From assembly GCA_024402095.1 (NCBI GenBank), contig JAKSJU010000002.1:29123-93122 (forward strand): 64,000 nucleotides of DNA. The letters run 5' to 3'. The translations under genes were made by a program, and so were the position numbers. Positions 1-64,000 of the stretch are shown in pieces; position 1 is the stretch's first letter, and every line of letters begins with the position of its first letter. The notes under the pieces are model-generated. The model saw only the letters and a list, made by a program, of their open reading frames with translations, was not told where the DNA came from and searched no databases. Source of the stretch: Bacteroidales bacterium. GTDB lineage: Bacteria > Bacteroidota > Bacteroidia > Bacteroidales > UBA932.

Positions 1-1
1 G

Positions 2-838
2 CACGAGAAGGATCCTTCCTGCCGTATCGTGGACATGTTCTCCCCTATCGGAAAAGGCCAGAGAGGACTTATCGTCGCACAGCCGAAGACAGGTAAGACC
101 ATGCTTCTGAAGAGCATAGCCAATGCCATTTCCGACAATCATCCTGAAGTTTACGAAATAGTGCTCCTAATCGATGAGCGCCCGGAGGAGGTCACCGATA
201 TGCAGCGCAGCGTTCGTGCGGAGGTCGTAGCCTCTACCTTTGACGAACCGGCAGAGAGACACGTTAAAGTGGCGAACATGGTTCTTGAAAAGGCACGCAG
301 ACTGGTTGAGTGCGGTCACGACGTTGTAATCCTACTGGATTCAATAACCAGACTCGCTCGAGCTTACAATACAGTTCAGCCTGCTTCCGGAAAGATTCTT
401 ACCGGTGGTGTCGATGCGAATGCACTTCAGAAACCAAAGAGGTTCTTCGGTGCAGCCAGAAATATTGAAGGAGGCGGTTCTCTGACAATACTTGCCACTG
501 CACTTACCGAGACCGGTTCCAAGATGGATGACGTGATCTTCGAGGAGTTCAAGGGAACCGGAAACATGGAGCTCCAGCTTGACCGAACCCTTGCGAACAG
601 ACGTATCTTCCCTGCTGTCAATGTCGTTCTGTCAGGTACCAGAAGGGATGACCTTCTCTATGACAAGTCTGTGGGACAGAGGATATGGATACTCCGCAAG
701 CTCCTTGCTGACATGAACCCTACTGAGGCCATGAATTTCATGCTTCAGCTTATGGATGAATACAAGACAAATCAGGACCTTCTTGACAATATGAGCAAGG
801 TAAGTCCTCGTGAAGCCAAGTATTACGATACATTCTGA
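2..838 (+). CDS. rho: Transcription termination factor Rho (C-terminal part, 5' end outside window)
   Basis: This is the ATP-dependent RNA helicase domain of Rho, the hexameric factor that ends transcription. The reading frame is open from base 2, so the gene starts upstream and only about 278 C-terminal residues are present. Visible are the Walker A motif PKTGKT, the Walker B strand VVILLDS, the segment [20 protein letters not shown] and the RNA-contacting loop around KGTGNMEL. The N-terminal RNA-binding domain and any insertion typical of Bacteroidota Rho cannot be seen. The stop lies one base before the ATG of the next gene, so the two are probably co-transcribed. Confidence 0.95.
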
Positions 839-839
839 C

Positions 840-2333
840 ATGGAATCACATAACGATTACCGTACCTATTCAGGCCGCAGCACATACTGCAGGTCTTTGT
901 GCTTCCTTCTTGGAAAAGCTGCCAGGGATGTTTTCCCCGGATGCCGTGTGACAATGCGCAGACCTATCTCAAAGGGCTATCTGTGCAATCTGACCAAACC
1001 TGATGGAGGAACCACGACAGAGGACGACGTTCGTCTTGTCAGCGGGAGGATGGATGAACTCATCCGTGCGGACCTTCCGTTCGTTTCCCGCGAAGAGCCT
1101 AGGGAAAAGGTAATCGAAGTGTTCAGAGAGATCGGATACAGCGACAAGGTTAAGCTTTTCGAGACAAGCAGGGACAAGACTATTGTATATCATACACTGG
1201 ACGGCACTCCGGACTACTATTATGACACTCTCCTTCCTTCTACAGGCTGTATTTTCCTGTACAAGCTGGAACCGTACAAGGGTGGCATGCTCTTGAGAAT
1301 ACCGGACAGACACAACCCTGACACACTCGCACCATTCTACGAGCAGCCTAAGACCTATGAAGTGTTCACAGAGCACAACAGGTGGAATCAGATTATGGGC
1401 CTCGAGACTGTCGGTGACGTCAATCTGGCATGTGCCAGAGGAGAAGCCAGCGACCTGATACAGGTTGCAGAGGCGCTTCAGGAAAAGAAGATTGTGCAGA
1501 TTGCGGAAGAGATAGACCGCAGAATAAGGGAATGCGAATTGAAGATTGTCCTTATCACCGGTCCTACGAGCAGTGGAAAGACGACTTTCTGCAAGAGGCT
1601 CTGTGTCCAGCTCAAGGCCTGCGGGATTCATCCGATCTCATTCTCTACGGACGATTATTTTGTCAACAGGCTCGAAACCCCAAGACTGCCTGACGGGAGC
1701 TTTGATTTCGACAATTTTGAAACCGTTGACCACAGATATCTTGAATCTGACGTGCTGAAGCTTCTTCAGGGTGAGACAGTCGATGTGCCTGAATACAATT
1801 TCGTTACCGGACTGAGAGAGTTCAACGGCAAGAAACTAAGTCTTTGCAAGGGCTCCGTGCTGTTGATAGAAGGAATACATGCATTGAACCCCGAGCTGAT
1901 ACCACATGTCGACAAGTCAGTGCAGTATAAGATTTTTATCAATACCATCACTTCCATTGCCCTTGATGACCACAACTGCATCCCGACCAGCGACAACAGG
2001 CTTCTCAGACGTATCGTGAGGGATTATCTCAAAGGGGCATTCAGCGCTCAGGCCACAATTCAGAACTGGCCTAACGTAAGACGCAGTGAAGTAAAGTGGA
2101 TATATCCTTACCAGGAGAATGCGGACATCCTTTTCAACTCTTCATATCTGGTCGAATTCGCTGTTTTAAGGCGCATAGCGGAGAAGATACTCGCTACTGT
2201 ACCTTCTGATAGTCCTGAGTCCGGAGAGGCTGTCAGGCTGCTTAAATTCCTTCATCATTTCTCCCCTGTTTCCGACAGGGAGATTCCTGCCACTTCACTT
2301 CTTAGGGGTTTTATCGGAGGAAGCAATCTGTAA
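840..2333 (+). CDS. Nucleoside (uridine) kinase family protein with ThrRS-like N-terminal region
   Basis: A 497-residue protein with a P-loop kinase domain of the phosphoribulokinase/uridine kinase type in its C-terminal half (GPTSSGKTT at about residues 241-249, then a DDYF motif). The N-terminal half resembles the editing-domain region of threonyl-tRNA synthetase, as is usual for the Bacteroidota nucleoside kinase family. I chose ATG 840, one base after the rho stop; a GTG at 810 would overlap rho. Related proteins as I know them begin with an extra TGS-like domain of about 60 residues. That domain is not encoded here, so the N-terminus is short. Its stop overlaps the next start by one base. 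Confidence 0.85.
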   Translation: MESHNDYRTYSGRSTYCRSLCFLLGKAARDVFPGCRVTMRRPISKGYLCNLTKPDGGTTTEDDVRLVSGRMDELIRADLPFVSREEPREKVIEVFREIGYSDKVKLFETSRDKTIVYHTLDGTPDYYYDTLLPSTGCIFLYKLEPYKGGMLLRIPDRHNPDTLAPFYEQPKTYEVFTEHNRWNQIMGLETVGDVNLACARGEASDLIQVAEALQEKKIVQIAEEIDRRIRECELKIVLITGPTSSGKTTFCKRLCVQLKACGIHPISFSTDDYFVNRLETPRLPDGSFDFDNFETVDHRYLESDVLKLLQGETVDVPEYNFVTGLREFNGKKLSLCKGSVLLIEGIHALNPELIPHVDKSVQYKIFINTITSIALDDHNCIPTSDNRLLRRIVRDYLKGAFSAQATIQNWPNVRRSEVKWIYPYQENADILFNSSYLVEFAVLRRIAEKILATVPSDSPESGEAVRLLKFLHHFSPVSDREIPATSLLRGFIGGSNL

Positions 2334-3031
2334 TGAAGTACCTTGTAAATGAATCCACGGACCCGTATTTCAATATGGCGTTCGATGAATGGTGTCTCGA
2401 AAACATAGACATTGGCGAGCCTGTCTTCTATCTTTGGAAGAACAGGCCGTCTGTTATAATAGGACTCAATCAGAATGCGTCTCAGGAGGTGAATCTCGAT
2501 TATCTCCGTCAGAATGGTATCACACTTGCCCGACGGGTGACCGGAGGCGGTGCCGTCTATCACGACCTGCAGAATCTGAACTATTCTATTATAGGAAGGG
2601 AAGCGTGTCCGGAGATATTTGCCGAGGCGCTGAGGAAGCTCGGAATAGATGCCGAACTCACGGGCAGAAATGATATATTCGTCGGTGGAAAGAAGGTTTC
2701 CGGCTATGCCAAGCGCATCTGGAAGGACAGGGTGCTGATACACGGTACGCTGATGTATGACGTCGATATAGATGTTCTTACCAAGGCGCTTACGACGCCG
2801 GTCAGCAAACTGGCCATGAAAGGGGTAGCATCTGTCAGGAGCCGGGTTACAAATCTCAAGGAGATGCTTCCGCAGTTCAAGGACATAGACGAGGTCAAGG
2901 CGGCGCTGCATGTCATTCTTTCTGACGGTGATTCACAGCTTGTGCTTAATGAAAAAAAGCTCGCGGAAATCCGCGAACTGTCCGATGCCAAATTTTCTAC
3001 CGAGGCCTGGCTTTTCAGAGAGCCGAAATAG
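2333..3031 (+). CDS. lplA: Lipoate-protein ligase A, catalytic domain only
   Basis: Activates free lipoate with ATP and attaches it to lysines of lipoyl domains in 2-oxoacid dehydrogenases and the glycine cleavage system. The biotin/lipoate ligase core is clear: RRVTGGGAVYHD at residues 67-78 and the lysine of GGKKVSG near residue 121. At 232 residues it is much shorter than the E. coli enzyme (about 338) and lacks most or all of the C-terminal accessory domain. It may therefore need a separate partner or act only on an activated lipoyl group. It overlaps the kinase by one base and converges with the lipoamide dehydrogenase gene, which suits a lipoate-use locus. Confidence 0.88.
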   Translation: MKYLVNESTDPYFNMAFDEWCLENIDIGEPVFYLWKNRPSVIIGLNQNASQEVNLDYLRQNGITLARRVTGGGAVYHDLQNLNYSIIGREACPEIFAEALRKLGIDAELTGRNDIFVGGKKVSGYAKRIWKDRVLIHGTLMYDVDIDVLTKALTTPVSKLAMKGVASVRSRVTNLKEMLPQFKDIDEVKAALHVILSDGDSQLVLNEKKLAEIRELSDAKFSTEAWLFREPK

Positions 3032-4370
3032 TCTCTTTGATTATTTCCGATACAGTAGGATGCGGGAATACGACCTTTTCAAGCGTACTGACATCCATTC
3101 CGGACTGTATTGCCACGCATATACCCTGAATGATTTCCGAACATGGGTTTCCTACCATCTGGGCACCGACAATCCTGTCAGTTTCCGAGTCCACCACACA
3201 CTTGCACAGGCCGAAGAATCCTTCGTTCTCTGCTACGAACCTGCCTGAAAAGGCCATAGGAAGCTTTGCCGCCTTGACTTTGATCCCTTTTGCCTCAGCA
3301 TCCTTTTCAGTAAGTCCAACGCAGGCGACTTCAGGGTTTGTATACACGACTGAAGGGATTGAAGAGTATGTCATTTCATCATTAATGCCGCAGATGTCGT
3401 TGACGGCCACTTCTCCTTCACGGCTTGCAGCATGAGCCAGCTGGCAGAAGCCTGTGACGTCACCGGCTGCATATACATTCGGTACATTCGTGCGCATGTG
3501 ACTGTCGACCTTGATTCCTCTCTCTACTGCAACTCCGACCTTCTCCAGTCCGAAACCGCTTACGTTTGCCCTGCGTCCGACACTGAGAAGAATCTTTTCA
3601 CCTTCCACGCTGCATTCGTTCCCTTCGCTGTCCGTATAATTCACCGTGTTTCCGCAGAGAGAAGTCACTTTGCAGCCCAATTTGAACTCCACTCCCCTTT
3701 TCGCATAGATATCCTGAACCATTCCGCTGATTTCTTCGTCAATCGGTCCGAGGATTTTAGGGAGCATCTCCAGCACAGTCACTTTGGTGCCTATGCTGTT
3801 GAAGAAGCTTGCAAACTCCGTCCCGATAACACCTCCGCCGATGATCACAAGACTTTCCGGCCTGGAATCAAGCGAGAGAATCTCCCTGTTAGTCAGCACT
3901 ATCCCCTGGCTCATATCCAGTCCTGGGATAGGCGGCACGCTCGCTTCCGATCCGGTGCAGATGAGCAGATTGGTCGCTGCATATTCATTTCCTTCGCATG
4001 AAATTACTATATCGGCTCCATCCCGTCTTTCTATGCAAGCTGAGCCTTTTATCACTTCAACCCCTGCGTTCTTCATCTTGAGGCGAACTCCGCCGACGAG
4101 TTTCTTCACCACCTTCTTCTTGCGTGACATTACTTCCTCGAAAGAAAGCGCCGGGTTCTCCACGCTCACTCCGTATTTATCCCCGTGACGGGCATAATCA
4201 TATATCTTTGCGCTGTACAGCAGCGTCTTCGTAGGGATGCAGCCTTCGTTCAGGCATACTCCCCCGAGTTCGTTCTTCTCGAACAGAATAACAGAAAGTC
4301 CCTTGCCTGCAGCCTTTTCAGCGGCTACATACCCGCCCGGACCTCCACCAAGTATCGCCAGATCATACAT
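3015..4370 (-). CDS. lpdA: Dihydrolipoyl dehydrogenase (E3)
   Basis: FAD-dependent oxidoreductase that reoxidises dihydrolipoamide on 2-oxoacid dehydrogenase or glycine cleavage complexes using NAD+. It has 451 residues, the normal family size. Seen in order: the FAD-binding GGGPGGYVAA near the N-terminus, the redox disulfide CLNEGC (Cys39/Cys44), an NAD-binding IIGGGVIGTEFA, a second FAD motif with AAGDVTG, and the C-terminal interface motif HPTVSE supplying the catalytic His-Glu pair. The 3' end overlaps convergent lplA by 17 nt. Confidence 0.95.
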   Translation of the reverse strand: MYDLAILGGGPGGYVAAEKAAGKGLSVILFEKNELGGVCLNEGCIPTKTLLYSAKIYDYARHGDKYGVSVENPALSFEEVMSRKKKVVKKLVGGVRLKMKNAGVEVIKGSACIERRDGADIVISCEGNEYAATNLLICTGSEASVPPIPGLDMSQGIVLTNREILSLDSRPESLVIIGGGVIGTEFASFFNSIGTKVTVLEMLPKILGPIDEEISGMVQDIYAKRGVEFKLGCKVTSLCGNTVNYTDSEGNECSVEGEKILLSVGRRANVSGFGLEKVGVAVERGIKVDSHMRTNVPNVYAAGDVTGFCQLAHAASREGEVAVNDICGINDEMTYSSIPSVVYTNPEVACVGLTEKDAEAKGIKVKAAKLPMAFSGRFVAENEGFFGLCKCVVDSETDRIVGAQMVGNPCSEIIQGICVAIQSGMDVSTLEKVVFPHPTVSEIIKETISAL

Positions 4371-4412
4371 TACATAAAAAGATTTATTACCTCTAATTTA
4401 GGATAAAATAAT

Positions 4413-4420
4413 TACTTTTG
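4413..4420 (+). promoter_or_regulatory. Bacteroides-type -7 box for upp
   Basis: TACTTTTG matches TAnnTTTG and sits 25 nt before the upp ATG at 4446. I see no good TTTG at the expected -33 distance, so this rests on the -7 element and position only. Confidence 0.45.
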
Positions 4421-4445
4421 TATTGTTTTCACTAAAACTTTGACA

Positions 4446-5075
4446 ATGGCACAGCTTTTCATCATCAATCATCCTCTTGTCCAGCACAAACTGGGTATTA
4501 TGAGGCAGAAAGAGACATCCACCCAGGATTTCAGACGTCTGCTCAAGGAAATAGCCCTTCTTATGGGATATGAAGTCACAAAGGACCTCCCTGTCGAGAA
4601 TTATGAGATAGAAACTCCTATCTGTAAGACTACTGCCCAGAGAATAGGCGAAAAGAAAATGACAATAGTTCCGATACTCCGTGCGGGGCTTGGCCTCGTT
4701 GACGGATTGATGGAACTTATCCCCGGTGCAAAGGTAGGCCATATCGGCCTGTACCGTGATGAAAAGACACACAAGCCTGTTCCGTATTACTGCAAACTTC
4801 CAAAGGACATAGACCAGAGAACAGTTCTTGTTACCGATCCTATGCTTGCTACGGGAGGCAGTGCCTGTGATGCAATTGACCTTCTAAAGCAGCGCGGCTG
4901 CAAGCATATCAGGCTGATGTGCCTTGTAGCAGCTCCGGAAGGGGTTAGGAAGGTGCAGGAGACTCATCCTGACGTGAAGATATACGTGGCCGCCCTTGAC
5001 CAGTGTCTCAACGAGAACGCATATATCGTTCCGGGACTCGGTGATGCCGGCGACAGAATCTTCGGAACGAAGTAA
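4446..5075 (+). CDS. upp: Uracil phosphoribosyltransferase
   Basis: Converts uracil and PRPP to UMP in pyrimidine salvage. The 209-residue protein has the usual family length. It shows the type I PRTase PRPP loop ([11 protein letters not shown]), a [12 protein letters not shown] segment, and the C-terminal uracil-binding [10 protein letters not shown] chose ATG 4446 over a TTG six bases upstream because the protein then starts MAQLF and the TTG has no support. The stop overlaps the mnmE start by one base. A purine/uracil-type permease lies further along at 11.3 kb. Confidence 0.95.
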
Positions 5076-6460
5076 TGATACATTTTGAAGATACCGTCTG
5101 CGCCCCTGCAACGTCTGCTGCGGGGGCGATAAGTGTAATCAGGGTCAGCGGCCCCGACACTTTCCGCATCACGGACAGACTGGTATCCTTTGTGTCCGGT
5201 GACACAGCAACTTCCAAGGGATATACTCTCAAATATGGCAGGATTTTCAATGACCCTGCACATTCGGAGGAACTCGATGAAGTGCTAGTGTCCGTATTCA
5301 GGGCCCCGCACTCATATACGGGTGAAGATTCTGTCGAGATCAGTTGCCATGCTTCCGGATATATTGTTAAATCCATACTTGAAGCATTTGTTTCCGCAGG
5401 TGCCAGAATGGCGGAGCCGGGTGAATTCACCAGACGTGCCTTTGTCAACGGAAAACTTGATCTGGCACAGGCTGAAGCAGTCGCAGATCTATTAGCTGCA
5501 GGTTCCAGAACCGCTCACAGGATAGCCATCAATCATCTTAAAGGCGAATATTCTGACGCCCTCCGCAGCCTTCGCGACAAACTTCTAGAACTCACTGCAC
5601 TGATGGAACTGGAGCTGGATTTCAGTGAAGAAGACGTGGAATTCGCAGACCGCTCTAAACTCCGCACAATCCTGGACGATTCTCTTGGCCATATCAGGCG
5701 GTTGTCTGCGTCATTCCGAGACGGAAATGCACTTAGAAACGGTATCCCGGTTGCGATCGTCGGTGCGGTGAACAGCGGCAAGAGCACTCTTCTGAATGCC
5801 CTGGTCGGTGATGAAAGAGCAATCGTATCAGATATCCCGGGGACTACCAGGGATACTGTGGAAGAAACAATGACAATCGACGGCCTTCTCTACAGGTTCA
5901 TCGATACTGCAGGACTCCGGGAAACAGATGACAAAGTCGAGCAGATCGGCATCAGGCGCTCATTGGACAAACTTTCCGCAGCTGACATAGTTATTGCCGT
6001 GCTTGACGGCTGCGCTGACTCTTCGGAGAATTCCAGGTCCCTGTCCGATATTCAGGCCAGGACTGCAGGCCACCAGACCCTTATCGCTGTTACCAACAAA
6101 ATCGACATATCTCCTGCAATAGAAGGAACCCTGGGCATTTCCGCAATCTCCGGAGCAGGCACTGAAGAACTCAAAAAACTAATCTCGGAGTCCCAGGCAC
6201 GAAGATTTACGCTTGAAGACACCGTTGTCACGAGTGCTCGTCACTACGAGGCTCTTGTTCGTGCGTCAGAGTCACTTGAACGTGTCCGCACCGGACTTGA
6301 TTCCGGGACACCTTCGGACCTCGTCGCCGAAGATCTCCGCTCAGCAATCAACGAACTCAACGGAATATTCGGAGACTCCGGCTCATTCAGCACCTCCTTC
6401 GCCATCGACTTTCAGGCCATCACCGACCTCATCTTCAGCCGATTCTGCATCGGGAAGTGA
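5075..6460 (+). CDS. mnmE: tRNA modification GTPase MnmE (TrmE)
   Basis: With MnmG, installs the (carboxymethyl)aminomethyl group on wobble uridine 34 of certain tRNAs. It has 461 residues. The N-terminal folate-binding domain includes EPGEFTRRAF; a helical domain follows. The G domain is inserted with G1 GAVNSGKST at residues 230-238, G3 DTAG at 277-280 and a TNKID G4 motif. The C-terminal FCIGK motif with its essential cysteine closes the protein. It overlaps upp by one base and is followed after 25 nt by the stefin-like lipoprotein gene on the same strand. Confidence 0.96.
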   Translation: MIHFEDTVCAPATSAAGAISVIRVSGPDTFRITDRLVSFVSGDTATSKGYTLKYGRIFNDPAHSEELDEVLVSVFRAPHSYTGEDSVEISCHASGYIVKSILEAFVSAGARMAEPGEFTRRAFVNGKLDLAQAEAVADLLAAGSRTAHRIAINHLKGEYSDALRSLRDKLLELTALMELELDFSEEDVEFADRSKLRTILDDSLGHIRRLSASFRDGNALRNGIPVAIVGAVNSGKSTLLNALVGDERAIVSDIPGTTRDTVEETMTIDGLLYRFIDTAGLRETDDKVEQIGIRRSLDKLSAADIVIAVLDGCADSSENSRSLSDIQARTAGHQTLIAVTNKIDISPAIEGTLGISAISGAGTEELKKLISESQARRFTLEDTVVTSARHYEALVRASESLERVRTGLDSGTPSDLVAEDLRSAINELNGIFGDSGSFSTSFAIDFQAITDLIFSRFCIGK

Positions 6461-6485
6461 ACTATTTGATATTCAATGATTTACT

Positions 6486-6899
6486 ATGATGAATATTAAA
6501 TCCATAATACCGATAGCCGCCGTTCTTTTGCTTGCCTCCTGCGGCAATAGGCAAAGAATCAATAAGGAAGAAGTCATTAACTATGACATCACCACCACAT
6601 TTCCGGGTCACACCCACGAAAACGAGATACTTTGCGGAGGATATTCAGAAGTCAGGGAGCCAGATATGGATGAATACCAGTTATTCCGTGAAGTGACCGA
6701 TACCGTAAAAGGGATGACCTTCACTCCCCTTTCAGTTCAGACCCAGGTCGTGGCCGGCACCAACTACAAGTTCTATTGCAGGTTCAGCGACGTCTCCGAA
6801 GAATTCAATCCAGGACATTGCTACCTCACCATATACAAGCCACTCCCCGGCCAGGGAGAACCCACAATCACGTCAATCGAAAAGATAAAAATCCTATGA
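6486..6899 (+). CDS. Stefin/cystatin-like lipoprotein (putative cysteine protease inhibitor)
   Basis: A 137-residue lipoprotein: a hydrophobic signal with lipobox LASC puts the lipidated cysteine at residue 19. The mature part resembles type 1 cystatins (stefins) in order. There is an N-terminal trunk CGGYSEV near residue 50. A short helix-like segment follows at about 60-75. The first inhibitory loop QTQVVAGTNY lies at 85-94 (QxVxG core at 87-91). Finally there is YKPLPGQGE at about 117-125, matching the stefin second-loop region with LPGQ. In cystatins these three parts enter the active-site cleft of papain-like (C1) proteases. The helix looks shorter than in animal stefins. I infer a surface or periplasmic protease inhibitor; target and exact topology are unknown. 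It is probably transcribed with mnmE. Confidence 0.75.
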   Translation: MMNIKSIIPIAAVLLLASCGNRQRINKEEVINYDITTTFPGHTHENEILCGGYSEVREPDMDEYQLFREVTDTVKGMTFTPLSVQTQVVAGTNYKFYCRFSDVSEEFNPGHCYLTIYKPLPGQGEPTITSIEKIKIL

Positions 6900-6978
6900 A
6901 AGAAGCAGATCTTAACGTCCTGGGCTCAGAAAACCAGCCACATATTGCTTGTCATGGTATTCTTCATTTTACGACATA

Positions 6979-7881
6979 CTAGTCCATGCCGACTTTTCCT
7001 TTTCCGGGAAGTATCCGTCGGAGAGAATCGATATTGGCTTTGGATACAGGGATGGTCCTGTCTATACTGAAAAGATGAAGCTGGCAGCCGGCGGAGTTTC
7101 CATCCACATGTGTGATGAACCGTGTGTTCACCAGAAAGGCACGATGGCAATGCAGAAGGAAAGTATAGTCAGAGAGCAGCTCTTCAATATTCTTCAGTGT
7201 ATTTCTGATTCTTTTCTGCATCAGTTCCCCTTCCGAGAAATACCATATGCTGAGATAGTTTGCGACTGATTCTATGTAAAGGATATCCGATGGAGACACA
7301 GTCAATGACTCTTTGTATTCGCCTGTAATCTCCACTGATGCGGACTGCTCATCCTTGACCGGCTCTACTCTTTCAATGACTTCATTGAGGGAAAGCAGTT
7401 CCTGAATCTTGTACTCCTTCATCCTGCTCCTTGTTATAAAATACCAGTATATTGACACGAACAGCGTCCATATAACATTCTGCGTGAAGCTGTTAAGATA
7501 ATACTCGAGAGTGAATTCACCGTCATAATCCACCCAATAGTAATACCAGTGTTCAAATCCCCATTCGATTACTGTAAAATACATTCCGATAATAGCGGAG
7601 ACAAGAATTACAAGAATAATATAAAAGGAGACTTTTCTTTTAACCTGATAAGGCCATTCCTTGGAATAATCGCAAGGAAACCCCAAAATGTATGTGACTA
7701 TTAATTCAGTAATAATTGACCCGATGAAAATCAGTGTGCAGCATCCGAGACTTTGGAGCGCCCACAGATTATCGTTTACTGAGTTTTGGATTCCATATGG
7801 CCTCATCAATGTGAAGAACACGAAAAATCCGAGGCTGAGCAGAACGTAATCCCAAATACTGATCTTCTTAATCTTTTTCAT
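6979..7881 (-). CDS. Membrane-bound LytTR-family transcriptional regulator
   Basis: A 300-residue protein with about four N-terminal transmembrane helices (roughly residues 8-170), a short linker, and a C-terminal LytTR DNA-binding domain (about 190-300) containing LYIESVANYLSIWY and FLLHCHRAFLVN. It has no receiver domain, so the membrane part probably senses the signal directly. I chose ATG 7881 because a GTG 18 bases upstream would lie within the promoter region. Its -7 box ends about 8 nt before this ATG, so the mRNA may be nearly leaderless. It is divergent from the beta-barrel receptor gene at 8066, its most likely target. Confidence 0.85.
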   Translation of the reverse strand: MKKIKKISIWDYVLLSLGFFVFFTLMRPYGIQNSVNDNLWALQSLGCCTLIFIGSIITELIVTYILGFPCDYSKEWPYQVKRKVSFYIILVILVSAIIGMYFTVIEWGFEHWYYYWVDYDGEFTLEYYLNSFTQNVIWTLFVSIYWYFITRSRMKEYKIQELLSLNEVIERVEPVKDEQSASVEITGEYKESLTVSPSDILYIESVANYLSIWYFSEGELMQKRIRNTLKNIEELLSDYTFLLHCHRAFLVNTRFITHVDGNSAGCQLHLFSIDRTIPVSKANIDSLRRILPGKGKVGMD

Positions 7882-7888
7882 ATTACCG

Positions 7889-7919
7889 CAAAAATACACA
7901 TTTCACGTATCCATGCAAG
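7889..7919 (-). promoter_or_regulatory. Promoter of the LytTR regulator
   Basis: On the minus strand, CTTG (7916-7919), a 19-base spacer and TATTTTTG (7889-7896) fit the Bacteroides -33/-7 consensus. The -7 box is only 7 nt from the start codon, implying a very short or absent 5' leader. Confidence 0.5.
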
Positions 7920-7946
7920 CGCATAGGGATGATTGGAAAAATATCC

Positions 7947-7964
7947 GGGACGGATGTCCGTCCC
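7947..7964. promoter_or_regulatory. Perfect palindrome between LytTR regulator and outer-membrane receptor genes
   Basis: GGGACGGA and TCCGTCCC are separated by TG, giving an 8-bp perfect inverted repeat. It stands upstream of both divergent promoters and is GC-rich against an AT-rich background. It could be an operator for a dimeric regulator. LytTR proteins usually prefer direct repeats, so the binder is uncertain. Confidence 0.4.
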
Positions 7965-7990
7965 TGTTCTGGCACAGAATATCCCTCCAT

Positions 7991-8022
7991 ATTGCGTAGC
8001 ATCCGTTAACAAAATACATTTG
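7991..8022 (+). promoter_or_regulatory. Promoter of the outer-membrane receptor gene
   Basis: ATTG (7991-7994), a 20-base spacer and TACATTTG (8015-8022) match the Bacteroides promoter pattern, about 43 nt ahead of the ATG at 8066. Confidence 0.5.
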
Positions 8023-8065
8023 TCACCGTCAATATGGTTGTAAGTTAATAATGTATTAAGAAACC

Positions 8066-10462
8066 ATGATCAAAAATCACATGAAAGTTTTTGCTCTATC
8101 ATTTGCCATACTGCTTTGTGGCGCATTGGACATCTGTTTTGCACAGAATAATATTACGGTCAGCGGCAGAGTCGTCGCGGGAGGAGAAGCTTTGGAATTC
8201 GCAACAGTAGCCTTGTCAGAGCAGGACAGCACTATAGCAGCCGGAGATTTAACCGACGAAAACGGAAATTTCAACATGACAGTCAAACCGGGATCCTATA
8301 CCCTTTCGGCTTCAATGATAGGCTATGAAACTTATTACTATTCGGCCAGCTTTGACGGTGGGCAATTCGATGCGGGTACAATTATCTTGAAGGAAAACGC
8401 ACAGGCTCTTGATGCAGCCGTCGTCCAGGCTCAGCTGCCCAGGACCGAATTGAAGGGAGACGCTGTGGTGACAAATATCACAGGATCAGTCCTGGAGCAT
8501 ACCGGCAATGCACTGGACGTACTCGGAAAGGTCCCGGGGATGATTATGCGCAACGGAAGCCTCGAAGTGATTGGACGAGGTGCTCCTCTTTACTATATTA
8601 ACGGCCGCAGGGTTACAGACAACTCGGAACTCCGTGACCTGATGTCTGAGGACATAAAGTCCGTCGAGATTGTCAGCAATCCCGGAGCGCTATACGGAGG
8701 AGACATCAACAGTGTCGTGCGCATACGCACTGTCAAGAGACAGGGAGAAGGTTTCAGCTTTGCCCTGACAAGCCAGGCCAAGCAGCATATCTATAACTGC
8801 AGTGATTTCGAACCATCCTGGTCCGTGCTAGATCTCAACTACAGGGTTAAAGGATGGGACTTTTTCAGTAAGATCGTCTACTGGAATCAGCGTAATTACC
8901 AGATAAGCGACCTTGAAGGATTGACTTACCTCGAAAGGAAGGATGGAAACCATCTGTTCCTGGAAAAGGGCACGCTCGATTACAGAGGGCATAACGGAGG
9001 TCTGCAGTTCCTTGTCGGTGCCAACTGGCAGATAAATGAAAATCATTCCCTCGGTTTCAAGATCAATCGGGATCAGGGTCTTTTCGGTGCCAACAGGCTT
9101 CTGGTTGACGCCGGAATCTTCCTTGACGACGTGCAGGAAGACCAACTTTATACTGTCAACGACGGCCGGATGCCGGTCAACAACCAGTGGACGGGAAATT
9201 TCTATTACGATGGAAATGTGGATAAATGGAATATAAACTTCAATGCTGATTTCCTTAACGGCCGCAATGACACTTCAAACGAAATGAAGGAGTCAAGCTG
9301 GATTTCCCCTGCCGAGTTGTCCTCAGAGCAGAAGTCTACTACATTTTTAGGCGCCGGGAAACTGGTTCTGTCCCATCCTTTGTGGAAAGGCAAACTCCAG
9401 TTCGGGGTCGAGGAAATATATGTCTATGCCGGTCAGACCTATATGATAACATTCGACGATATCCCTTCAACTGATGCTTTCCTTACAGAAAACAACATTG
9501 CGGGTTTCGCCGAGTATACTGCATCACTGTCATTCGGCCAGATCAGCGCAGGCCTGCGCTTCGAACACGACGATTATAATTATCGTGACAATCTGGACAA
9601 TAAAAATAACCTGAATAAAGAATACAACAACTGGTTCCCGTCATTAAGTTTTTCAACGAAGGCAGGACCTGTAGGTCTGTCAATGTCATTTTCCGGCAAA
9701 ACAAGACGCCCGGATTTCAACAGACTTTCAAGTGAAATATCTTACAACAACCGTTATTGCTACCAGAGCGGAAATCCTTTGCTCCTCAGCGAAAAACATC
9801 TCATTGGCTCTCTGAATGCAAATTGGAACTGGCTCACATTAAGTACCAATTATTCCCGTATAGACAATGCCTTCGTCCAATGGGGCACCCAATACAATGA
9901 CAAGGGGGTGATTCTGATAAAAAGCGCCAATCTGGAGACGCCACAGCGCAAGCTGAGTATCTACCTCACGGCGTCACCTACTGTCGGTATATGGAGTCCA
10001 AGATATACTGTGGGGATGGAGAAACAGTTCCTTACCCTTACTCTCGAAGACCCTACGGCTGAAGGCGGGCACCGCATTGAATCCTTTGGAAAACCTATGT
10101 ATGTGCTTCAGTTCGACAATTCTTTCCGATTCAAGCACAGTTGGCTTCTGGAGGCAGGATACCAGTACCTCAGCAGGATGAATGTTGCCAATGTGGAGAC
10201 ACTCAGACCCATGCAGAGCGCATCGCTGAGCATCCAGAAATCTTTCCTGAAAGATGAGGCGCTAACCGTCCGTCTCACCTGGGCGGACATCTTCAATTCC
10301 TCCGTCGAATACGCTCACGTCGATTTCGGTCGTTACATCATAAACCAGTCATCAGATAATTTCAATCCATGCATCCTTCTCCGCGTATCCTACCGCTTCA
10401 ACAGCGCCTCAAACAAGTACAAAGGTACAGGTGCGGGAGAATCAGTAAAAAGCAGGTTGTAG
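8066..10462 (+). CDS. TonB-dependent-receptor-like outer membrane beta-barrel protein
   Basis: A 798-residue exported protein. After a signal peptide ending near FAQ (residue 27) comes a carboxypeptidase-regulatory-like Ig domain (about 31-110, with FATVAL and GSYTLSASMIGY). A plug-like domain follows (about 125-220, with KVPGMIM, YINGRRV, IKSVEIVSNPGALYGG), then a long C-terminal barrel of the outer membrane beta-barrel family found in Bacteroidota. This architecture usually serves uptake or surface roles with TonB. No SusD partner follows, so it is not a typical SusCD glycan locus. The ligand is unknown. The divergent LytTR regulator suggests signal-dependent expression. Confidence 0.85.
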   Translation: MIKNHMKVFALSFAILLCGALDICFAQNNITVSGRVVAGGEALEFATVALSEQDSTIAAGDLTDENGNFNMTVKPGSYTLSASMIGYETYYYSASFDGGQFDAGTIILKENAQALDAAVVQAQLPRTELKGDAVVTNITGSVLEHTGNALDVLGKVPGMIMRNGSLEVIGRGAPLYYINGRRVTDNSELRDLMSEDIKSVEIVSNPGALYGGDINSVVRIRTVKRQGEGFSFALTSQAKQHIYNCSDFEPSWSVLDLNYRVKGWDFFSKIVYWNQRNYQISDLEGLTYLERKDGNHLFLEKGTLDYRGHNGGLQFLVGANWQINENHSLGFKINRDQGLFGANRLLVDAGIFLDDVQEDQLYTVNDGRMPVNNQWTGNFYYDGNVDKWNINFNADFLNGRNDTSNEMKESSWISPAELSSEQKSTTFLGAGKLVLSHPLWKGKLQFGVEEIYVYAGQTYMITFDDIPSTDAFLTENNIAGFAEYTASLSFGQISAGLRFEHDDYNYRDNLDNKNNLNKEYNNWFPSLSFSTKAGPVGLSMSFSGKTRRPDFNRLSSEISYNNRYCYQSGNPLLLSEKHLIGSLNANWNWLTLSTNYSRIDNAFVQWGTQYNDKGVILIKSANLETPQRKLSIYLTASPTVGIWSPRYTVGMEKQFLTLTLEDPTAEGGHRIESFGKPMYVLQFDNSFRFKHSWLLEAGYQYLSRMNVANVETLRPMQSASLSIQKSFLKDEALTVRLTWADIFNSSVEYAHVDFGRYIINQSSDNFNPCILLRVSYRFNSASNKYKGTGAGESVKSRL

Positions 10463-10479
10463 GAGGGCAAAAGCCGGAG

Positions 10480-11217
10480 CTATAATTTATAGTTCAAATA
10501 CTTCTTCCTGTCATCCTCCTGGAATTTCTCGATGGCATAGCGCAGCATCGTCCTTGGCATCACAGTACATCTTGGCAGTGATTCTCCTGGGGCGGGAGTC
10601 TCCAGATAGGTATGCAGCAAGGATGCATCCCGATTGCCGACTTCCCGCAACAACCATCCCGCAGCCTTGTGAATCAGGTCATGCGAATGATGCAGGAGTA
10701 TGTCAGCGATCGCAATAGCATCATCGTATTCTCCGTGACGGATAAACTGCATGCAAGCGACTATTCCGATACGCTGTTCCCATATAGTCTTGCCGTTTCC
10801 GGCAAGGTCATAAAGAACTCTTCTGTCTCTGTTCAGCAGCCAGTCACCGAGAATCTCATAACAGCTCAAATCGACAAGGTCCCAGTTGTTGATATATCTT
10901 GTGTGGGAAAGATAGAAATCCACGCAGCTGCGCTTGAGTTCATTGTCTTTCCTGGCATGCCTGTATATCTGCACAAGCACAAGCAGCGAGCATAGACGCA
11001 CTTCGTGCCACGGACTTGTGATAGAGCTTTCCAAATCATCCAGACGGCATTCACGCCAGATATCCTTGACGACACTGCGGGTAACGGGAACCTTGATGCC
11101 AAGAAAGAGATCACCTTCACCGTACTCCCCTTTCCCAGTCTTGAAAAATCGGCTCAAGCCTGCCACCTGAGATTCGTCACGCAGAGGCAGCATCCTTTCT
11201 TCTATGATATTTCCCAT
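10480..11217 (-). CDS. DNA alkylation repair protein (AlkD-like HEAT-repeat glycosylase family)
   Basis: A 245-residue, all-helical protein of the DNA alkylation repair (AlkC/AlkD) family, whose characterised members excise N3- and N7-alkylpurines. Features visible include the tryptophan-rich helical repeats with SPWHEVR, NNWDLVDLS and KAAGWLLREVG, the last being a strongly conserved AlkD segment. It is a single gene, convergent with the receptor gene (17 nt apart) and divergent from the permease gene. Confidence 0.88.
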   Translation of the reverse strand: MGNIIEERMLPLRDESQVAGLSRFFKTGKGEYGEGDLFLGIKVPVTRSVVKDIWRECRLDDLESSITSPWHEVRLCSLLVLVQIYRHARKDNELKRSCVDFYLSHTRYINNWDLVDLSCYEILGDWLLNRDRRVLYDLAGNGKTIWEQRIGIVACMQFIRHGEYDDAIAIADILLHHSHDLIHKAAGWLLREVGNRDASLLHTYLETPAPGESLPRCTVMPRTMLRYAIEKFQEDDRKKYLNYKL

Positions 11218-11246
11218 AATTTCATTTATTTGCTGTAAATTTAAAG

Positions 11247-11254
11247 TAAATTTG
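11247..11254 (+). promoter_or_regulatory. Bacteroides-type -7 box for the NCS2 permease
   Basis: TAAATTTG matches TAnnTTTG, 46 nt before the permease ATG. The nearest TTTG (11229-11232) is closer than usual (14-base spacer), so the -33 part is uncertain. Confidence 0.4.
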
Positions 11255-11300
11255 TAGTTCTACAAGCCTGTTTACGGTTAAAGAGAAGATACGATCGACT

Positions 11301-12614
11301 ATGGACGTTATATATAGCATTGACAGTCATATTCCATTCAAGAAAGCGTTGCCGATAGGACTGCAGCATGTCTTGGTAATGTTTGTCGCAAACATTACCC
11401 CTATCATTATCCTCGCAGGGATTCTGGATTTCAGCCCTGAGTTCAAGGCTAATCTGGTACAGAATGCCATGCTGATAGCGGGAATAGGCACGTTTATCCA
11501 GCTTTACCCATTGTGGAGAATCGGCTCCAGGCTTCCAATAGTGATGGGTGTCAGTTTCACTTTCCTGTCAGTCGCAATCGGCGTGTCAACATCACTCGGT
11601 TATGGGACGATGTTGTGTGCCATCATAATTGGAGGAATAGTTGAAGGCCTTATCGGATTGTTTGCTAAATATTGGGTAAGGTTCATCACTCCGGTAGTTG
11701 CTGCCACAATAGTGACAGCCATCGGTTTCTCTTTGCTGCCAATCGGAGCAAATTCGTTCGCCGGAGGAGAAGGCGCCGCTGATTTCGGCTCTGCACAGAA
11801 TCTGATTGTAGGAACCGTCACATTGGTAAGCTGCCTGATATTCAGAATATTCACAAAAGGATTCTACCAGGCCGTGTCATTCTTTTTCGGCCTTATTGTA
11901 GGATACATCCTATCAATATTCATGGGCATGGTCGATTTCAGCGTTCTGAAAGGATGCAAGATATTCGCACTTCCTATGATACCGATGCTCAGCCCCGACT
12001 TCCACCTTCAATTCGATCTTGGAGCGGTACTGTCATTTATCGTAATTTTCCTGGTATCTGCGACTGAGACCATAGGCGATACGACCGTTGTAGTCACTTC
12101 AGGACTTAATAGAGAGCCGTCAAGCAAAGAAATATCCGGTGCCCTTGCCTGCGACGGATTCATCAGTTCGATATCCGGCATACTGGGATGCACACCGATT
12201 ACGTCATTCAGCCAGAATGCCGGGCTTATGAAGGTTACGGGAGTATTCAACCGGAATGCTATAGGTGTCGGAGCCGCAATAATGATTCTTGCAGGTCTGT
12301 TCCCTGCTTTCGGAGCTCTTCTGTGTACTGTTCCTCAATGTGTTCTAGGAGGATGTACAATTATGATGTTCGGCTCGATAATAATGGCCGGAATCGAAAT
12401 GCTTGCACGTTGCGAATTCAATTCGCACAATACAACGGTAATAACGCTCTCGCTCGCAGTGGGAATCGGATTTCCCCAGGCCAACGGATTGTTTGACATA
12501 TTTCCTCAGATGGTTCAGGAAGTCTTTGCCCAGAACAGCGTGGCGATAGTGTTTGTCATTGCTCTTATCACAGACTCCGTGCATAGGCCGAAATATAACA
12601 GAAAACAGCTGTAA
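11301..12614 (+). CDS. Nucleobase:cation symporter-2 family permease (uracil/xanthine type)
   Basis: A 437-residue inner-membrane protein with about 14 hydrophobic segments. It carries NCS2 hallmarks: QHVLVMFVANITP near the N-terminus, the ATETIGDT stretch, and the QNAGLMKVTGVFNR signature in the substrate-binding half. These import uracil, xanthine or urate with a cation. The exact substrate cannot be decided from these motifs. Uracil uptake would fit with upp at 4.4 kb, but the genes are not linked. Confidence 0.88.
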   Translation: MDVIYSIDSHIPFKKALPIGLQHVLVMFVANITPIIILAGILDFSPEFKANLVQNAMLIAGIGTFIQLYPLWRIGSRLPIVMGVSFTFLSVAIGVSTSLGYGTMLCAIIIGGIVEGLIGLFAKYWVRFITPVVAATIVTAIGFSLLPIGANSFAGGEGAADFGSAQNLIVGTVTLVSCLIFRIFTKGFYQAVSFFFGLIVGYILSIFMGMVDFSVLKGCKIFALPMIPMLSPDFHLQFDLGAVLSFIVIFLVSATETIGDTTVVVTSGLNREPSSKEISGALACDGFISSISGILGCTPITSFSQNAGLMKVTGVFNRNAIGVGAAIMILAGLFPAFGALLCTVPQCVLGGCTIMMFGSIIMAGIEMLARCEFNSHNTTVITLSLAVGIGFPQANGLFDIFPQMVQEVFAQNSVAIVFVIALITDSVHRPKYNRKQL

Positions 12615-12616
12615 TA

Positions 12617-12736
12617 ATGAAACACACAATAAAGGATTGGTTTGTAGCGACAAGATTCTGGTCGTTTCCCATTTCGGCAACCATAATATCTCATGCCTTG
12701 TGGGATTCACTGGTCTTTGTAATCCTCCCAATATAA
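12617..12736 (+). pseudogene. Remnant of a UbiA/MenA-type prenyltransferase gene (N-terminal scrap)
   Basis: A 39-codon frame starting two bases after the permease stop encodes MKHTIKDWFVATRFWSFPIS and then an unrelated-looking tail ending in a TAA. The opening matches, from memory, the start of Bacteroidota UbiA-family prenyltransferases (typically ...DWF-ATRPWSFPAS...). The rest of that roughly 300-residue membrane enzyme is absent. This looks like a deletion scar rather than a functional peptide, though a small membrane peptide cannot be excluded. Confidence 0.45.
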
Positions 12737-12742
12737 TTTTAC

Positions 12743-12750
12743 TATATTTG
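12743..12750 (+). promoter_or_regulatory. Bacteroides-type -7 box for the CE15-like esterase
   Basis: TATATTTG matches the -7 consensus, 35 nt upstream of the ATG at 12786. A TTTG at 12716-12719 is slightly too far (23-base spacer). Confidence 0.45.
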
Positions 12751-12785
12751 TCACAGTACTAACACAATACTAATAACCAGAAAAA

Positions 12786-14303
12786 ATGAGAAGAATTCTT
12801 TGTATTGCCAGCGCATTGGTCCTTTGCTTGACTACTTATGCGCAAAAACCGGTGAATTTCACTACTGAACAGGATTTCCAGAACATGCTTGACCAGCTTG
12901 GCATAAAATCCGTAAGACGTGGATTCGACGCCGACCAGAGCAGCCCTTATGCAGCCAATTATGATGAATCAAAGGCAAACCCGTATCCGGAAATCCCGGA
13001 ATTGATGAAAACTAACAGGGGCAGGAAGGTCAAGACGGCAAAGGACTGGTGGAATGTACGCCGTCCCGAGATCAAAGAAGGATTCGAAAGCGAAATATAC
13101 GGACGTGTCCCTAAGAATGTACCATCCGTAACCTGGACAGTTGAGTGCGAAGAGACCGAATGGGTGGGAATGATTCCCGCAAAGGCCAAGAAACTTGTAG
13201 GCCACGTCGACAATTCAGCATGCCCGGAGATCAACGTGGACATCCAGATGGTGCTCGTCACTCCTGCGGATGCAAAAGGCCCGGTTCCTGTCCTTATGAT
13301 GTTCGGACCGGCGAGTCTGCCGAATCCTGTCGTTCCGGGAAGAGATGATATGGCAGTGATCAACAAGGCTCTCCGCAAAATGCTTGAGAACAATCCCGAG
13401 ACTGCAGAGTTGATGAAGAAATATCCTGCATGGCAACCTTTTGAGCCGGCAAATCCTTTTGCAGCATTCGCGAGACCGCAGCTGGCACCCGGGCAGGACC
13501 CTCCTTCAAACCAGCAGCTTCTTGCAGCCGGTTGGGGCTACGTAATGATAGATCCTTCGAGCATTCAGGCAGACAACGGCGCTGGACTGACCCGCGGCAT
13601 CATAGGTCTCGTAAACAAGGGTCAGCCTCGCAAACCTGATGATTGGGGCTCGCTCAGAGCCTGGGCATGGGGCGCAGCTCGCGGCCTCGACTACCTGGAA
13701 ACCGACCCTAACGTTGATGCATCCCATGTTGGCATCGAGGGCGTTTCCCGTTACGGCAAGGCTGCTCTGGTCACCCTTGCATTCGAAGAGAGATTTGCTA
13801 TCGGACTTATTGGCTCGTCAGGCAAGGGCGGAGCCACGCTTCACAGAAGGATTTTCGGTGAAGGTCTCGAGAACCTTGCCACTAGCGGTGAATACCACTG
13901 GATGGCAGGAAACTATATCAAATACAACGCAGTGGAAGGCAAGAAGGGCGCAGGCAATGCCGATATGCTCCCTGTCGATTCCCACGAGCTTATCGCCATG
14001 TGCGCACCACGCCTCTGCTTCATCAGCTACGGTATTCCGGAAAGGGGTGATGCTCAGTGGCTTGACCAGTACGGAAGCTGGCAGGCAACAGTCGCTGCCG
14101 GTGAAGCATACAAGCTTGTCGGCTCTACGGACCTCGGCCTCGGAAATGACTACCGCAACACTCCTATGCCGGCTGTCAACGAAGATGTGCTTGACGGCAA
14201 CCTGGCATGGCGTCAGCATGACGGAGGCCACACGGATGCCCCTAACATGAAGCATTTCATCAAATGGGCAAGCGAGAAGATAGGATACGTTTATAAGAGA
14301 TAA
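12786..14303 (+). CDS. Secreted CE15-like (glucuronoyl) esterase, alpha/beta-hydrolase
   Basis: A 505-residue exported protein: signal peptide about residues 1-19 (ending TYA), then an alpha/beta-hydrolase fold. The nucleophile serine is Ser321 in EGVSRYGKAA, close to the G-x-S-R-x-G-K motif of carbohydrate esterase family 15. The catalytic histidine is probably His482 in HDGGHTD. CE15 enzymes cleave ester links between lignin alcohols and glucuronic acid side chains of xylan, releasing hemicellulose. It has its own promoter-like element. Together with the GH2 and GH3 genes it suggests plant cell wall use. It could also be a related acetylxylan-type esterase. Confidence 0.8.
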   Translation: MRRILCIASALVLCLTTYAQKPVNFTTEQDFQNMLDQLGIKSVRRGFDADQSSPYAANYDESKANPYPEIPELMKTNRGRKVKTAKDWWNVRRPEIKEGFESEIYGRVPKNVPSVTWTVECEETEWVGMIPAKAKKLVGHVDNSACPEINVDIQMVLVTPADAKGPVPVLMMFGPASLPNPVVPGRDDMAVINKALRKMLENNPETAELMKKYPAWQPFEPANPFAAFARPQLAPGQDPPSNQQLLAAGWGYVMIDPSSIQADNGAGLTRGIIGLVNKGQPRKPDDWGSLRAWAWGAARGLDYLETDPNVDASHVGIEGVSRYGKAALVTLAFEERFAIGLIGSSGKGGATLHRRIFGEGLENLATSGEYHWMAGNYIKYNAVEGKKGAGNADMLPVDSHELIAMCAPRLCFISYGIPERGDAQWLDQYGSWQATVAAGEAYKLVGSTDLGLGNDYRNTPMPAVNEDVLDGNLAWRQHDGGHTDAPNMKHFIKWASEKIGYVYKR

Positions 14304-14317
14304 AATCATATATCATT

Positions 14318-14578
14318 ATGTTTAAGGATATCGCGCACATCGCCATGAATCCTCTGGACATGGACAAGACCGTTGAGTTCTTCGACCATGTTTTCGGATG
14401 GAAAAAAGTATTCGAACTATACGATGACGACGGCAAGCCGTGGATCGTCTATCTGAAAATCTGCAAGGGACATTTCCTTGAGCTGTTCTACGGTGCCGGA
14501 AATGACCGCGACTATGCTTTTGATTTCAGCAAGACAGGATACAATCACTTGTGCGTTACTGTAGGAAACCTGCGCTAG
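14318..14578 (+). pseudogene. VOC (glyoxalase-like) protein, N-terminal domain, cut by an in-frame TAG
   Basis: The first 86 residues form most of one vicinal-oxygen-chelate domain (KDIAHIAM, then DGKPWIVYL and HFLELFYG). The frame stops at TAG 14576-14578. Directly after that stop, the same frame continues with TLQEIYEKGYIDSPEP and LWLYDPDGNGIELQEY, which is the missing end of this domain, and then runs into the second VOC domain. The full gene would be 14318-15172 (285 codons). A single nonsense change or a sequencing error explains the break. Confidence 0.75.
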
Positions 14579-14719
14579 ACACTACAGGAGATATATGAGA
14601 AGGGTTATATTGATTCTCCCGAGCCCCAGGTCGAAAAGAGCCTGAACAGGAACCTCTGGCTCTATGATCCCGACGGGAACGGCATCGAACTCCAGGAGTA
14701 TGTCCCGGAATCAGTTCAG

Positions 14720-15172
14720 ATGAAGAGCAATGAAGCTCCTTACGACTTCAGCCGTGAAGGATATCTGGGCATAGGTCACGCTTGTTTCGTATGCAAGGAT
14801 ATCGAAGCGTCCCTGGACTTCTATTGCAACAAGATGGGCTTGAAGCTCATAGGTATCCAGAATAACGACGAGGGCAAGCCTTGGCTCCATTATGTACGTA
14901 TTGCGGACGGCGTGTATCTGGAACTCATTCCTGACGGTGAAGGGGAAAATCCGAATGCCGGATGGAAGACGGCCAGAGGGTTCAATCACGTATGCATAGA
15001 GACAGACAACCTGATTGAAGACGTAGAGACTCTCAGGTCAAGAGGAGTAGTCATAGACATTGAGCCGAAGACTGCCGCAGACCGCAACTGGCAGGCCTGG
15101 ATCATGGACCCGGACGGCAACAAGATCGAGCTCATGATGATAGACCCGGATTCTCCTCAGGCGAAGGCCTGA
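14720..15172 (+). CDS. VOC family protein, C-terminal domain of the interrupted gene
   Basis: A 150-residue frame, in phase with the upstream VOC fragment, holding one complete glyoxalase/bleomycin-resistance-type domain. Metal-site candidates include the histidine in GHACFVC, the histidine in LHYVRI with VYLELIP, and the glutamate in NKIELMM. VOC proteins catalyse varied metal-dependent isomerase, dioxygenase or lyase steps, so no reaction is assigned. ATG 14720 lies inside the original fused gene. Whether this half is translated on its own is unknown. Confidence 0.6.
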   Translation: MKSNEAPYDFSREGYLGIGHACFVCKDIEASLDFYCNKMGLKLIGIQNNDEGKPWLHYVRIADGVYLELIPDGEGENPNAGWKTARGFNHVCIETDNLIEDVETLRSRGVVIDIEPKTAADRNWQAWIMDPDGNKIELMMIDPDSPQAKA

Positions 15173-15179
15173 TGCGTTT

Positions 15180-15285
15180 TTAAAGCATAAAGAACATTGC
15201 TACGCCGACCAGGGTGACAATGGTGCCCAAAACCTCCTGAAGCTTGATTTTCTGCTTGTAAATCAGCGAATATAGCTCAATGCTA
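15180..15285 (-). pseudogene. Remnant of a DMT/EamA transporter gene (C-terminal scrap)
   Basis: Read on the minus strand, this 110-base space encodes ELYSLIYKQKIKLQEVLG followed by TIVTLVGVAMFFML and a TAA at 15180-15182. This is the typical last loop and last transmembrane helix of EamA-type drug/metabolite transporters. No start codon or upstream domains exist: the frame runs straight back into the end of the neighbouring Ntn-hydrolase gene. It is best read as a leftover of a deletion. Confidence 0.5.
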
Positions 15286-16425
15286 CAGACTGATTTCAAC
15301 CCAATTCACTTTATTGTCCGGGACATTGACAAGCATTTTCATGTCTTCAGGGACGGCAATAATCTGGTACCTGGTAAGATCATGCATCGGGCCGCCATCA
15401 TCAATCGTCGTACTGATTATCTCCTTCATCCTGTCCACGTCTATCTCCCCTTTATTCTTACCAGCCAGTTCAAGAAGGTTGGAGCGTCGGGTAATCGAAT
15501 TCCAGCTATCCTCGTCACGGGGGATATCATAAGGCCAGGTTTCATTTGCATAGTGGTTAGTACTTATCATAAGTCCATCCTCAGTGGCCTCATCGCCTCT
15601 TTTTACCCCGTCATAACACCACTCGTATGAGCGAGCCTCATTACGGTCTGCAACACCTATGATGAATGAAGAAAAGCTTCTGTTAGTCTGGAAAAACCTG
15701 TCAACGTCATCAAGACTCTCAGCCTCAAACAGCAGTTCGAACAGCAGAGTTGTAGTCGGGCATAGTTCCCAGTGTATCTCCTCCCCCGCCGACGGCATAC
15801 CGTTGTTCAACTCGAGGAAAATTCCCTTCTCATTAAGTCCGTTCACGCAGTACAGCTCGCCTGCATAGCCGACTGTCGCAGCTGTCATCATACCTTCCGG
15901 ATGAAATATGGTAACGACCAGATCCTTGAATATTTCCTGATAGCTCTGGGCGTCATAATTCCTTCCGAACACCAGTTTGCCGCATCCATAATCATCCCAT
16001 GCCGCGATGGCAGAACAATAGAATAACCCTTCGACGTATTCCGCGGCGTTGCATAGCTTGATGCGTTCTAGAGTGAGTCCGGAAGTCTCGCTGACTCCGG
16101 AAAAGAATTCCCTGAGATAATCCGGATAATTCGAGTAAAGATTTTCCGCCAGGACTGCGGCTGCAGAATCCGCCCTGCCAGGATATGGGCTTAATCGGCT
16201 GTCAACGTATTCAAGCACTTCGTGCATCTGCTCAACTGCTAATTTCCCATACTGACGCCCCATATCATGCCAGCTTCCTTCAAGTTCAATTACCGTCAAG
16301 CCGCCGACATTGTAGCAGCGGCCCTTATCACCTACTTCGCATGATACTATGCCCAGGGCTGCCAGAGCAGTGAAAGCAAACAGAAAAAACGTCCTTCTCA
16401 GCATGCAAAATATTAAATGGTTCAT
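15283..16425 (-). CDS. C45/acyltransferase-type Ntn-hydrolase lipoprotein
   Basis: A lipoprotein (lipobox GIVSC, lipidated Cys at residue 29 from ATG 16425) with the fold of acyl-CoA:6-aminopenicillanate acyltransferase/C45 peptidases. The likely autocatalytic nucleophile is Cys137 in FYCSAIAAWDD, followed by LVFGRNYD, the C-x(n)-GRN-D pattern shared by penicillin acylase/choloylglycine hydrolase relatives. Such enzymes hydrolyse linear amide bonds of N-acyl amino acids, bile salts or lactam precursors. ATG 16404 is an equally good start; a TTG at 16458 is unlikely. It is divergent from the GH2 gene. The substrate is unknown. Confidence 0.78.
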   Translation of the reverse strand: MNHLIFCMLRRTFFLFAFTALAALGIVSCEVGDKGRCYNVGGLTVIELEGSWHDMGRQYGKLAVEQMHEVLEYVDSRLSPYPGRADSAAAVLAENLYSNYPDYLREFFSGVSETSGLTLERIKLCNAAEYVEGLFYCSAIAAWDDYGCGKLVFGRNYDAQSYQEIFKDLVVTIFHPEGMMTAATVGYAGELYCVNGLNEKGIFLELNNGMPSAGEEIHWELCPTTTLLFELLFEAESLDDVDRFFQTNRSFSSFIIGVADRNEARSYEWCYDGVKRGDEATEDGLMISTNHYANETWPYDIPRDEDSWNSITRRSNLLELAGKNKGEIDVDRMKEIISTTIDDGGPMHDLTRYQIIAVPEDMKMLVNVPDNKVNWVEISL

Positions 16426-16519
16426 TTTAAGTTCACTAGCCTGAACAGGCTTACACAATCCTTATATATTGACCCATCCATATTACAAATATAAATATAT
16501 ATGGTTATATTTACGAGTT

Positions 16520-19500
16520 ATGAGACACACTTTTATTTCAGCAGTGCTGGTGCTTGGATGTATCAGCCTCGCGGCACAGGAAAAATCATATATGGAGAAT
16601 CTTCCATATTATGTTGAAAATCTTGAGGTTTACGGTGAAGGACAGGAAGACGGAAGAGCTTTCCATATCCCTGCAAACAGCATCTCGCTCGACGGAAAAT
16701 GGAAATTCCAATATTTCGAAAGCCCGTACGACGTACCGAAGGATTTCTTCTCCCCTTCCTTCAACGACAGGAAATGGCCTGAAATAGAAGTGCCTTCAAA
16801 CTGGGAGATGCAGGGCTTCGGCCAGGCTTTGTTCCGCAATGTCTCCGCACCTTTCGCTACGAACACTCCTCAGGCCGCACTGGATGCGATGCAGAAGGCA
16901 AGAGGATTCAGAGGTCCAGCAAGAGTGGCAGCCGCACCTGCACCATATTCTGTCACTCCTCCTGAAATACCGATGGACGTCAACCCTACCGGCGCATACA
17001 GGACATCGTTCATCCTTCCTTCATCCTGGAAGGGTGACCAGGTATTCCTCAGATTCGAGAAAGTGGCCTCCGCCTCCTTTGTATGGGTGAACGGTAAACA
17101 GGTAGGTTACAACGAAGGCGCGCAGGAGCCGTCCGAGTACAACATCACAAAATATGTAAAGCAGGGCAGGAACACAGTCTCAGTGCTTGTCCTCAAATAC
17201 AGTGACGGATATTATCTGGAAGGACAGGACTACTGGAGGCTCGCAGGTATTTTCGATGACGTCACAGTATATTCCAGCCCAGACTCAAGAATATGGGATT
17301 ATCAGGTCATCACTGGCTTCGACGGCAGTTTCACAGATTCCGATGTGAGCCTGGACGTTGAGCTAAGGGCATACAACAACGATAAAAAAGGATATTCCCT
17401 TTCTGCAGTCATTTCAAAGGACGGCAAGGATGTCGCTTCGATGAGCAGGGACGGAATCGATATACCCGCAGGCGGCGCCAGCACCGTTCATTTCAGCACG
17501 AAAGTAGCTTCTCCATATAAATGGACTGCCGAGACGCCAGAGCTATATACCCTTTCAATGACCCTCAGAGACCAGTCCGGCAATATTGTGGACAATATGG
17601 TCAAGAGGATGGGATTCAAAAAAACTGAGATTAGGGACGGTGTATTCTATCTTAACGGCAAAGCCATCAAGGTCAATGCACAGTGTTCTCACATGCAGCA
17701 TCCTGTTCTTGGACATGCAATGGACGAAGCGACGGTAAGAAAAGACATGGAGATACTCAAGCAGTTCGGGTTCAACGCTGTCAGGACTTCACACTATCCT
17801 CCTGTCAATGAATATCTTGACCTTGCCGATGAGTACGGGCTCTATATCATCGATGAAACCGGTGACGAGGCACACGCTACTGAGTGGGTATCCTACCTGC
17901 CTGAATACGCGGACATGTACCGCGAGAGAGTGCGCCAGATGGTGCTCCGCGACCGCAATCACGCATGTGTTCTTTTCTGGAGCGCCGGAAACGAGTCAGG
18001 CGAAGGCCCGAATATCGCGGAGGTGATAAAGGAAGGAAAGAAATATGACCCTACCAGATTCTGGATGTACGGAGGCAATGCGCCAAAGATTGAGGCTGAA
18101 GAAATCGTAGGTCCGCGCTACCCTATTCCTATTGAGCACGAACTCTCTTACGGTTTGGATACAATGGACAAGCGTCCTTCATTCATGGATGAATATCTCT
18201 CCGTCGCAGGCAATGCCGGAGGCGGCTTCGATGATTTCTGGAGAGAAATCTATGACCATCCGTCGCATTTGGGCGGTGCAGTATGGGATTTTGTAAGCCC
18301 GGGACTGCTTGAACGGGTAAGGACTCTCGAGGACAAGTCACCGTATTCAACAAAAGCCAACATTATGGGCAATGCCAAACTCGTGAAGGGCAGAACCGGA
18401 CGCGCAATCGATCTCGGCAAGTCCGACCAGTGGGTACAGGTTTACAGGGGCAGGAATGTTGAAATCAGCGGGAACAAACTGACGCTGACTCTTGACATAT
18501 ATCCTCGTTCGTATAACAAGAGCGGCGGCTATATGATAACCAAGGGAAACAACCAGTACGGTCTCAGGCAGATAGGTGGAGAAAGCATCGAGTTCTATAT
18601 CGACAACGGTTCCAGAATATCCCTTACCGGAGAACTTCCAGCAGACTGGGAGAACAAATGGCACAACGTATGTGCTGTCTATGACTCCGAGCAGATGCAT
18701 ATATTCATTGATTCAAAAGAGATTGCAAGCCAGCCGGCAAGCGGTAGCATCAGGAATCTTCCATTGTCCGTCTGCATAGGCAGAAACGAGGAGAAGAACG
18801 GCCAGGATATCACGGAATACCTTGCGGACGCACTCATAGACAACGTGGGCATCTTCGCCGACGCCGTTACTCCTGAAGAAGGATTTGACCCGCAGAAATC
18901 GGTTCTCTGGCTGGATTTCGAAAAGGAAACAGACGAGGGCACATTCTATACTTACGGTGCAGGAGCAAGAACATACGGAAGCATCTGGCCGGACAGGACT
19001 CCGCAGCCGGAAATGTATCAGATGAAAAAGAGCACGCAGCCTCTCTGCTACACACTGCTTGACAGCAGAACCGGTACTGTAGAGATATGGAACAGGCACA
19101 GTTTCACCAACGCTTCTGCCTACAATACGGTATGGACTCTCACAGCTGATGACGAAGTGATTGAATCCGGCAGCATTGCTTTGGACATAGAGCCTTCTCA
19201 GAGAAAATCATTAAGAATACCATACCACAAGCCGGAGATCGAGCCCGGCAGGGAGTACAGGCTGAACGTAAGCACTACTTTTGCAGAGGACAGGATCTGG
19301 GCTGCAAAGGGCCATGAAGTGGCTTGGGAGCAGTTCGAACTCTCGGATTGGAACATACCTGCCGTTCAAGCTACGAAACCTGCAGGGAACGTCACAATTG
19401 AAAAGGCTGATGGAAAGATAATCGCTTCCGGAATCAATTTCCGCTATGCTTTCGACGCCGTCAGCGGTGCTCTCTGCGAGATGACCGTGAATGGCAGGAG

Positions 19501-20353
19501 CCTGCTTTCCGAGCCGCTGAAAATCAATGTCTGGAGAGCTCCGGTAACCAATGAAATCGACGGATGGAACGCCTATTCTTCACGCGCGGCCATGATGAAC
19601 AGCAAGCAGGGATACGGAGCAATCGGCCACAGCAGCACACTGGCTTCAATGTATTACTCGGCAGGACTTGATCAGGTCGGGATTGTACCAGTATCCGTAA
19701 ATGCCCGTGAGGTTGACGGCTCCGCATATCTTGACGTAAGGGAGCTTGCACTCTTCGGCGCAGGCACAGAGCAGCAGCTTGACGCCTATATCTTCGGGCG
19801 CACGAATGTCGGTGTTGAAAGCGCTTATTCCTACAGGATAGACGCAGACGGAACAATAACGGTTCATCATCTCATCAATCCTCAGGGAGAAATGCCGGCT
19901 TGGCTGCCGAGAATCGGTGTATGCATGTCAATTGACGGTTCTCTAAATAATGTAGAATGGTACGGAAGGGGTCCTCAGGCCTCATATCCTGACAGGAAAT
20001 CCGGCTATAGGATTGGAATCTACAAAGACTGCGTAGAAGATATGTACGAGCCTTATCTGATACCTCAGGACTATGGTCTGAGAACAGACAACCGATGGGT
20101 AAGGTTCACGGATGCAGACGGCAAGGGCCTTGAATTCAGCGTCAACGAGCCTTTCGCATTCAATGCATATCCTTTCACGACCGAGAATCTAACTAAGAGC
20201 GTTTATCAGTACCAGCTTCAAAAGAGCGGAAACATCACGCTCAACATAGATTATGCGACGAGCGGAGTAGGATGTACAGCCCGCGGCATATTCGATGCGT
20301 ACAGGGCGTATCCTTCAGGATATGAGAGAACTATAACAATCAGGCTCAGATAA
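16520..20353 (+). CDS. Secreted GH2 beta-galactosidase-like enzyme with LamG insertion
   Basis: A 1277-residue exported glycoside hydrolase. It has a signal peptide at about residues 1-19 (ending LAA), a jelly-roll sugar-binding domain (about 45-260), an Ig-like domain and a TIM barrel. Glu492 (SAGNESGEG) is the probable acid/base and Glu558 (FMDEYL) the probable nucleophile. A LamG/concanavalin-like domain (about 610-780) follows, then Ig-like and beta-galactosidase small-chain domains to the end. The loop at about residues 110-150, before NPTGAYR, has an alanine/proline-rich insertion unlike LacZ. ATG 16520 gives a good signal peptide; a TTG at 16469 does not. It abuts the antiporter gene. 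Confidence 0.88.
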   Translation: MRHTFISAVLVLGCISLAAQEKSYMENLPYYVENLEVYGEGQEDGRAFHIPANSISLDGKWKFQYFESPYDVPKDFFSPSFNDRKWPEIEVPSNWEMQGFGQALFRNVSAPFATNTPQAALDAMQKARGFRGPARVAAAPAPYSVTPPEIPMDVNPTGAYRTSFILPSSWKGDQVFLRFEKVASASFVWVNGKQVGYNEGAQEPSEYNITKYVKQGRNTVSVLVLKYSDGYYLEGQDYWRLAGIFDDVTVYSSPDSRIWDYQVITGFDGSFTDSDVSLDVELRAYNNDKKGYSLSAVISKDGKDVASMSRDGIDIPAGGASTVHFSTKVASPYKWTAETPELYTLSMTLRDQSGNIVDNMVKRMGFKKTEIRDGVFYLNGKAIKVNAQCSHMQHPVLGHAMDEATVRKDMEILKQFGFNAVRTSHYPPVNEYLDLADEYGLYIIDETGDEAHATEWVSYLPEYADMYRERVRQMVLRDRNHACVLFWSAGNESGEGPNIAEVIKEGKKYDPTRFWMYGGNAPKIEAEEIVGPRYPIPIEHELSYGLDTMDKRPSFMDEYLSVAGNAGGGFDDFWREIYDHPSHLGGAVWDFVSPGLLERVRTLEDKSPYSTKANIMGNAKLVKGRTGRAIDLGKSDQWVQVYRGRNVEISGNKLTLTLDIYPRSYNKSGGYMITKGNNQYGLRQIGGESIEFYIDNGSRISLTGELPADWENKWHNVCAVYDSEQMHIFIDSKEIASQPASGSIRNLPLSVCIGRNEEKNGQDITEYLADALIDNVGIFADAVTPEEGFDPQKSVLWLDFEKETDEGTFYTYGAGARTYGSIWPDRTPQPEMYQMKKSTQPLCYTLLDSRTGTVEIWNRHSFTNASAYNTVWTLTADDEVIESGSIALDIEPSQRKSLRIPYHKPEIEPGREYRLNVSTTFAEDRIWAAKGHEVAWEQFELSDWNIPAVQATKPAGNVTIEKADGKIIASGINFRYAFDAVSGALCEMTVNGRSLLSEPLKINVWRAPVTNEIDGWNAYSSRAAMMNSKQGYGAIGHSSTLASMYYSAGLDQVGIVPVSVNAREVDGSAYLDVRELALFGAGTEQQLDAYIFGRTNVGVESAYSYRIDADGTITVHHLINPQGEMPAWLPRIGVCMSIDGSLNNVEWYGRGPQASYPDRKSGYRIGIYKDCVEDMYEPYLIPQDYGLRTDNRWVRFTDADGKGLEFSVNEPFAFNAYPFTTENLTKSVYQYQLQKSGNITLNIDYATSGVGCTARGIFDAYRAYPSGYERTITIRLR

Positions 20354-21958
20354 ATGGCGTTATACTTAATAATATTTTCCATCATTATCCTTACCTGCGT
20401 TTTCCTGAACAAGTTTTCAGGAAAGGTGGGAATACCGGTCCTTCTTTTCTTCCTGATGCTCGGACTGCTGTGCGGAAGCCAGTACGATGAATTCGCAGCG
20501 GAGCGTGGATGGGTAGTCCAGGATATAAGCACCATAGCACTTATCTTCATAATGTTCTACGGTGGCTTCGGTACGAGATGGAAGGCAGCAAAGCCGATTA
20601 TTGTCGAATCCGGTCTGCTGGCAACCATAGGAGTTGCACTTACCGCCGCATTCGTCGGACTATTCTGCCATTTCGCCCTGGGCTGGCAATGGATAGAGAG
20701 CTTTCTGATGGGAGCCGTCATCAGTTCAACAGATGCGGCAACCGTTTTTTCCATACTCAGGACAAGGAAATTGGGACTGAAGAACAACAGCGCCCCACTC
20801 ATAGAGGTCGAGAGCGGTTCCAATGACCCTATGTCATATATGCTTACCGCGATTATGCTGTCACTTCTGACAGGTGACATCTCGGCGGGCGGTGTGATAT
20901 GGAAAGTATTTTCGCAGATAGTTTTCGGAGCAGGAGGCGGACTCGTGATTGCTACCGGAGCGATATTCATCCTGCGAAGAATCAGTTTCTACAACAACGG
21001 ATTCGACCTTCTGCTGTTCATCTCGATTGCGATACTGTCCTATGCCCTGCCTGACCTCATCGGTGGCAACGGCTATTTGAGTGCTTATATTGTGGGAATA
21101 GTGCTTGGCAATACCGAATTTCCGGAGAGGAAGCCGCTCGTATCGCTTTTCGATGCAATCACAAGCCTGATGCAGATTATCATTTTCTTCCTCCTGGGAA
21201 TGCTTGCCATACCTTCGCATCTACTCCGTTCCCTGCTACCTGCACTGGCCATATTCGCCGTCCTTACATTTGCGGCACGTCCACTGGCCGTCTGCAGTAT
21301 ACTGGCGCCGTTCAAAAAATATCCGGTAAGACAGCTGGAGCTGCTTTCCTTCGTTGGTCTGCGCGGAGCGGCATCCATAGTGTTCGCAATTACGATTCTT
21401 ACGTCCGGCGCAGAAATCAGCAATGACATATTCAGCATTGTCTTCTGCATAGTGCTCGTATCGCTGGCCTTTCAGGGATCGCTGATTCCGGCAGTGGCAA
21501 AGAGAACAGGAATGACTGATTCCAGTGCAGACGTAATGACCACATTCAGTGATTTCAGCGAGCAATCTGCCATAGCCTTCGGATCTATCAGAGTGACTGA
21601 ATCAAGTCCGTGGCAGGGAAAAATGATAAAAGATCTGGGACTGCCTCAGGATTGTATACTGGCATTGATTGTCAGAGGCGAAGAAAGGATTGTTCCGCAG
21701 GGCAGCACTTTGCTGGAGGCCGGGGACGAAGTCATACTGTGCACCCGTTCGTTCGAGGACGAATCGACGGAAAACCTTATTCAGCATCCTCTCGCTAAGG
21801 GAAGCAAATGGGTGGGACATAAGGTCAGCGAACACCCGAAAGGCGGCAAAAACCTGATTGTGATGATTCAGCGCGGGGATGAACGCATCATCCCCAACGG
21901 AGATACTACATTTGAAGAAGGAGACCTTATTGTGTATCTGAGGCGGAATCTGCAATAA
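20354..21958 (+). CDS. cvrA: Potassium/proton antiporter (CvrA/NhaP2 family) with RCK C-terminal domains
   Basis: A 534-residue CPA1-type antiporter with about 12-13 membrane helices and the motifs SSTDAATVF and ESGSNDPMSYMLT, which hold the transport aspartates. The cytoplasmic tail (about residues 400-534) contains TrkA-C-like repeats that bind a regulatory ligand. The family exchanges K+ (or Na+) for protons to control cytoplasmic pH and K+. The ATG follows the GH2 stop directly, so they are probably co-transcribed although functionally unrelated. Its 3' end overlaps the convergent DUF4252 gene by 32 nt. Confidence 0.88.
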   Translation: MALYLIIFSIIILTCVFLNKFSGKVGIPVLLFFLMLGLLCGSQYDEFAAERGWVVQDISTIALIFIMFYGGFGTRWKAAKPIIVESGLLATIGVALTAAFVGLFCHFALGWQWIESFLMGAVISSTDAATVFSILRTRKLGLKNNSAPLIEVESGSNDPMSYMLTAIMLSLLTGDISAGGVIWKVFSQIVFGAGGGLVIATGAIFILRRISFYNNGFDLLLFISIAILSYALPDLIGGNGYLSAYIVGIVLGNTEFPERKPLVSLFDAITSLMQIIIFFLLGMLAIPSHLLRSLLPALAIFAVLTFAARPLAVCSILAPFKKYPVRQLELLSFVGLRGAASIVFAITILTSGAEISNDIFSIVFCIVLVSLAFQGSLIPAVAKRTGMTDSSADVMTTFSDFSEQSAIAFGSIRVTESSPWQGKMIKDLGLPQDCILALIVRGEERIVPQGSTLLEAGDEVILCTRSFEDESTENLIQHPLAKGSKWVGHKVSEHPKGGKNLIVMIQRGDERIIPNGDTTFEEGDLIVYLRRNLQ

Positions 21959-22418
21959 GCTTTTCGAGCTTGGCACGGGACATATTTCCGTCAATATTGA
22001 TGAATGCGACGCTGTCTTTCTCATCGACAAACATAACCAGTCCGTCCACTGTCTGTTCATCTCCGGATATATAGATATGGACAGTCTGCCCGCTATCCCT
22101 GGCCTCCATCAGCAGCTCATATCTGCCGGATCTGATCATCTTCTCCGCATCTGCCTTGAGGCTCGCGTTGATAGAAGAATTCTCGCTTTCGATAAGGTAG
22201 AATCCGTTCAGAGACTTTACTATTGAGGAAAAAGGCACGTCATTGCCGGAAAGGTTCATTTCGGGCAGTTTGCCCATTATCCTGAACATTGCCGGGGAAA
22301 TATATACTGCGCTGACATTCTCAGCTTCTGAATATCTGTTATATATGCTTCTGCCCTCCTGTGCAGAAAGAGTGAATGTCAACAATATCGATACTGCTGC
22401 GGTGATTATCTTTTTCAT
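21927..22418 (-). CDS. DUF4252 domain-containing exported protein (distal copy)
   Basis: A 163-residue protein with a signal peptide (about residues 1-19, ending LSA) and a DUF4252 domain, which is confined mainly to Bacteroidota and has no known function. It is the last gene of a four-gene operon: DUF4252, ECF sigma, putative anti-sigma, DUF4252. It resembles the first gene in layout (short YNRYSEAENVSAVYIS segment, then a VFLVDE-like strand pattern), suggesting paralogues. It lies 6 nt after the anti-sigma stop. Its place in a sigma operon suggests an envelope stress or sensing role, which is inference. Confidence 0.75.
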   Translation of the reverse strand: MKKIITAAVSILLTFTLSAQEGRSIYNRYSEAENVSAVYISPAMFRIMGKLPEMNLSGNDVPFSSIVKSLNGFYLIESENSSINASLKADAEKMIRSGRYELLMEARDSGQTVHIYISGDEQTVDGLVMFVDEKDSVAFINIDGNMSRAKLEKLIADSASDTQ

Positions 22419-22424
22419 GATTCG

Positions 22425-22784
22425 TTATTTTGAAAGATTAAAAGCATTCTCTGTAATGTCATTGACCATTTCAGCCTTTGACTGCATATAACGGAAAGTC
22501 CTTTCCAACTGCGCATAAGCTTCCTCCGGATCCGAGAAGGTATCTTTCGGAGTGTTGGCTACATAGAAGAGCACAGAAAGTCCAGCTGCGGCTGCGACCA
22601 GGGCAGGGCCCCATATCAGAAACGGTTTATGCTTAGGATGGCTCTGTACATTTTTCAATTCTTCAGCAATAAGAGCCGTTTCCAGAGACTTCCGGAGTCC
22701 TGAAGGTATAATGACCGTATCGGATTTTGACGCGGCTTCAAGGGCCTCCGTTGTCATTTCTTCAATTTCGTTGATATCTTTCAT
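22425..22784 (-). CDS. Small single-pass membrane protein, putative anti-sigma factor
   Basis: A 119-residue protein with a cytoplasmic N-terminus of about 55 residues, one transmembrane helix (about 55-75, around IWGPALVAAAAG) and a short outer tail. Size, topology and position, overlapping the sigma gene by four bases (ATGA), are typical of anti-sigma factors. I see no zinc-binding HxxxCxxC motif, so the assignment rests on context. Confidence 0.55.
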   Translation of the reverse strand: MKDINEIEEMTTEALEAASKSDTVIIPSGLRKSLETALIAEELKNVQSHPKHKPFLIWGPALVAAAAGLSVLFYVANTPKDTFSDPEEAYAQLERTFRYMQSKAEMVNDITENAFNLSK

Positions 22785-23257
22785 ATTCCTTTTCTTATTC
22801 TTGCCCGAGCCTGGCTGACCAGGACTCTTATTGTTAAAATGTTCATTCCGGTGACTTTAGAAATTTCGTCGTAAGACATCTGGTCAATTACGTGCATTCT
22901 CAACACCTTTCGTTTGGTTTCGGGCAGAGTGTCGATCAGGGCCATTGCCTTCTCCAAAGTCTCCCGTGACTCGATTTCATCCTGTATGTCACATGCATCC
23001 GGTTCATCTTTGACAAGCCCTGAAGCATCCGCTTTCCTCTTGCGTATCCTGTCTATGCACTGGTTTTTCAAAAGACGTATGCAATAGGGTTTGGGATTGT
23101 TGACAGAATCCAGCGAATCAAGTGATTTCCAAAGTTTCACATAGAGGTTCTGCACTTCATCCTCCGCGTCCTGGGAGGACTCGAGAATATAGTATGCAAT
23201 ACGATACAGGTCCGCAGAAAGAGGCAGATACAGTGATGCAAACTCTTTCCCGCTCAT
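22781..23257 (-). CDS. ECF-type RNA polymerase sigma factor
   Basis: A 158-residue sigma-70 family protein with only regions 2 and 4. Region 2 includes DAEDEVQNLYVKLWKS. Region 4 includes the helix-turn-helix MSYDEISKVTGMNILTIRV and ends soon after. It overlaps both neighbours by four bases (ATGA), so translation of the three genes is coupled. It probably directs expression of envelope functions when its anti-sigma releases it. The operon may be its own target, as is common. Confidence 0.9.
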   Translation of the reverse strand: MSGKEFASLYLPLSADLYRIAYYILESSQDAEDEVQNLYVKLWKSLDSLDSVNNPKPYCIRLLKNQCIDRIRKRKADASGLVKDEPDACDIQDEIESRETLEKAMALIDTLPETKRKVLRMHVIDQMSYDEISKVTGMNILTIRVLVSQARARIRKGI

Positions 23258-23727
23258 CGCCTTGCTATTGATGAAATCTTGTCAAGAGGTATGGTTCCGA
23301 ACAGGCATACAAGGGTGCAATCATCCGGAGAGTACATTACGAAATCGCGCACCGTATCACTGTTTTCGCCGACAACTCCGTAAAGTTTGAAATTGTCACC
23401 TTCATCCTTGACTTCCATCAGAAGGTTGGATGAGTCCAGTACCGATTCTACTTTTCTCTCGAATTCCCTGCGGACAGATTCATCGGAATTCTCATATTCG
23501 ACAACAGCTACGCTCCGTATCCCCGAGATTATTGAGAGAGCATCCCGGACCTCCGGGTCCGGGTCGTCTGAAGCGGTCATACGGATGACCCCCTTCAATG
23601 CGGCAGTACCCAGCCTGCCCACTCTTGTCACTTCAAAATCCCCTTTGCGGCTGTATTCGTTGATAATACTCGTAAGCTTTTCCTGAGGAACAGCCAGCAT
23701 CAAAACCAATAGAATTTTTATCATCAT
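23254..23727 (-). CDS. DUF4252 domain-containing protein (first gene of sigma operon)
   Basis: A 157-residue protein with a short hydrophobic N-terminal signal and a DUF4252-like domain (LTSIINEYSRKGDFEVTRVG near the start, then strands such as FVMYSPDDCTLVCLFG). It is the promoter-proximal gene, coupled to the sigma gene by a four-base overlap. Placing a secreted DUF4252 protein first suggests it takes part in signalling to the anti-sigma, but the sequence does not show this. Confidence 0.68.
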   Translation of the reverse strand: MMIKILLVLMLAVPQEKLTSIINEYSRKGDFEVTRVGRLGTAALKGVIRMTASDDPDPEVRDALSIISGIRSVAVVEYENSDESVRREFERKVESVLDSSNLLMEVKDEGDNFKLYGVVGENSDTVRDFVMYSPDDCTLVCLFGTIPLDKISSIARR

Positions 23728-23768
23728 AATCGTTTTTACAGATATATGACGAAAAAATCAGTCATTTG

Positions 23769-26063
23769 TTAACGGGAAATATATGCGTCGCTTACAGCAA
23801 ATGTTTCAGTCCTTGAAATATTGCATGATGCAGATGCACGGATATCGGAAACATTGGAACCGAACATCACTGAATATCTGCCTGCAGCACATTCCCAACG
23901 GTTTGCCTCTTCATTGAATGAAGACAGTTCATAACGGCTGATCCTGAATGAAAGGGTTTCGCTTTCACCTGGCTGGAGAAGAGCGGTCTTGGCGAATGCC
24001 TTGAGTTCTTTCGATGGTTTCTCAAGTCCTCCCTCAGGAGCATCGACATATACTTCGACGACTTCTTTTCCTGCGACTTTGCCCGTATTTGTCACCTTGA
24101 CGCTTGCAACGAATCCGTCAGATGTAGCTCTTACAATAGCATTGCTGTATTTGAATGTAGTATATGAAAGTCCGTAGCCGAACGGATATGACACAGCCTT
24201 GTCATTTGTATCAAAATATCTGTATCCAACCCAGATGCCTTCTTCATATTCGGAGAAGTCGACATTCTTTTGGGCTTCACGCTGCCATCCGCGACCGATT
24301 ACCGGAGACATAAGTCCGTCGCCAGCACCCGCCTTGTCATACGGGAAGTTTATAGATGAAGGATGGTCGAAATAAGCCAGAGGGAAGGTCATAGGAAGCT
24401 TTCCGGAAGGATTTACCTTGCCTGAAAGGATGTCGCCGATGGCATTGGCACCTTCCTGTCCCGGTGACCACGGCAGGACAATCGCATCAGCGAGGTTCTT
24501 CCAGGAAGCGGTCTCTATTACGCCTCCGACATTGAGAACGACAATCACTTTCTTCCCTTCCTTATGGAAAGTGTTGGATACGGTGTTGATAAGATTTCTC
24601 TCGACCTCGCTGAGTTCGAAATCAGCAACAAGATTACGGTCGGAGCCTTCTCCTGCATTTCTGCCGATTACAATCACTGCAGCATCATTGTTTGCAGCCT
24701 GAACATTCACCGCAGCCTGCTCCACCGGTATTTCCGAATACTTATGGCTTGCGAATCCGCCCCAGTTCGGCCTGTTGCCGTTACTTTTCATCTTTTGGGC
24801 AGCCTTGTCATAAGCAATGTAAGACTCATAATACGAAAGAAGATCTTCATCAAGGGAATAGCCGGCGTTGCGCAAGCCTTCTGCAAGATTGACCACATAT
24901 GCCTTGTTGACGTTTCCGGAACCTGTGCCGCCGGCAACGAAGTCCATGGCACCTATTCCGTACAGGGCGACTTTATTGTCTGTTCCGAGCGGAAGAGTCG
25001 ATTCCTCGTTGCGAAGCAGCACTATGGACTCCCCTGCAGCCCTGCGGGCAATTTCAGCGTGGCCTGCAAGGTCCGGTCTGTCAGAATGCTGATATTTCCT
25101 GAATGACGGGGTCTTTACGATGTAATTAAGGATGTTCCTGACGTTTCTGTCCAGAATCTCTTCTGAGAGCACGCCGGACCTGACTGCATCGATTATCCTG
25201 GCTATTTCACCCTCATTGCCCGGCTCCATCAGATCGTTTCCAGCCTTGGAAGCGTCCACAGTGGCGGCCTTGCTGCCCCAGTCAGTCATTACTATGCCCT
25301 GATAGCCCCAATCATCACGCAAAACCTTGGTAAGAAGGTCCTCGCTCTGCTGGGTGTATTGTCCGTTTATCTTGTTATAGGAAGACATGACGGTCCAAGG
25401 ATTGGCCTTCCTGATGGCAATTTCGAAATTCTTGAGATATATCTCTCTGAGAGCACGTGTGCTTATGCGCGCATCGTTCTCGTTTCTGTTGGTTTCCTGA
25501 TTGTTGCCTGCAAAATGCTTGATGGAAGTGCCGACCTTGTTGCTCTGCACCCCATTTATATATGCCGCAGCCATATTTCCGGAAAGCACGGGATCTTCGG
25601 AGAAATACTCGAAATTCCTTCCGCAGAGAGGATTCCTGTGAATGTTTACGCCAGGTGCAAGAAGCACGTCCACTCCGTATTCAAGCACCTCATTTCCGAT
25701 TGCGGATGTGACCTCACTGACAAGATTCACGTCCCAGGATGAAGCCAGGAGGGTACCGATAGGAAATCCGGTGCAATAATATGTGGACTCGGACCCTTCC
25801 CTGACAGGATTGATTCTGAGCCCTGCAGGGCCGTCAGCAAGTACAGTGGCAGGAATGCCCAGGCGCTCGACAGGTCTGGTATAGCCTGCAGCACCGGGAA
25901 CAGAGTTTGAGATATGTCCTCCTACGCAAAGTGTGGCTTTTTCTTCAAGTGTCATCTGTCTGACTATCTCGTCCACATTCGCATTTGTCAGGACTTCGGT
26001 TGACGGAAGAATTGCAACGGTCCCGATAAGCAGACCGCAGAGGTGCAGAAATGTTGTAATCAT
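23769..26063 (-). CDS. Secreted GH3 beta-glucosidase-like enzyme
   Basis: A 764-residue exported glycoside hydrolase of family 3. The N-terminal (beta/alpha)8 domain carries KHFAGNN (Lys182/His183) and the nucleophile Asp261 in GIVMTDWGS. An alpha/beta sandwich domain follows (about 350-600) and a fibronectin type III-like domain ends the protein (about 660-750). The family releases glucose, xylose or other sugars from beta-linked oligosaccharides. It is transcribed toward the GH2/antiporter pair and lies 41 nt downstream-side of the sigma operon start on the same strand. Confidence 0.9.
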   Translation of the reverse strand: MITTFLHLCGLLIGTVAILPSTEVLTNANVDEIVRQMTLEEKATLCVGGHISNSVPGAAGYTRPVERLGIPATVLADGPAGLRINPVREGSESTYYCTGFPIGTLLASSWDVNLVSEVTSAIGNEVLEYGVDVLLAPGVNIHRNPLCGRNFEYFSEDPVLSGNMAAAYINGVQSNKVGTSIKHFAGNNQETNRNENDARISTRALREIYLKNFEIAIRKANPWTVMSSYNKINGQYTQQSEDLLTKVLRDDWGYQGIVMTDWGSKAATVDASKAGNDLMEPGNEGEIARIIDAVRSGVLSEEILDRNVRNILNYIVKTPSFRKYQHSDRPDLAGHAEIARRAAGESIVLLRNEESTLPLGTDNKVALYGIGAMDFVAGGTGSGNVNKAYVVNLAEGLRNAGYSLDEDLLSYYESYIAYDKAAQKMKSNGNRPNWGGFASHKYSEIPVEQAAVNVQAANNDAAVIVIGRNAGEGSDRNLVADFELSEVERNLINTVSNTFHKEGKKVIVVLNVGGVIETASWKNLADAIVLPWSPGQEGANAIGDILSGKVNPSGKLPMTFPLAYFDHPSSINFPYDKAGAGDGLMSPVIGRGWQREAQKNVDFSEYEEGIWVGYRYFDTNDKAVSYPFGYGLSYTTFKYSNAIVRATSDGFVASVKVTNTGKVAGKEVVEVYVDAPEGGLEKPSKELKAFAKTALLQPGESETLSFRISRYELSSFNEEANRWECAAGRYSVMFGSNVSDIRASASCNISRTETFAVSDAYISR

Positions 26064-26086
26064 AATTATGTGAAATAGTTATATTC

Positions 26087-26944
26087 CTATAACTGGTTGT
26101 AATTCAGAGAGAAGGTGTCTCCCTGACTGATATCTCCGCTTGCAATGCCCCTCTTGAGCCATTTTGCACGCTGAGCGGAAGTACCGTGATTGAATGAATC
26201 CGGTACTGAATAGCCGTATGCCTGCTTCTGCAGATAATCGTCCCCAATAAGTGAGGCAACGGTAAGTCCTTCATCGATATCTCCCTCCTCCAAAGAGTCG
26301 AACATCTTATTGTCATGATGAGCCCAGACTCCTGCGAAATAGTCGGCCTGAAGTTCCAACCTTACGCTGATTCTGTTTTTCTCCTTCTCGCTGACGCGGC
26401 TCATCTGAGAGTGCGCATCACCCAGAATCCCGAGGAGATTCTGAACATGATGTCCAACTTCATGGGCAATCACATAGGCATACGCAAAATCACCGTCAGC
26501 ACCTATCTCCTTCTTCATGGAAGAGAAGAAAGAAAGGTCCAGGTACACGCACTGGTCGGCACTGCAGTAGAAAGGGCCGCTCTGGGCAGTCGCTCCACCG
26601 CATCCGGACTGTACGCTTTCTGTGAAAAGGACCAGTCTCGGCGGATCATAAGTCCTGCCGTAACGGGAGAACACTTCAGTCCAGACATCTTCAGTACCTG
26701 CAAGAATCTGTCTGGCGAATCTGGCTAGCTCTTCCTCTTCGGCTGTCGGAGTATATTCGGACTCCACACCCTCGCCGATCCCCATCTGGCCGACGTTCTG
26801 GATCATATCAAGAGGATTTCCGCCAAGCAGGAGGGTTATTACACCGACAATAATCAATCCACCTAGGCCAAGTCCGCCTGCTTTGGTGACTCTGCCTCTG
26901 CGGTCATCCACATTGGTACTTTCGCGTCTGCCGTCAAGTCTCAT
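26087..26944 (-). CDS. Neutral zinc metallopeptidase (YpfJ family)
   Basis: A 285-residue membrane-anchored protein with a short charged N-terminus, one transmembrane helix (about residues 22-42) and an extracytoplasmic zinc peptidase domain. The zinc motif is HEVGHH (His161, Glu162, His165) with a third ligand likely in the ELQADYFAG segment, matching the zinc peptidase family of E. coli YpfJ. The biological substrate is unknown. It lies between the BASS transporter and the GH3 gene, all on the minus strand with 10-25 nt gaps, so the three may form an operon. Confidence 0.9.
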   Translation of the reverse strand: MRLDGRRESTNVDDRRGRVTKAGGLGLGGLIIVGVITLLLGGNPLDMIQNVGQMGIGEGVESEYTPTAEEEELARFARQILAGTEDVWTEVFSRYGRTYDPPRLVLFTESVQSGCGGATAQSGPFYCSADQCVYLDLSFFSSMKKEIGADGDFAYAYVIAHEVGHHVQNLLGILGDAHSQMSRVSEKEKNRISVRLELQADYFAGVWAHHDNKMFDSLEEGDIDEGLTVASLIGDDYLQKQAYGYSVPDSFNHGTSAQRAKWLKRGIASGDISQGDTFSLNYNQL

Positions 26945-26954
26945 AAACTATATG

Positions 26955-27926
26955 TTATAATTTGATTCTTCTGAAAACAGATGAAATGGCAAGACCGGAA
27001 ACGATATGCCAGATTCCCCACCATGCCGTAACGAAAAGCATGCCCCCGTACATCACTCCGGTCTCCGGATTGTTCCATATCTCCGGACGGAAGATAGCGG
27101 TATTGAGAAGCATAGTGAGTCCCAGTCCGGAATTCTGTATGCCGACCTCGATGGTGATGGACCTGCGGTCAATCCGCGGAAGCTTCATCAGCGTAGCTCC
27201 GACATAACCTGTTCCGAATGCACATGCATTGTGGATGAGCACAAGTATGAAAATGAAGATAATGTACTCAATGAATATGTGCCAGTTCGGGATGAACATT
27301 CCGAGCACCATCACCAGGAATACTGCTATCGAAAAATAATTAAAAGGTCCTTTGATTTTTTCAGTGACTTTCGGGAAACACCTTGCGAACAGCACACCCA
27401 GAATAATTGGGATTCCCAGAATTATGAATACTGTCTTGAATATTTCTCCGAAAGGAATAACCAGATGAGGAATTGTAAGTGTTCCGGAGAGAGCCGCGAA
27501 CTTGAGGTAAAGGTTTCCCCAGAACCAGAAATTGAATGGAGTTATTACGGGAGCGAAAACAGTCGAGACCGCCGTCATGCTCACAGAAAGCTCTATGTTA
27601 CCCTTTGAGAACGAGCTCATGAAATTGGAGATGTTGCCTCCCGGGCAGCTGGCTACCAGAATCATTCCGAGACTTACCATAGGGGTAAGTAATGGATTCA
27701 TCGCCATGATCAACAAGAAAGTTACAAGCGGAAGGAAAATCCATTGAAGTGCCAGCCCCGTTATTATCGACTTCGGCTTAATGAATATATTCTTCAGGGT
27801 GTCAACTTTGATTCCCAACGCAATTCCGAACATTATCAGGGCAAGGACAATGCTCATTATCAGCCCCGTACCACTTCCCAACGCAAGATTGACACTGTCC
27901 AGAGAAGCCAACTGTTCTTTAATCAT
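26955..27926 (-). CDS. Bile acid:sodium symporter (BASS) family transporter
   Basis: A 323-residue inner-membrane protein with about ten transmembrane helices. It shows BASS motifs: SCPGGNISNFMS (unwound helix, sodium site) and EVGIQNSGLG. Bacterial members import organic anions such as pyruvate, pantoate or bile acids with sodium; the substrate here cannot be told. It is the first gene of a minus-strand run with the zinc metallopeptidase and is divergent from the PlsC-like gene. Confidence 0.9.
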   Translation of the reverse strand: MIKEQLASLDSVNLALGSGTGLIMSIVLALIMFGIALGIKVDTLKNIFIKPKSIITGLALQWIFLPLVTFLLIMAMNPLLTPMVSLGMILVASCPGGNISNFMSSFSKGNIELSVSMTAVSTVFAPVITPFNFWFWGNLYLKFAALSGTLTIPHLVIPFGEIFKTVFIILGIPIILGVLFARCFPKVTEKIKGPFNYFSIAVFLVMVLGMFIPNWHIFIEYIIFIFILVLIHNACAFGTGYVGATLMKLPRIDRRSITIEVGIQNSGLGLTMLLNTAIFRPEIWNNPETGVMYGGMLFVTAWWGIWHIVSGLAISSVFRRIKL

Positions 27927-27939
27927 ATTCAGTAATATT

Positions 27940-27947
27940 TAGTTTTG
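27940..27947 (+). promoter_or_regulatory. Bacteroides-type -7 box for the acyltransferase operon
   Basis: TAGTTTTG matches TAnnTTTG, about 60 nt before the ATG at 28008, in the divergent gap with the BASS gene. Confidence 0.4.
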
Positions 27948-28007
27948 GTCGTCAAAATTCGTAAAAAATGTGTAATTTTACAAGATAAATTATACTGTGT
28001 AATCGCA

Positions 28008-28949
28008 ATGACGAAACTTTGGGAGAACACACTGGCATACAGGGTTGCGCGAAGATACGTTGACCTGTGCACCAGGATGAGTTACTCAAGACTAGAAGTG
28101 GCAGGAAGGGAGAATATCCCCACCGACGGGGCGGTGATACTAGCCCCGAACCACTGTAATACACTGATGGATGCACTCGTAGTGCTTCAGGCCAACAAAG
28201 GTGTCACCACATTCGGCGCCCGCGCGGATATGTTCAGGAAACCCAGGATGGCTGCTATTCTAAACTGGCTTAAAATAGTTCCTCTTGCCAGGAGCCGGGA
28301 CGGAAGGGCGGCCATTGCCGAGAACCTTAACGTTTTCGATCGGGTTGTCGAGGTCCTGAAACACGGTATCCCCTTCTGTATGTTTGTAGAAGGTACTCAC
28401 AGGACCAAAAGGTCACTTCTGCCTATCAAGAAGGGAGTATTCAAACTGGCTTCAAGAGCAAAGGAAAATTTAGGCAAGCCCGTCTATATCGTCCCGGTGG
28501 GGCTGGAATACGGTGACTATTTCGAATATATGTCTACAGCCAAAATGACATATGGCGAGCCTATCCTTTACGATGAGACTGCAAACGTTGCAGATCTTTC
28601 ACAGACACTTCACGACAGAATCGCTTCTCTCATCACCTATTTCCCTGATGATGAGAATTATGAAAAGAATTTTGCCGAATACAAGAAGTCACACGAGCCG
28701 CATTTCAAGTGGTGGATGCTGCCTGCCGCAATCATTTCGCTGCCATTCTTTATCGCATTAGCAGCAATATGCAGCCCGCTTCTGATCATCACGGCGTTAA
28801 TCAAATCCAGGCTGAAGGATCCAGCCTGGTATAACACTGTACGCTTTGGTGTCAGACTCCTTTTCACCCCGATAGTCTGGGTGTTCCACAGTTCTTTCTA
28901 CATTCTCCTGAATTTCTACAACAGACTGGCAAGAACCATCAGAAAATGA
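28008..28949 (+). CDS. 1-acyl-sn-glycerol-3-phosphate acyltransferase-like (PlsC family)
   Basis: A 313-residue acyltransferase with the catalytic NHCNTLMD (NHx4D) motif near residue 46 and the substrate-binding EGTHR motif, followed by two C-terminal hydrophobic segments (about 235-300). PlsC-type enzymes make phosphatidic acid; some relatives acylate other lipids. I chose ATG 28008 since earlier starts lie before the conserved sequence and across the promoter. It overlaps the next gene by four bases, coupling it to an Omp85-like outer membrane protein. Confidence 0.88.
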   Translation: MTKLWENTLAYRVARRYVDLCTRMSYSRLEVAGRENIPTDGAVILAPNHCNTLMDALVVLQANKGVTTFGARADMFRKPRMAAILNWLKIVPLARSRDGRAAIAENLNVFDRVVEVLKHGIPFCMFVEGTHRTKRSLLPIKKGVFKLASRAKENLGKPVYIVPVGLEYGDYFEYMSTAKMTYGEPILYDETANVADLSQTLHDRIASLITYFPDDENYEKNFAEYKKSHEPHFKWWMLPAAIISLPFFIALAAICSPLLIITALIKSRLKDPAWYNTVRFGVRLLFTPIVWVFHSSFYILLNFYNRLARTIRK

Positions 28950-30304
28950 AAAAGACATTGATTATGATTGCCTTGGCAATCAGTACTTCAGTCGCAGTAT
29001 CGGCTGAAGAGAAGTCGGAGATTATCAAGACGGGGTATAACCTCGGTCCTCTCCCGGCAATCGCTTTTGACGCTGACAAAGGGTTCCAGCTAGGAGCCAT
29101 TCTTCAGCTGTTCAACTATGGTGACGGACACAACTATCCGAACTATGATTCAAAGCTCTATCTAGAGGCTTCATTCTTCACTAAAGGTTCTCAGCTGTAT
29201 CAGTTGAGATATGACAACAAGGAATTGATCCCTGGGGTAAGATGGAGTTCAGCGCTCAGAATAGACATCGACAAGGCCTTTGACTTCTACGGCTTCAACG
29301 GATATGAATCCTATTTCAATCAGCCGCTGGTCCAGGCAGGCAAAGATGGCAGGAGCTACATTTTCACTCCTTTCTATAGGATGAAGCGTTTTGCCTACAC
29401 TCTCAAATCCGATTTCCTCGGAAAGATTGAAAGCGTTGACCACCTGTACTGGGAAGCCGGCATATTCGCCAACCTCCACCAGACAGGAGCCATTGACTAT
29501 GCCAACATCAACAAAGGCAAGTCAGACGAGCAGAAATTCCCTGAAACAGTCAAGACTCTCTATGACATCTATCATGACTACGGCGTAATATCCGATTCCG
29601 AATATAGCGGAGGATTCTCCAGCGGAATCAGACTCGGAGTGTTGTATGATTCCAGGGACAAGGAAGGAGCGCCTTCACGCGGAATATGGGCCGAAGCACA
29701 TATCACAGCATCGCCGAAATTCTTGTCAAAGGATCCATATTACAGATACTCAGCCACTTGGAGGCATTATATCCCTATTGTAAAGAATGATGTCCTCACC
29801 TTCGCGTACAGACTCAATTACGAAGGGACATTCGGCAACATAGCACCATACTATGTGCTGCCTTATATGACCCAGATGGGCGAAAAGCAGGACCTTGACG
29901 GAATGGGAGGATATTTCACCACGAGAGGTATTATGAGAGGCAGAGTTGTCGGTCTGGATATGGCGTCATACAATGCCGAAATCAGGTGGAGATTCGTAAA
30001 ATTCACGCTTTGGAACCAGAATATCGCACTCGGACTCAGCGCATTCAGCGACGGAACAATGGTGACCAAGGGAAGAGACCTGAGCGCTTTGAAATACTAT
30101 GGAAGCCTCCTCACCCCTATTTTGAATGCGGAGAAGGACACACCGCACATCACATTCGGCGCCGGTTTCAGGTTCATCATGAACGAGAACTTCATAGTTG
30201 CCGCAGAGTACGGAACTCCTCTCACGCATTTTCTCAAAAATTCTCCGCTTTACAACCAGGACGGTCCCGGAGCATTTTATGTCAACCTCGGATACTTGTT
30301 CTAG
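28946..30304 (+). CDS. Omp85/surface-antigen-like outer membrane barrel protein without POTRA domains
   Basis: A 452-residue exported protein with signal peptide (about 1-20, ending VSA). Beta strands fill the whole length and it ends with GYLF. The segment GGYFTTRGIMRGRVVG resembles the conserved RG-x-x motif of the surface antigen/Omp85 barrel. There is no room for POTRA repeats, so it is not a BamA. Being coupled to a PlsC-like gene suggests a lipid or envelope role (inference). It converges with rlmD with a 4-nt overlap. Confidence 0.75.
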   Translation: MKKTLIMIALAISTSVAVSAEEKSEIIKTGYNLGPLPAIAFDADKGFQLGAILQLFNYGDGHNYPNYDSKLYLEASFFTKGSQLYQLRYDNKELIPGVRWSSALRIDIDKAFDFYGFNGYESYFNQPLVQAGKDGRSYIFTPFYRMKRFAYTLKSDFLGKIESVDHLYWEAGIFANLHQTGAIDYANINKGKSDEQKFPETVKTLYDIYHDYGVISDSEYSGGFSSGIRLGVLYDSRDKEGAPSRGIWAEAHITASPKFLSKDPYYRYSATWRHYIPIVKNDVLTFAYRLNYEGTFGNIAPYYVLPYMTQMGEKQDLDGMGGYFTTRGIMRGRVVGLDMASYNAEIRWRFVKFTLWNQNIALGLSAFSDGTMVTKGRDLSALKYYGSLLTPILNAEKDTPHITFGAGFRFIMNENFIVAAEYGTPLTHFLKNSPLYNQDGPGAFYVNLGYLF

Positions 30305-31701
30305 ATAAGTTCCAACTTACATACGTTCTCCACGTGTTGGGTATGCGGAAACATATCAACCGGCTGAACAGCAGTAATCCTGTATTTCTGTGCAAGCATT
30401 TCACAATCGCGGGCCTGAGATGCAGGATTACAGCTTACATACACAATCCTTGAAGGAGCAGCTTCCAGAATCACCTTCACTACGTCAGGATGCATTCCCG
30501 CCCTCGGAGGGTCGACAATCATAACATCAGGATGTCCGTGACTTTCGATGAACGAAGACGTAAGCACGTCCTTCATGTCACCTGCAAAGAACTCGCAGTT
30601 GACGATTCCGTTCCCCTCAGCATTGATCTTCGCATCTTCAATCGCCTCGGGGACATATTCGATTCCAATGACTTTTGAGGCTCTTCCGCTGACAAACTGT
30701 GCAATTGTACCTGTACCGGTATAAAGGTCGTAAACGGTCTCGTTTCCGCCAAGGGAGGCAAATTCCCTGGCCACGCTATACAGTTTGTATGCCTGGTTGG
30801 TATTTGTCTGATAAAAAGACTTCGGCCCTATCTTGAAACGAAGGCCTTCCATGGTCTCGTATATTGCATCAAAGCCTTTGTACAGCACGCATTCCAGATC
30901 AGAGATACTGTCGTTGAGCTTGGTGTTTACCACATAATACAGGGAAGTAATCTGAGGAAACTCTTCTGAGACAGCGTCCAGAAGCTTAGCTATCCACTCC
31001 GACTGACGGGCAAAGCATACTATCAGCATAACCTGACCGTTTTCTGCCGTACGGACGAACATATTTCTCAGAAGACCGCTGTTGTTACGGATATCATAGA
31101 ACTCAAGTCCGTTTTCAACGGCATATTCCTTTACAAAGAGCCTGATTGCGTTGCTCGGCTCCGGCTGAAGATAGCATTTGTTGATATCCAGAACCTTGTC
31201 AAAGAATTTTCCAACGTGAAAGCCGAGACCCGGCTGGCTGTCTGCGCCGCTTTCCATTTCTTCGGCAGAAAGCCATTTTCGGTCAGAGAAAGTGAACTCC
31301 AGCTTATTTCTATAGAATTCCGTCTTGTCCGAGCCGATTATCGGTGAAATTTCGGGAATCTCAAGATGCCCAATCCGTACAAGCTGGTCATAAACCTGCT
31401 GCTGCTTTGCCGCAAGCTGCATTTCGTAGGGAAGAGGCTGCCATTTGCATCCGCCGCATACGCCGAAATGCTCGCAGAAAGGTTCCAGACGCTTATCAGA
31501 AGCTTTTTTGACAGCTACTATTCGTCCTTCAAGGTATGATTTCTTCTTTTTCGTCAGCTTGATATCTACGACATCTCCCGGCACGGCGAATTCAACAAAG
31601 ACGACCTGGCCTTCGGGTGTGTGCGCAATTGCCTTTCCCTCAGCTGCTACGGACTCGATGGTCACGTTCTCAAGAACTATATCAAGCTTTTTTCTAGTCA
31701 T
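30301..31701 (-). CDS. rlmD: 23S rRNA (uracil-1939-C5)-methyltransferase RlmD family
   Basis: SAM-dependent RNA m5U methyltransferase of the RlmD/RumA family. From ATG 31701 it has 466 residues: an N-terminal TRAM RNA-binding domain (about 1-60), an iron-sulfur site with Cys76, Cys82 and Cys85 (CEHFGVCGGC), and the SAM-binding domain with DLYTGTGTIA and VDPPRAG. The catalytic cysteine lies in YVSCNPASQARD near the end. RlmD and RlmC/TrmA-type targets are hard to separate by motif. An upstream GTG/other start at 31740 would add residues across the promoter. Confidence 0.9.
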   Translation of the reverse strand: MTRKKLDIVLENVTIESVAAEGKAIAHTPEGQVVFVEFAVPGDVVDIKLTKKKKSYLEGRIVAVKKASDKRLEPFCEHFGVCGGCKWQPLPYEMQLAAKQQQVYDQLVRIGHLEIPEISPIIGSDKTEFYRNKLEFTFSDRKWLSAEEMESGADSQPGLGFHVGKFFDKVLDINKCYLQPEPSNAIRLFVKEYAVENGLEFYDIRNNSGLLRNMFVRTAENGQVMLIVCFARQSEWIAKLLDAVSEEFPQITSLYYVVNTKLNDSISDLECVLYKGFDAIYETMEGLRFKIGPKSFYQTNTNQAYKLYSVAREFASLGGNETVYDLYTGTGTIAQFVSGRASKVIGIEYVPEAIEDAKINAEGNGIVNCEFFAGDMKDVLTSSFIESHGHPDVMIVDPPRAGMHPDVVKVILEAAPSRIVYVSCNPASQARDCEMLAQKYRITAVQPVDMFPHTQHVENVCKLELI

Positions 31702-31710
31702 AACTGGTCG

Positions 31711-31718
31711 CAAATTTA
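31711..31718 (-). promoter_or_regulatory. Bacteroides-type -7 box for rlmD
   Basis: On the minus strand this reads TAAATTTG, nine bases before the rlmD ATG, so the mRNA would be almost leaderless. Confidence 0.4.
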
Positions 31719-31746
31719 CAGAAAAAACCGTATCTTGCATACATAT

Positions 31747-32676
31747 ATGATAGTGACTGTTATTATTCTGGTAGTTTCGCTGGCGCTTGTCATCATTGGC
31801 GCCGACATACTCGTGGACGGAGCCTCTGCCATAGCAAGGAAATCCGGGGTAAGTGAATTTGTAATCGGACTCACCATAGTAGGTTTCGGCACGTCCTGCC
31901 CGGAACTTGTCGTCAGCCTCACCGGTGCTATCCAGGGCAGTTCTGACATCGCAATAGGTAATGTCGTCGGATCCAATATCTTCAACACTCTGCTCATCCT
32001 CGGTCTCACTGCCGTGCTCTCCCCTCTTGTCATTTCCAAAGAGAACAAGACCAGGGATATCCCCATTACAATAGGTGTAACGGCTATTCTCTGCGGCTGC
32101 ATCTTCCTCGGAAAAATAGGGAGAATCGCAGGAGGGATATTCCTGCTTCTGTTTGCAGCCTATATGGTATATTGTTTCAAGTTTGACAATTCCCAGACCG
32201 AAGATGTGCCTGAGAAGGAAACCAAGCTGCCGAAAGCCATAATGCTGACCATACTTGGACTGCTGTTTCTCATTTTCGGAGGAAAATACTTCGTCAACAG
32301 TTCGGTGGAAATAGCCAAGGCGCTTGAAGTCAGCGAGAAATTCATCGCAATAACCCTTCTCGCAGGCGGAACTTCAATGCCTGAACTGGTAACCTGCATT
32401 GTTGCAGCGGCAAAGAAGAAAGGCCAGCTTGCTCTCGGCAACATACTTGGTTCCAACATATTCAACATTCTGCTGATACTTGGTTGCGCCGCTGTCATAA
32501 GGCCTATATCCTGCGAGGGAATGAAAGCGGTCGATACGGCTGTTCTGTTTCTGAGTGCAGTGCTTGTATTCACTGCGGCATATACGGGGAAGAAGAATCT
32601 GCTTGACCGTTTTGACGGCATACTGATGCTCTGCTGTGAAGCGGCTTATCTGGTCTGGCTTTTCGCCACGGCCTAG
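31747..32676 (+). CDS. Calcium/sodium antiporter (CaCA family)
   Basis: A 309-residue inner-membrane exchanger with ten predicted helices and the two alpha repeats of the CaCA family: GFGTSCPELVVSL with GNVVGSNIFN in the first half, and AGGTSMPELVTC with GNILGSNIFN in the second. These repeats hold the ion-binding acidic residues. It exports calcium in exchange for sodium or protons. ATG 31747 lies just after the promoter gap with rlmD. Its 3' end overlaps the convergent barrel gene by 4 nt. Confidence 0.93.
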   Translation: MIVTVIILVVSLALVIIGADILVDGASAIARKSGVSEFVIGLTIVGFGTSCPELVVSLTGAIQGSSDIAIGNVVGSNIFNTLLILGLTAVLSPLVISKENKTRDIPITIGVTAILCGCIFLGKIGRIAGGIFLLLFAAYMVYCFKFDNSQTEDVPEKETKLPKAIMLTILGLLFLIFGGKYFVNSSVEIAKALEVSEKFIAITLLAGGTSMPELVTCIVAAAKKKGQLALGNILGSNIFNILLILGCAAVIRPISCEGMKAVDTAVLFLSAVLVFTAAYTGKKNLLDRFDGILMLCCEAAYLVWLFATA

Positions 32677-33284
32677 AAGTTAAACGCGGCTGAGAGTCCC
32701 ACGGAGAGATAGATTGCCCTGTCGTCTCTGATATTTTCAACTGGAACATAACCCGATTCATAGGTTGGATCGAAAATTGACGGATGGTCGTATACTCCCC
32801 TGAATATGAATTTAAGGTCTATGCCATAGTTGTTTTCAAAAGCAATTCTGTATCCGAGCCCGATATCGGCAAGCGGAAGGATTCTGGAATGGTCAAGAAC
32901 ATTCATTCCGGCACCCGCTCTGAGATTGAAAACGAACCCGTTCTCGGCAATTCCGGCAGGAACACAGGTAAAACCAGCAATGAGTGGTACCAGACGCACA
33001 TTATCTTCCACTCCCATATATCCCGAAGATATTGAAAAGTTGCATCTTTCTCCAACATTTAGACCAAAAGAAGCAAGAATTCCTGCATTTGAGCCAGCCT
33101 TGAAGAGTCGTTCATCTACGTTGACTCTGGAACCTTCTGCGTCGAGATAATTGAACTGTCGCAAGTTGAAATAAGACAGGGAATATCCCCATTCCAATCC
33201 GAAACTGACACCTGGTTCCCCGGCCCGACACAAGGTCGCGCAAACTGATAGAAGGACAAGTATTGACAACAAATATCTTTTCAT
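32673..33284 (-). CDS. Small outer membrane beta-barrel protein, function unknown
   Basis: A 203-residue exported protein: signal peptide about residues 1-21 (ending CRA), then alternating polar/hydrophobic strands consistent with an eight-strand barrel, ending in AAFNF with the C-terminal aromatic typical of outer membrane proteins. I do not recognise a named family. It begins one base after the stop of the next upstream gene, another small barrel, and both share size and layout, so they are likely one operon. Confidence 0.7.
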   Translation of the reverse strand: MKRYLLSILVLLSVCATLCRAGEPGVSFGLEWGYSLSYFNLRQFNYLDAEGSRVNVDERLFKAGSNAGILASFGLNVGERCNFSISSGYMGVEDNVRLVPLIAGFTCVPAGIAENGFVFNLRAGAGMNVLDHSRILPLADIGLGYRIAFENNYGIDLKFIFRGVYDHPSIFDPTYESGYVPVENIRDDRAIYLSVGLSAAFNF

Positions 33285-33285
33285 A

Positions 33286-33861
33286 TCAGAAGGAGACGGA
33301 GATTATCAGTTGCGGATATAAGGATTCGAGAAGTCCTGTCTTGTACAGGCCAAGTTTCAGGCCCTGCCTGTTTTCATCGGGACGCATATGGACACCTGCT
33401 TCAACTGTCCAGTTCAGGTCGATGGAAACAGTGTTGCTCAATTTTGCCTTGAAACCGAAAGTACCTGCAAGGCACGCAACAGCACCATAATTGCGGGTAA
33501 GGTATTTTCTATGGTCCTTATATGTGTACGGCTCATACTGTCTGGCATAACCGAGAGTTACGCCAGGTCCGACATAGAAATCCATATCCGTATTATTGAT
33601 GCTGAATGATGAGACTGTGTGACAGCGGGAATAATTGAGCTTGAATCCCGGATACAGGCATCTTCCTTCAAATATCCCATAAGTATCGGCATAAGCGGAC
33701 AGCATATTGAACTCCCTGCCGGAATCATTGAATCTGAATTCAATCCCGAAACCTTTGGGAGAATTGAACACACCAAAGTCTGTGGCATGCATATACACTT
33801 CTGATGCTGAAATCAGAAGCAACGCCGGAACGCACAGATATTTGAATATGGTTTTCAACAT
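33286..33861 (-). CDS. Small outer membrane beta-barrel protein, function unknown (first of tandem pair)
   Basis: A 191-residue exported protein with a hydrophobic signal (LCVPALLLISASEVYMHA). Strand-rich sequence follows, including FYVGPGVTLGYARQYE, a pattern common in porin-family small barrels, and the protein ends in SVSF. I chose ATG 33861 over a GTG 21 bases upstream. It abuts the second barrel gene. The two are divergent from a GNAT gene. No ligand or role can be read from the sequence. Confidence 0.65.
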   Translation of the reverse strand: MLKTIFKYLCVPALLLISASEVYMHATDFGVFNSPKGFGIEFRFNDSGREFNMLSAYADTYGIFEGRCLYPGFKLNYSRCHTVSSFSINNTDMDFYVGPGVTLGYARQYEPYTYKDHRKYLTRNYGAVACLAGTFGFKAKLSNTVSIDLNWTVEAGVHMRPDENRQGLKLGLYKTGLLESLYPQLIISVSF

Positions 33862-33897
33862 TGAGCCGGGTAATACAGACACGAATATATAAAAAAG

Positions 33898-33928
33898 TTT
33901 GAAATTTAAGTCGAAAAAACTACCTTAG
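33898..33928 (+). promoter_or_regulatory. Promoter of the GNAT-family gene
   Basis: TTTG (33898-33901), a 19-base spacer and TACCTTAG (33921-33928; one mismatch to TAnnTTTG) stand 20 nt before the ATG at 33948. Confidence 0.45.
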
Positions 33929-33947
33929 CGAGATAAATACTAAAACC

Positions 33948-35078
33948 ATGTCAGTAACCATCAAGAGAGTCCTGGACAGGAATTCACTCAGAAAATTCAT
34001 CAGATTTCCTGAAAAACTATATAGACACAATCCGTACTATGTACCAGCTCTGGTATTCGATGAGACCAACACGCTTGATCCGTCAAAGAACCCGGGTTCC
34101 GCGTTCTGCAAATCAGAGTTGTATCTGGCATACAAAGATGACCAGCTTGTAGGCAGGGTCGCCGCTATTGTGAACGAGAAGGCAAATGAACAGTGGGACC
34201 ACAAAGAAGTCCGTTTCGGCTGGTTTGACTTCATAGATGATCCGGAAGTGTCAAAAGCCCTTATCGACAAAGTGACAGACTTCGGCAGGAAGTTCGGGAT
34301 GGACAAGATAGTGGGTCCGCTGGGTTTCACCGACTTTGACCCGGAAGGAATGCTTGTGGAAGGTTTTGATCAGGAAGGCACAATGCCTTTGATTTACAAT
34401 GCGGACTATTATCCGAAGCACATCGAGGCTCTCGGTTTCCGCAAAGACGCCGACTGGCTGGAATACAGAATCAATATCCCGAACGAACTGCCGGAAAAGT
34501 TCAATAGGATCGGTGAGATTATCAAGGAACGCTACAATCTGCATATCAGGCCTTTGACCAAGAAATACGTCAGAAAGAACAACTATGGGCAGAAGGTGTT
34601 CGACCTTATCAACGAGACATACAAGGACCTCTACAATTTCACGATAATGCCGAGAGACCTCGCAGACAAGTACCTCGGTTTCTATCTCAGCGTTCTTGAC
34701 CTTAATTTCATCTCTGTCGTGGAGAATGAAAATGACGAGCTTGTCGCATTCGGCATAACCATGCCGTCACTTACAAAAGCGCTGCAGAAAAGCAGGGGGA
34801 AGTTGTTCCCGTTCGGTTGGATTCCAATTCTGCGCTCAATGTATCTCAAGCACGAAGAAGGCGTAGAACTTCTTCTCATAGGTGTCCGTCCCGACTACAG
34901 AAATGCCGGTCTGACCTCGCTTCTGTTCGCCGATATGTTCGCAAAACTGTCCAAGGCAGGGTTCAAATGGGCGGAAACGAATGCGGAGCTTGAGACCAAC
35001 AATGCCATTCAGAACTCGTGGTCCGGTTTCGATTACAAGCAGAACAAGCGTCGCCGCTCATACATAAAAGACATTTAG
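33948..35078 (+). CDS. GNAT-family N-acetyltransferase-like protein (YghO-like)
   Basis: A 376-residue cytoplasmic protein. The C-terminal half looks like an acyl-CoA N-acyltransferase fold, with GVRPDYRNAGLTSLLF at about residues 305-320 fitting the acetyl-CoA pyrophosphate-binding motif. The N-terminal half (PYYVPALVFDE, KIVGPLGFTDFDPEG) matches a conserved but uncharacterised bacterial family that includes YghO. Substrate unknown. It lies 3 nt before rarA and is likely co-transcribed with it. Confidence 0.8.
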   Translation: MSVTIKRVLDRNSLRKFIRFPEKLYRHNPYYVPALVFDETNTLDPSKNPGSAFCKSELYLAYKDDQLVGRVAAIVNEKANEQWDHKEVRFGWFDFIDDPEVSKALIDKVTDFGRKFGMDKIVGPLGFTDFDPEGMLVEGFDQEGTMPLIYNADYYPKHIEALGFRKDADWLEYRINIPNELPEKFNRIGEIIKERYNLHIRPLTKKYVRKNNYGQKVFDLINETYKDLYNFTIMPRDLADKYLGFYLSVLDLNFISVVENENDELVAFGITMPSLTKALQKSRGKLFPFGWIPILRSMYLKHEEGVELLLIGVRPDYRNAGLTSLLFADMFAKLSKAGFKWAETNAELETNNAIQNSWSGFDYKQNKRRRSYIKDI

Positions 35079-35081
35079 CCA

Positions 35082-36380
35082 ATGGGCACGTCAGTCCTTG
35101 CGCCACTTCCGGAAAGAATGCGTCCGCATAGTCTGAAAGACTACGTCGGGCAGAAGCATCTTGTAGGGGAAGGGTGCATCCTAAGGAATATGATTGAGAG
35201 CGGAAGCATCTCATCATTCATTCTGTGGGGTCCTCCGGGTGTAGGAAAGACCACTTTGGCGAGGATTATCGCAGACACCCTGGACAGGGAGTTCTACACA
35301 CTTTCAGCAATCAGTTCCGGAGTGAAGGATGTCCGTGAAGTGATAGACGGAGCGAAGAGCAAATCATTGTTCTCACATGCCGCAGCCCCGATTCTGTTCA
35401 TCGATGAGATCCACAGGTTCAACAAGGCGCAGCAGGATGCACTGCTGGGTGCCGTTGAGTCCGGGACAGTGGTACTGGTGGGTGCCACCACCGAAAATCC
35501 ATCATTTGAAGTCATCACTCCCCTCCTGTCACGCTGTCAGGTTTTTGTTCTCAAATCCCTTGAGACAGAGGACCTGCAGGCATTGCTGGACAGGGCAGTC
35601 AGCGAGGATGAAATCCTGAAGGAAAGAAACATAAGGATTGAAGAAACTGACGCTTTGTTCCGCCACAGCGGAGGAGACGGGCGCAAGCTGCTGAACATAC
35701 TGGAGATAGTTGTTGATGCTCTGGCTTCGAACAAGGAAATCATCATCAACAACAAGACTGTAACCGACTGCCTTCAGGAAAACATTGCCATTTATGACAA
35801 GAACGGAGAAATGCATTATGACATCATTTCTGCGTTCATCAAGAGCATAAGGGGTTCGGACCCGAATGCAGCCGTATATTATCTTGCACGTATGCTGGAC
35901 GGGGGTGAAGATCCACTTTTCATAGCCCGCAGGATGTGTCTCAGCGCCTCCGAAGACGTAGGCCTGGCCAACCCCAACGCATTGCTGCTTGCCAATGCCA
36001 CATTCCAGGTGGTAAATCAGATAGGCATGCCGGAAGCACGCATCCCTTTGTCCGAGTGTGCGGTATATCTGGCATCTTCTCCAAAGAGCAACGCTTCTTA
36101 CCTCGCAATAGAAAAAGCTCTTCAGGAAGCGCGTGAAAACAAAACAAGACCGGTTCCTCTGTACCTCAGAAATGCCCCGACCAAGCTTATGGAAGAGCTC
36201 GGCTATTCCGACGGATACAAGTACGCACACGATTATCCGGGACATTTCACAGACCTGGAATTCATGCCTGAAGGACTTGAAGGAAAGGCTTTCTACGAGC
36301 CGCAGCCGAATGCACACGAAGATAAACTGAAAGCCTATCTCAAGGCCTGCTGGCCGAAATATTATTCAGAAAAGAAATAA
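35082..36380 (+). CDS. rarA: Replication-associated recombination protein RarA (MgsA)
   Basis: A 432-residue AAA+ ATPase that acts at stalled replication forks. Visible: the N-terminal PLPERMRPHSLKDYVGQKH, Walker A GPPGVGKTT, Walker B LFIDEIHRFNK, sensor 1 GATTENPSF, and the C-terminal MgsA-type tetramerisation region with GGEDPLFIARRM and ASEDVGLANP. The length is normal. It is adjacent (stop-to-stop) to the convergent TamL-like gene. Confidence 0.95.
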   Translation: MGTSVLAPLPERMRPHSLKDYVGQKHLVGEGCILRNMIESGSISSFILWGPPGVGKTTLARIIADTLDREFYTLSAISSGVKDVREVIDGAKSKSLFSHAAAPILFIDEIHRFNKAQQDALLGAVESGTVVLVGATTENPSFEVITPLLSRCQVFVLKSLETEDLQALLDRAVSEDEILKERNIRIEETDALFRHSGGDGRKLLNILEIVVDALASNKEIIINNKTVTDCLQENIAIYDKNGEMHYDIISAFIKSIRGSDPNAAVYYLARMLDGGEDPLFIARRMCLSASEDVGLANPNALLLANATFQVVNQIGMPEARIPLSECAVYLASSPKSNASYLAIEKALQEARENKTRPVPLYLRNAPTKLMEELGYSDGYKYAHDYPGHFTDLEFMPEGLEGKAFYEPQPNAHEDKLKAYLKACWPKYYSEKK

Positions 36381-38507
36381 TCAGAAAGGATATCCTACGC
36401 CGAAATGGATTGCGAAAGACTTGGTGTTGAAGTAATCTTTCGGACTTATCCATCTTTCACCTTCCGGTCTTGACGGATTGTAAATCTGGAAACCGGCATC
36501 AAAACGGAGAAGTATATAGTCAAGATTGACTCTCAAACCGGCTCCCCAGTCCGCTGCAATAGCCTTATAGAAGTCATTGAAGTGGAAAACCTGTTCCTGA
36601 TAGTCCGCATTTATATTCCAGACGTTACCGGCATCGGCAAAGAGTGCTCCTTCAAGCTTCCAGAACATCTTGAACCTGTATTCCAAGTTTGCCTCCAGCT
36701 TAATGTCACCGGTTTGGTTAGGTATTGCAAACAACTTGTAATCCTGTGAAAATCCCGGTCCGACAGATCTGGCCTGCCATCCTCTCAAACTGTTCGCGCC
36801 ACCGCTGTAGAACTGTTTTTCATAAGGCATGGAAGTAGAATTTCCATAGGCGAAACCGACACCTGTCAGCAGTCTTAATGCAAGTGTATGGCCGTCATTC
36901 TTTCCCCAGCTTATTCCTCTTGCAAGATTTATCTCAGCTCTTACGTATTGGGCGTACGGCGAACCGAAAATCGTTCTCTGACCCAGTTCATCGACAGGGA
37001 GTACCTTATTCAAGGCACTGAGCAGATTGCCTGACAGGTCGAATGATATCCTTTCGCTATGATAGGAACCTTTAGGTATCAGTTCGTCGTAACTGCTGTT
37101 GATGATTGTTCCACCCACTCCGGCATCCATATGGCTGATATATGACGAAGCCATATAAGGATTCTCTATGAGCACCTTGATAAATTCTTCGCTGATATTC
37201 AGCATTCTGACAAAATTCAATTGAAGAGGATATAGCTGATATCTCAACCTGTTATTGAAGGAGCCGGTATATCCGAATGAACCGGAAGCGATGTTTCTGG
37301 TGAACTCTGGCCTGTTCTGATAATTGAAAGACAACTTCACCTCGGTTCTCGGGAGAACTCCGCCTTTGAAAGCCGAATAAGGCAGTCCGACGAATCTCGG
37401 AAGGCTCAGGCTGGTGGACACACCGAATTCGTTGGAGCGCACGTTGCTCTTGTCAAGTTTGAAAAGGAAATTGCCGCTTAGATTGACATTGAGCCATTCG
37501 CCGCCGTGGAAGATGTTCTTATGGTAGAAAGTTAGTTTCGGAGCGACACCGAAAAGTCCTGTAGAATTGGACGAGAGTTCAAGATTGGCCTTGAAACCCT
37601 TCAGCTCAGACTCGGACAGGACGATGTTGCAGTTAACCTCTGAAGAATCGCCCGCATTCATTTCGACCGACACTGAATTGAACAGTTTGAGAGAGGAAAG
37701 TCTTGAGTAAGTGTTATTTACATTCTTCTCACTGTAAATGTCGCCGGGATGCAGGGTATTGAGATTCTTGAGTATCGAAGGCTTTATGGTCACGTCGGAA
37801 GAATGCGAAATGCTGACTTCACCTATTGTATACTTCTGCAAGGGCCTGGAATTCCTGATCTGATATCTGAGGGTGGTCTTTCCCGGAACAGTTACAGTAT
37901 CTGCCACGAAAGAGTAATTGCTCTTGCTGTAATCATAATATCCCAGATTCCTGAAATAAGCTGCGCTTCTCACGCTCTCCTTTTCCAGGATATCTTCGGA
38001 AAGGTATATACCTTCCTGAACAAGAGAATTGTCGATATCGGAGAAGAATTCATCTGAAAATTCTCCATCAGGGATATCATAACGGATTTCGGATACCGTC
38101 TTCCGCTCTCCCAAGTCGATTATATAATTGACATGAGTCAACTGCTTTTTAGTGGAAATCTCTGCGTCGACTTTCGCATCATAATATCCAAGATATTCCA
38201 GATGTGTTCTGATATTATCGACAGAGCCGTTAACGACATCACTATCGAAAATAACAGGTTCTGTTCCAATCTTCTTGAATATTCCTCCCCATCCGTACAT
38301 TCCAAGCAAAGGGGACCAGTCACCTATCAGCCTTGCATTAGACTGCTGCTTGATGTATGGGGTAATCTCGGATAACGACAGTTTGCCACCCGACACGAAC
38401 GTAACTTCATTCCTGGCCAGCCTTGACTGGTCGGGAGCAAGCGATCTGGTTGTACTGCAGGACAGTGCAAGAAGCAGAACTGCTGAATATGCTATCGTCC
38501 GTTTCAT
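36381..38507 (-). CDS. TamL-like lipidated BamA/TamA-family outer membrane assembly protein
   Basis: A 708-residue Omp85 protein with an N-terminal lipoprotein signal (lipobox LALSC, Cys17). POTRA-like repeats follow (about 30-350, with HLEYLGYYDAKV and YFRNLGYYDYSKS), then a 16-strand-type barrel with the GWQARSVGPG segment near residue 580 and the C-terminal GVGYPF. Lipidated TamA homologues (TamL) are known in Bacteroidota and work with TamB in outer membrane protein or lipid traffic; no tamB is seen here. I chose ATG 38507. The longer open frame back to 38963 runs antisense through the methyltransferase gene and is not real. Confidence 0.85.
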   Translation of the reverse strand: MKRTIAYSAVLLLALSCSTTRSLAPDQSRLARNEVTFVSGGKLSLSEITPYIKQQSNARLIGDWSPLLGMYGWGGIFKKIGTEPVIFDSDVVNGSVDNIRTHLEYLGYYDAKVDAEISTKKQLTHVNYIIDLGERKTVSEIRYDIPDGEFSDEFFSDIDNSLVQEGIYLSEDILEKESVRSAAYFRNLGYYDYSKSNYSFVADTVTVPGKTTLRYQIRNSRPLQKYTIGEVSISHSSDVTIKPSILKNLNTLHPGDIYSEKNVNNTYSRLSSLKLFNSVSVEMNAGDSSEVNCNIVLSESELKGFKANLELSSNSTGLFGVAPKLTFYHKNIFHGGEWLNVNLSGNFLFKLDKSNVRSNEFGVSTSLSLPRFVGLPYSAFKGGVLPRTEVKLSFNYQNRPEFTRNIASGSFGYTGSFNNRLRYQLYPLQLNFVRMLNISEEFIKVLIENPYMASSYISHMDAGVGGTIINSSYDELIPKGSYHSERISFDLSGNLLSALNKVLPVDELGQRTIFGSPYAQYVRAEINLARGISWGKNDGHTLALRLLTGVGFAYGNSTSMPYEKQFYSGGANSLRGWQARSVGPGFSQDYKLFAIPNQTGDIKLEANLEYRFKMFWKLEGALFADAGNVWNINADYQEQVFHFNDFYKAIAADWGAGLRVNLDYILLRFDAGFQIYNPSRPEGERWISPKDYFNTKSFAIHFGVGYPF

Positions 38508-38518
38508 GTAATATCTAG

Positions 38519-38526
38519 CAAATTTA
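38519..38526 (-). promoter_or_regulatory. Bacteroides-type -7 box for the TamL-like gene
   Basis: On the minus strand this reads TAAATTTG, 12 nt before the ATG at 38507. It sits back to back with the plus-strand -7 box at 38541-38548. Confidence 0.4.
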
Positions 38527-38540
38527 GTAAAATTAATGAG

Positions 38541-38548
38541 TATCTTTG
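38541..38548 (+). promoter_or_regulatory. Bacteroides-type -7 box that decides the start of the SpoU methyltransferase
   Basis: TATCTTTG lies five bases before ATG 38554 but inside the frame if translation began at ATG 38536. A promoter here favours 38554 as the true, nearly leaderless start. Confidence 0.45.
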
Positions 38549-38553
38549 CCGAA

Positions 38554-39252
38554 ATGACCAACGCAGACATCAAATACATCAGGTCCCTGAGAGAAAAGAA
38601 ATTCAGGGACGAGTACGGTTTGTTCGTAGTAGAAGGTGAAAAGATGGTAAAAGAAGCCATGGATTCATCATTTGACGTGGTTGACGTATTCCGCAAGGAG
38701 GAAATCGGTGAAGAAGCGATGTCAAGGATCAGCACTATGAGTTCCCCGTCCCCGGTCCTTGCCGTTGTAAGGCAGAAGCATTGGGAAATGGACAGGGACA
38801 TTCCTGAAGGCCTGTACCTCGGCCTTGATTCCGTGCGTGATCCGGGCAACATGGGCACAATCGTAAGGTTATCCGACTGGTTCGGCGTAGATACGGTATT
38901 CGCATCGGAAGATTCTGTCGAATTGTACAACCCGAAAGTGATACAGGCAACTATGGGTGCCATATTCAGAAAGAAAGTGGTCTATTGCAGCATTCCACGA
39001 TTGTGCGAATGCTTTGTCAACGCTGGCAGAAAAGTCTATGGAACCTTTCTTGACGGTGAGAACATTTACAGCAAGCATCTTGAAAAAGATGCGCTCGTGA
39101 TTATGGGCAACGAATCCAACGGCATCAGCAAGGCCACAGCTGAGAAGGTCACCGACAGGCTGTTGATTCCGTCATTTGCCAAAGGTCCTACAGCAGAGTC
39201 ACTTAACGTTGCGGTAGCTACCGCCATAACATTATCGGAATTCAGAAGATGA
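38554..39252 (+). CDS. SpoU/TrmH-family RNA 2'-O-methyltransferase
   Basis: A 232-residue SPOUT enzyme that uses SAM to methylate ribose 2'-OH in rRNA or tRNA. An N-terminal substrate-binding domain (FVVEGEKMVKEA) is followed by the knotted SpoU domain with motif 1 DPGNMGTIVR, motif 2 IMGNESNGIS and motif 3 AESLNVAVATAI. Target RNA unknown. The ATG at 38554 matches the usual family start (x-x-IKYIRSL) and the promoter; ATG 38536 is the alternative. It overlaps the GH13 gene by four bases. Confidence 0.88.
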   Translation: MTNADIKYIRSLREKKFRDEYGLFVVEGEKMVKEAMDSSFDVVDVFRKEEIGEEAMSRISTMSSPSPVLAVVRQKHWEMDRDIPEGLYLGLDSVRDPGNMGTIVRLSDWFGVDTVFASEDSVELYNPKVIQATMGAIFRKKVVYCSIPRLCECFVNAGRKVYGTFLDGENIYSKHLEKDALVIMGNESNGISKATAEKVTDRLLIPSFAKGPTAESLNVAVATAITLSEFRR

Positions 39253-40496
39253 CAATATATCAGGTACTGCCCAGATTGTGGGGAAAAGGAAAGATGTCGG
39301 ACTTGGACAAAGAGACTTTCACATATCTGAAGTCCCTCGGAATCTCTCACGTATGGTTTACGGGCATCATAAGGCACGCAAGCGGAAAAGACTATGTCAA
39401 AGGAGACCCGGGCTGCCCGTTCGCAATTTCTGACTATTGTGACGTGAATCCTTATCTTGCCAACGATCCTGACAACAGAATAATGGAATTCGAGGACCTC
39501 GTAGCAAGGACACATGCAATGGGGCTCAAAGTCATAATTGATTTCATCCCCAATCATGTATGCGCAGACTATGACGGGGACATTCCGGTGTATGACTGGC
39601 ACGACTACGACTGGACTGATACGCGCAAGATCAATTACAGTGCACCCGGCACATGGGACAGGATGCTGCAGATAATAAGATTCTGGGCCGTAAAGGGCGT
39701 GGACGGGTTCAGGTGTGATATGGTCGAACTTGTCGACGTAAACTTCTTCAACTGGATGATTTCCAGGGTCCGCAATGAATTTCCGACAATCTGCTTCATA
39801 GCGGAAGTCTATGGCAGGGACAACTACCGGAAATACCTCGAAACCGGCTGTTTTGATCTTCTTTACGACAAATCGGGCGCATACGACAGCCTGATGTCCG
39901 TAATGAACGGAGGCGACATCCGTTCTCTGAGCTGGAACTGGCAATGGCTCGGCGACATGCAGCCGCGTATGCTGAATTTTCTGGAGAACCACGACGAGCA
40001 GAGACTCCAGAGACCGGACTATGCCGCGCTCGCCTACTCCGCACTGTTCAATTCCGCATCATTCATGCTGTACTTCGGAGAAGAGATTGATGAGCGGGCG
40101 GTCGAATCCGACAACAGAAGGACTTCGATATTCGACATAGTGAAGCTTCCATCTATGGAGCGCCTGTACAATCATATCCACAAGAAGTCCAAGGGCTTGT
40201 CTAAAGCGGAAAAGGACTGTCTTTCAAGACACAAGGATATACTCAACCTGGCGGCTGAAATCAGGGAATGGAGCAATTATGACCTTCTGTACTGCAATGC
40301 AGGCGATGTATTCCCATTCTTGAGATACACATCAGACATCAGGAAACCTTCTTACCTTATTGTCAGCAACTTCCAGGACAAGGACATTGACACTATAATT
40401 TCCATTCCTCCAGATGCAAAAAAGAAATGCCGCCTCAGAAGAGACAGCATTTCAGTCAGCGTGAAATCTCACGACTGTATCATTCTACCACTCTAG
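39249..40496 (+). CDS. Cytoplasmic GH13 alpha-amylase-family protein
   Basis: A 415-residue GH13 enzyme without a signal peptide. Motifs: region I DFIPNHV (about residues 98-104), region II VDGFRCDMVE with nucleophile Asp157, region III IAEVYG with acid/base Glu186, and region IV ENHDEQR with Asp249. A small C-terminal beta domain completes it. It would act on alpha-glucans or maltooligosaccharides inside the cell; hydrolase or transferase action cannot be told. It is translationally coupled (ATGA) to the SpoU gene and its end overlaps the convergent phosphofructokinase gene by 12 nt. Confidence 0.88.
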   Translation: MTIYQVLPRLWGKGKMSDLDKETFTYLKSLGISHVWFTGIIRHASGKDYVKGDPGCPFAISDYCDVNPYLANDPDNRIMEFEDLVARTHAMGLKVIIDFIPNHVCADYDGDIPVYDWHDYDWTDTRKINYSAPGTWDRMLQIIRFWAVKGVDGFRCDMVELVDVNFFNWMISRVRNEFPTICFIAEVYGRDNYRKYLETGCFDLLYDKSGAYDSLMSVMNGGDIRSLSWNWQWLGDMQPRMLNFLENHDEQRLQRPDYAALAYSALFNSASFMLYFGEEIDERAVESDNRRTSIFDIVKLPSMERLYNHIHKKSKGLSKAEKDCLSRHKDILNLAAEIREWSNYDLLYCNAGDVFPFLRYTSDIRKPSYLIVSNFQDKDIDTIISIPPDAKKKCRLRRDSISVSVKSHDCIILPL

Positions 40497-41717
40497 AATC
40501 TTCTTGAAGTCGTAGTCTTCAGGATTTGAGACATACTTGGCAGCTTCCTTGTAGTCTGCAGGGGTGATATACTGTGCAATATTCCTGTAGTAATTCTGCG
40601 CGATACCGCCTTCCATATCTACGCGGCGAGGAGGAATCTTGCCCTCTTCATTCTGGAGATCATGGAGATACAGAGGCTTTGCGTTACCGAAAGAGTCAAC
40701 GTATACCATACAACCGGTCTCGCCCTTCTCAAAGAGCTCATAAGCGCCCATTGCAAGCTCTGTGCAATAGCTCAGGTCGTATGCTATAGGATCCTGGCAG
40801 CGGACGTCATAGCCGATCTCGACCGGACGGGTCTTCACTCCCTTGAAACCGATTTTCTTGAACTCTTTCTCGAGAAGTTCGTTGAAAAGCACAGCCTTGC
40901 TGATCTTGCCGAGTTCAGGATGTCCATGCTCGTCATAGGTCATGGTAACACCAGCATCCTTGATATCCTTAGGATCAAGGTCATGGAATACGCCTTCAGC
41001 AACGACCACAGTACCATAGCCGATACCGAGAATAGAACGCTTGAGTATGGCTGATATAGTGAGCTTTATTATCTTGTCGATGTTGATGCCGGTCTTGTTG
41101 AACATCTCAGGAATAATGGTCATAGGGCAATGTGTAGCTTCACCGATTCCGAGTGCAAGATGTCCTGCACTGCGTCCCATTGCTGAAATGAGAAGCCAGT
41201 TTCCGGAAGTGCGTGCATCCTCATAGATAGTGCGTGCGATATGCGCACCCTCATCCTTTGCTGAATTGAATCCGAAAGTAGGAGCGTTCATCGGCAGAGG
41301 AAGGTCGTTGTCGATAGTCTTAGGGACGTGGATATTGTGGATAGGATATTTCTTTGCCTCAAGGAACTTGGCGATGCGGTTTGCAGTGGAAGCGGTATCA
41401 TCACCACCCACGGTAACAAGAAGCTTTACGTCATTATCCTTGAAGAGGCCGAGATTGAAATTCTTCTCGAAGTCTTCGTCAGTCGGTTTGAAACGGCTCA
41501 TCTGAAGATAGGAACCGCCTCTGTTGAAATAAGCGTCGGCTTTGAAGAAATCAAGGTCCTCAGTACGAGGATTCTGATTGAAAAGTCCGCTGTAACCTCC
41601 GTGGAGGCCGATAACGCGATAGCCGTTAGACAGGAAAGTCTTGGCTACAGAGCAGACGACGGTATTCATTCCCGGAGCCGGGCCGCCGCCGCAAAGAATA
41701 ATAATTGATCCTTTCAT
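40485..41717 (-). CDS. 6-phosphofructokinase, PPi-dependent type
   Basis: A 410-residue phosphofructokinase that phosphorylates fructose 6-phosphate. Two positions that separate PPi-using from ATP-using enzymes point to PPi: Asp107 in GGDD (104-107; glycine in E. coli ATP-PFK) and Lys133 in PKTIDND (132-138; ATP enzymes have PGTIDND). The active-site TIDND and MGRSAGHLA segments are intact. PPi-PFK is reversible and saves ATP in glycolysis, as known in anaerobic Bacteroidota. It has a 128-nt divergent gap to ligA. Confidence 0.9.
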   Translation of the reverse strand: MKGSIIILCGGGPAPGMNTVVCSVAKTFLSNGYRVIGLHGGYSGLFNQNPRTEDLDFFKADAYFNRGGSYLQMSRFKPTDEDFEKNFNLGLFKDNDVKLLVTVGGDDTASTANRIAKFLEAKKYPIHNIHVPKTIDNDLPLPMNAPTFGFNSAKDEGAHIARTIYEDARTSGNWLLISAMGRSAGHLALGIGEATHCPMTIIPEMFNKTGINIDKIIKLTISAILKRSILGIGYGTVVVAEGVFHDLDPKDIKDAGVTMTYDEHGHPELGKISKAVLFNELLEKEFKKIGFKGVKTRPVEIGYDVRCQDPIAYDLSYCTELAMGAYELFEKGETGCMVYVDSFGNAKPLYLHDLQNEEGKIPPRRVDMEGGIAQNYYRNIAQYITPADYKEAAKYVSNPEDYDFKKILEW

Positions 41718-41804
41718 ATCTGGAATAAAATAGTTGCTTCAAAAATCTTGTAAATTTACCAAATTCCAGTGTAATATCAAACACCGGAAAGCATCATAAA
41801 TGCT

Positions 41805-41836
41805 CTTGAAATACTGAGTATAATTTGTTAGATTTG
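41805..41836 (+). promoter_or_regulatory. Promoter of ligA
   Basis: CTTG (41805-41808), a 20-base spacer and TAGATTTG (41829-41836) fit the Bacteroides consensus. The ATG at 41846 is only nine bases beyond, so the leader is at most a few nucleotides. Confidence 0.5.
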
Positions 41837-41839
41837 TAG

Positions 41840-43900
<2,061 letters not shown>

Positions 43901-43920
43901 TTAGTTAAGAGGTTAATTAT

Positions 43921-46080
43921 ATGAGTTTCAGCGAGTTTTCACAGAAAGACTATGAAATGATCCAGCAGGAATGGGAGATTCTTAAAGAGTCCGCCCGGAA
44001 ACGCTGCAAGGATGAGACGGAGATGCAGGTCGTAGAAAAGGCTTTTGAATTTGCGAACCAGGCGCACAAGAATGTGAGAAGACGTTCCGGTGAGCCGTAT
44101 ATCTTCCACCCGATCGCCGTTGCAAAAATAGTCATCGAAGAAATAGGACTTGGCTACAAATCCATATCCGCGGCCCTTCTGCACGACGTTGTAGAAGATA
44201 CGGAATACACCCTGGAAGACATCAACAACCTTTTCGGGGAGAAAATAGCATCCCTGGTCGACGGCCTGACAAAAATCAAGACCGTGCTTGACAACGAGGA
44301 CAAGAAGAATAACGGTACAGTGTACACTGAAAGCCTTCAGGCGGAGAACTTCAAACGTATTCTTCTGACTCTCAACGATGATGTCCGCGTGGTTCTCATC
44401 AAACTGGCCGACAGGTTGCACAACTGCCGCACCATCGATTCAATGCCTGAGAGGAAAAGGGACAAGATTCTCAGTGAGACGATGTTCATTTTCATACCTC
44501 TTGCGCACAGGCTGGGACTTTACAGCGTCAAGTCCGAAATGGAGAATATCTGGCTGAAATACAAAGAGCCCGATGAATACAAGGAACTCTCCAGCAAGAT
44601 CAACCAGAACGTTTCAAGCAGAAGCCGTGAGATACAGGAATTCATCACCCCTATCGAGGAAGCACTGACAGCGGCAGGCTTCAAGTTTGAAATAAAAAGA
44701 AGGGTAAAGACACCATACTCAATCTATTATAAGATGCGCACCAAGAAGGTGCCGTTCGAGCAGATTTTCGACCTTTACGCTGTACGAATCATTTTCGACC
44801 CTTCCGACAACACTCCGGAAACGGAAAAAAGGGAGGCATACATGATATATATCACCCTTCTGAATCTGTACCACGACCAGCAGAGCCGTTTCAGGGATTG
44901 GATCAAGCAGCCGAAAAGCAACGGGTATGAAGCGCTGCACTGCACTCTGATGAGTCATGGTGGATTCTGGGTGGAAGTTCAGATACGTTCGAGACGAATG
45001 GACGATATCGCTGAAAAAGGTATCGCCGCACATTGGGCATACAAGAGCCACGGTTTCATAAAGGAAAACGAAAGCGAGATGGACAAATGGCTCGCAAGAG
45101 TACAGGAAGTGCTCGTCAGCAAGGACCTCAAAGCCATCGAACTTCTTGATATCATACACGGTGACCTTGTAAGCTCCGACATAGTGGTATTTACGCCAAA
45201 AGGAGAACAGAAAACCATACAGAACGGTTCCACTGCCCTGGATTTTGCATATATGATACACAGCCATATAGGCAACAGCGCAATCGCAGCCAAGGTCAAC
45301 ATGAAGCTCTCCCCTCTCTCTCAGGTTCTCAAAGCCGGCGACCAGGTCGAAATCATTACCGCCCGCACCGGTCAGCCAAAGATAGAATGGCTGCAGTTCC
45401 TTCACACAAGGCATGCCCAGAATGTAGTGCTGGAATTTTTCAAGGACAGCCACGACGAAATAGCCGAATCAGGAAAGAATATATTCAATGAGAGACTGAG
45501 TGCATTGAACATCAAGCCGACGCATGACATAATCAAGCGTTTTATGGACTACACTCAGCTCAATGACCTAAACGAGCTGTATTTCAGGATAGGCACAGGC
45601 CTTATCGGTCCGGAGGACTTCAAAATCATTCTTCTCGGAGAGAAGGAGGCGGCAGACAGGAAAGAAAGGACAATCATCCTGGCGGACTGCTGCAACCCAA
45701 TTCCGGGAGATGCTGTAATCGGTATTCTGTCCGGCAAGGATACGGTAGTCGTGCACAAGAAATCCTGCCCGGTTGCCGAGAATGTGGCATCAAAATACGG
45801 CGAAAAAGTCGTAGTGCCGGAATGGGAGATGATTGAAAAGGAATTTCCTGTAAGGATTTCGCTGAAAGGTATCGACAAGGTCGGTATGCTCAACGAAATC
45901 ACGAACTACATATCCAACGTGATGGGTGTGAACATGAGGAAACTGCAGCTCGGATGCGAGGAAGGAATATTTGAAGGGTTCATAGAAATGCTTGTCAAAG
46001 ACAAGAAGAACCTGCAGAACATGATAGAAAATTTAAGAAAAATCGACGGCATCGAGGATGTTGTCAGAACTGATATCTGA
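43921..46080 (+). CDS. Bifunctional (p)ppGpp synthetase/hydrolase (Rel/SpoT)
   Basis: A 719-residue long RSH protein that makes and degrades the alarmone (p)ppGpp. The N-terminal HD hydrolase domain is intact (His63, HD at 88-89, ED at 92-93), so hydrolysis is expected. The synthetase domain has VKTPYSIYYKM and DLYAVRIIFD. A TGS domain (VFTPKGEQKTIQNGSTALDFAY) and a C-terminal ACT domain follow. The stop overlaps the Ig-like lipoprotein start by one base. Confidence 0.95.
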   Translation: MSFSEFSQKDYEMIQQEWEILKESARKRCKDETEMQVVEKAFEFANQAHKNVRRRSGEPYIFHPIAVAKIVIEEIGLGYKSISAALLHDVVEDTEYTLEDINNLFGEKIASLVDGLTKIKTVLDNEDKKNNGTVYTESLQAENFKRILLTLNDDVRVVLIKLADRLHNCRTIDSMPERKRDKILSETMFIFIPLAHRLGLYSVKSEMENIWLKYKEPDEYKELSSKINQNVSSRSREIQEFITPIEEALTAAGFKFEIKRRVKTPYSIYYKMRTKKVPFEQIFDLYAVRIIFDPSDNTPETEKREAYMIYITLLNLYHDQQSRFRDWIKQPKSNGYEALHCTLMSHGGFWVEVQIRSRRMDDIAEKGIAAHWAYKSHGFIKENESEMDKWLARVQEVLVSKDLKAIELLDIIHGDLVSSDIVVFTPKGEQKTIQNGSTALDFAYMIHSHIGNSAIAAKVNMKLSPLSQVLKAGDQVEIITARTGQPKIEWLQFLHTRHAQNVVLEFFKDSHDEIAESGKNIFNERLSALNIKPTHDIIKRFMDYTQLNDLNELYFRIGTGLIGPEDFKIILLGEKEAADRKERTIILADCCNPIPGDAVIGILSGKDTVVVHKKSCPVAENVASKYGEKVVVPEWEMIEKEFPVRISLKGIDKVGMLNEITNYISNVMGVNMRKLQLGCEEGIFEGFIEMLVKDKKNLQNMIENLRKIDGIEDVVRTDI

Positions 46081-47867
46081 TGAAAAAATATACAGCGCTC
46101 ATAATTATTCTTGCGGCAATCGCTCCGATGCTCTTCATCCACTCCTGTGCGAACACCACACAGGCCCCGTCCGGCGGTGCGAAGGACACTATTCCGCCGT
46201 ACATCGTGATGATAGATCCGCTGCCAGGGGCAACGAATGTCCCATTGACGGGAGCAAGAATAAAATTCGACTTCAACGAATATGTCACAATCAAGGAAGC
46301 GAAGAACATTTTCCTCTCTCCACCTACGGCAAAAAGGCCGAAGTCAAGGATTCAGGGCAAGAGCGTCATCGTAAGTTTCGATGATACGCTGCAGGCCAAC
46401 ACGACATACACTATCAGTTTCACTGACGCTCTGGCTGACAACAATGAGGGAAACATTTTCCCGGGATATACCTATGTATTCTCGACCGGAGAGAACATCG
46501 ATTCAATGGGATTCACCGGCACGGTCAGGAACTGCAATGACCTCAGCCCAGTCAAAGGCGCCACAGTCCTGCTCTACAAAGACCATTCGGACTCAGCCGT
46601 ATTTCTACACCGTCCGGATGCCGCTGCAAAGACTGACGACTGGGGCTTCTTCATGATTCCTTTCATAGAAGATACTGAATACAGGATGTACGCGCTAAGA
46701 GATGAAAACGGAAACAACATTTATGATCCCGAATCCGATTGGGTCGGCTTTGTGGACCAGGCAGTCAGGCCGGTACTGCAGGTCAGCGACACCGTGAAGG
46801 AGTTCCTGAAATATGACATGACGGACACCATAGGCTGCAGGGCCAGAAGATCCGAGTACGAAATCAACCTGTTCAGGGAGAATCCGTCCAGACAAATGAT
46901 TGTCAACAAAGTCCGGGTTTCCGACAGGACATCCTACATCACTTTCATGGCGCATGATGCATGGATTGATTCTCTTTGGATCAGCGGAATACCGGCGAAC
47001 CGGATAATCACACAGTTCAACCGCGAACAGGACAGCCTTGAGATCTGGGTCAATGACACAAGGGCGATGCCGGATACACTCAACCTATATGTAAACTACA
47101 GAAAGACTGACTCTCTCGGTGTTCTCAGCCCTTTCCTTGAAAGGGTCAAGCTCTTTGATGAGAACAAAAAGAAAGAGACTCAGACAAGAAACAGCAGGAA
47201 TAGGAACGACAAGGAAAAGGAAGTCTGCAGGATCAATTACGTAGCAAAGCCTGAGAACATCGAGCATGACGGCATAGAGCTGGAATTCGAAGTCCCTATC
47301 GTATCGGAGAAGTTCGACTCCGTCAAATTCCTTTCCCTCAATCCGAGACAGCAGCTTACCGAGGAGAGATTCAAGGTTGAAAGGGACAGTATGAATATCA
47401 GAAAGTACAGGATATATCCCCAGATCCAGTATCTCAAAGGATACGAATACTCATTGAAGATACCTGAGAACTGCTTCAGGGATATCAACGGGAACGTGAA
47501 TGACAGTCTTCTTGTAAAGGTATCGCTGCCGGACGATGACATGCTGAGCAAGCTTTACCTCAATATGAAGAACGTTGACAGGAAATATATCGTGGATCTT
47601 CTGGATGAAAAACTTTCTGAGGTTCTGAGAAGCTATATCATAGATTCAGACCGCACCCTTGAATTCCCATATCTCAAAGAGGGGAAATATGCCGTCAGGA
47701 TAAGCGATGACGGAAACAGGAATTCAATGGTTGACACCGGCAACCTGCTCGAGCACAGGCAGCCGGAAAAGGTACTTTTCTACATGATAAACGAGGACAA
47801 GCTCTTCGATATCCCGGCAGGCACGGAACTGGATCAGACTATAGATATCAACAAGCTATTCAACTGA
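46080..47867 (+). CDS. Ig-like (Big_5) domain lipoprotein
   Basis: A 595-residue exported lipoprotein, lipid attachment at Cys23 (IHSC). After a short linker (TTQAPSGGAKDTIPP) comes a Big_5 Ig-like domain (about 35-140, with ITFDFNEYV-like and TTYTISFTDALADNNEG), then a carboxypeptidase-regulatory-like stretch and long beta-rich regions. This family is common in Bacteroidota and sits in the outer membrane; its function is not known. It shares a base with the rel/spoT stop and is 5 nt before another exported protein, so the run from ligA to ispG is probably one operon. Confidence 0.8.
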   Translation: MKKYTALIIILAAIAPMLFIHSCANTTQAPSGGAKDTIPPYIVMIDPLPGATNVPLTGARIKFDFNEYVTIKEAKNIFLSPPTAKRPKSRIQGKSVIVSFDDTLQANTTYTISFTDALADNNEGNIFPGYTYVFSTGENIDSMGFTGTVRNCNDLSPVKGATVLLYKDHSDSAVFLHRPDAAAKTDDWGFFMIPFIEDTEYRMYALRDENGNNIYDPESDWVGFVDQAVRPVLQVSDTVKEFLKYDMTDTIGCRARRSEYEINLFRENPSRQMIVNKVRVSDRTSYITFMAHDAWIDSLWISGIPANRIITQFNREQDSLEIWVNDTRAMPDTLNLYVNYRKTDSLGVLSPFLERVKLFDENKKKETQTRNSRNRNDKEKEVCRINYVAKPENIEHDGIELEFEVPIVSEKFDSVKFLSLNPRQQLTEERFKVERDSMNIRKYRIYPQIQYLKGYEYSLKIPENCFRDINGNVNDSLLVKVSLPDDDMLSKLYLNMKNVDRKYIVDLLDEKLSEVLRSYIIDSDRTLEFPYLKEGKYAVRISDDGNRNSMVDTGNLLEHRQPEKVLFYMINEDKLFDIPAGTELDQTIDINKLFN

Positions 47868-47872
47868 AAAGA

Positions 47873-48700
47873 ATGAAGAGACTGTTTTTCATATTGACAA
47901 TGCTTGCCGCCGGCATCTCATCCTACGCACAGCAGGATACTCCTGAATTGACTGACGAATATCTTGACACTGTACAGGTCAAGCGGGCCGTCGAGCTCAA
48001 TGACTACTCCATGATAGGTGTCAACTACGGTGTCAGTTTCAGCAACATGTCCTTCAGCCCGTCAAAGCATCAGAACTTTCTGTTCTCAACCAACTACCTG
48101 TCTATAATGTATACCAAATACTTGAAGATGTTCGACTATCTTCCGTATTTCGGTTTCACTGTGGGCATAGCTCACAGCAATGAGGGATTCCTGACGAAGG
48201 AGAACAAGGAAACCGGCAGCACTTCAAACATTGACGGTGCAACCAAGCTCAAGATGGAGGTACTGGAGATTCCGTTCATGATGGAAGGACATTACGACAT
48301 GGAATTCTTCAAGCTGTTCGCCGACATAGGATTCTACGGAGGGTACAGATACAATATGCAGAGGGAAAGCCTTCCCGGTCAGATTGAAGAGAAATACCTT
48401 TCGGAATTCTACCCATACGAATACAGATTCGACTATGGTCTCGAAGGCGGACTTGGCTTCTCAATCATTTTCGACCCATTCGAACTGAGGATTGCAGGAA
48501 TGCTGAGATATGCTTTCCAGAGTTTGTATGAGCCTGATTATGAGAGTATATGGCATCCGTACAACACTTATTATTACAGATATGCCTATCCTCTTGATAT
48601 CAATGTGACAGCTGGTCTGTATATCCATCTTGGAAAGAGATACGGAAAAACACCAAAGGTTCTTAAGAAAGAGGCTTACGACATAGTATACAGAAAATAG
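47873..48700 (+). CDS. Outer membrane beta-barrel protein (PorT-like), function unknown
   Basis: A 275-residue exported protein with signal peptide about 1-19 (ending SYA|QQ). It has amphipathic strands, many aromatic girdle residues (YYFRYAYPLDINVTAGLYIHLG-type strands) and a basic tail. It resembles outer membrane PorT/TM-barrel-type proteins of Bacteroidota, but no motif proves a PorT role. Lies between the Ig-like lipoprotein and ispG with gaps of 5 and 1 nt. Confidence 0.68.
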   Translation: MKRLFFILTMLAAGISSYAQQDTPELTDEYLDTVQVKRAVELNDYSMIGVNYGVSFSNMSFSPSKHQNFLFSTNYLSIMYTKYLKMFDYLPYFGFTVGIAHSNEGFLTKENKETGSTSNIDGATKLKMEVLEIPFMMEGHYDMEFFKLFADIGFYGGYRYNMQRESLPGQIEEKYLSEFYPYEYRFDYGLEGGLGFSIIFDPFELRIAGMLRYAFQSLYEPDYESIWHPYNTYYYRYAYPLDINVTAGLYIHLGKRYGKTPKVLKKEAYDIVYRK

Positions 48701-48701
48701 A

Positions 48702-49937
48702 ATGAGCAGAGTGGTTCACATAGGAAAAGTAGTCATGGGCGGTGGCAATCCCATTGTCGTACAGACAATGTGCAACACACACACTTCAGACGTCGATGCG
48801 ACTGTCGCCCAGTGCAGGGAGCTTGCGGACGCCGGAGCCGGGATCATCAGAATCACCGTCCCGGGGCTGCAGGACGTGGAGGCGGTAAGGCAGATTCATT
48901 CCAGACTGAGGGAAAATGGCTATGATACCCCTCTGGTGGCAGATATTCATTTCTCATCTGAAACAGCCATCGCAGTTGCGCCCATAGTTGAAAAAGTCAG
49001 GATAAATCCCGGCAACTTTCATCCGGATCACGACAAGGCACGCGAGCAGTTCAGCAGGTTGATAGAAGTATGCAGGGCGAACGGAACCGCAATCAGGATA
49101 GGTCTGAACCATGGTTCATTGGGAAAATATATTACCGACAAATACGGAAACACTCCGCAGGCAATGGCTATCGCTGCCATGGAATGGATACACATGTGCA
49201 TGGATGCCGACTTCCATGAAGTTGTAGTGTCGTTAAAAGCCAGCAACACGGTAGTTATGGTTGAAGCGTATCGGAATCTTGTGGCAAGGATGCGGGAGGA
49301 AGCTTGTGACTTCCCTGTCCACATCGGTGTGACCGAAGCCGGCAATGGAGATTCAGGCCGCATCAAGTCATGCGTCGCAATGGCCGCGCTTCTTTCGGAA
49401 GGGATAGGTGACACCGTAAGAGTGTCTCTCACCGAGCCACCTGTAAATGAGCTGCCCGTAGCTATGTACCTGTCGGAGAAATTCAGCGGACAGAAGACTT
49501 CATTCAAATACAAAATGGATGACAGGGAACGCAGAATGCTCGATTTCAGCACCGAGTGGGGCCCAAAACTTCTGAACAGGACAGTAGATGACATGCCTGA
49601 ATGTGAGTGGAAGGATGAAATAATGCAGGCTGCGAGGCGTAAGTTCTACAAACCGGAGTATATAGCATGCCCGGGTTGCGGAAGGACCATGTATGACCTC
49701 CAGGGTGCATTCGAAGAAGTCAAGGCAAGGACCTCCCATCTGAAAGGGATGGTTATTGCCGTAATGGGGTGCATTGTCAACGGGCCCGGTGAAATGGCGG
49801 ACGCAGACTGGGGTTATGTCGGCGAGGGAGGCGGCAAAGTCTCAATCTACAGGAAGGGAGAACCTGTGCTCAGGCATATACCCGACCACGTAGCCATTGA
49901 CAAGCTGCTGGAGCTGATAGAGAGCTATTCTATATAG
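48702..49937 (+). CDS. ispG: 4-hydroxy-3-methylbut-2-enyl-diphosphate synthase IspG (compact form)
   Basis: Iron-sulfur enzyme converting MEcPP to HMBPP in the MEP isoprenoid pathway. The TIM barrel (about 1-255) has GLNHGSLG and VTEAGNGDSG. The C-terminal cluster domain has CPGCGRT (Cys323, Cys326) and MGCIVNGPGE (Cys357). Length is 411 residues. Bacteroidota IspG are usually over 600 because of a large inserted domain between these parts; E. coli has about 372 with none. Here about 65 residues separate barrel and cluster domain, so the insertion is nearly absent. The 3' end overlaps the convergent RlmI-like gene by 13 nt. Confidence 0.92.
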   Translation: MSRVVHIGKVVMGGGNPIVVQTMCNTHTSDVDATVAQCRELADAGAGIIRITVPGLQDVEAVRQIHSRLRENGYDTPLVADIHFSSETAIAVAPIVEKVRINPGNFHPDHDKAREQFSRLIEVCRANGTAIRIGLNHGSLGKYITDKYGNTPQAMAIAAMEWIHMCMDADFHEVVVSLKASNTVVMVEAYRNLVARMREEACDFPVHIGVTEAGNGDSGRIKSCVAMAALLSEGIGDTVRVSLTEPPVNELPVAMYLSEKFSGQKTSFKYKMDDRERRMLDFSTEWGPKLLNRTVDDMPECEWKDEIMQAARRKFYKPEYIACPGCGRTMYDLQGAFEEVKARTSHLKGMVIAVMGCIVNGPGEMADADWGYVGEGGGKVSIYRKGEPVLRHIPDHVAIDKLLELIESYSI

Positions 49938-51103
49938 AGAAGCAGGCCCTTAAGGTACTCACCTTCAGGATGATATATATTGACGGGATGGTCCTGGCCC
50001 TGCATCAGACGGCCTACAATCCTTACTTTTCTTCCCGTCTGTGCTGCAGCAGAGAAGACCATGAGTGCGAACGCCTCCTTGTCCACTACCTGAGAACAGC
50101 TGAACGTAAACACATAACCTCCGGGAGCAACTTTTGAGATTGCTGCTGCATTGAGCCTCTGATATGCCCTGAGGGCATTCTTCAATGCACCGCGATGCTT
50201 GGCGAAAGCAGGAGGGTCAACTATCATAAGATCATAAGCGCCTTCCTTGACTTTGCCAAGGAAATCAATTGCATCCTCACAATATCCCGTATGTTCGGTA
50301 AAGCCGTTAAGTTTGATGTTCTTCTCGACAAGGGACATTGCTTTGGCGGAACTGTCCACAGAATCCACATGTTTGGCTCCGCCGCTTAGAGCATAGACTG
50401 AAAAGCCGCCCGTGTAGCAGAACAGATTCAACACCTTCCTTCCTTCGGCAAATCTCTCCACAAGTGCCCGGTTTTCCCTCTGGTCAAGGAAAAAGCCGGT
50501 CTTCTGCCCTTCTTCCCAGTTTACGATAAATTTATGACCGTTTTCAAGGGCTACGGTCTGGGAAGCATCAAACCCTTCTGCTTTGTACATATAGCCGTCA
50601 ATAAGCTCCAAACCTGCCTTATAGGGGGCCGTACCGGAACTTTTATCATAGACTGCCTTGAGCGAAGATCCGTACACGCGTTTCAGGGCCTCGGCAATCT
50701 GCTTCTTATTGCGGAACATGCCTACAGAATGAGCCTGAAGCACACATACGCCATCATAATAGTCTATTATCAGGCCCGGGAGACCGTCTCCTTCACCATG
50801 AACCAGTCTGTAGCAGTTTGTTCCGGGACCTATTGCAGATTTTCTGAGCTCAAGCGCCGCTCTGATGGAATTGAACCAGAAATCAGGGTCCTCCGGATTA
50901 CCGGAGAAGCTGAGCACCCTGACAGCAATCGAACCTATCTGATAATGTCCGGAGGCGATGTACTCCCCTTCGGAAGAATATACGGAAACAAGGTCACCTT
51001 CTGCAGGATTGCCGACTATATTTGCAATGGCACCCGAGAAGACCCAGGGATGGAAACGCAGAAGGGACTCTTCCCTGCCGCGCTTAAGAATGATTTTCGT
51101 CAT
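49925..51103 (-). CDS. RlmI-like 23S rRNA (cytosine-C5)-methyltransferase
   Basis: A 392-residue class I SAM methyltransferase with an N-terminal PUA RNA-binding domain (about 1-75, with RFHPWVFSGAI), a linker EEDPDFW-like region and a Rossmann domain with VLNLFCYTGGFSVYA (motif I), VDPPAFAK (motif IV) and FSCSQVV. This is the RlmI/YccW family, which makes m5C1962 in 23S rRNA in E. coli. It overlaps the upstream exonuclease gene by 20 nt. Confidence 0.88.
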   Translation of the reverse strand: MTKIILKRGREESLLRFHPWVFSGAIANIVGNPAEGDLVSVYSSEGEYIASGHYQIGSIAVRVLSFSGNPEDPDFWFNSIRAALELRKSAIGPGTNCYRLVHGEGDGLPGLIIDYYDGVCVLQAHSVGMFRNKKQIAEALKRVYGSSLKAVYDKSSGTAPYKAGLELIDGYMYKAEGFDASQTVALENGHKFIVNWEEGQKTGFFLDQRENRALVERFAEGRKVLNLFCYTGGFSVYALSGGAKHVDSVDSSAKAMSLVEKNIKLNGFTEHTGYCEDAIDFLGKVKEGAYDLMIVDPPAFAKHRGALKNALRAYQRLNAAAISKVAPGGYVFTFSCSQVVDKEAFALMVFSAAAQTGRKVRIVGRLMQGQDHPVNIYHPEGEYLKGLLLYIE

Positions 51104-51731
51104 TTGGCTGATTCTGTGGAGGATTGATTTCCTCAGGAGTGAGAGGATGCTTTTCGGACTTTATCAGTTTCTTGTACATTTCAAGGCATATCCAGGCATC
51201 AGTCGCTGCGTACATACGCTGCGCTGGAGTAAGGTCCTGGGCTTCCCAGTTAGAAAGCTGCTGAGTCTTGGATATCCTGCATCCCATGATATTGGCTGCA
51301 AGCTTTTTTACGCTCTTGTCACGTATTCCCCACTCCCATCCTATCTTCTGGAGGTCTATGAAATTCTTTGCTTCAAAAGGGGATATTTTCTGGAGTCCCC
51401 TTACGTCATCGTGAACAGCCGCACCGACTTTTGCTATTCTCGGGGAAGAAAGTATATTTTTCAAAAGTCTGCCGATTCCGAGTGTCTGCACCCTGAAGAG
51501 GAAAGCCTTATCCGGTCCGGACAACTGCAGAAGCGCCACGCCGTGACACTTCTGCCCGGGAGAGAATACAGGCCTCGTTTCTGTGTCGAAGCCTATCATT
51601 TTCTGCCTTTCCAGATACAGAATCGCTTTCAGATATTCCCGTCCTGTTCTGCTTATCACCTTGATTTCTCCCGGGAAAGATCCCAGGGGCAGCTTCTCAA
51701 TCTCTTCAGGCGTTACACTTATTTTATACAT
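51084..51731 (-). CDS. 3'-5' exonuclease domain protein (RNase D-like, DEDDy)
   Basis: A 215-residue single-domain exonuclease of the DEDD superfamily. Acidic motifs: FDTETRP (Exo I), VGAAVHDDVRGLQ (Exo II) and YAATDAW (Exo III, DEDDy type). No HRDC domain, unlike E. coli RNase D, so substrate (RNA or DNA) is open. Short tail rich in proline and asparagine. Overlaps the RlmI-like gene by 20 nt, so both are probably read from one mRNA and may both serve rRNA. Confidence 0.85.
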   Translation of the reverse strand: MYKISVTPEEIEKLPLGSFPGEIKVISRTGREYLKAILYLERQKMIGFDTETRPVFSPGQKCHGVALLQLSGPDKAFLFRVQTLGIGRLLKNILSSPRIAKVGAAVHDDVRGLQKISPFEAKNFIDLQKIGWEWGIRDKSVKKLAANIMGCRISKTQQLSNWEAQDLTPAQRMYAATDAWICLEMYKKLIKSEKHPLTPEEINPPQNQPNDENHS

Positions 51732-51778
51732 CCGACATCAATTGTGGTTTTCGGGTGAACAAAGGTAAGAATTTTCCC

Positions 51779-51786
51779 TATCTTTG
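51779..51786 (+). promoter_or_regulatory. Bacteroides-type -7 box that decides the aminotransferase start
   Basis: TATCTTTG lies 22 nt before ATG 51809 and inside the longer frame from 51755. It supports 51809 as the start. Confidence 0.45.
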
Positions 51787-51808
51787 TGAAGATAAAATTG
51801 CAGCAATT

Positions 51809-53044
51809 ATGCCTCACATTTCCAATACGGCTGAGATAATGCCGGAATCAGCGATACGCAAGCTTACTCCTTATGCAGACCAGGCAAAGGGAGACGGCAT
51901 CAAGATATACCATCTCAACATAGGATCCCCGGACATCAAATCACCTGAAGGAGCCTATGAAGCGGTGCACAATTATGTCTTCGACCACCTTCCGTATTCG
52001 AATTCGGCGGGGACCTATTCTCTGAGGAATGCTATTGTCGAGAAATACTATAAGAAAATAGGCATCAACATCGACATCAATGACATGCTTGTCACTGTCG
52101 CCGGCAGCGAAGCCTTGACTATGGTTTTCCAGGCAGCCTGCGACCCGGACGATGAGGTGCTGGTCATGGAGCCTTTCTACTGCAACTACAACACTTTCAC
52201 GCTGATGAACAGGGTCAAGCTGGTTGCAGTGCATACGGATATCAAAGACGGATTCAAAGTGCCGCCGATTGAAGAATTCGAGAAAGTTATGACTCCGAGG
52301 ACAAAGGCGGTTCTGCTGTGCAATCCGGGAAACCCTACCGGAACCCTCTACACAAAGAAGGACATGCTTGCCATCGGGGAGTTGTGCAGGAAACATGACA
52401 TTTTCCTGATTTCTGATGAGGCATACAGGGAATTCTGCTACACGGAAGAGCCATATTTCTCCGCCATGCAGATTCCGAATCTCAAGGAGAATGTCATTCT
52501 GGTGGATTCAGCATCCAAGAGATACAATCTTTGCGGGGCAAGGATCGGCTGCATCGTATCACACAACAGAGCCGTCATCAAACTTATCACCAAGATAGCA
52601 CAGGCCCGTCTGTGTCCGCCTGTCCTCGGTCAGGTTGCAACATACGGAGCGTTGAGCGCAACACCGGAATATTTTGAAAAAGTGCGCGAGGAATACATTG
52701 CAAGAAGGGATTACACCATCGAGAGGCTGAACAGAATGGATGGAGTCTTCTCTCCAAAGCCAATGGGTGCATTCTACACAGTGGCCGAATTACCGGTGGA
52801 TGATACCGAGAAATTCGCCAAATGGCTCCTTACAGACTTCAGGGTGAACAATGAAACTGTGATGATCACTCCTGCCGAACCGTTCTACAAGACTCCGGGA
52901 ATAGGAAAGAATCAGGCCCGCATAGCATATGTGCTCGAAGTGCCGGCATTAAAGAAAGCACTCGACATACTTGAAAAGGGATTGAAGAAATATAACTCAC
53001 TGGATAAAAATGGAATACAGAGACGTAATCGCCACAAGGCATAG
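51809..53044 (+). CDS. PLP-dependent aminotransferase, class I (aspartate aminotransferase-like)
   Basis: A 411-residue fold type I enzyme. Key parts: HLNIGSPDIKSP near the N-terminus, NPGNPTGTLYT with the PLP-contacting asparagine, ISDEAYREF, and the PLP-binding lysine in VDSASKRYNLCGARIG. It probably transaminates aspartate or another amino acid with 2-oxoglutarate. The last ~12 residues (NGIQRRNRHKA) are basic, overlap the nitroreductase gene by 35 nt, and look unlike a normal family end. This could be a slipped or extended C-terminus. Confidence 0.9.
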   Translation: MPHISNTAEIMPESAIRKLTPYADQAKGDGIKIYHLNIGSPDIKSPEGAYEAVHNYVFDHLPYSNSAGTYSLRNAIVEKYYKKIGINIDINDMLVTVAGSEALTMVFQAACDPDDEVLVMEPFYCNYNTFTLMNRVKLVAVHTDIKDGFKVPPIEEFEKVMTPRTKAVLLCNPGNPTGTLYTKKDMLAIGELCRKHDIFLISDEAYREFCYTEEPYFSAMQIPNLKENVILVDSASKRYNLCGARIGCIVSHNRAVIKLITKIAQARLCPPVLGQVATYGALSATPEYFEKVREEYIARRDYTIERLNRMDGVFSPKPMGAFYTVAELPVDDTEKFAKWLLTDFRVNNETVMITPAEPFYKTPGIGKNQARIAYVLEVPALKKALDILEKGLKKYNSLDKNGIQRRNRHKA

Positions 53045-53489
53045 TGTAAGGCGTTTCACCGGAAAAGCGGTAGAAAGAGAGCTTATCGATGAGATGATAG
53101 CCGAAGCCATGACCGCTCCTTCTTCAAAGAACAGCAGGAGCACAGGATTCATGGTAATAGAGGATAAGTCCACATTGGAGGCGATTTCAGAAATGAGGGA
53201 ATCTGGTTCTTCATTTATTGCAGGGGCTGCCGCTGCCATAGTTGTCCTGGGAGACGAGGAGAAGACTGACCTTTGGGTGGACAACGCTTCGATCAGCACT
53301 ACATATCTGATGTTGTCTGCAGTGGATAAAGGCCTTGGAAGCTGCTGGGTACACGTCAACGGTCGCCCAAGGAGCAAGACGGACGCGTCAAAAGGCATGG
53401 CCGAGGACTATGTAAGAGAACTCCTCGGAGTAAAGGACAACATGAGAATACTCTGCGTTCTTGCCCTTGGCTACGAGGAGTCAAAATAG
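53010..53489 (+). CDS. Nitroreductase-family protein
   Basis: A 159-residue FMN-binding protein of the small nitroreductase family. N-terminal RHSVRRFTGKAVE is the FMN phosphate-binding pattern, AMTAPSSKNSRST the next FMN loop, and GLGSCWVHV lies in the core. Shorter than typical (about 190-220), as in compact anaerobe members. Reduces nitro compounds, quinones or flavins; true substrate unknown. Start overlaps the aminotransferase end by 35 nt. Confidence 0.88.
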   Translation: MEYRDVIATRHSVRRFTGKAVERELIDEMIAEAMTAPSSKNSRSTGFMVIEDKSTLEAISEMRESGSSFIAGAAAAIVVLGDEEKTDLWVDNASISTTYLMLSAVDKGLGSCWVHVNGRPRSKTDASKGMAEDYVRELLGVKDNMRILCVLALGYEESK

Positions 53490-53501
53490 ATTTACGGGAC
53501 A

Positions 53502-53804
53502 TTAGTCCTCGTAATCCATGCAATATCTTCCTACTGTAAACGGACGCACCCTGCCGTTGGCGACAGCCAAATGCTCGGGATGCACGGAATAGCCCTTGAG
53601 GGATTCCGGACTGTCAAATAGTGAATCAAGCATAAGGTCAACATTGGCGGACGGAAGTCCCTCTATGTTGACTTTTATATTCAAAAGACCGGGAATCCGA
53701 CCAGCGAGGCTTTCCAGGCCCTCTTTGATATTCTTCTTTATTTCTTCTTTCTGCACGGCTGTCAGGTCTTCTTTCAGCTTCCAGAGGATAATATGATGTG
53801 TCAT
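53502..53804 (-). CDS. Dabb family (stress-responsive A/B barrel) protein
   Basis: A 100-residue ferredoxin-like alpha/beta barrel protein. It begins MTHHIILWKLKED, has the SLKGYSVHPEHLAVA segment and ends with VGRYCMDYED, the usual Dabb layout. Function in bacteria is unknown; dimers are typical. It follows pssA by 5 nt on the same strand. Confidence 0.88.
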   Translation of the reverse strand: MTHHIILWKLKEDLTAVQKEEIKKNIKEGLESLAGRIPGLLNIKVNIEGLPSANVDLMLDSLFDSPESLKGYSVHPEHLAVANGRVRPFTVGRYCMDYED

Positions 53805-53809
53805 TGCTA

Positions 53810-54529
53810 TCAGATTGAAAGAATATCAAAAACGATATTCATAAGTATATACATCAGGAATACAAGCAGAGGAATCAGCACCCAGTGGAGTCCGAGAACG
53901 AGAACGATCACTGCACAAAGGATGCAATTGACAAGGAAACAGATTCTCTTCTGCTTCAAGGATTTCTCATCGTCGCGGCTGAATTTCAAGGAGAACATGG
54001 GAATCTCCGCGATGAGCAGGAATGAAAGCACAGCCGAACAGATAGGGATAAACCAGTTTCCGGCCGCCCAGGACGCAAGGAAAGATGCAGGCTCGGCAGC
54101 TATGAAATAGCAAAGAGACGCGCAGAGAATAGCGCAGGCAGGAGTCGGGAGACCGATAAAGCCATGGCTCTGGCGCGGGTCGATATTGAACTTTGCAAGT
54201 CTGGCAGCGCTGAAGACTGTGATTAGCAGAGGCATAAGGCACACCCAGCTCTGCCCGAAACGGCATTCATACATACATTTCATCATCATCACTGATGGCA
54301 GAAGTCCGAAACTGACCATATCGCACAGTGAGTCAAGCTCCTTGCCAAGGTCTGAATATGCGCCCAGTGCCCTGGCCGCAAATCCGTCGCAGAAATCGAA
54401 CACTGCAGCGGCAATCATCAGGAAGAAGGCGACGTCAGGCCTTCCCCCGAAAGCGGCTATCACACCTAGGGATCCGCATACGAGATTCATAGATGTGATA
54501 GCGTCAGGTATATATTTCGTAAATTTCAT
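53810..54529 (-). CDS. pssA: CDP-diacylglycerol--serine O-phosphatidyltransferase
   Basis: Makes phosphatidylserine, precursor of phosphatidylethanolamine, at the inner membrane. 239 residues, several transmembrane helices, and the CDP-alcohol phosphatidyltransferase signature: D-x2-D-G-x2-A-R-x8-G-x3-D-x3-D, seen as DFCDGFAARALGAYSDLGKE followed by LDSLCD. The start overlaps the stop of the C1 peptidase gene by one base. Confidence 0.93.
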   Translation of the reverse strand: MKFTKYIPDAITSMNLVCGSLGVIAAFGGRPDVAFFLMIAAAVFDFCDGFAARALGAYSDLGKELDSLCDMVSFGLLPSVMMMKCMYECRFGQSWVCLMPLLITVFSAARLAKFNIDPRQSHGFIGLPTPACAILCASLCYFIAAEPASFLASWAAGNWFIPICSAVLSFLLIAEIPMFSLKFSRDDEKSLKQKRICFLVNCILCAVIVLVLGLHWVLIPLLVFLMYILMNIVFDILSI

Positions 54530-55716
54530 TACTTGATATTGAGCTTTGCCTTGATATCCTTAGGAAGAGCGCTCTGGTGAAGGACGAAATCGAGAGTCTG
54601 AGCCTTCACGAATGCTTCGGAAGCATACCAGATACCATTATACTTGCCTGTCTCACCCCAGGAGTTCTTTACCATATAGTACTTGTTTCCGAACTGATCC
54701 TTGGCAATTCCGAAAATCTGCATACCGTGATCGTCCGTCATTGTCTTGTTGTCGAACTCGATCTGACGCTGCTCCTGTGAGACTGTCTTCTCTACGATAG
54801 TATTTACGGCCGGTTTCTCGGAATCGTCCTCACCTACCCAATGAGCCTGGTCCGAGCCGGCAGTGCTGCTTGCCTTGGCATCCACAAGGATTGCAAGTCC
54901 GTCACGGGTAAAACCGGTTTCGCTTACGTCTGCACCCCATGCAACGGTATAACCGTCATTGATAGCCTTGTCAAGCACGTTCATAAGCTCATCGACAGGC
55001 AGATTGAATGCCTTGTCTCCGCGCCAGTTGTCGCATACCTCGATTACAAACTCACTGTAGAAAGGATGATGTGTAAATGAAGTCAGTGAAACGTATTCGT
55101 CAGGATTGAACTTGAGAGCATCACGATAAGACTCCGGAGTATATTCCTTTCCGTCAACCTTGAATGTCTTCGGATAAGCTCCGAGATAAGCCTCAAGGAC
55201 AGCGTCGAATCCGCGTTTCCATGCAGTAGTAAGGGTTCTGTTCGGCTTCCTTACTACAGCGGACACATAAGCCTTGAGAACGGCGTCCAGTTCAGACTGT
55301 GCCGGCTTCTGTGTGCCATAGTTCATGCCTGTCATCTCAGCCTGAGGGACGATGCCGAACTGTCTGATGACCTCGAGTACGTCACCAGCCTCGGAACCTG
55401 CTGAGAAACCGAGGTTTCCGTCCAAACGTACATATTTGTCAGCTCTCTGTGAATAAGAGTGGGATACAACAAAGAATTCGGAAAGGTCTGGATATTTAGC
55501 AGGGTCCTTGATGCCATTGATACGGATAATCTCGGACTCAACGAAGCCGATTGTGGAAAAAGCCCAGCAAGTACCGCTGCTGGCCTGGTCCTTTACAGAA
55601 GTGATAGGATTTTCCTTAACTGTGGTGAACTGATAATCCGGCCAGTTGATCTTGGCCTGTGCGAATGCGGCGCATGCAGAAAGCATCACAAACGCAGAAA
55701 CGATAACTCTTTTCAT
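54529..55716 (-). CDS. Exported C1 (papain-like) cysteine peptidase, bleomycin hydrolase/aminopeptidase C type
   Basis: A 395-residue papain-family peptidase with a signal peptide (about 1-19, ending AFA|Q). Catalytic set: Gln44 (oxyanion), Cys50 in SSGTCWAFS, His330 in DDHGMQIF and Asn351 in KNSWG. Size and the long insert between Cys and His fit the bleomycin hydrolase/PepC branch, but those are usually cytoplasmic; here the protein is exported. It is a possible physiological partner, or self-target, of the stefin-like lipoprotein at 6.5 kb. It is preceded by its own -7 box. Confidence 0.9.
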   Translation of the reverse strand: MKRVIVSAFVMLSACAAFAQAKINWPDYQFTTVKENPITSVKDQASSGTCWAFSTIGFVESEIIRINGIKDPAKYPDLSEFFVVSHSYSQRADKYVRLDGNLGFSAGSEAGDVLEVIRQFGIVPQAEMTGMNYGTQKPAQSELDAVLKAYVSAVVRKPNRTLTTAWKRGFDAVLEAYLGAYPKTFKVDGKEYTPESYRDALKFNPDEYVSLTSFTHHPFYSEFVIEVCDNWRGDKAFNLPVDELMNVLDKAINDGYTVAWGADVSETGFTRDGLAILVDAKASSTAGSDQAHWVGEDDSEKPAVNTIVEKTVSQEQRQIEFDNKTMTDDHGMQIFGIAKDQFGNKYYMVKNSWGETGKYNGIWYASEAFVKAQTLDFVLHQSALPKDIKAKLNIK

Positions 55717-55737
55717 AATGATATGTGTTTAACCACT

Positions 55738-55745
55738 CAAATGTA
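55738..55745 (-). promoter_or_regulatory. Bacteroides-type -7 box for the C1 peptidase
   Basis: Minus strand TACATTTG, about 21 nt before the ATG at 55716, immediately beyond the gap terminator. Confidence 0.45.
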
Positions 55746-55747
55746 AA

Positions 55748-55780
55748 TAAAAAAACGGGCTCTTCAAAAGAAGAACCCGC
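55748..55780 (-). terminator. Intrinsic terminator of gap
   Basis: On the minus strand, GCGGGTTCTTC, a TTTT loop and GAAGAGCCCG form a long hairpin with one mismatch, followed by a run of seven T. It lies 20 nt after the gap stop and separates gap from the C1 peptidase gene. Confidence 0.85.
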
Positions 55781-55800
55781 ATAATTTATAATTCCTAGGA

Positions 55801-56882
<1,082 letters not shown>

Positions 56883-56890
56883 TATATTTG
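56883..56890 (+). promoter_or_regulatory. Bacteroides-type -7 box for surE
   Basis: TATATTTG, 12 nt before ATG 56903. It excludes the longer upstream frame as the translation start. Confidence 0.45.
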
Positions 56891-56902
56891 CAGAAATATA
56901 TT

Positions 56903-57727
56903 ATGAAAATTCTACTGGTAAACGACGACGGTATAAATGCTAAAGGACTGCAATCCCTGGCATCGGTCATGAAGCAGTTCGGAGAGGTTACAGTTGTGGC
57001 GCCGAAGCACCACCAATCAGGCACATCAATGGCGATTTCACTGGGAATCAGGCCCATCGCCGCAAAATTCGTCGGAGAAAAAGAAGGCATAAAATGGCAC
57101 TATCTGGACGCTACTCCTGCCAGTTGCGCCAAATACGCTATCGACATGCTATTTCAGGACGAACTCCCTGACGTAATCGTCAGCGGTATCAACCATGGAC
57201 TGAATTCATCCACGGCGGTATGGTACAGCGGGACCATAGGCGCAGCACGTGAAGGCGCCCTTGCAGGAATCATCTCCATCGGCGTTTCACTTGACAACCT
57301 TTCGCACGATGCCGATTTCAGCACTGTGGAGGAAATGTTCCCGGACATTTTCAGAAGCATTATGGCAAATGCCAGGACAGGTATAGTATATAACGTGAAT
57401 TTCCCGGATCTTCCGCCGGAAAAGATAAAGGGCATAAAGGTCACCACTCAGGGCTTCGAAAGCTGGATCAAGGAATTCGTGCCGTACAACAAGGAAATGT
57501 ACGACAAATTCGGAGTGCTGGCGCAGTCTGACCCGAACATGGTACTGCCTGTCGCGGAAGAGGGAGAAGTGTTCTATATGATGGCCGGTGAGGTGATTGC
57601 AGATCCGGGCAACACTGAATTCACTGACAACTACGCAAACGAGCACGGATACATCTCAATCACGCCGCAGAGCATAGACAACACAGATTACGACGAATTC
57701 AGGAGACTACAGGGCAAGATAAAATGA
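56903..57727 (+). CDS. surE: 5'/3'-nucleotidase SurE
   Basis: Metal-dependent phosphatase acting on nucleoside monophosphates. 274 residues. Begins MKILLVNDDGINAKG, whose NDDG aspartates bind metal; APKHHQSGTSMAIS and SGINHGLN with STAVWYSGTIGAAREG are the other conserved blocks. Overlaps lpxB by four bases (ATGA). Confidence 0.95.
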   Translation: MKILLVNDDGINAKGLQSLASVMKQFGEVTVVAPKHHQSGTSMAISLGIRPIAAKFVGEKEGIKWHYLDATPASCAKYAIDMLFQDELPDVIVSGINHGLNSSTAVWYSGTIGAAREGALAGIISIGVSLDNLSHDADFSTVEEMFPDIFRSIMANARTGIVYNVNFPDLPPEKIKGIKVTTQGFESWIKEFVPYNKEMYDKFGVLAQSDPNMVLPVAEEGEVFYMMAGEVIADPGNTEFTDNYANEHGYISITPQSIDNTDYDEFRRLQGKIK

Positions 57728-58830
57728 AGTACTACATCATAGCGGGAGAGGCGTCCGGAGACCTTCACGGAAGCAATCTCATCAAAGGACTGAAAGCCGC
57801 GGACCGGGATTCGGATATCAGGGTCTGGGGCGGAGAACTGATGCAGAATGCAGGCGGAGAACTTGTACACCATTACAAGGAAGGGGCTGTCATGGGTGTG
57901 ACTGACGTTCTTGGAAAAGGATTCAAGCTCCTCGGAAACCTTTCAGAGTGCAAAAAGGACATCACTGCATGGAACCCTGATGTGGTAATCCTGATTGACT
58001 ACCCGGGATTCAATTTCAAGATTGCGCGTTTTGCCCACAAGAAAGGGATCAAGGTGTTCTACTACATTGCTCCCAAGACCTGGGCAAGCAGGGAAAGAAG
58101 GAACAGGAAACTGAAGAAATATGTCGACAGGCTGTTCATCATCTTTCCGTTCGAGAAGAAATATTTCAGTTCCAGAGGCATTCAATATGTCTACAAAGGC
58201 AATCCTCTGATTGACGCAATAGACAATCACGAATACAGAAAGCCTGCCGATTACAACTATGTCGCTGTCCTTGCCGGATCGAGAAAAGGAGAAATCTCAA
58301 GGATGATGCCCGTATGCATGAAGGTTGCCGACATGATGCCGGACAGGAAATTCATCATTGCTGGGGCTCCGTCAAGAGATGAAAAGGACTATGCCAAGTA
58401 CATAGCCGGCAGGAAGAATGTCAGCCTGATGTTCGACAGGACATATGACATCCTCAAATATGCGGATGCCGCAATCATCAATTCAGGTACGGCATCGCTT
58501 GAAGCAGCATTGATCGGTACGCCTCAGGTAGTCTGCTGGTCATCCTCGGCCATAACCGTATTCATAGCCGACAAGATTCTGAAAGTCCTCGACAACATCA
58601 GATTCATCTCATTGGGGAATCTGATTATGGACAAATTTGTTTTCCAGGAACTTCTGCAACAATATTTCAACCCGGAGAATGTCCGTGAAGAGCTGGAAAA
58701 GCTTCTCACTGACGAGGGATACAGGCTTGAGATGAAGCTTGACTATAACCAGATACGGATAGAGTTGGGAGGTTCAGGCGCTTCAGAAGCGATAGCAAGA
58801 TCAATGATTGAGGAACTCAGGCGAAAATAG
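57724..58830 (+). CDS. lpxB: Lipid-A-disaccharide synthase LpxB
   Basis: Glycosyltransferase family 19 enzyme that joins UDP-diacylglucosamine and lipid X in lipid A synthesis, at the inner membrane. 368 residues. Seen: IIAGEASGDLHG at the N-terminus, IDYPGFN, YYIAPKTWASRERR and INSGTASLEAAL. Coupled to surE as in many Bacteroidota. Overlaps the convergent yggS-like gene by 14 nt. Confidence 0.95.
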   Translation: MKYYIIAGEASGDLHGSNLIKGLKAADRDSDIRVWGGELMQNAGGELVHHYKEGAVMGVTDVLGKGFKLLGNLSECKKDITAWNPDVVILIDYPGFNFKIARFAHKKGIKVFYYIAPKTWASRERRNRKLKKYVDRLFIIFPFEKKYFSSRGIQYVYKGNPLIDAIDNHEYRKPADYNYVAVLAGSRKGEISRMMPVCMKVADMMPDRKFIIAGAPSRDEKDYAKYIAGRKNVSLMFDRTYDILKYADAAIINSGTASLEAALIGTPQVVCWSSSAITVFIADKILKVLDNIRFISLGNLIMDKFVFQELLQQYFNPENVREELEKLLTDEGYRLEMKLDYNQIRIELGGSGASEAIARSMIEELRRK

Positions 58831-59464
58831 CGCGGCCGATCCTTACGATGGTGGCGCCGTTCCTTATGGCAATCCGCCAATCCCCTGACATACCTATAGA
58901 GAGCTGGTTGAAGTCGGTCAGCTCCGGGAAAAGGTCAACCAGATAAGCCATATAGGCATCTATCCTCTGGAAATCGGCTTCAACGACAGACTCATCATCA
59001 GTATTTGACGCCATACCCATCAGTCCGCGGAAACGGACTCCCGGATAATTGTCCGCATTGAAAAGAATGTCCAGGACATCTTCCTCGTGGAAACCCTGCT
59101 TGGTCTCTTCGGCCCCAATATGCATCTCCAGAAGGATATCCACTGGGCGGCCGGCTGTTCTTCCCCATTTGTCTATTTCCTGAAGGAGATGAAGGCTGTC
59201 GACGGATTCAACCATTGTAACATAAGGAAGAACCATTTTCAACTTGTTGGTCTGTAGATGTCCGATGAAATGCCATTCTATATCCTTGAAAGGTATTTCC
59301 GACAATTTCCTGCAGAATTCCTGTGGCCTTGATTCGCCGAATACGCGCTGCCCCGCAGCGTAAGCCTCTATGATCGATTCAACCGGATAATATTTTGAAA
59401 CTGCCACCAGTTTTACACCTGATGGCAGTTCATTCAATATGCTATTGAGATTATCTGCGAGCAT
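58817..59464 (-). CDS. YggS/PLPHP-family pyridoxal phosphate homeostasis protein
   Basis: A 215-residue single-domain fold type III PLP protein that helps balance vitamin B6 and amino acid metabolism. PLP lysine in LVAVSKYYP (about residue 26), then FGESRPQEF, WHFIGHLQTNK and the C-terminal SIGMSGDWRIAIRNGATIVRIG phosphate-binding region. ATG 59464 lies inside the last codons of yidC (14-nt overlap); a longer frame to 59614 is antisense-like noise within yidC. Confidence 0.92.
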   Translation of the reverse strand: MLADNLNSILNELPSGVKLVAVSKYYPVESIIEAYAAGQRVFGESRPQEFCRKLSEIPFKDIEWHFIGHLQTNKLKMVLPYVTMVESVDSLHLLQEIDKWGRTAGRPVDILLEMHIGAEETKQGFHEEDVLDILFNADNYPGVRFRGLMGMASNTDDESVVEADFQRIDAYMAYLVDLFPELTDFNQLSIGMSGDWRIAIRNGATIVRIGRAIFA

Positions 59465-61286
59465 TCTGCTTAGCCTGTTGCTGCTGTAACTTCTGTGCCT
59501 CTTCAAGTCTCTGCTGCCACTTGCTCTTAGGAAGAGGCTTGCCCTTGCTGGCTTCAACCTTCGCGAGAACCTTTGAAGGATCGACACAATATTTCTTGAT
59601 GACCCAGACTTCAATCATGGCAATGAGCTGTGAGAGAAGATAATAATAACTGAGTCCTGCGGACAGGTTGTTACAGATGAAGAACATCATGATAGGCATC
59701 ATCCAGACACTCATAATCTGCATACTCTTCGCGCTCGGGTCAGAGGCAGAAGGCTGGTTGGACATGGTCATCTTGGAATAGAGCCACATCACTACTGCCA
59801 TAAGCAATGCAAAAAGTGAAAGATGATCCCCGAGCAGCGGAATCCTCGTACCGAAATCGACTATGCTGTCATAAGTGCTGAGGTCATCAGCCCAAAGGAA
59901 TCCCTGCTGTCTCAACTCTATGGAAGCCGGGAAGAATCTGAACATCGCCCAGAGGATAGGGAAAGTCAGCAAGGTAGGAAGGCACCCGCCCATCACGCTT
60001 ACGTCAGCCCTCTTGTAGAGTTCCATTGTAGCCTGCTGCTTCTTCAGCTGTTCCTGCTGATTGTTGGTATTCGGATATTTAGCGTTGATCTTCTCGATTT
60101 CCGGCTTGAGAGCCTGCATCTTGGCTGATGAGGCATAAGACTTATATGTGAACGGAAGCACCACAATCTTTATGACAATTGTCATCAGAAGGATGATGAT
60201 ACCGAAGTTATCTATAAATCTGTGGAGGAAATTGAAAAGAGGGATTATTACATACTTCGTGAACCAGCCGACAAGCCAGCCTCCGAGAGGGATTGTCTTC
60301 TCATATTTCTGGTCATAACTCTTCAGAGTCTGGTAGTGATTGGGACCGAAATAGAATTCAAACGGAATCACTACGTCCTCACCCGGCTTGAACTCCTTGC
60401 GCATCCTGGCTTCACAGGCCATAAGGTTGCGTTCAGGGTCATCCTGAGACATGAATGTAGCTGAAAGCTCTCCTGATGAGAACTCGTCAGGGCATCTCAT
60501 GATAGCTGAGAAGAACTGCTGGTGGAAAGAGAACCAGCTCAACTTAGAATCTATCCTCTTGCTCCCGCTGCGGCCTTTTGCAAGTTCCACAGGTTTTTTC
60601 TCGCCGTCGAAATAGTAGTCAAGCTTTGAATACTGGACCTCATTCTTATATCCCTTCTCCATTCTCGGGATGAGAACGGAAAAATCCACGTCCATGGAAT
60701 TGACATTCCTCGGGATGACATTCCCGAGTCCCATGAAGGACAGTTCGTTCTTGATGAGATATCCGTCTTCTTCAAGCGTGTACTTCTGCTGAATATATCC
60801 TCCGGCAGCGAAAGGAAGTCTCATAGTCAGACTGTTCGAGGTCCTTTCACACAGCTGGAAAACGAAATCAGCAGTATTGATATACTCGCCTGCATAAATA
60901 CTGATGGAGTATTCACTGCTGTTCGGCTTGAAAATGTAAAGCTGTGTGCTGTCATAATTATAAAAATCCTTGACGAGCGCACTGTACGGCTGGGCACCCT
61001 TTGTATTGAACTCAACCTTTATCCTGTCGTTTTCAAGGCTTACAATCTCTCCTTCCCGACCATGGACTGCCTGGAGAAGAGAATCCTTGAACGCTGCCTG
61101 CACGGCTGGAAGCGTATCAGCGGATTCGGCGGCAGGTTCCGCAGCAACTTCACGGCTTTCCAGCACTACTTCAGTAGAAACTTGATTCTCAGCAGCATTC
61201 TTCTTGGCGCGGTCACTCTGATAGAGCGAGAAGCCGAGAAGGATACCGGCTATCAGCACAAATCCGATAAGCGAATTCTTATCCAT
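59451..61286 (-). CDS. yidC: Membrane protein insertase YidC
   Basis: Inserts and folds inner-membrane proteins, alone or with SecYEG. 611 residues: N-terminal helix (about 5-22), a large periplasmic beta domain (about 60-345), then the five-helix insertase core (FLHRFIDNFGIIILLM, later GGCLPTLLTFPILWAMF) and a basic tail rich in lysine/glutamine that may bind ribosomes. It starts one base into the DUF349 stop and ends within the yggS start, so the three genes are one transcript. Confidence 0.95.
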   Translation of the reverse strand: MDKNSLIGFVLIAGILLGFSLYQSDRAKKNAAENQVSTEVVLESREVAAEPAAESADTLPAVQAAFKDSLLQAVHGREGEIVSLENDRIKVEFNTKGAQPYSALVKDFYNYDSTQLYIFKPNSSEYSISIYAGEYINTADFVFQLCERTSNSLTMRLPFAAGGYIQQKYTLEEDGYLIKNELSFMGLGNVIPRNVNSMDVDFSVLIPRMEKGYKNEVQYSKLDYYFDGEKKPVELAKGRSGSKRIDSKLSWFSFHQQFFSAIMRCPDEFSSGELSATFMSQDDPERNLMACEARMRKEFKPGEDVVIPFEFYFGPNHYQTLKSYDQKYEKTIPLGGWLVGWFTKYVIIPLFNFLHRFIDNFGIIILLMTIVIKIVVLPFTYKSYASSAKMQALKPEIEKINAKYPNTNNQQEQLKKQQATMELYKRADVSVMGGCLPTLLTFPILWAMFRFFPASIELRQQGFLWADDLSTYDSIVDFGTRIPLLGDHLSLFALLMAVVMWLYSKMTMSNQPSASDPSAKSMQIMSVWMMPIMMFFICNNLSAGLSYYYLLSQLIAMIEVWVIKKYCVDPSKVLAKVEASKGKPLPKSKWQQRLEEAQKLQQQQAKQNARR

Positions 61287-62983
61287 TACTCCTCTCCCTC
61301 CTCTGCTTTTCTGATCTGGGCTTCAAGATTCTTGAGTTCTTCCTTTGCTTTCTCGATTCTTTCCTGCATCTGCTTGATCAGAGGCTCTGAATTCTTGGAA
61401 GCAGAGAAGAAACCGATATTGTTTTCGTATGTAACTATATCCTGCTCAAGAGCATGGTATTTGTCAATAAGGGAAGAAGTCTTTCTCTCACCGCCGCGGC
61501 GGGAAGAAGCCTGAGGGAATTTCTGCTGTATCGCATCCCTGAACGCTTTCGTGATATTGTCTTTCTCCTTGAACGGCACGAAACCGATGGACTGCCATTT
61601 TTCATTGAAACCGCGCAGAGCCTCGGCATTCTCGTTTTCGTTTTCAGAAGGTTCATAGGCCAGAATATCATCCACGAGTTTCTTCTTGGCCTTGAGGTTA
61701 CCATAGAAATCATTTTCAGGCTTGGCCTGCTTGTCCCTTTCAGCAAAGAAAGCATCACAAGCAGCACGGAACCTCTTCCAGAGCTGCTCGGACTTCTTGC
61801 GGGGAACAGCTCCGATTTCCTTCCACTGCTTCTGGAGAGCAATCAGCTGGTCGGTTGTCTTCTTCCACTCGACACTGTCCTTAAGTGCCTCGGCCTGCTC
61901 CACGATTGCCATCTTCTTTTCGAAGTTCTCATTCATCGAATCCTTGAAAAGTGAATAGAATTCACGCTTGCGCTCGAAGAACTTGTCACATGCAGCACGG
62001 AAACGGTCATAAACCTTCTGGTTCTCCTTCTTGGTAGCGAATCCGATCTTGCGCCATCTAGCCTGGATTTCCTCTATGGCCTTGCTGAGCTCGTTCCACT
62101 CGTTGGAAGAGGTGATTTCCTTCTCGGCTATTGCCTCGACTTCCTCACAGAGGCCGACTTTAGCTTTCAGATTTTCAGCCTGCTCCTCCTTGAGACCTTC
62201 AAAATGAGCCTGATATTTCTTGTTAATGACTGAAGTAGCAGCCTTGAACCTATTCCAGATATCCTCCCTGTACTCTTTTGCGACAGGTCCGAATTCCTTC
62301 CACTGCTCATGCAGTTTCTGCAGCTCATGGAAAGCATTCACTACGTTTTCATTCTCGGAAAGTTTCTCTGCAGCCTCGCAGAAAGCGACCTTCGCCTCAA
62401 GATTCTTTTTGAAATCGAGATCCCTGAGATCCCTGTTTATCTTGACCATATCATAGAACTTCTCCACAAGGAACTGATATGTGTCATTTATATCCCTGAA
62501 CTTTGCAGCAGGCACAGGACCGGCCTCGCGCCATCTGTTCTGAAGCTCACGGAAAGCTCCGAAAGAAGAGCTCACGTCATCCTGACCTTCCACAAGAGTC
62601 CTAAGTTCGTCGATTACGGCCTGTTTCTTTTCCAGATTCTCTTCACGCTCTTTCTCCTGCTGTCTGTTGAATTCCGCACGCTCCTTCTTGTAGTCGGCAT
62701 AGAGGGCCTTGAAATTCTCCTCCACTGCCTCGAAAGGATTGGAACTGTCCTCTCCGTTATCCGCCTTCAACTTAAGCAGCAGTTTATAAAATGCTGATTT
62801 AATGGATTCAGCTTCCTTGGAATGAAGCATGGCATCCGCACCGTCCTTCAGATTCTGGAACATTTCGGAAAGCTCGGCCAGGCCCTTGTCGGCAAGACTG
62901 AGTTCTTCCGTTGCAGATTCGACAGTTTCATTCTTTTCAATTACATCTGAAGAAAGCTCTTCAGGAACTAAATTTTCGCTCAT
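61286..62983 (-). CDS. DUF349 repeat protein, function unknown
   Basis: A 565-residue, highly charged, helical cytoplasmic protein. At least five DUF349-type units recur, each marked by a tryptophan pattern like QWKEIGAVPRKKSEQLWKRF. The C-terminus is a coiled coil rich in Glu/Lys. The family is widespread in Bacteroidota; its role is unknown. ATG 62983 is preferred over a TTG 30 bases upstream. Confidence 0.88.
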   Translation of the reverse strand: MSENLVPEELSSDVIEKNETVESATEELSLADKGLAELSEMFQNLKDGADAMLHSKEAESIKSAFYKLLLKLKADNGEDSSNPFEAVEENFKALYADYKKERAEFNRQQEKEREENLEKKQAVIDELRTLVEGQDDVSSSFGAFRELQNRWREAGPVPAAKFRDINDTYQFLVEKFYDMVKINRDLRDLDFKKNLEAKVAFCEAAEKLSENENVVNAFHELQKLHEQWKEFGPVAKEYREDIWNRFKAATSVINKKYQAHFEGLKEEQAENLKAKVGLCEEVEAIAEKEITSSNEWNELSKAIEEIQARWRKIGFATKKENQKVYDRFRAACDKFFERKREFYSLFKDSMNENFEKKMAIVEQAEALKDSVEWKKTTDQLIALQKQWKEIGAVPRKKSEQLWKRFRAACDAFFAERDKQAKPENDFYGNLKAKKKLVDDILAYEPSENENENAEALRGFNEKWQSIGFVPFKEKDNITKAFRDAIQQKFPQASSRRGGERKTSSLIDKYHALEQDIVTYENNIGFFSASKNSEPLIKQMQERIEKAKEELKNLEAQIRKAEEGEE

Positions 62984-63010
62984 AATATTGGAGTTAATTG
63001 TTATAACCTT

Positions 63011-63018
63011 CAAATATA
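63011..63018 (-). promoter_or_regulatory. Bacteroides-type -7 box for the DUF349-yidC-yggS operon
   Basis: Minus strand TATATTTG, 27 nt before ATG 62983. Confidence 0.4.
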
Positions 63019-63041
63019 CTGAAAATTTCGAAGAATTAGGC

Positions 63042-63049
63042 TAATTTTG
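63042..63049 (+). promoter_or_regulatory. Bacteroides-type -7 box for trmD
   Basis: TAATTTTG matches TAnnTTTG, 22 nt before the trmD ATG at 63072. Confidence 0.45.
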
Positions 63050-63071
63050 CAACACTTATTATTAAACGGAT

Positions 63072-63749
63072 ATGCGCATTGACATTCTAACGGTAGTGCC
63101 AGAACTGCTTGACAGCCCCCTTTCCCATTCCATTGTCGGACGTGCGATCAAGAAGGGCCTGGTAGAAATAAACGTTCACAATCTCAGGAAATACGGAATC
63201 GGCTCCAGAAAAAACGTCGACGACTACAGCTATGGCGGCGACGCGGGGATGGTAATGATGGTCGAACCTGTCTACAGAATGATAGAAGAACTGAAATCGG
63301 AACGCGAATACGACGAAGTCATCTATATGTCTCCTGACGGGGAGAAACTTGACCAGTCTATTTCTAACGGGCTGTCACTCCTGAACAACATAATAATTCT
63401 TTGCGGCCATTACAAAGGGATCGACCACAGGATCAGGGAGCATCTCATTACCAGAGAGATATCCGTAGGAGATTATGTAGTCAGCGGAGGAGAGATACCG
63501 GCGGCACTTCTCGCCGATTCTATTGTCAGACTGATCCCAGGAGCGCTGACGGACGAGACTTCCGCGCTGTCAGACAGTTTCCAGGATTCGCTGCTCTCCC
63601 CTCCCGTTTATACAAGGCCCGAAGAATTCAACGGCTGGAGAGTGCCGGATGTGTTGTTGAGCGGAAATCCCAAGCTTATACACGAATGGCAGGATGAGCA
63701 GGCTTTAGAACGCACAAAATTACTCAGACCAGAGCTGCTTATTAAATAA
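63072..63749 (+). CDS. trmD: tRNA (guanine-37-N1)-methyltransferase TrmD
   Basis: SPOUT-class enzyme methylating G37 of tRNAs to prevent frameshifting. 225 residues. The trefoil-knot SAM site shows [13 protein letters not shown] and [24 protein letters not shown] lies upstream of it. Normal length. It stands alone after a divergent gap with the DUF349 operon. No terminator hairpin follows directly. Confidence 0.95.
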
Positions 63750-63793
63750 TTTTAAAAACTAAAAAATAATTTTTCATAAATTTTTCAAAAAAA

Positions 63794-63824
63794 TTTGTTG
63801 GTATTAAAAAAAGAGTTATATTTG
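63794..63824 (+). promoter_or_regulatory. Near-perfect Bacteroides promoter at window end
   Basis: TTTG (63794-63797), a 19-base spacer and TATATTTG (63817-63824) give the full -33/-7 consensus, the best match in the window. It drives the structured leader that follows. The 80 bases before it are AT-rich and hold nothing else. Confidence 0.6.
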
Positions 63825-63829
63825 CAACC

Positions 63830-63950
63830 GAAATGATAAACAACTCTACTCTTAATTCTTAAGAGATTCTAACCAACAATAATTAGCCTTCTTAAAGGTA
63901 ATACACTACTAACTAACCGATAAAGCTCCGCTGAGACAGCGGGGCTTTAC
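63830..63950 (+). ncRNA. Candidate small RNA or attenuator leader with two hairpins
   Basis: Downstream of the strong promoter no conserved reading frame is seen, only a nine-codon ORF at 63833-63862 (MINNSTLNS). A perfect hairpin (CTCTTAA-TTC-TTAAGAG, 63849-63865) overlaps its stop. A terminator-like hairpin lies at 63922-63948. This gives either a small RNA of about 115 nt or a regulated leader for a gene beyond the window. The class is unknown. Confidence 0.4.
63922..63948 (+). terminator. Terminator-like hairpin, possible attenuator
   Basis: AAAGCTCCGCTG, loop AGA, CAGCGGGGCTTT pairs over 12 bases with one G-T. It is followed by a moderately T-rich stretch (ACTCGTTTATT). From here to 64000 I see nothing else except AAGGAG at the very end, which could be a ribosome binding site of the next gene. 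Confidence 0.55.
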
Positions 63951-64000
63951 TCGTTTATTGGGGTAGCATGCACATTTTGACATTTTTGCACAATAAGGAG

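Follow-up and report, generated by a model that had tools for sequence, protein, structure and literature searches.

A stefin-type cystatin domain in a predicted lipoprotein of a gut Bacteroidales bacterium

Results

The gene described here occupies positions 6486..6899 of the forward strand within a 64,000-nucleotide stretch (the window) of a Bacteroidales contig, and comprises an open frame with an ATG start that encodes 137 amino acids plus a stop. The features described within the gene all lie on that strand. The translation begins with a predicted lipoprotein signal peptide (residues 1-18; 6486..6539) that ends in LAS immediately before Cys19, the lipobox (LASC) having been recognised by eye in this protein and in its relatives. 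Cys19, the putative lipidation site, is followed by a linker (residues 19-48 together; 6540..6629), after which the remainder of the protein (residues 49-137; 6630..6896) is assigned to a stefin (type 1 cystatin) domain on the basis of profile searches against the PDB, an AlphaFold2 model of residues 45-137 and structural matches. Within this domain are found the N-terminal trunk glycines, Gly51-Gly52 (6636..6641), the first hairpin loop, QVVAG (residues 87-91; 6744..6758), and the second hairpin loop, PLPGQGE (residues 119-125; 6840..6860). The first of the two glycines, together with the Q, second V and G of QVVAG, is invariant in 17/17 aligned bacterial domains, in which an F-x-C that follows QVVAG is also nearly invariant. 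The open frame and the stefin landmarks that the initial annotation had noted in it are thus confirmed.

The gene adjoins an mnmE-like gene (named by eye) on its 5′ side and is surrounded by ordinary-looking bacterial genes. Since its GC content (0.47-0.49, with 0.38-0.53 in the surroundings) matches its setting and bacterial relatives exist elsewhere, it is unlikely to stem from contaminating animal DNA. When nine window neighbours were compared with 15 loci of relatives, matches were confined to locus L102, where upp (73%) and, weakly, a permease (23%) were recovered, and an earlier set of neighbours compared with 13 loci revealed no conserved neighbour.

The landmarks GGYSEV (residues 51-56), QTQVVAGTNY (85-94) and YKPLPGQGE (117-125) occur in the order claimed for them. 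Their spacing, which had also been described as that of stefins, matches the distances in stefin A only roughly, with 34 residues from GG to QVVAG as opposed to 40, and 28 from QVVAG to LPGQ as opposed to 22, i.e. six longer. The claimed identity of the loop core with mammalian stefins is borne out, QVVAGTNY being letter-identical to stefin A in the alignment. The single domain retrieved stefin A by phmmer at E values of 0.0009-0.0011, and the reversed domain, used as a control, gave no match at E ≤ 10. A six-sequence profile returned 21 PDB matches at E ≤ 10, all of them cystatins (best 6.4e-8), while 23 of the 25 matches returned at E ≤ 1 by a 17-sequence profile were cystatins (best 1e-9), the other two being lysozyme (0.21) and laccase (0.76). 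Single-sequence searches were not clean at E ≤ 10: cystatins accounted for 16 of 23 rows in one and 20 of 31 in the other, the remaining rows were mostly antibody light chains (E ≥ 0.27), and both lists are headed by SAKe6BC, a six-fold repeat protein whose score adds up over its repeats, each worth 3 to 6 bits. A scan of the organism's own genome with Pfam's Cystatin model (PF00031) missed the gene, which is a limit of sensitivity, since hmmscan of the protein itself scores 14.2 bits with this model, under the cut-off of 22.2. Cystatins are therefore found by the two profiles constructed here, whereas the curated model that the initial annotation had proposed as a check stays below threshold. 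Two other Pfam candidates were set aside as weak, namely N_formyltrans_C (PF18216), which at 16 bits scores above Cystatin with a cut-off of 25.8, and LptM, which at 13.3 bits (cut-off 27.7) covers the signal peptide alone.

The best of five AlphaFold2 models of residues 45-137 (pLDDT 80.5) has one helix (61-71) packed on an antiparallel sheet (strands 77-88, 92-102, 110-118 and 127-134), which is the cystatin fold. Only one of the five models is confident (80.5, 55.8, 54.3, 46.7 and 35.9), the input alignment having consisted of four close sequences. QVVAG lies in the model at the hairpin tip where strand 77-88 turns into strand 92-102, and PLPGQGE, the second-hairpin counterpart of LPG in stefin A and of PW in cystatins, lies between the last two strands; Gly51-Gly52 precede the helix, as the cystatin superfamily requires. 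The top nine rows of the structural match list for the model are stefins or cystatins. The structural comparison called for at the outset has thus returned a predicted cystatin fold with both loops at hairpin tips, and the description of the protein as a lipoprotein with a stefin-type cystatin domain is one on which sequence profile, predicted fold and loop positions agree.

The distribution of related domains was examined by profile scans, which matched 12 of 250 genomes of the genus (QxVxG in eight, a decayed loop in four), 9 of 393 in the order (A2) and 23 of 345 in a sample of the phylum (A3), the window's own genome being included in each count. Of the matches in the phylum sample, nine come from further groups within the class, while 13 belong to a single family (code f136, tentatively Chlorobiaceae) of a different class. 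Stefins of that family with an apparent Sec signal peptide, as judged by eye, were encountered at L039, L042, L045, L046, L048, L050, L052 and L054. Stefins were also present on two Persicobacteraceae replicons, and no relatives were found in viral contigs and phage records. For counting, L002, L003 and L022 duplicate L026, L027 and L006, respectively, and each was taken once; L008 contributed its second domain alone to A3 and to the tree, and G425 (L019) was entered there without its weak second match. The tree comprises 35 locus or window domains chosen to span groups, with two eukaryotic sequences and with near-copies and the broken L056 left out, and its deep branches are weak. The nearest bacterial relatives form a genus-level clade in this tree (94/89 for 10 rows), and a single clade of 12 genus rows plus L010 has a p-AU of 0.441, a value that neither establishes nor rejects it.

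A contig scan of genomes identified L004 and L006, both in MAGs labelled Horse_feces, and L005, in Candidatus Cryptobacteroides fimicaballi; at these three loci the stefin is preceded by a further, middle domain. The window linker corresponds to the left flank of the L006 middle domain joined straight to its right flank, these flanks being ∼420 bp, a multiple of three, apart in L006, and the scar maps near 6582-6587 (residues 33-34). The comparison indicates that the window gene has lost a ∼140-residue domain between lipobox and stefin by in-frame deletion of ∼420 bp. Since the window protein groups with L006 (97/90) and the two are nested among otherwise two-domain proteins (six rows, 100/99), the loss is derived. 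The earlier statement that the protein has no other domain is accurate for the window copy, but what it describes is a derived state following loss of a domain that is present in close relatives. Values of dN/dS for the stefin domain, which are pairwise and do not isolate the window's own branch, are 0.08-0.12 between the window and L004-L006 and 0.07-0.11 among L004-L006 themselves, and give no sign that the stefin half is decaying after loss of its partner. At L006:1-5264, the two-domain gene adjoins phage-looking genes (tail/tape-measure, head) identified by eye.

All seven copies of the middle domain (7/7, E ≤ 1; best E 1.2e-7) match a single NCBIfam family, the XAC2610-related NF047539, at scores under its 35-bit cut-off (27.9 bits for member 1, and ∼32 bits by scaling for the best E value); the same model also matches partial stretches of giant repeat proteins. 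According to PMC10933484, the immunity lipoprotein XAC2610 acts as an inhibitor of a peptidoglycan hydrolase and has a fold resembling that of the lysozyme inhibitor PliI. The middle domain carries an acidic DxxxDxxxE loop, similar to the Ca-binding loop of XAC2610, while the tyrosine of the inhibitory loop (Y170 in XAC2610, 11 residues after the Ca loop) is absent from 7/7 middle domains (A6); a tyrosine at this position is present in L111, L112 and L113 and absent in L115 and L116. A profile of the middle domain compared with five Bacteroidales members of the XAC2610 family gave a probability of 4.5 (E 0.009). Those five members match the XAC2610 structure (4QTQ) at 1.3e-15, whereas the middle domain itself did not match 4QTQ in the PDB, returning one chance match to ribosomal L4 at E 2.1. 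A predicted structure of the two-domain L004 protein was poor (pLDDT 37.8) and was not used. Because the 4QTQ match is missing and the profile comparison is weak, the link to XAC2610 is weakly indicated, as a lead as opposed to membership. The middle domain is rare in the genus, being found in 5 of 200 genomes, and as four of these five copies occur in fusion with a stefin, their association does not look accidental. The lone XAC2610-like domain among the five, without stefin fusion, is L098 (L108:1754-2326, minus strand).

Domain architectures were tallied with each gene counted once and with L004 and L005 placed with the genus by similarity or name. An XAC2610-like domain precedes the stefin in L004, L005, L006, L023, L024 and L026, and follows it in L027; the stefin stands alone in the window, L025, L033 and L034, and is preceded by a flavodoxin in L028. 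These 12 genes keep QxVxG, as QVVAG in 11 and QLVAG in L028. Four more genes (L029-L032) encode flavodoxin-like lipoproteins with a stefin-like C-terminal domain in which the loop reads RPVTGG, RAVTGG, RETSNG or RPVSGG, although a profile of three such decayed-loop domains still matches the stefin alignment A3 (probability 95.7, E 1.1e-8). Flavodoxin_4 was checked in L028, L030 and L032, with L029 and L031 named by resemblance. With QxVxG gone from 4 of the 16 genes, stefin-like domains here can serve something besides inhibition. Beyond the genus, another family of the order has a rhodanese-stefin fusion lipoprotein (L010:1438-2199, minus strand), and L011 encodes a chagasin-like domain followed by a stefin. 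A stand-alone stefin (L110:5801-6067, minus strand) and a chagasin-like-stefin fusion (7037-7648, plus strand) form a divergent pair ∼1 kb apart. Among the relatives outside the genus whose translations were read, a lipobox was seen in L010 only, the rest appearing by eye to be cytosolic or Sec-secreted.

The likely location of the protein was considered from the residues adjacent to its lipobox. As described in PMC5080379 and PMC6222051, acidic residues after the lipidated cysteine direct Bacteroidota lipoproteins to the surface, in motifs such as CS(D/E)2, SDDDD and K(D/E)2, which are here presumed to apply to this genus. The five residues after Cys19 are GNRQR. Acidic residues at positions +2 to +6 average 0.15 in 13 stefin lipoproteins and 1.7 in 20 SusD lipoproteins of the genus (Mann-Whitney p 4e-6, with rows that are non-independent). 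The SusD set derives from eight genus genomes, in which 30 loci were drawn from ∼100 matching places and 20 of these parsed, the other 10 having no parsable lipobox or the wrong frame. The four decayed-motif flavodoxin fusions, with acid counts of 2, 1, 0 and 0, were kept out of the mean of 13. Since no acidic export signal follows Cys19, a periplasm-facing protein seems likelier than a surface one, and the designation of the protein as a surface inhibitor is not borne out.

Discussion

The preferred reading, to which we attach a probability of roughly 0.6, is that of a lipid-anchored envelope stefin whose cystatin wedge plugs C1 peptidases, mostly foreign papain-like enzymes. The protein would be exported, lipidated at Cys19 and suspended from the membrane, most likely at its periplasmic face, on a 30-residue tether, so presenting a wedge formed by the Gly51-Gly52 trunk and the QVVAG and PLPGQGE hairpins. 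Lodged in the active-site cleft, this wedge would reversibly block a papain-like (C1) peptidase, while itself remaining uncut. Its most likely use would be as an envelope shield against host cathepsins, those of gut protists that graze on the cells, or enzymes released by neighbours. The observations behind this reading are the sequence family, the predicted fold with its loops at hairpin tips, the lipobox, the low dN/dS and the two-domain lipoprotein ancestry; those that count against it are the PF00031 score, the single confident model of five, the GG-QVVAG distance six residues short, and the motif lost in 4 of 16 genes. Foreign targets for bacterial stefins were argued for by Kordis and Turk (PMC2784779). 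It is less easy to see how large foreign proteases would come into contact with a protein in the periplasm.

The second choice of use would be control of the cell's own exported C1B-like peptidase, which the stefin could hold in check within the periplasm, as a safeguard while secretion proceeds. The candidate for such an endogenous target is a 395-residue cysteine peptidase with a signal peptide recognised by eye (54529..55716, minus strand; PF03051 60.9 bits, PF00112 48.1 bits), and it is the sole C1 match found in the organism's genome (84.7% complete), both PF00112 stretches of G000 lying inside this frame. The lack of a surface-export signal on the stefin would place both proteins in one compartment. 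However, the two genes are 48 kb apart, and C1B enzymes, with active sites hidden in a hexamer, are poor cystatin targets. Moreover, C1 matches occur in 8/8 stefin-positive and 18/19 stefin-negative genomes tested, so co-occurrence is uninformative as to an endogenous target, and such enzymes usually manage without a stefin. On balance this use appears fairly unlikely. Some form of C1 match was present in 26 of the 27 genomes of the genus that were tested, with a long papain-type one in G013 only.

A broader proposal concerns the two-domain Cryptobacteroides lipoproteins, which could feasibly be envelope anti-digestion devices, the XAC2610-like half acting against peptidoglycan hydrolases and the stefin against cathepsins, with the window protein retaining the anti-cathepsin half only. 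These are the two classes of enzyme that an engulfed bacterium would meet inside a grazing ciliate or a phagocyte. Expression of both cathepsins and lysozymes is described for rumen ciliates in PMC6925433 and PMC6908469, which would fit the two-domain form by extension from three horse-named records and rumen studies; in PMC6908469 a cysteine-protease inhibitor was the inhibitor least harmful to rumen protozoa, and is therefore of no help to the grazing idea. We consider the proposal distinctly unlikely, but if the two-domain form did block lysozyme and cathepsins together it would give bacteria a compact means of withstanding grazing protists or the phagocytes of a host.

Alternatively, envelope lipoproteins might use the cystatin fold for binding or stability in general, with no protease being inhibited. 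The domain occurs in fusions with XAC2610-like, flavodoxin and rhodanese partners, which are unrelated, it is retained where QxVxG has been lost in the four flavodoxin fusions, and cystatin-fold proteins that do not inhibit proteases exist, one of which, monellin, appears in the structural match list. Yet QVVAG persists in each of the 11 genus-level genes that were found to lack a flavodoxin part, among them the stand-alone copy of the window, and as an account of the window protein this alternative is improbable. Recent horizontal transfer of an animal stefin, a narrower form of the eukaryotic origin entertained by the initial annotation, is highly improbable: QVVAGTNY is identical in stefin A and the secreted Fasciola stefin is the best PDB sequence match of the profiles, but the close relatives found are bacterial (the genus-level clade at 94/89, 10 rows) and the family is spread through the sampled Bacteroidota, in the order, other groups of the class and a second class, in a tree with two eukaryotic sequences and collections nearly without eukaryotes.

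Being soluble and only ∼90 residues long, the domain lends itself readily to expression and to assays with papain and cathepsins, which makes the inhibitory targets of bacterial stefins directly testable. More generally, the XAC2610-like pairing in both orders and the decayed flavodoxin-linked domain point to the cystatin fold as an envelope module reused in these gut bacteria, one that Pfam's cystatin model mostly misses.

With regard to known systems, the lost domain differs from the XAC2610 / X-Tfi immunity protein (4QTQ) in that its family lies under the curated cut-off, lacks a direct 4QTQ match and has no tyrosine at +11 (7/7); the two share a lipobox and an acidic DxxxDxxxE loop, and their profiles match weakly but collinearly. 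Stefins A and B of animals are type 1 cystatins and belong to MEROPS I25. In comparison with these, the window protein has a lipoprotein signal and a shorter stretch before QVVAG, and the bacterial domains have F-x-C after it. Animal stefins are intracellular and devoid of a signal peptide (PMC2784779), and by this strict definition of type 1 the window protein, with LASC recognised by eye, stands apart. The secreted type 1 cystatin of Fasciola hepatica (PDB 6i1m) is, in turn, eukaryotic and not lipid-anchored.

The initial annotation described stefins as normally intracellular proteins of eukaryotes, but bacterial stefins have been in print since 2009, including those of Bacteroides and the B. 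fragilis stefin-chagasin fusion CAH07101 (Kordis and Turk, PMC2784779). The same paper states that inhibition of a eukaryotic protease had been verified only for a bacterial chagasin, and a non-exhaustive literature search found no experimental test of any bacterial stefin. The word 'lipoprotein' is absent from the main text of PMC2784779, and in its available portion no mention was found of XAC2610-like, flavodoxin or rhodanese fusions. Neither the lipid-anchored group with its fusions nor anything joining Cryptobacteroides with cystatin was found in print by the same non-exhaustive search. A lipid-anchored bacterial stefin group, often joined to other envelope domains, thus looks new, whereas bacterial stefins as such do not. 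With the stefins described by Kordis and Turk, the proteins reported here share the family, the motif and a patchy bacterial spread, and the chagasin-like fusion recurs in L011.
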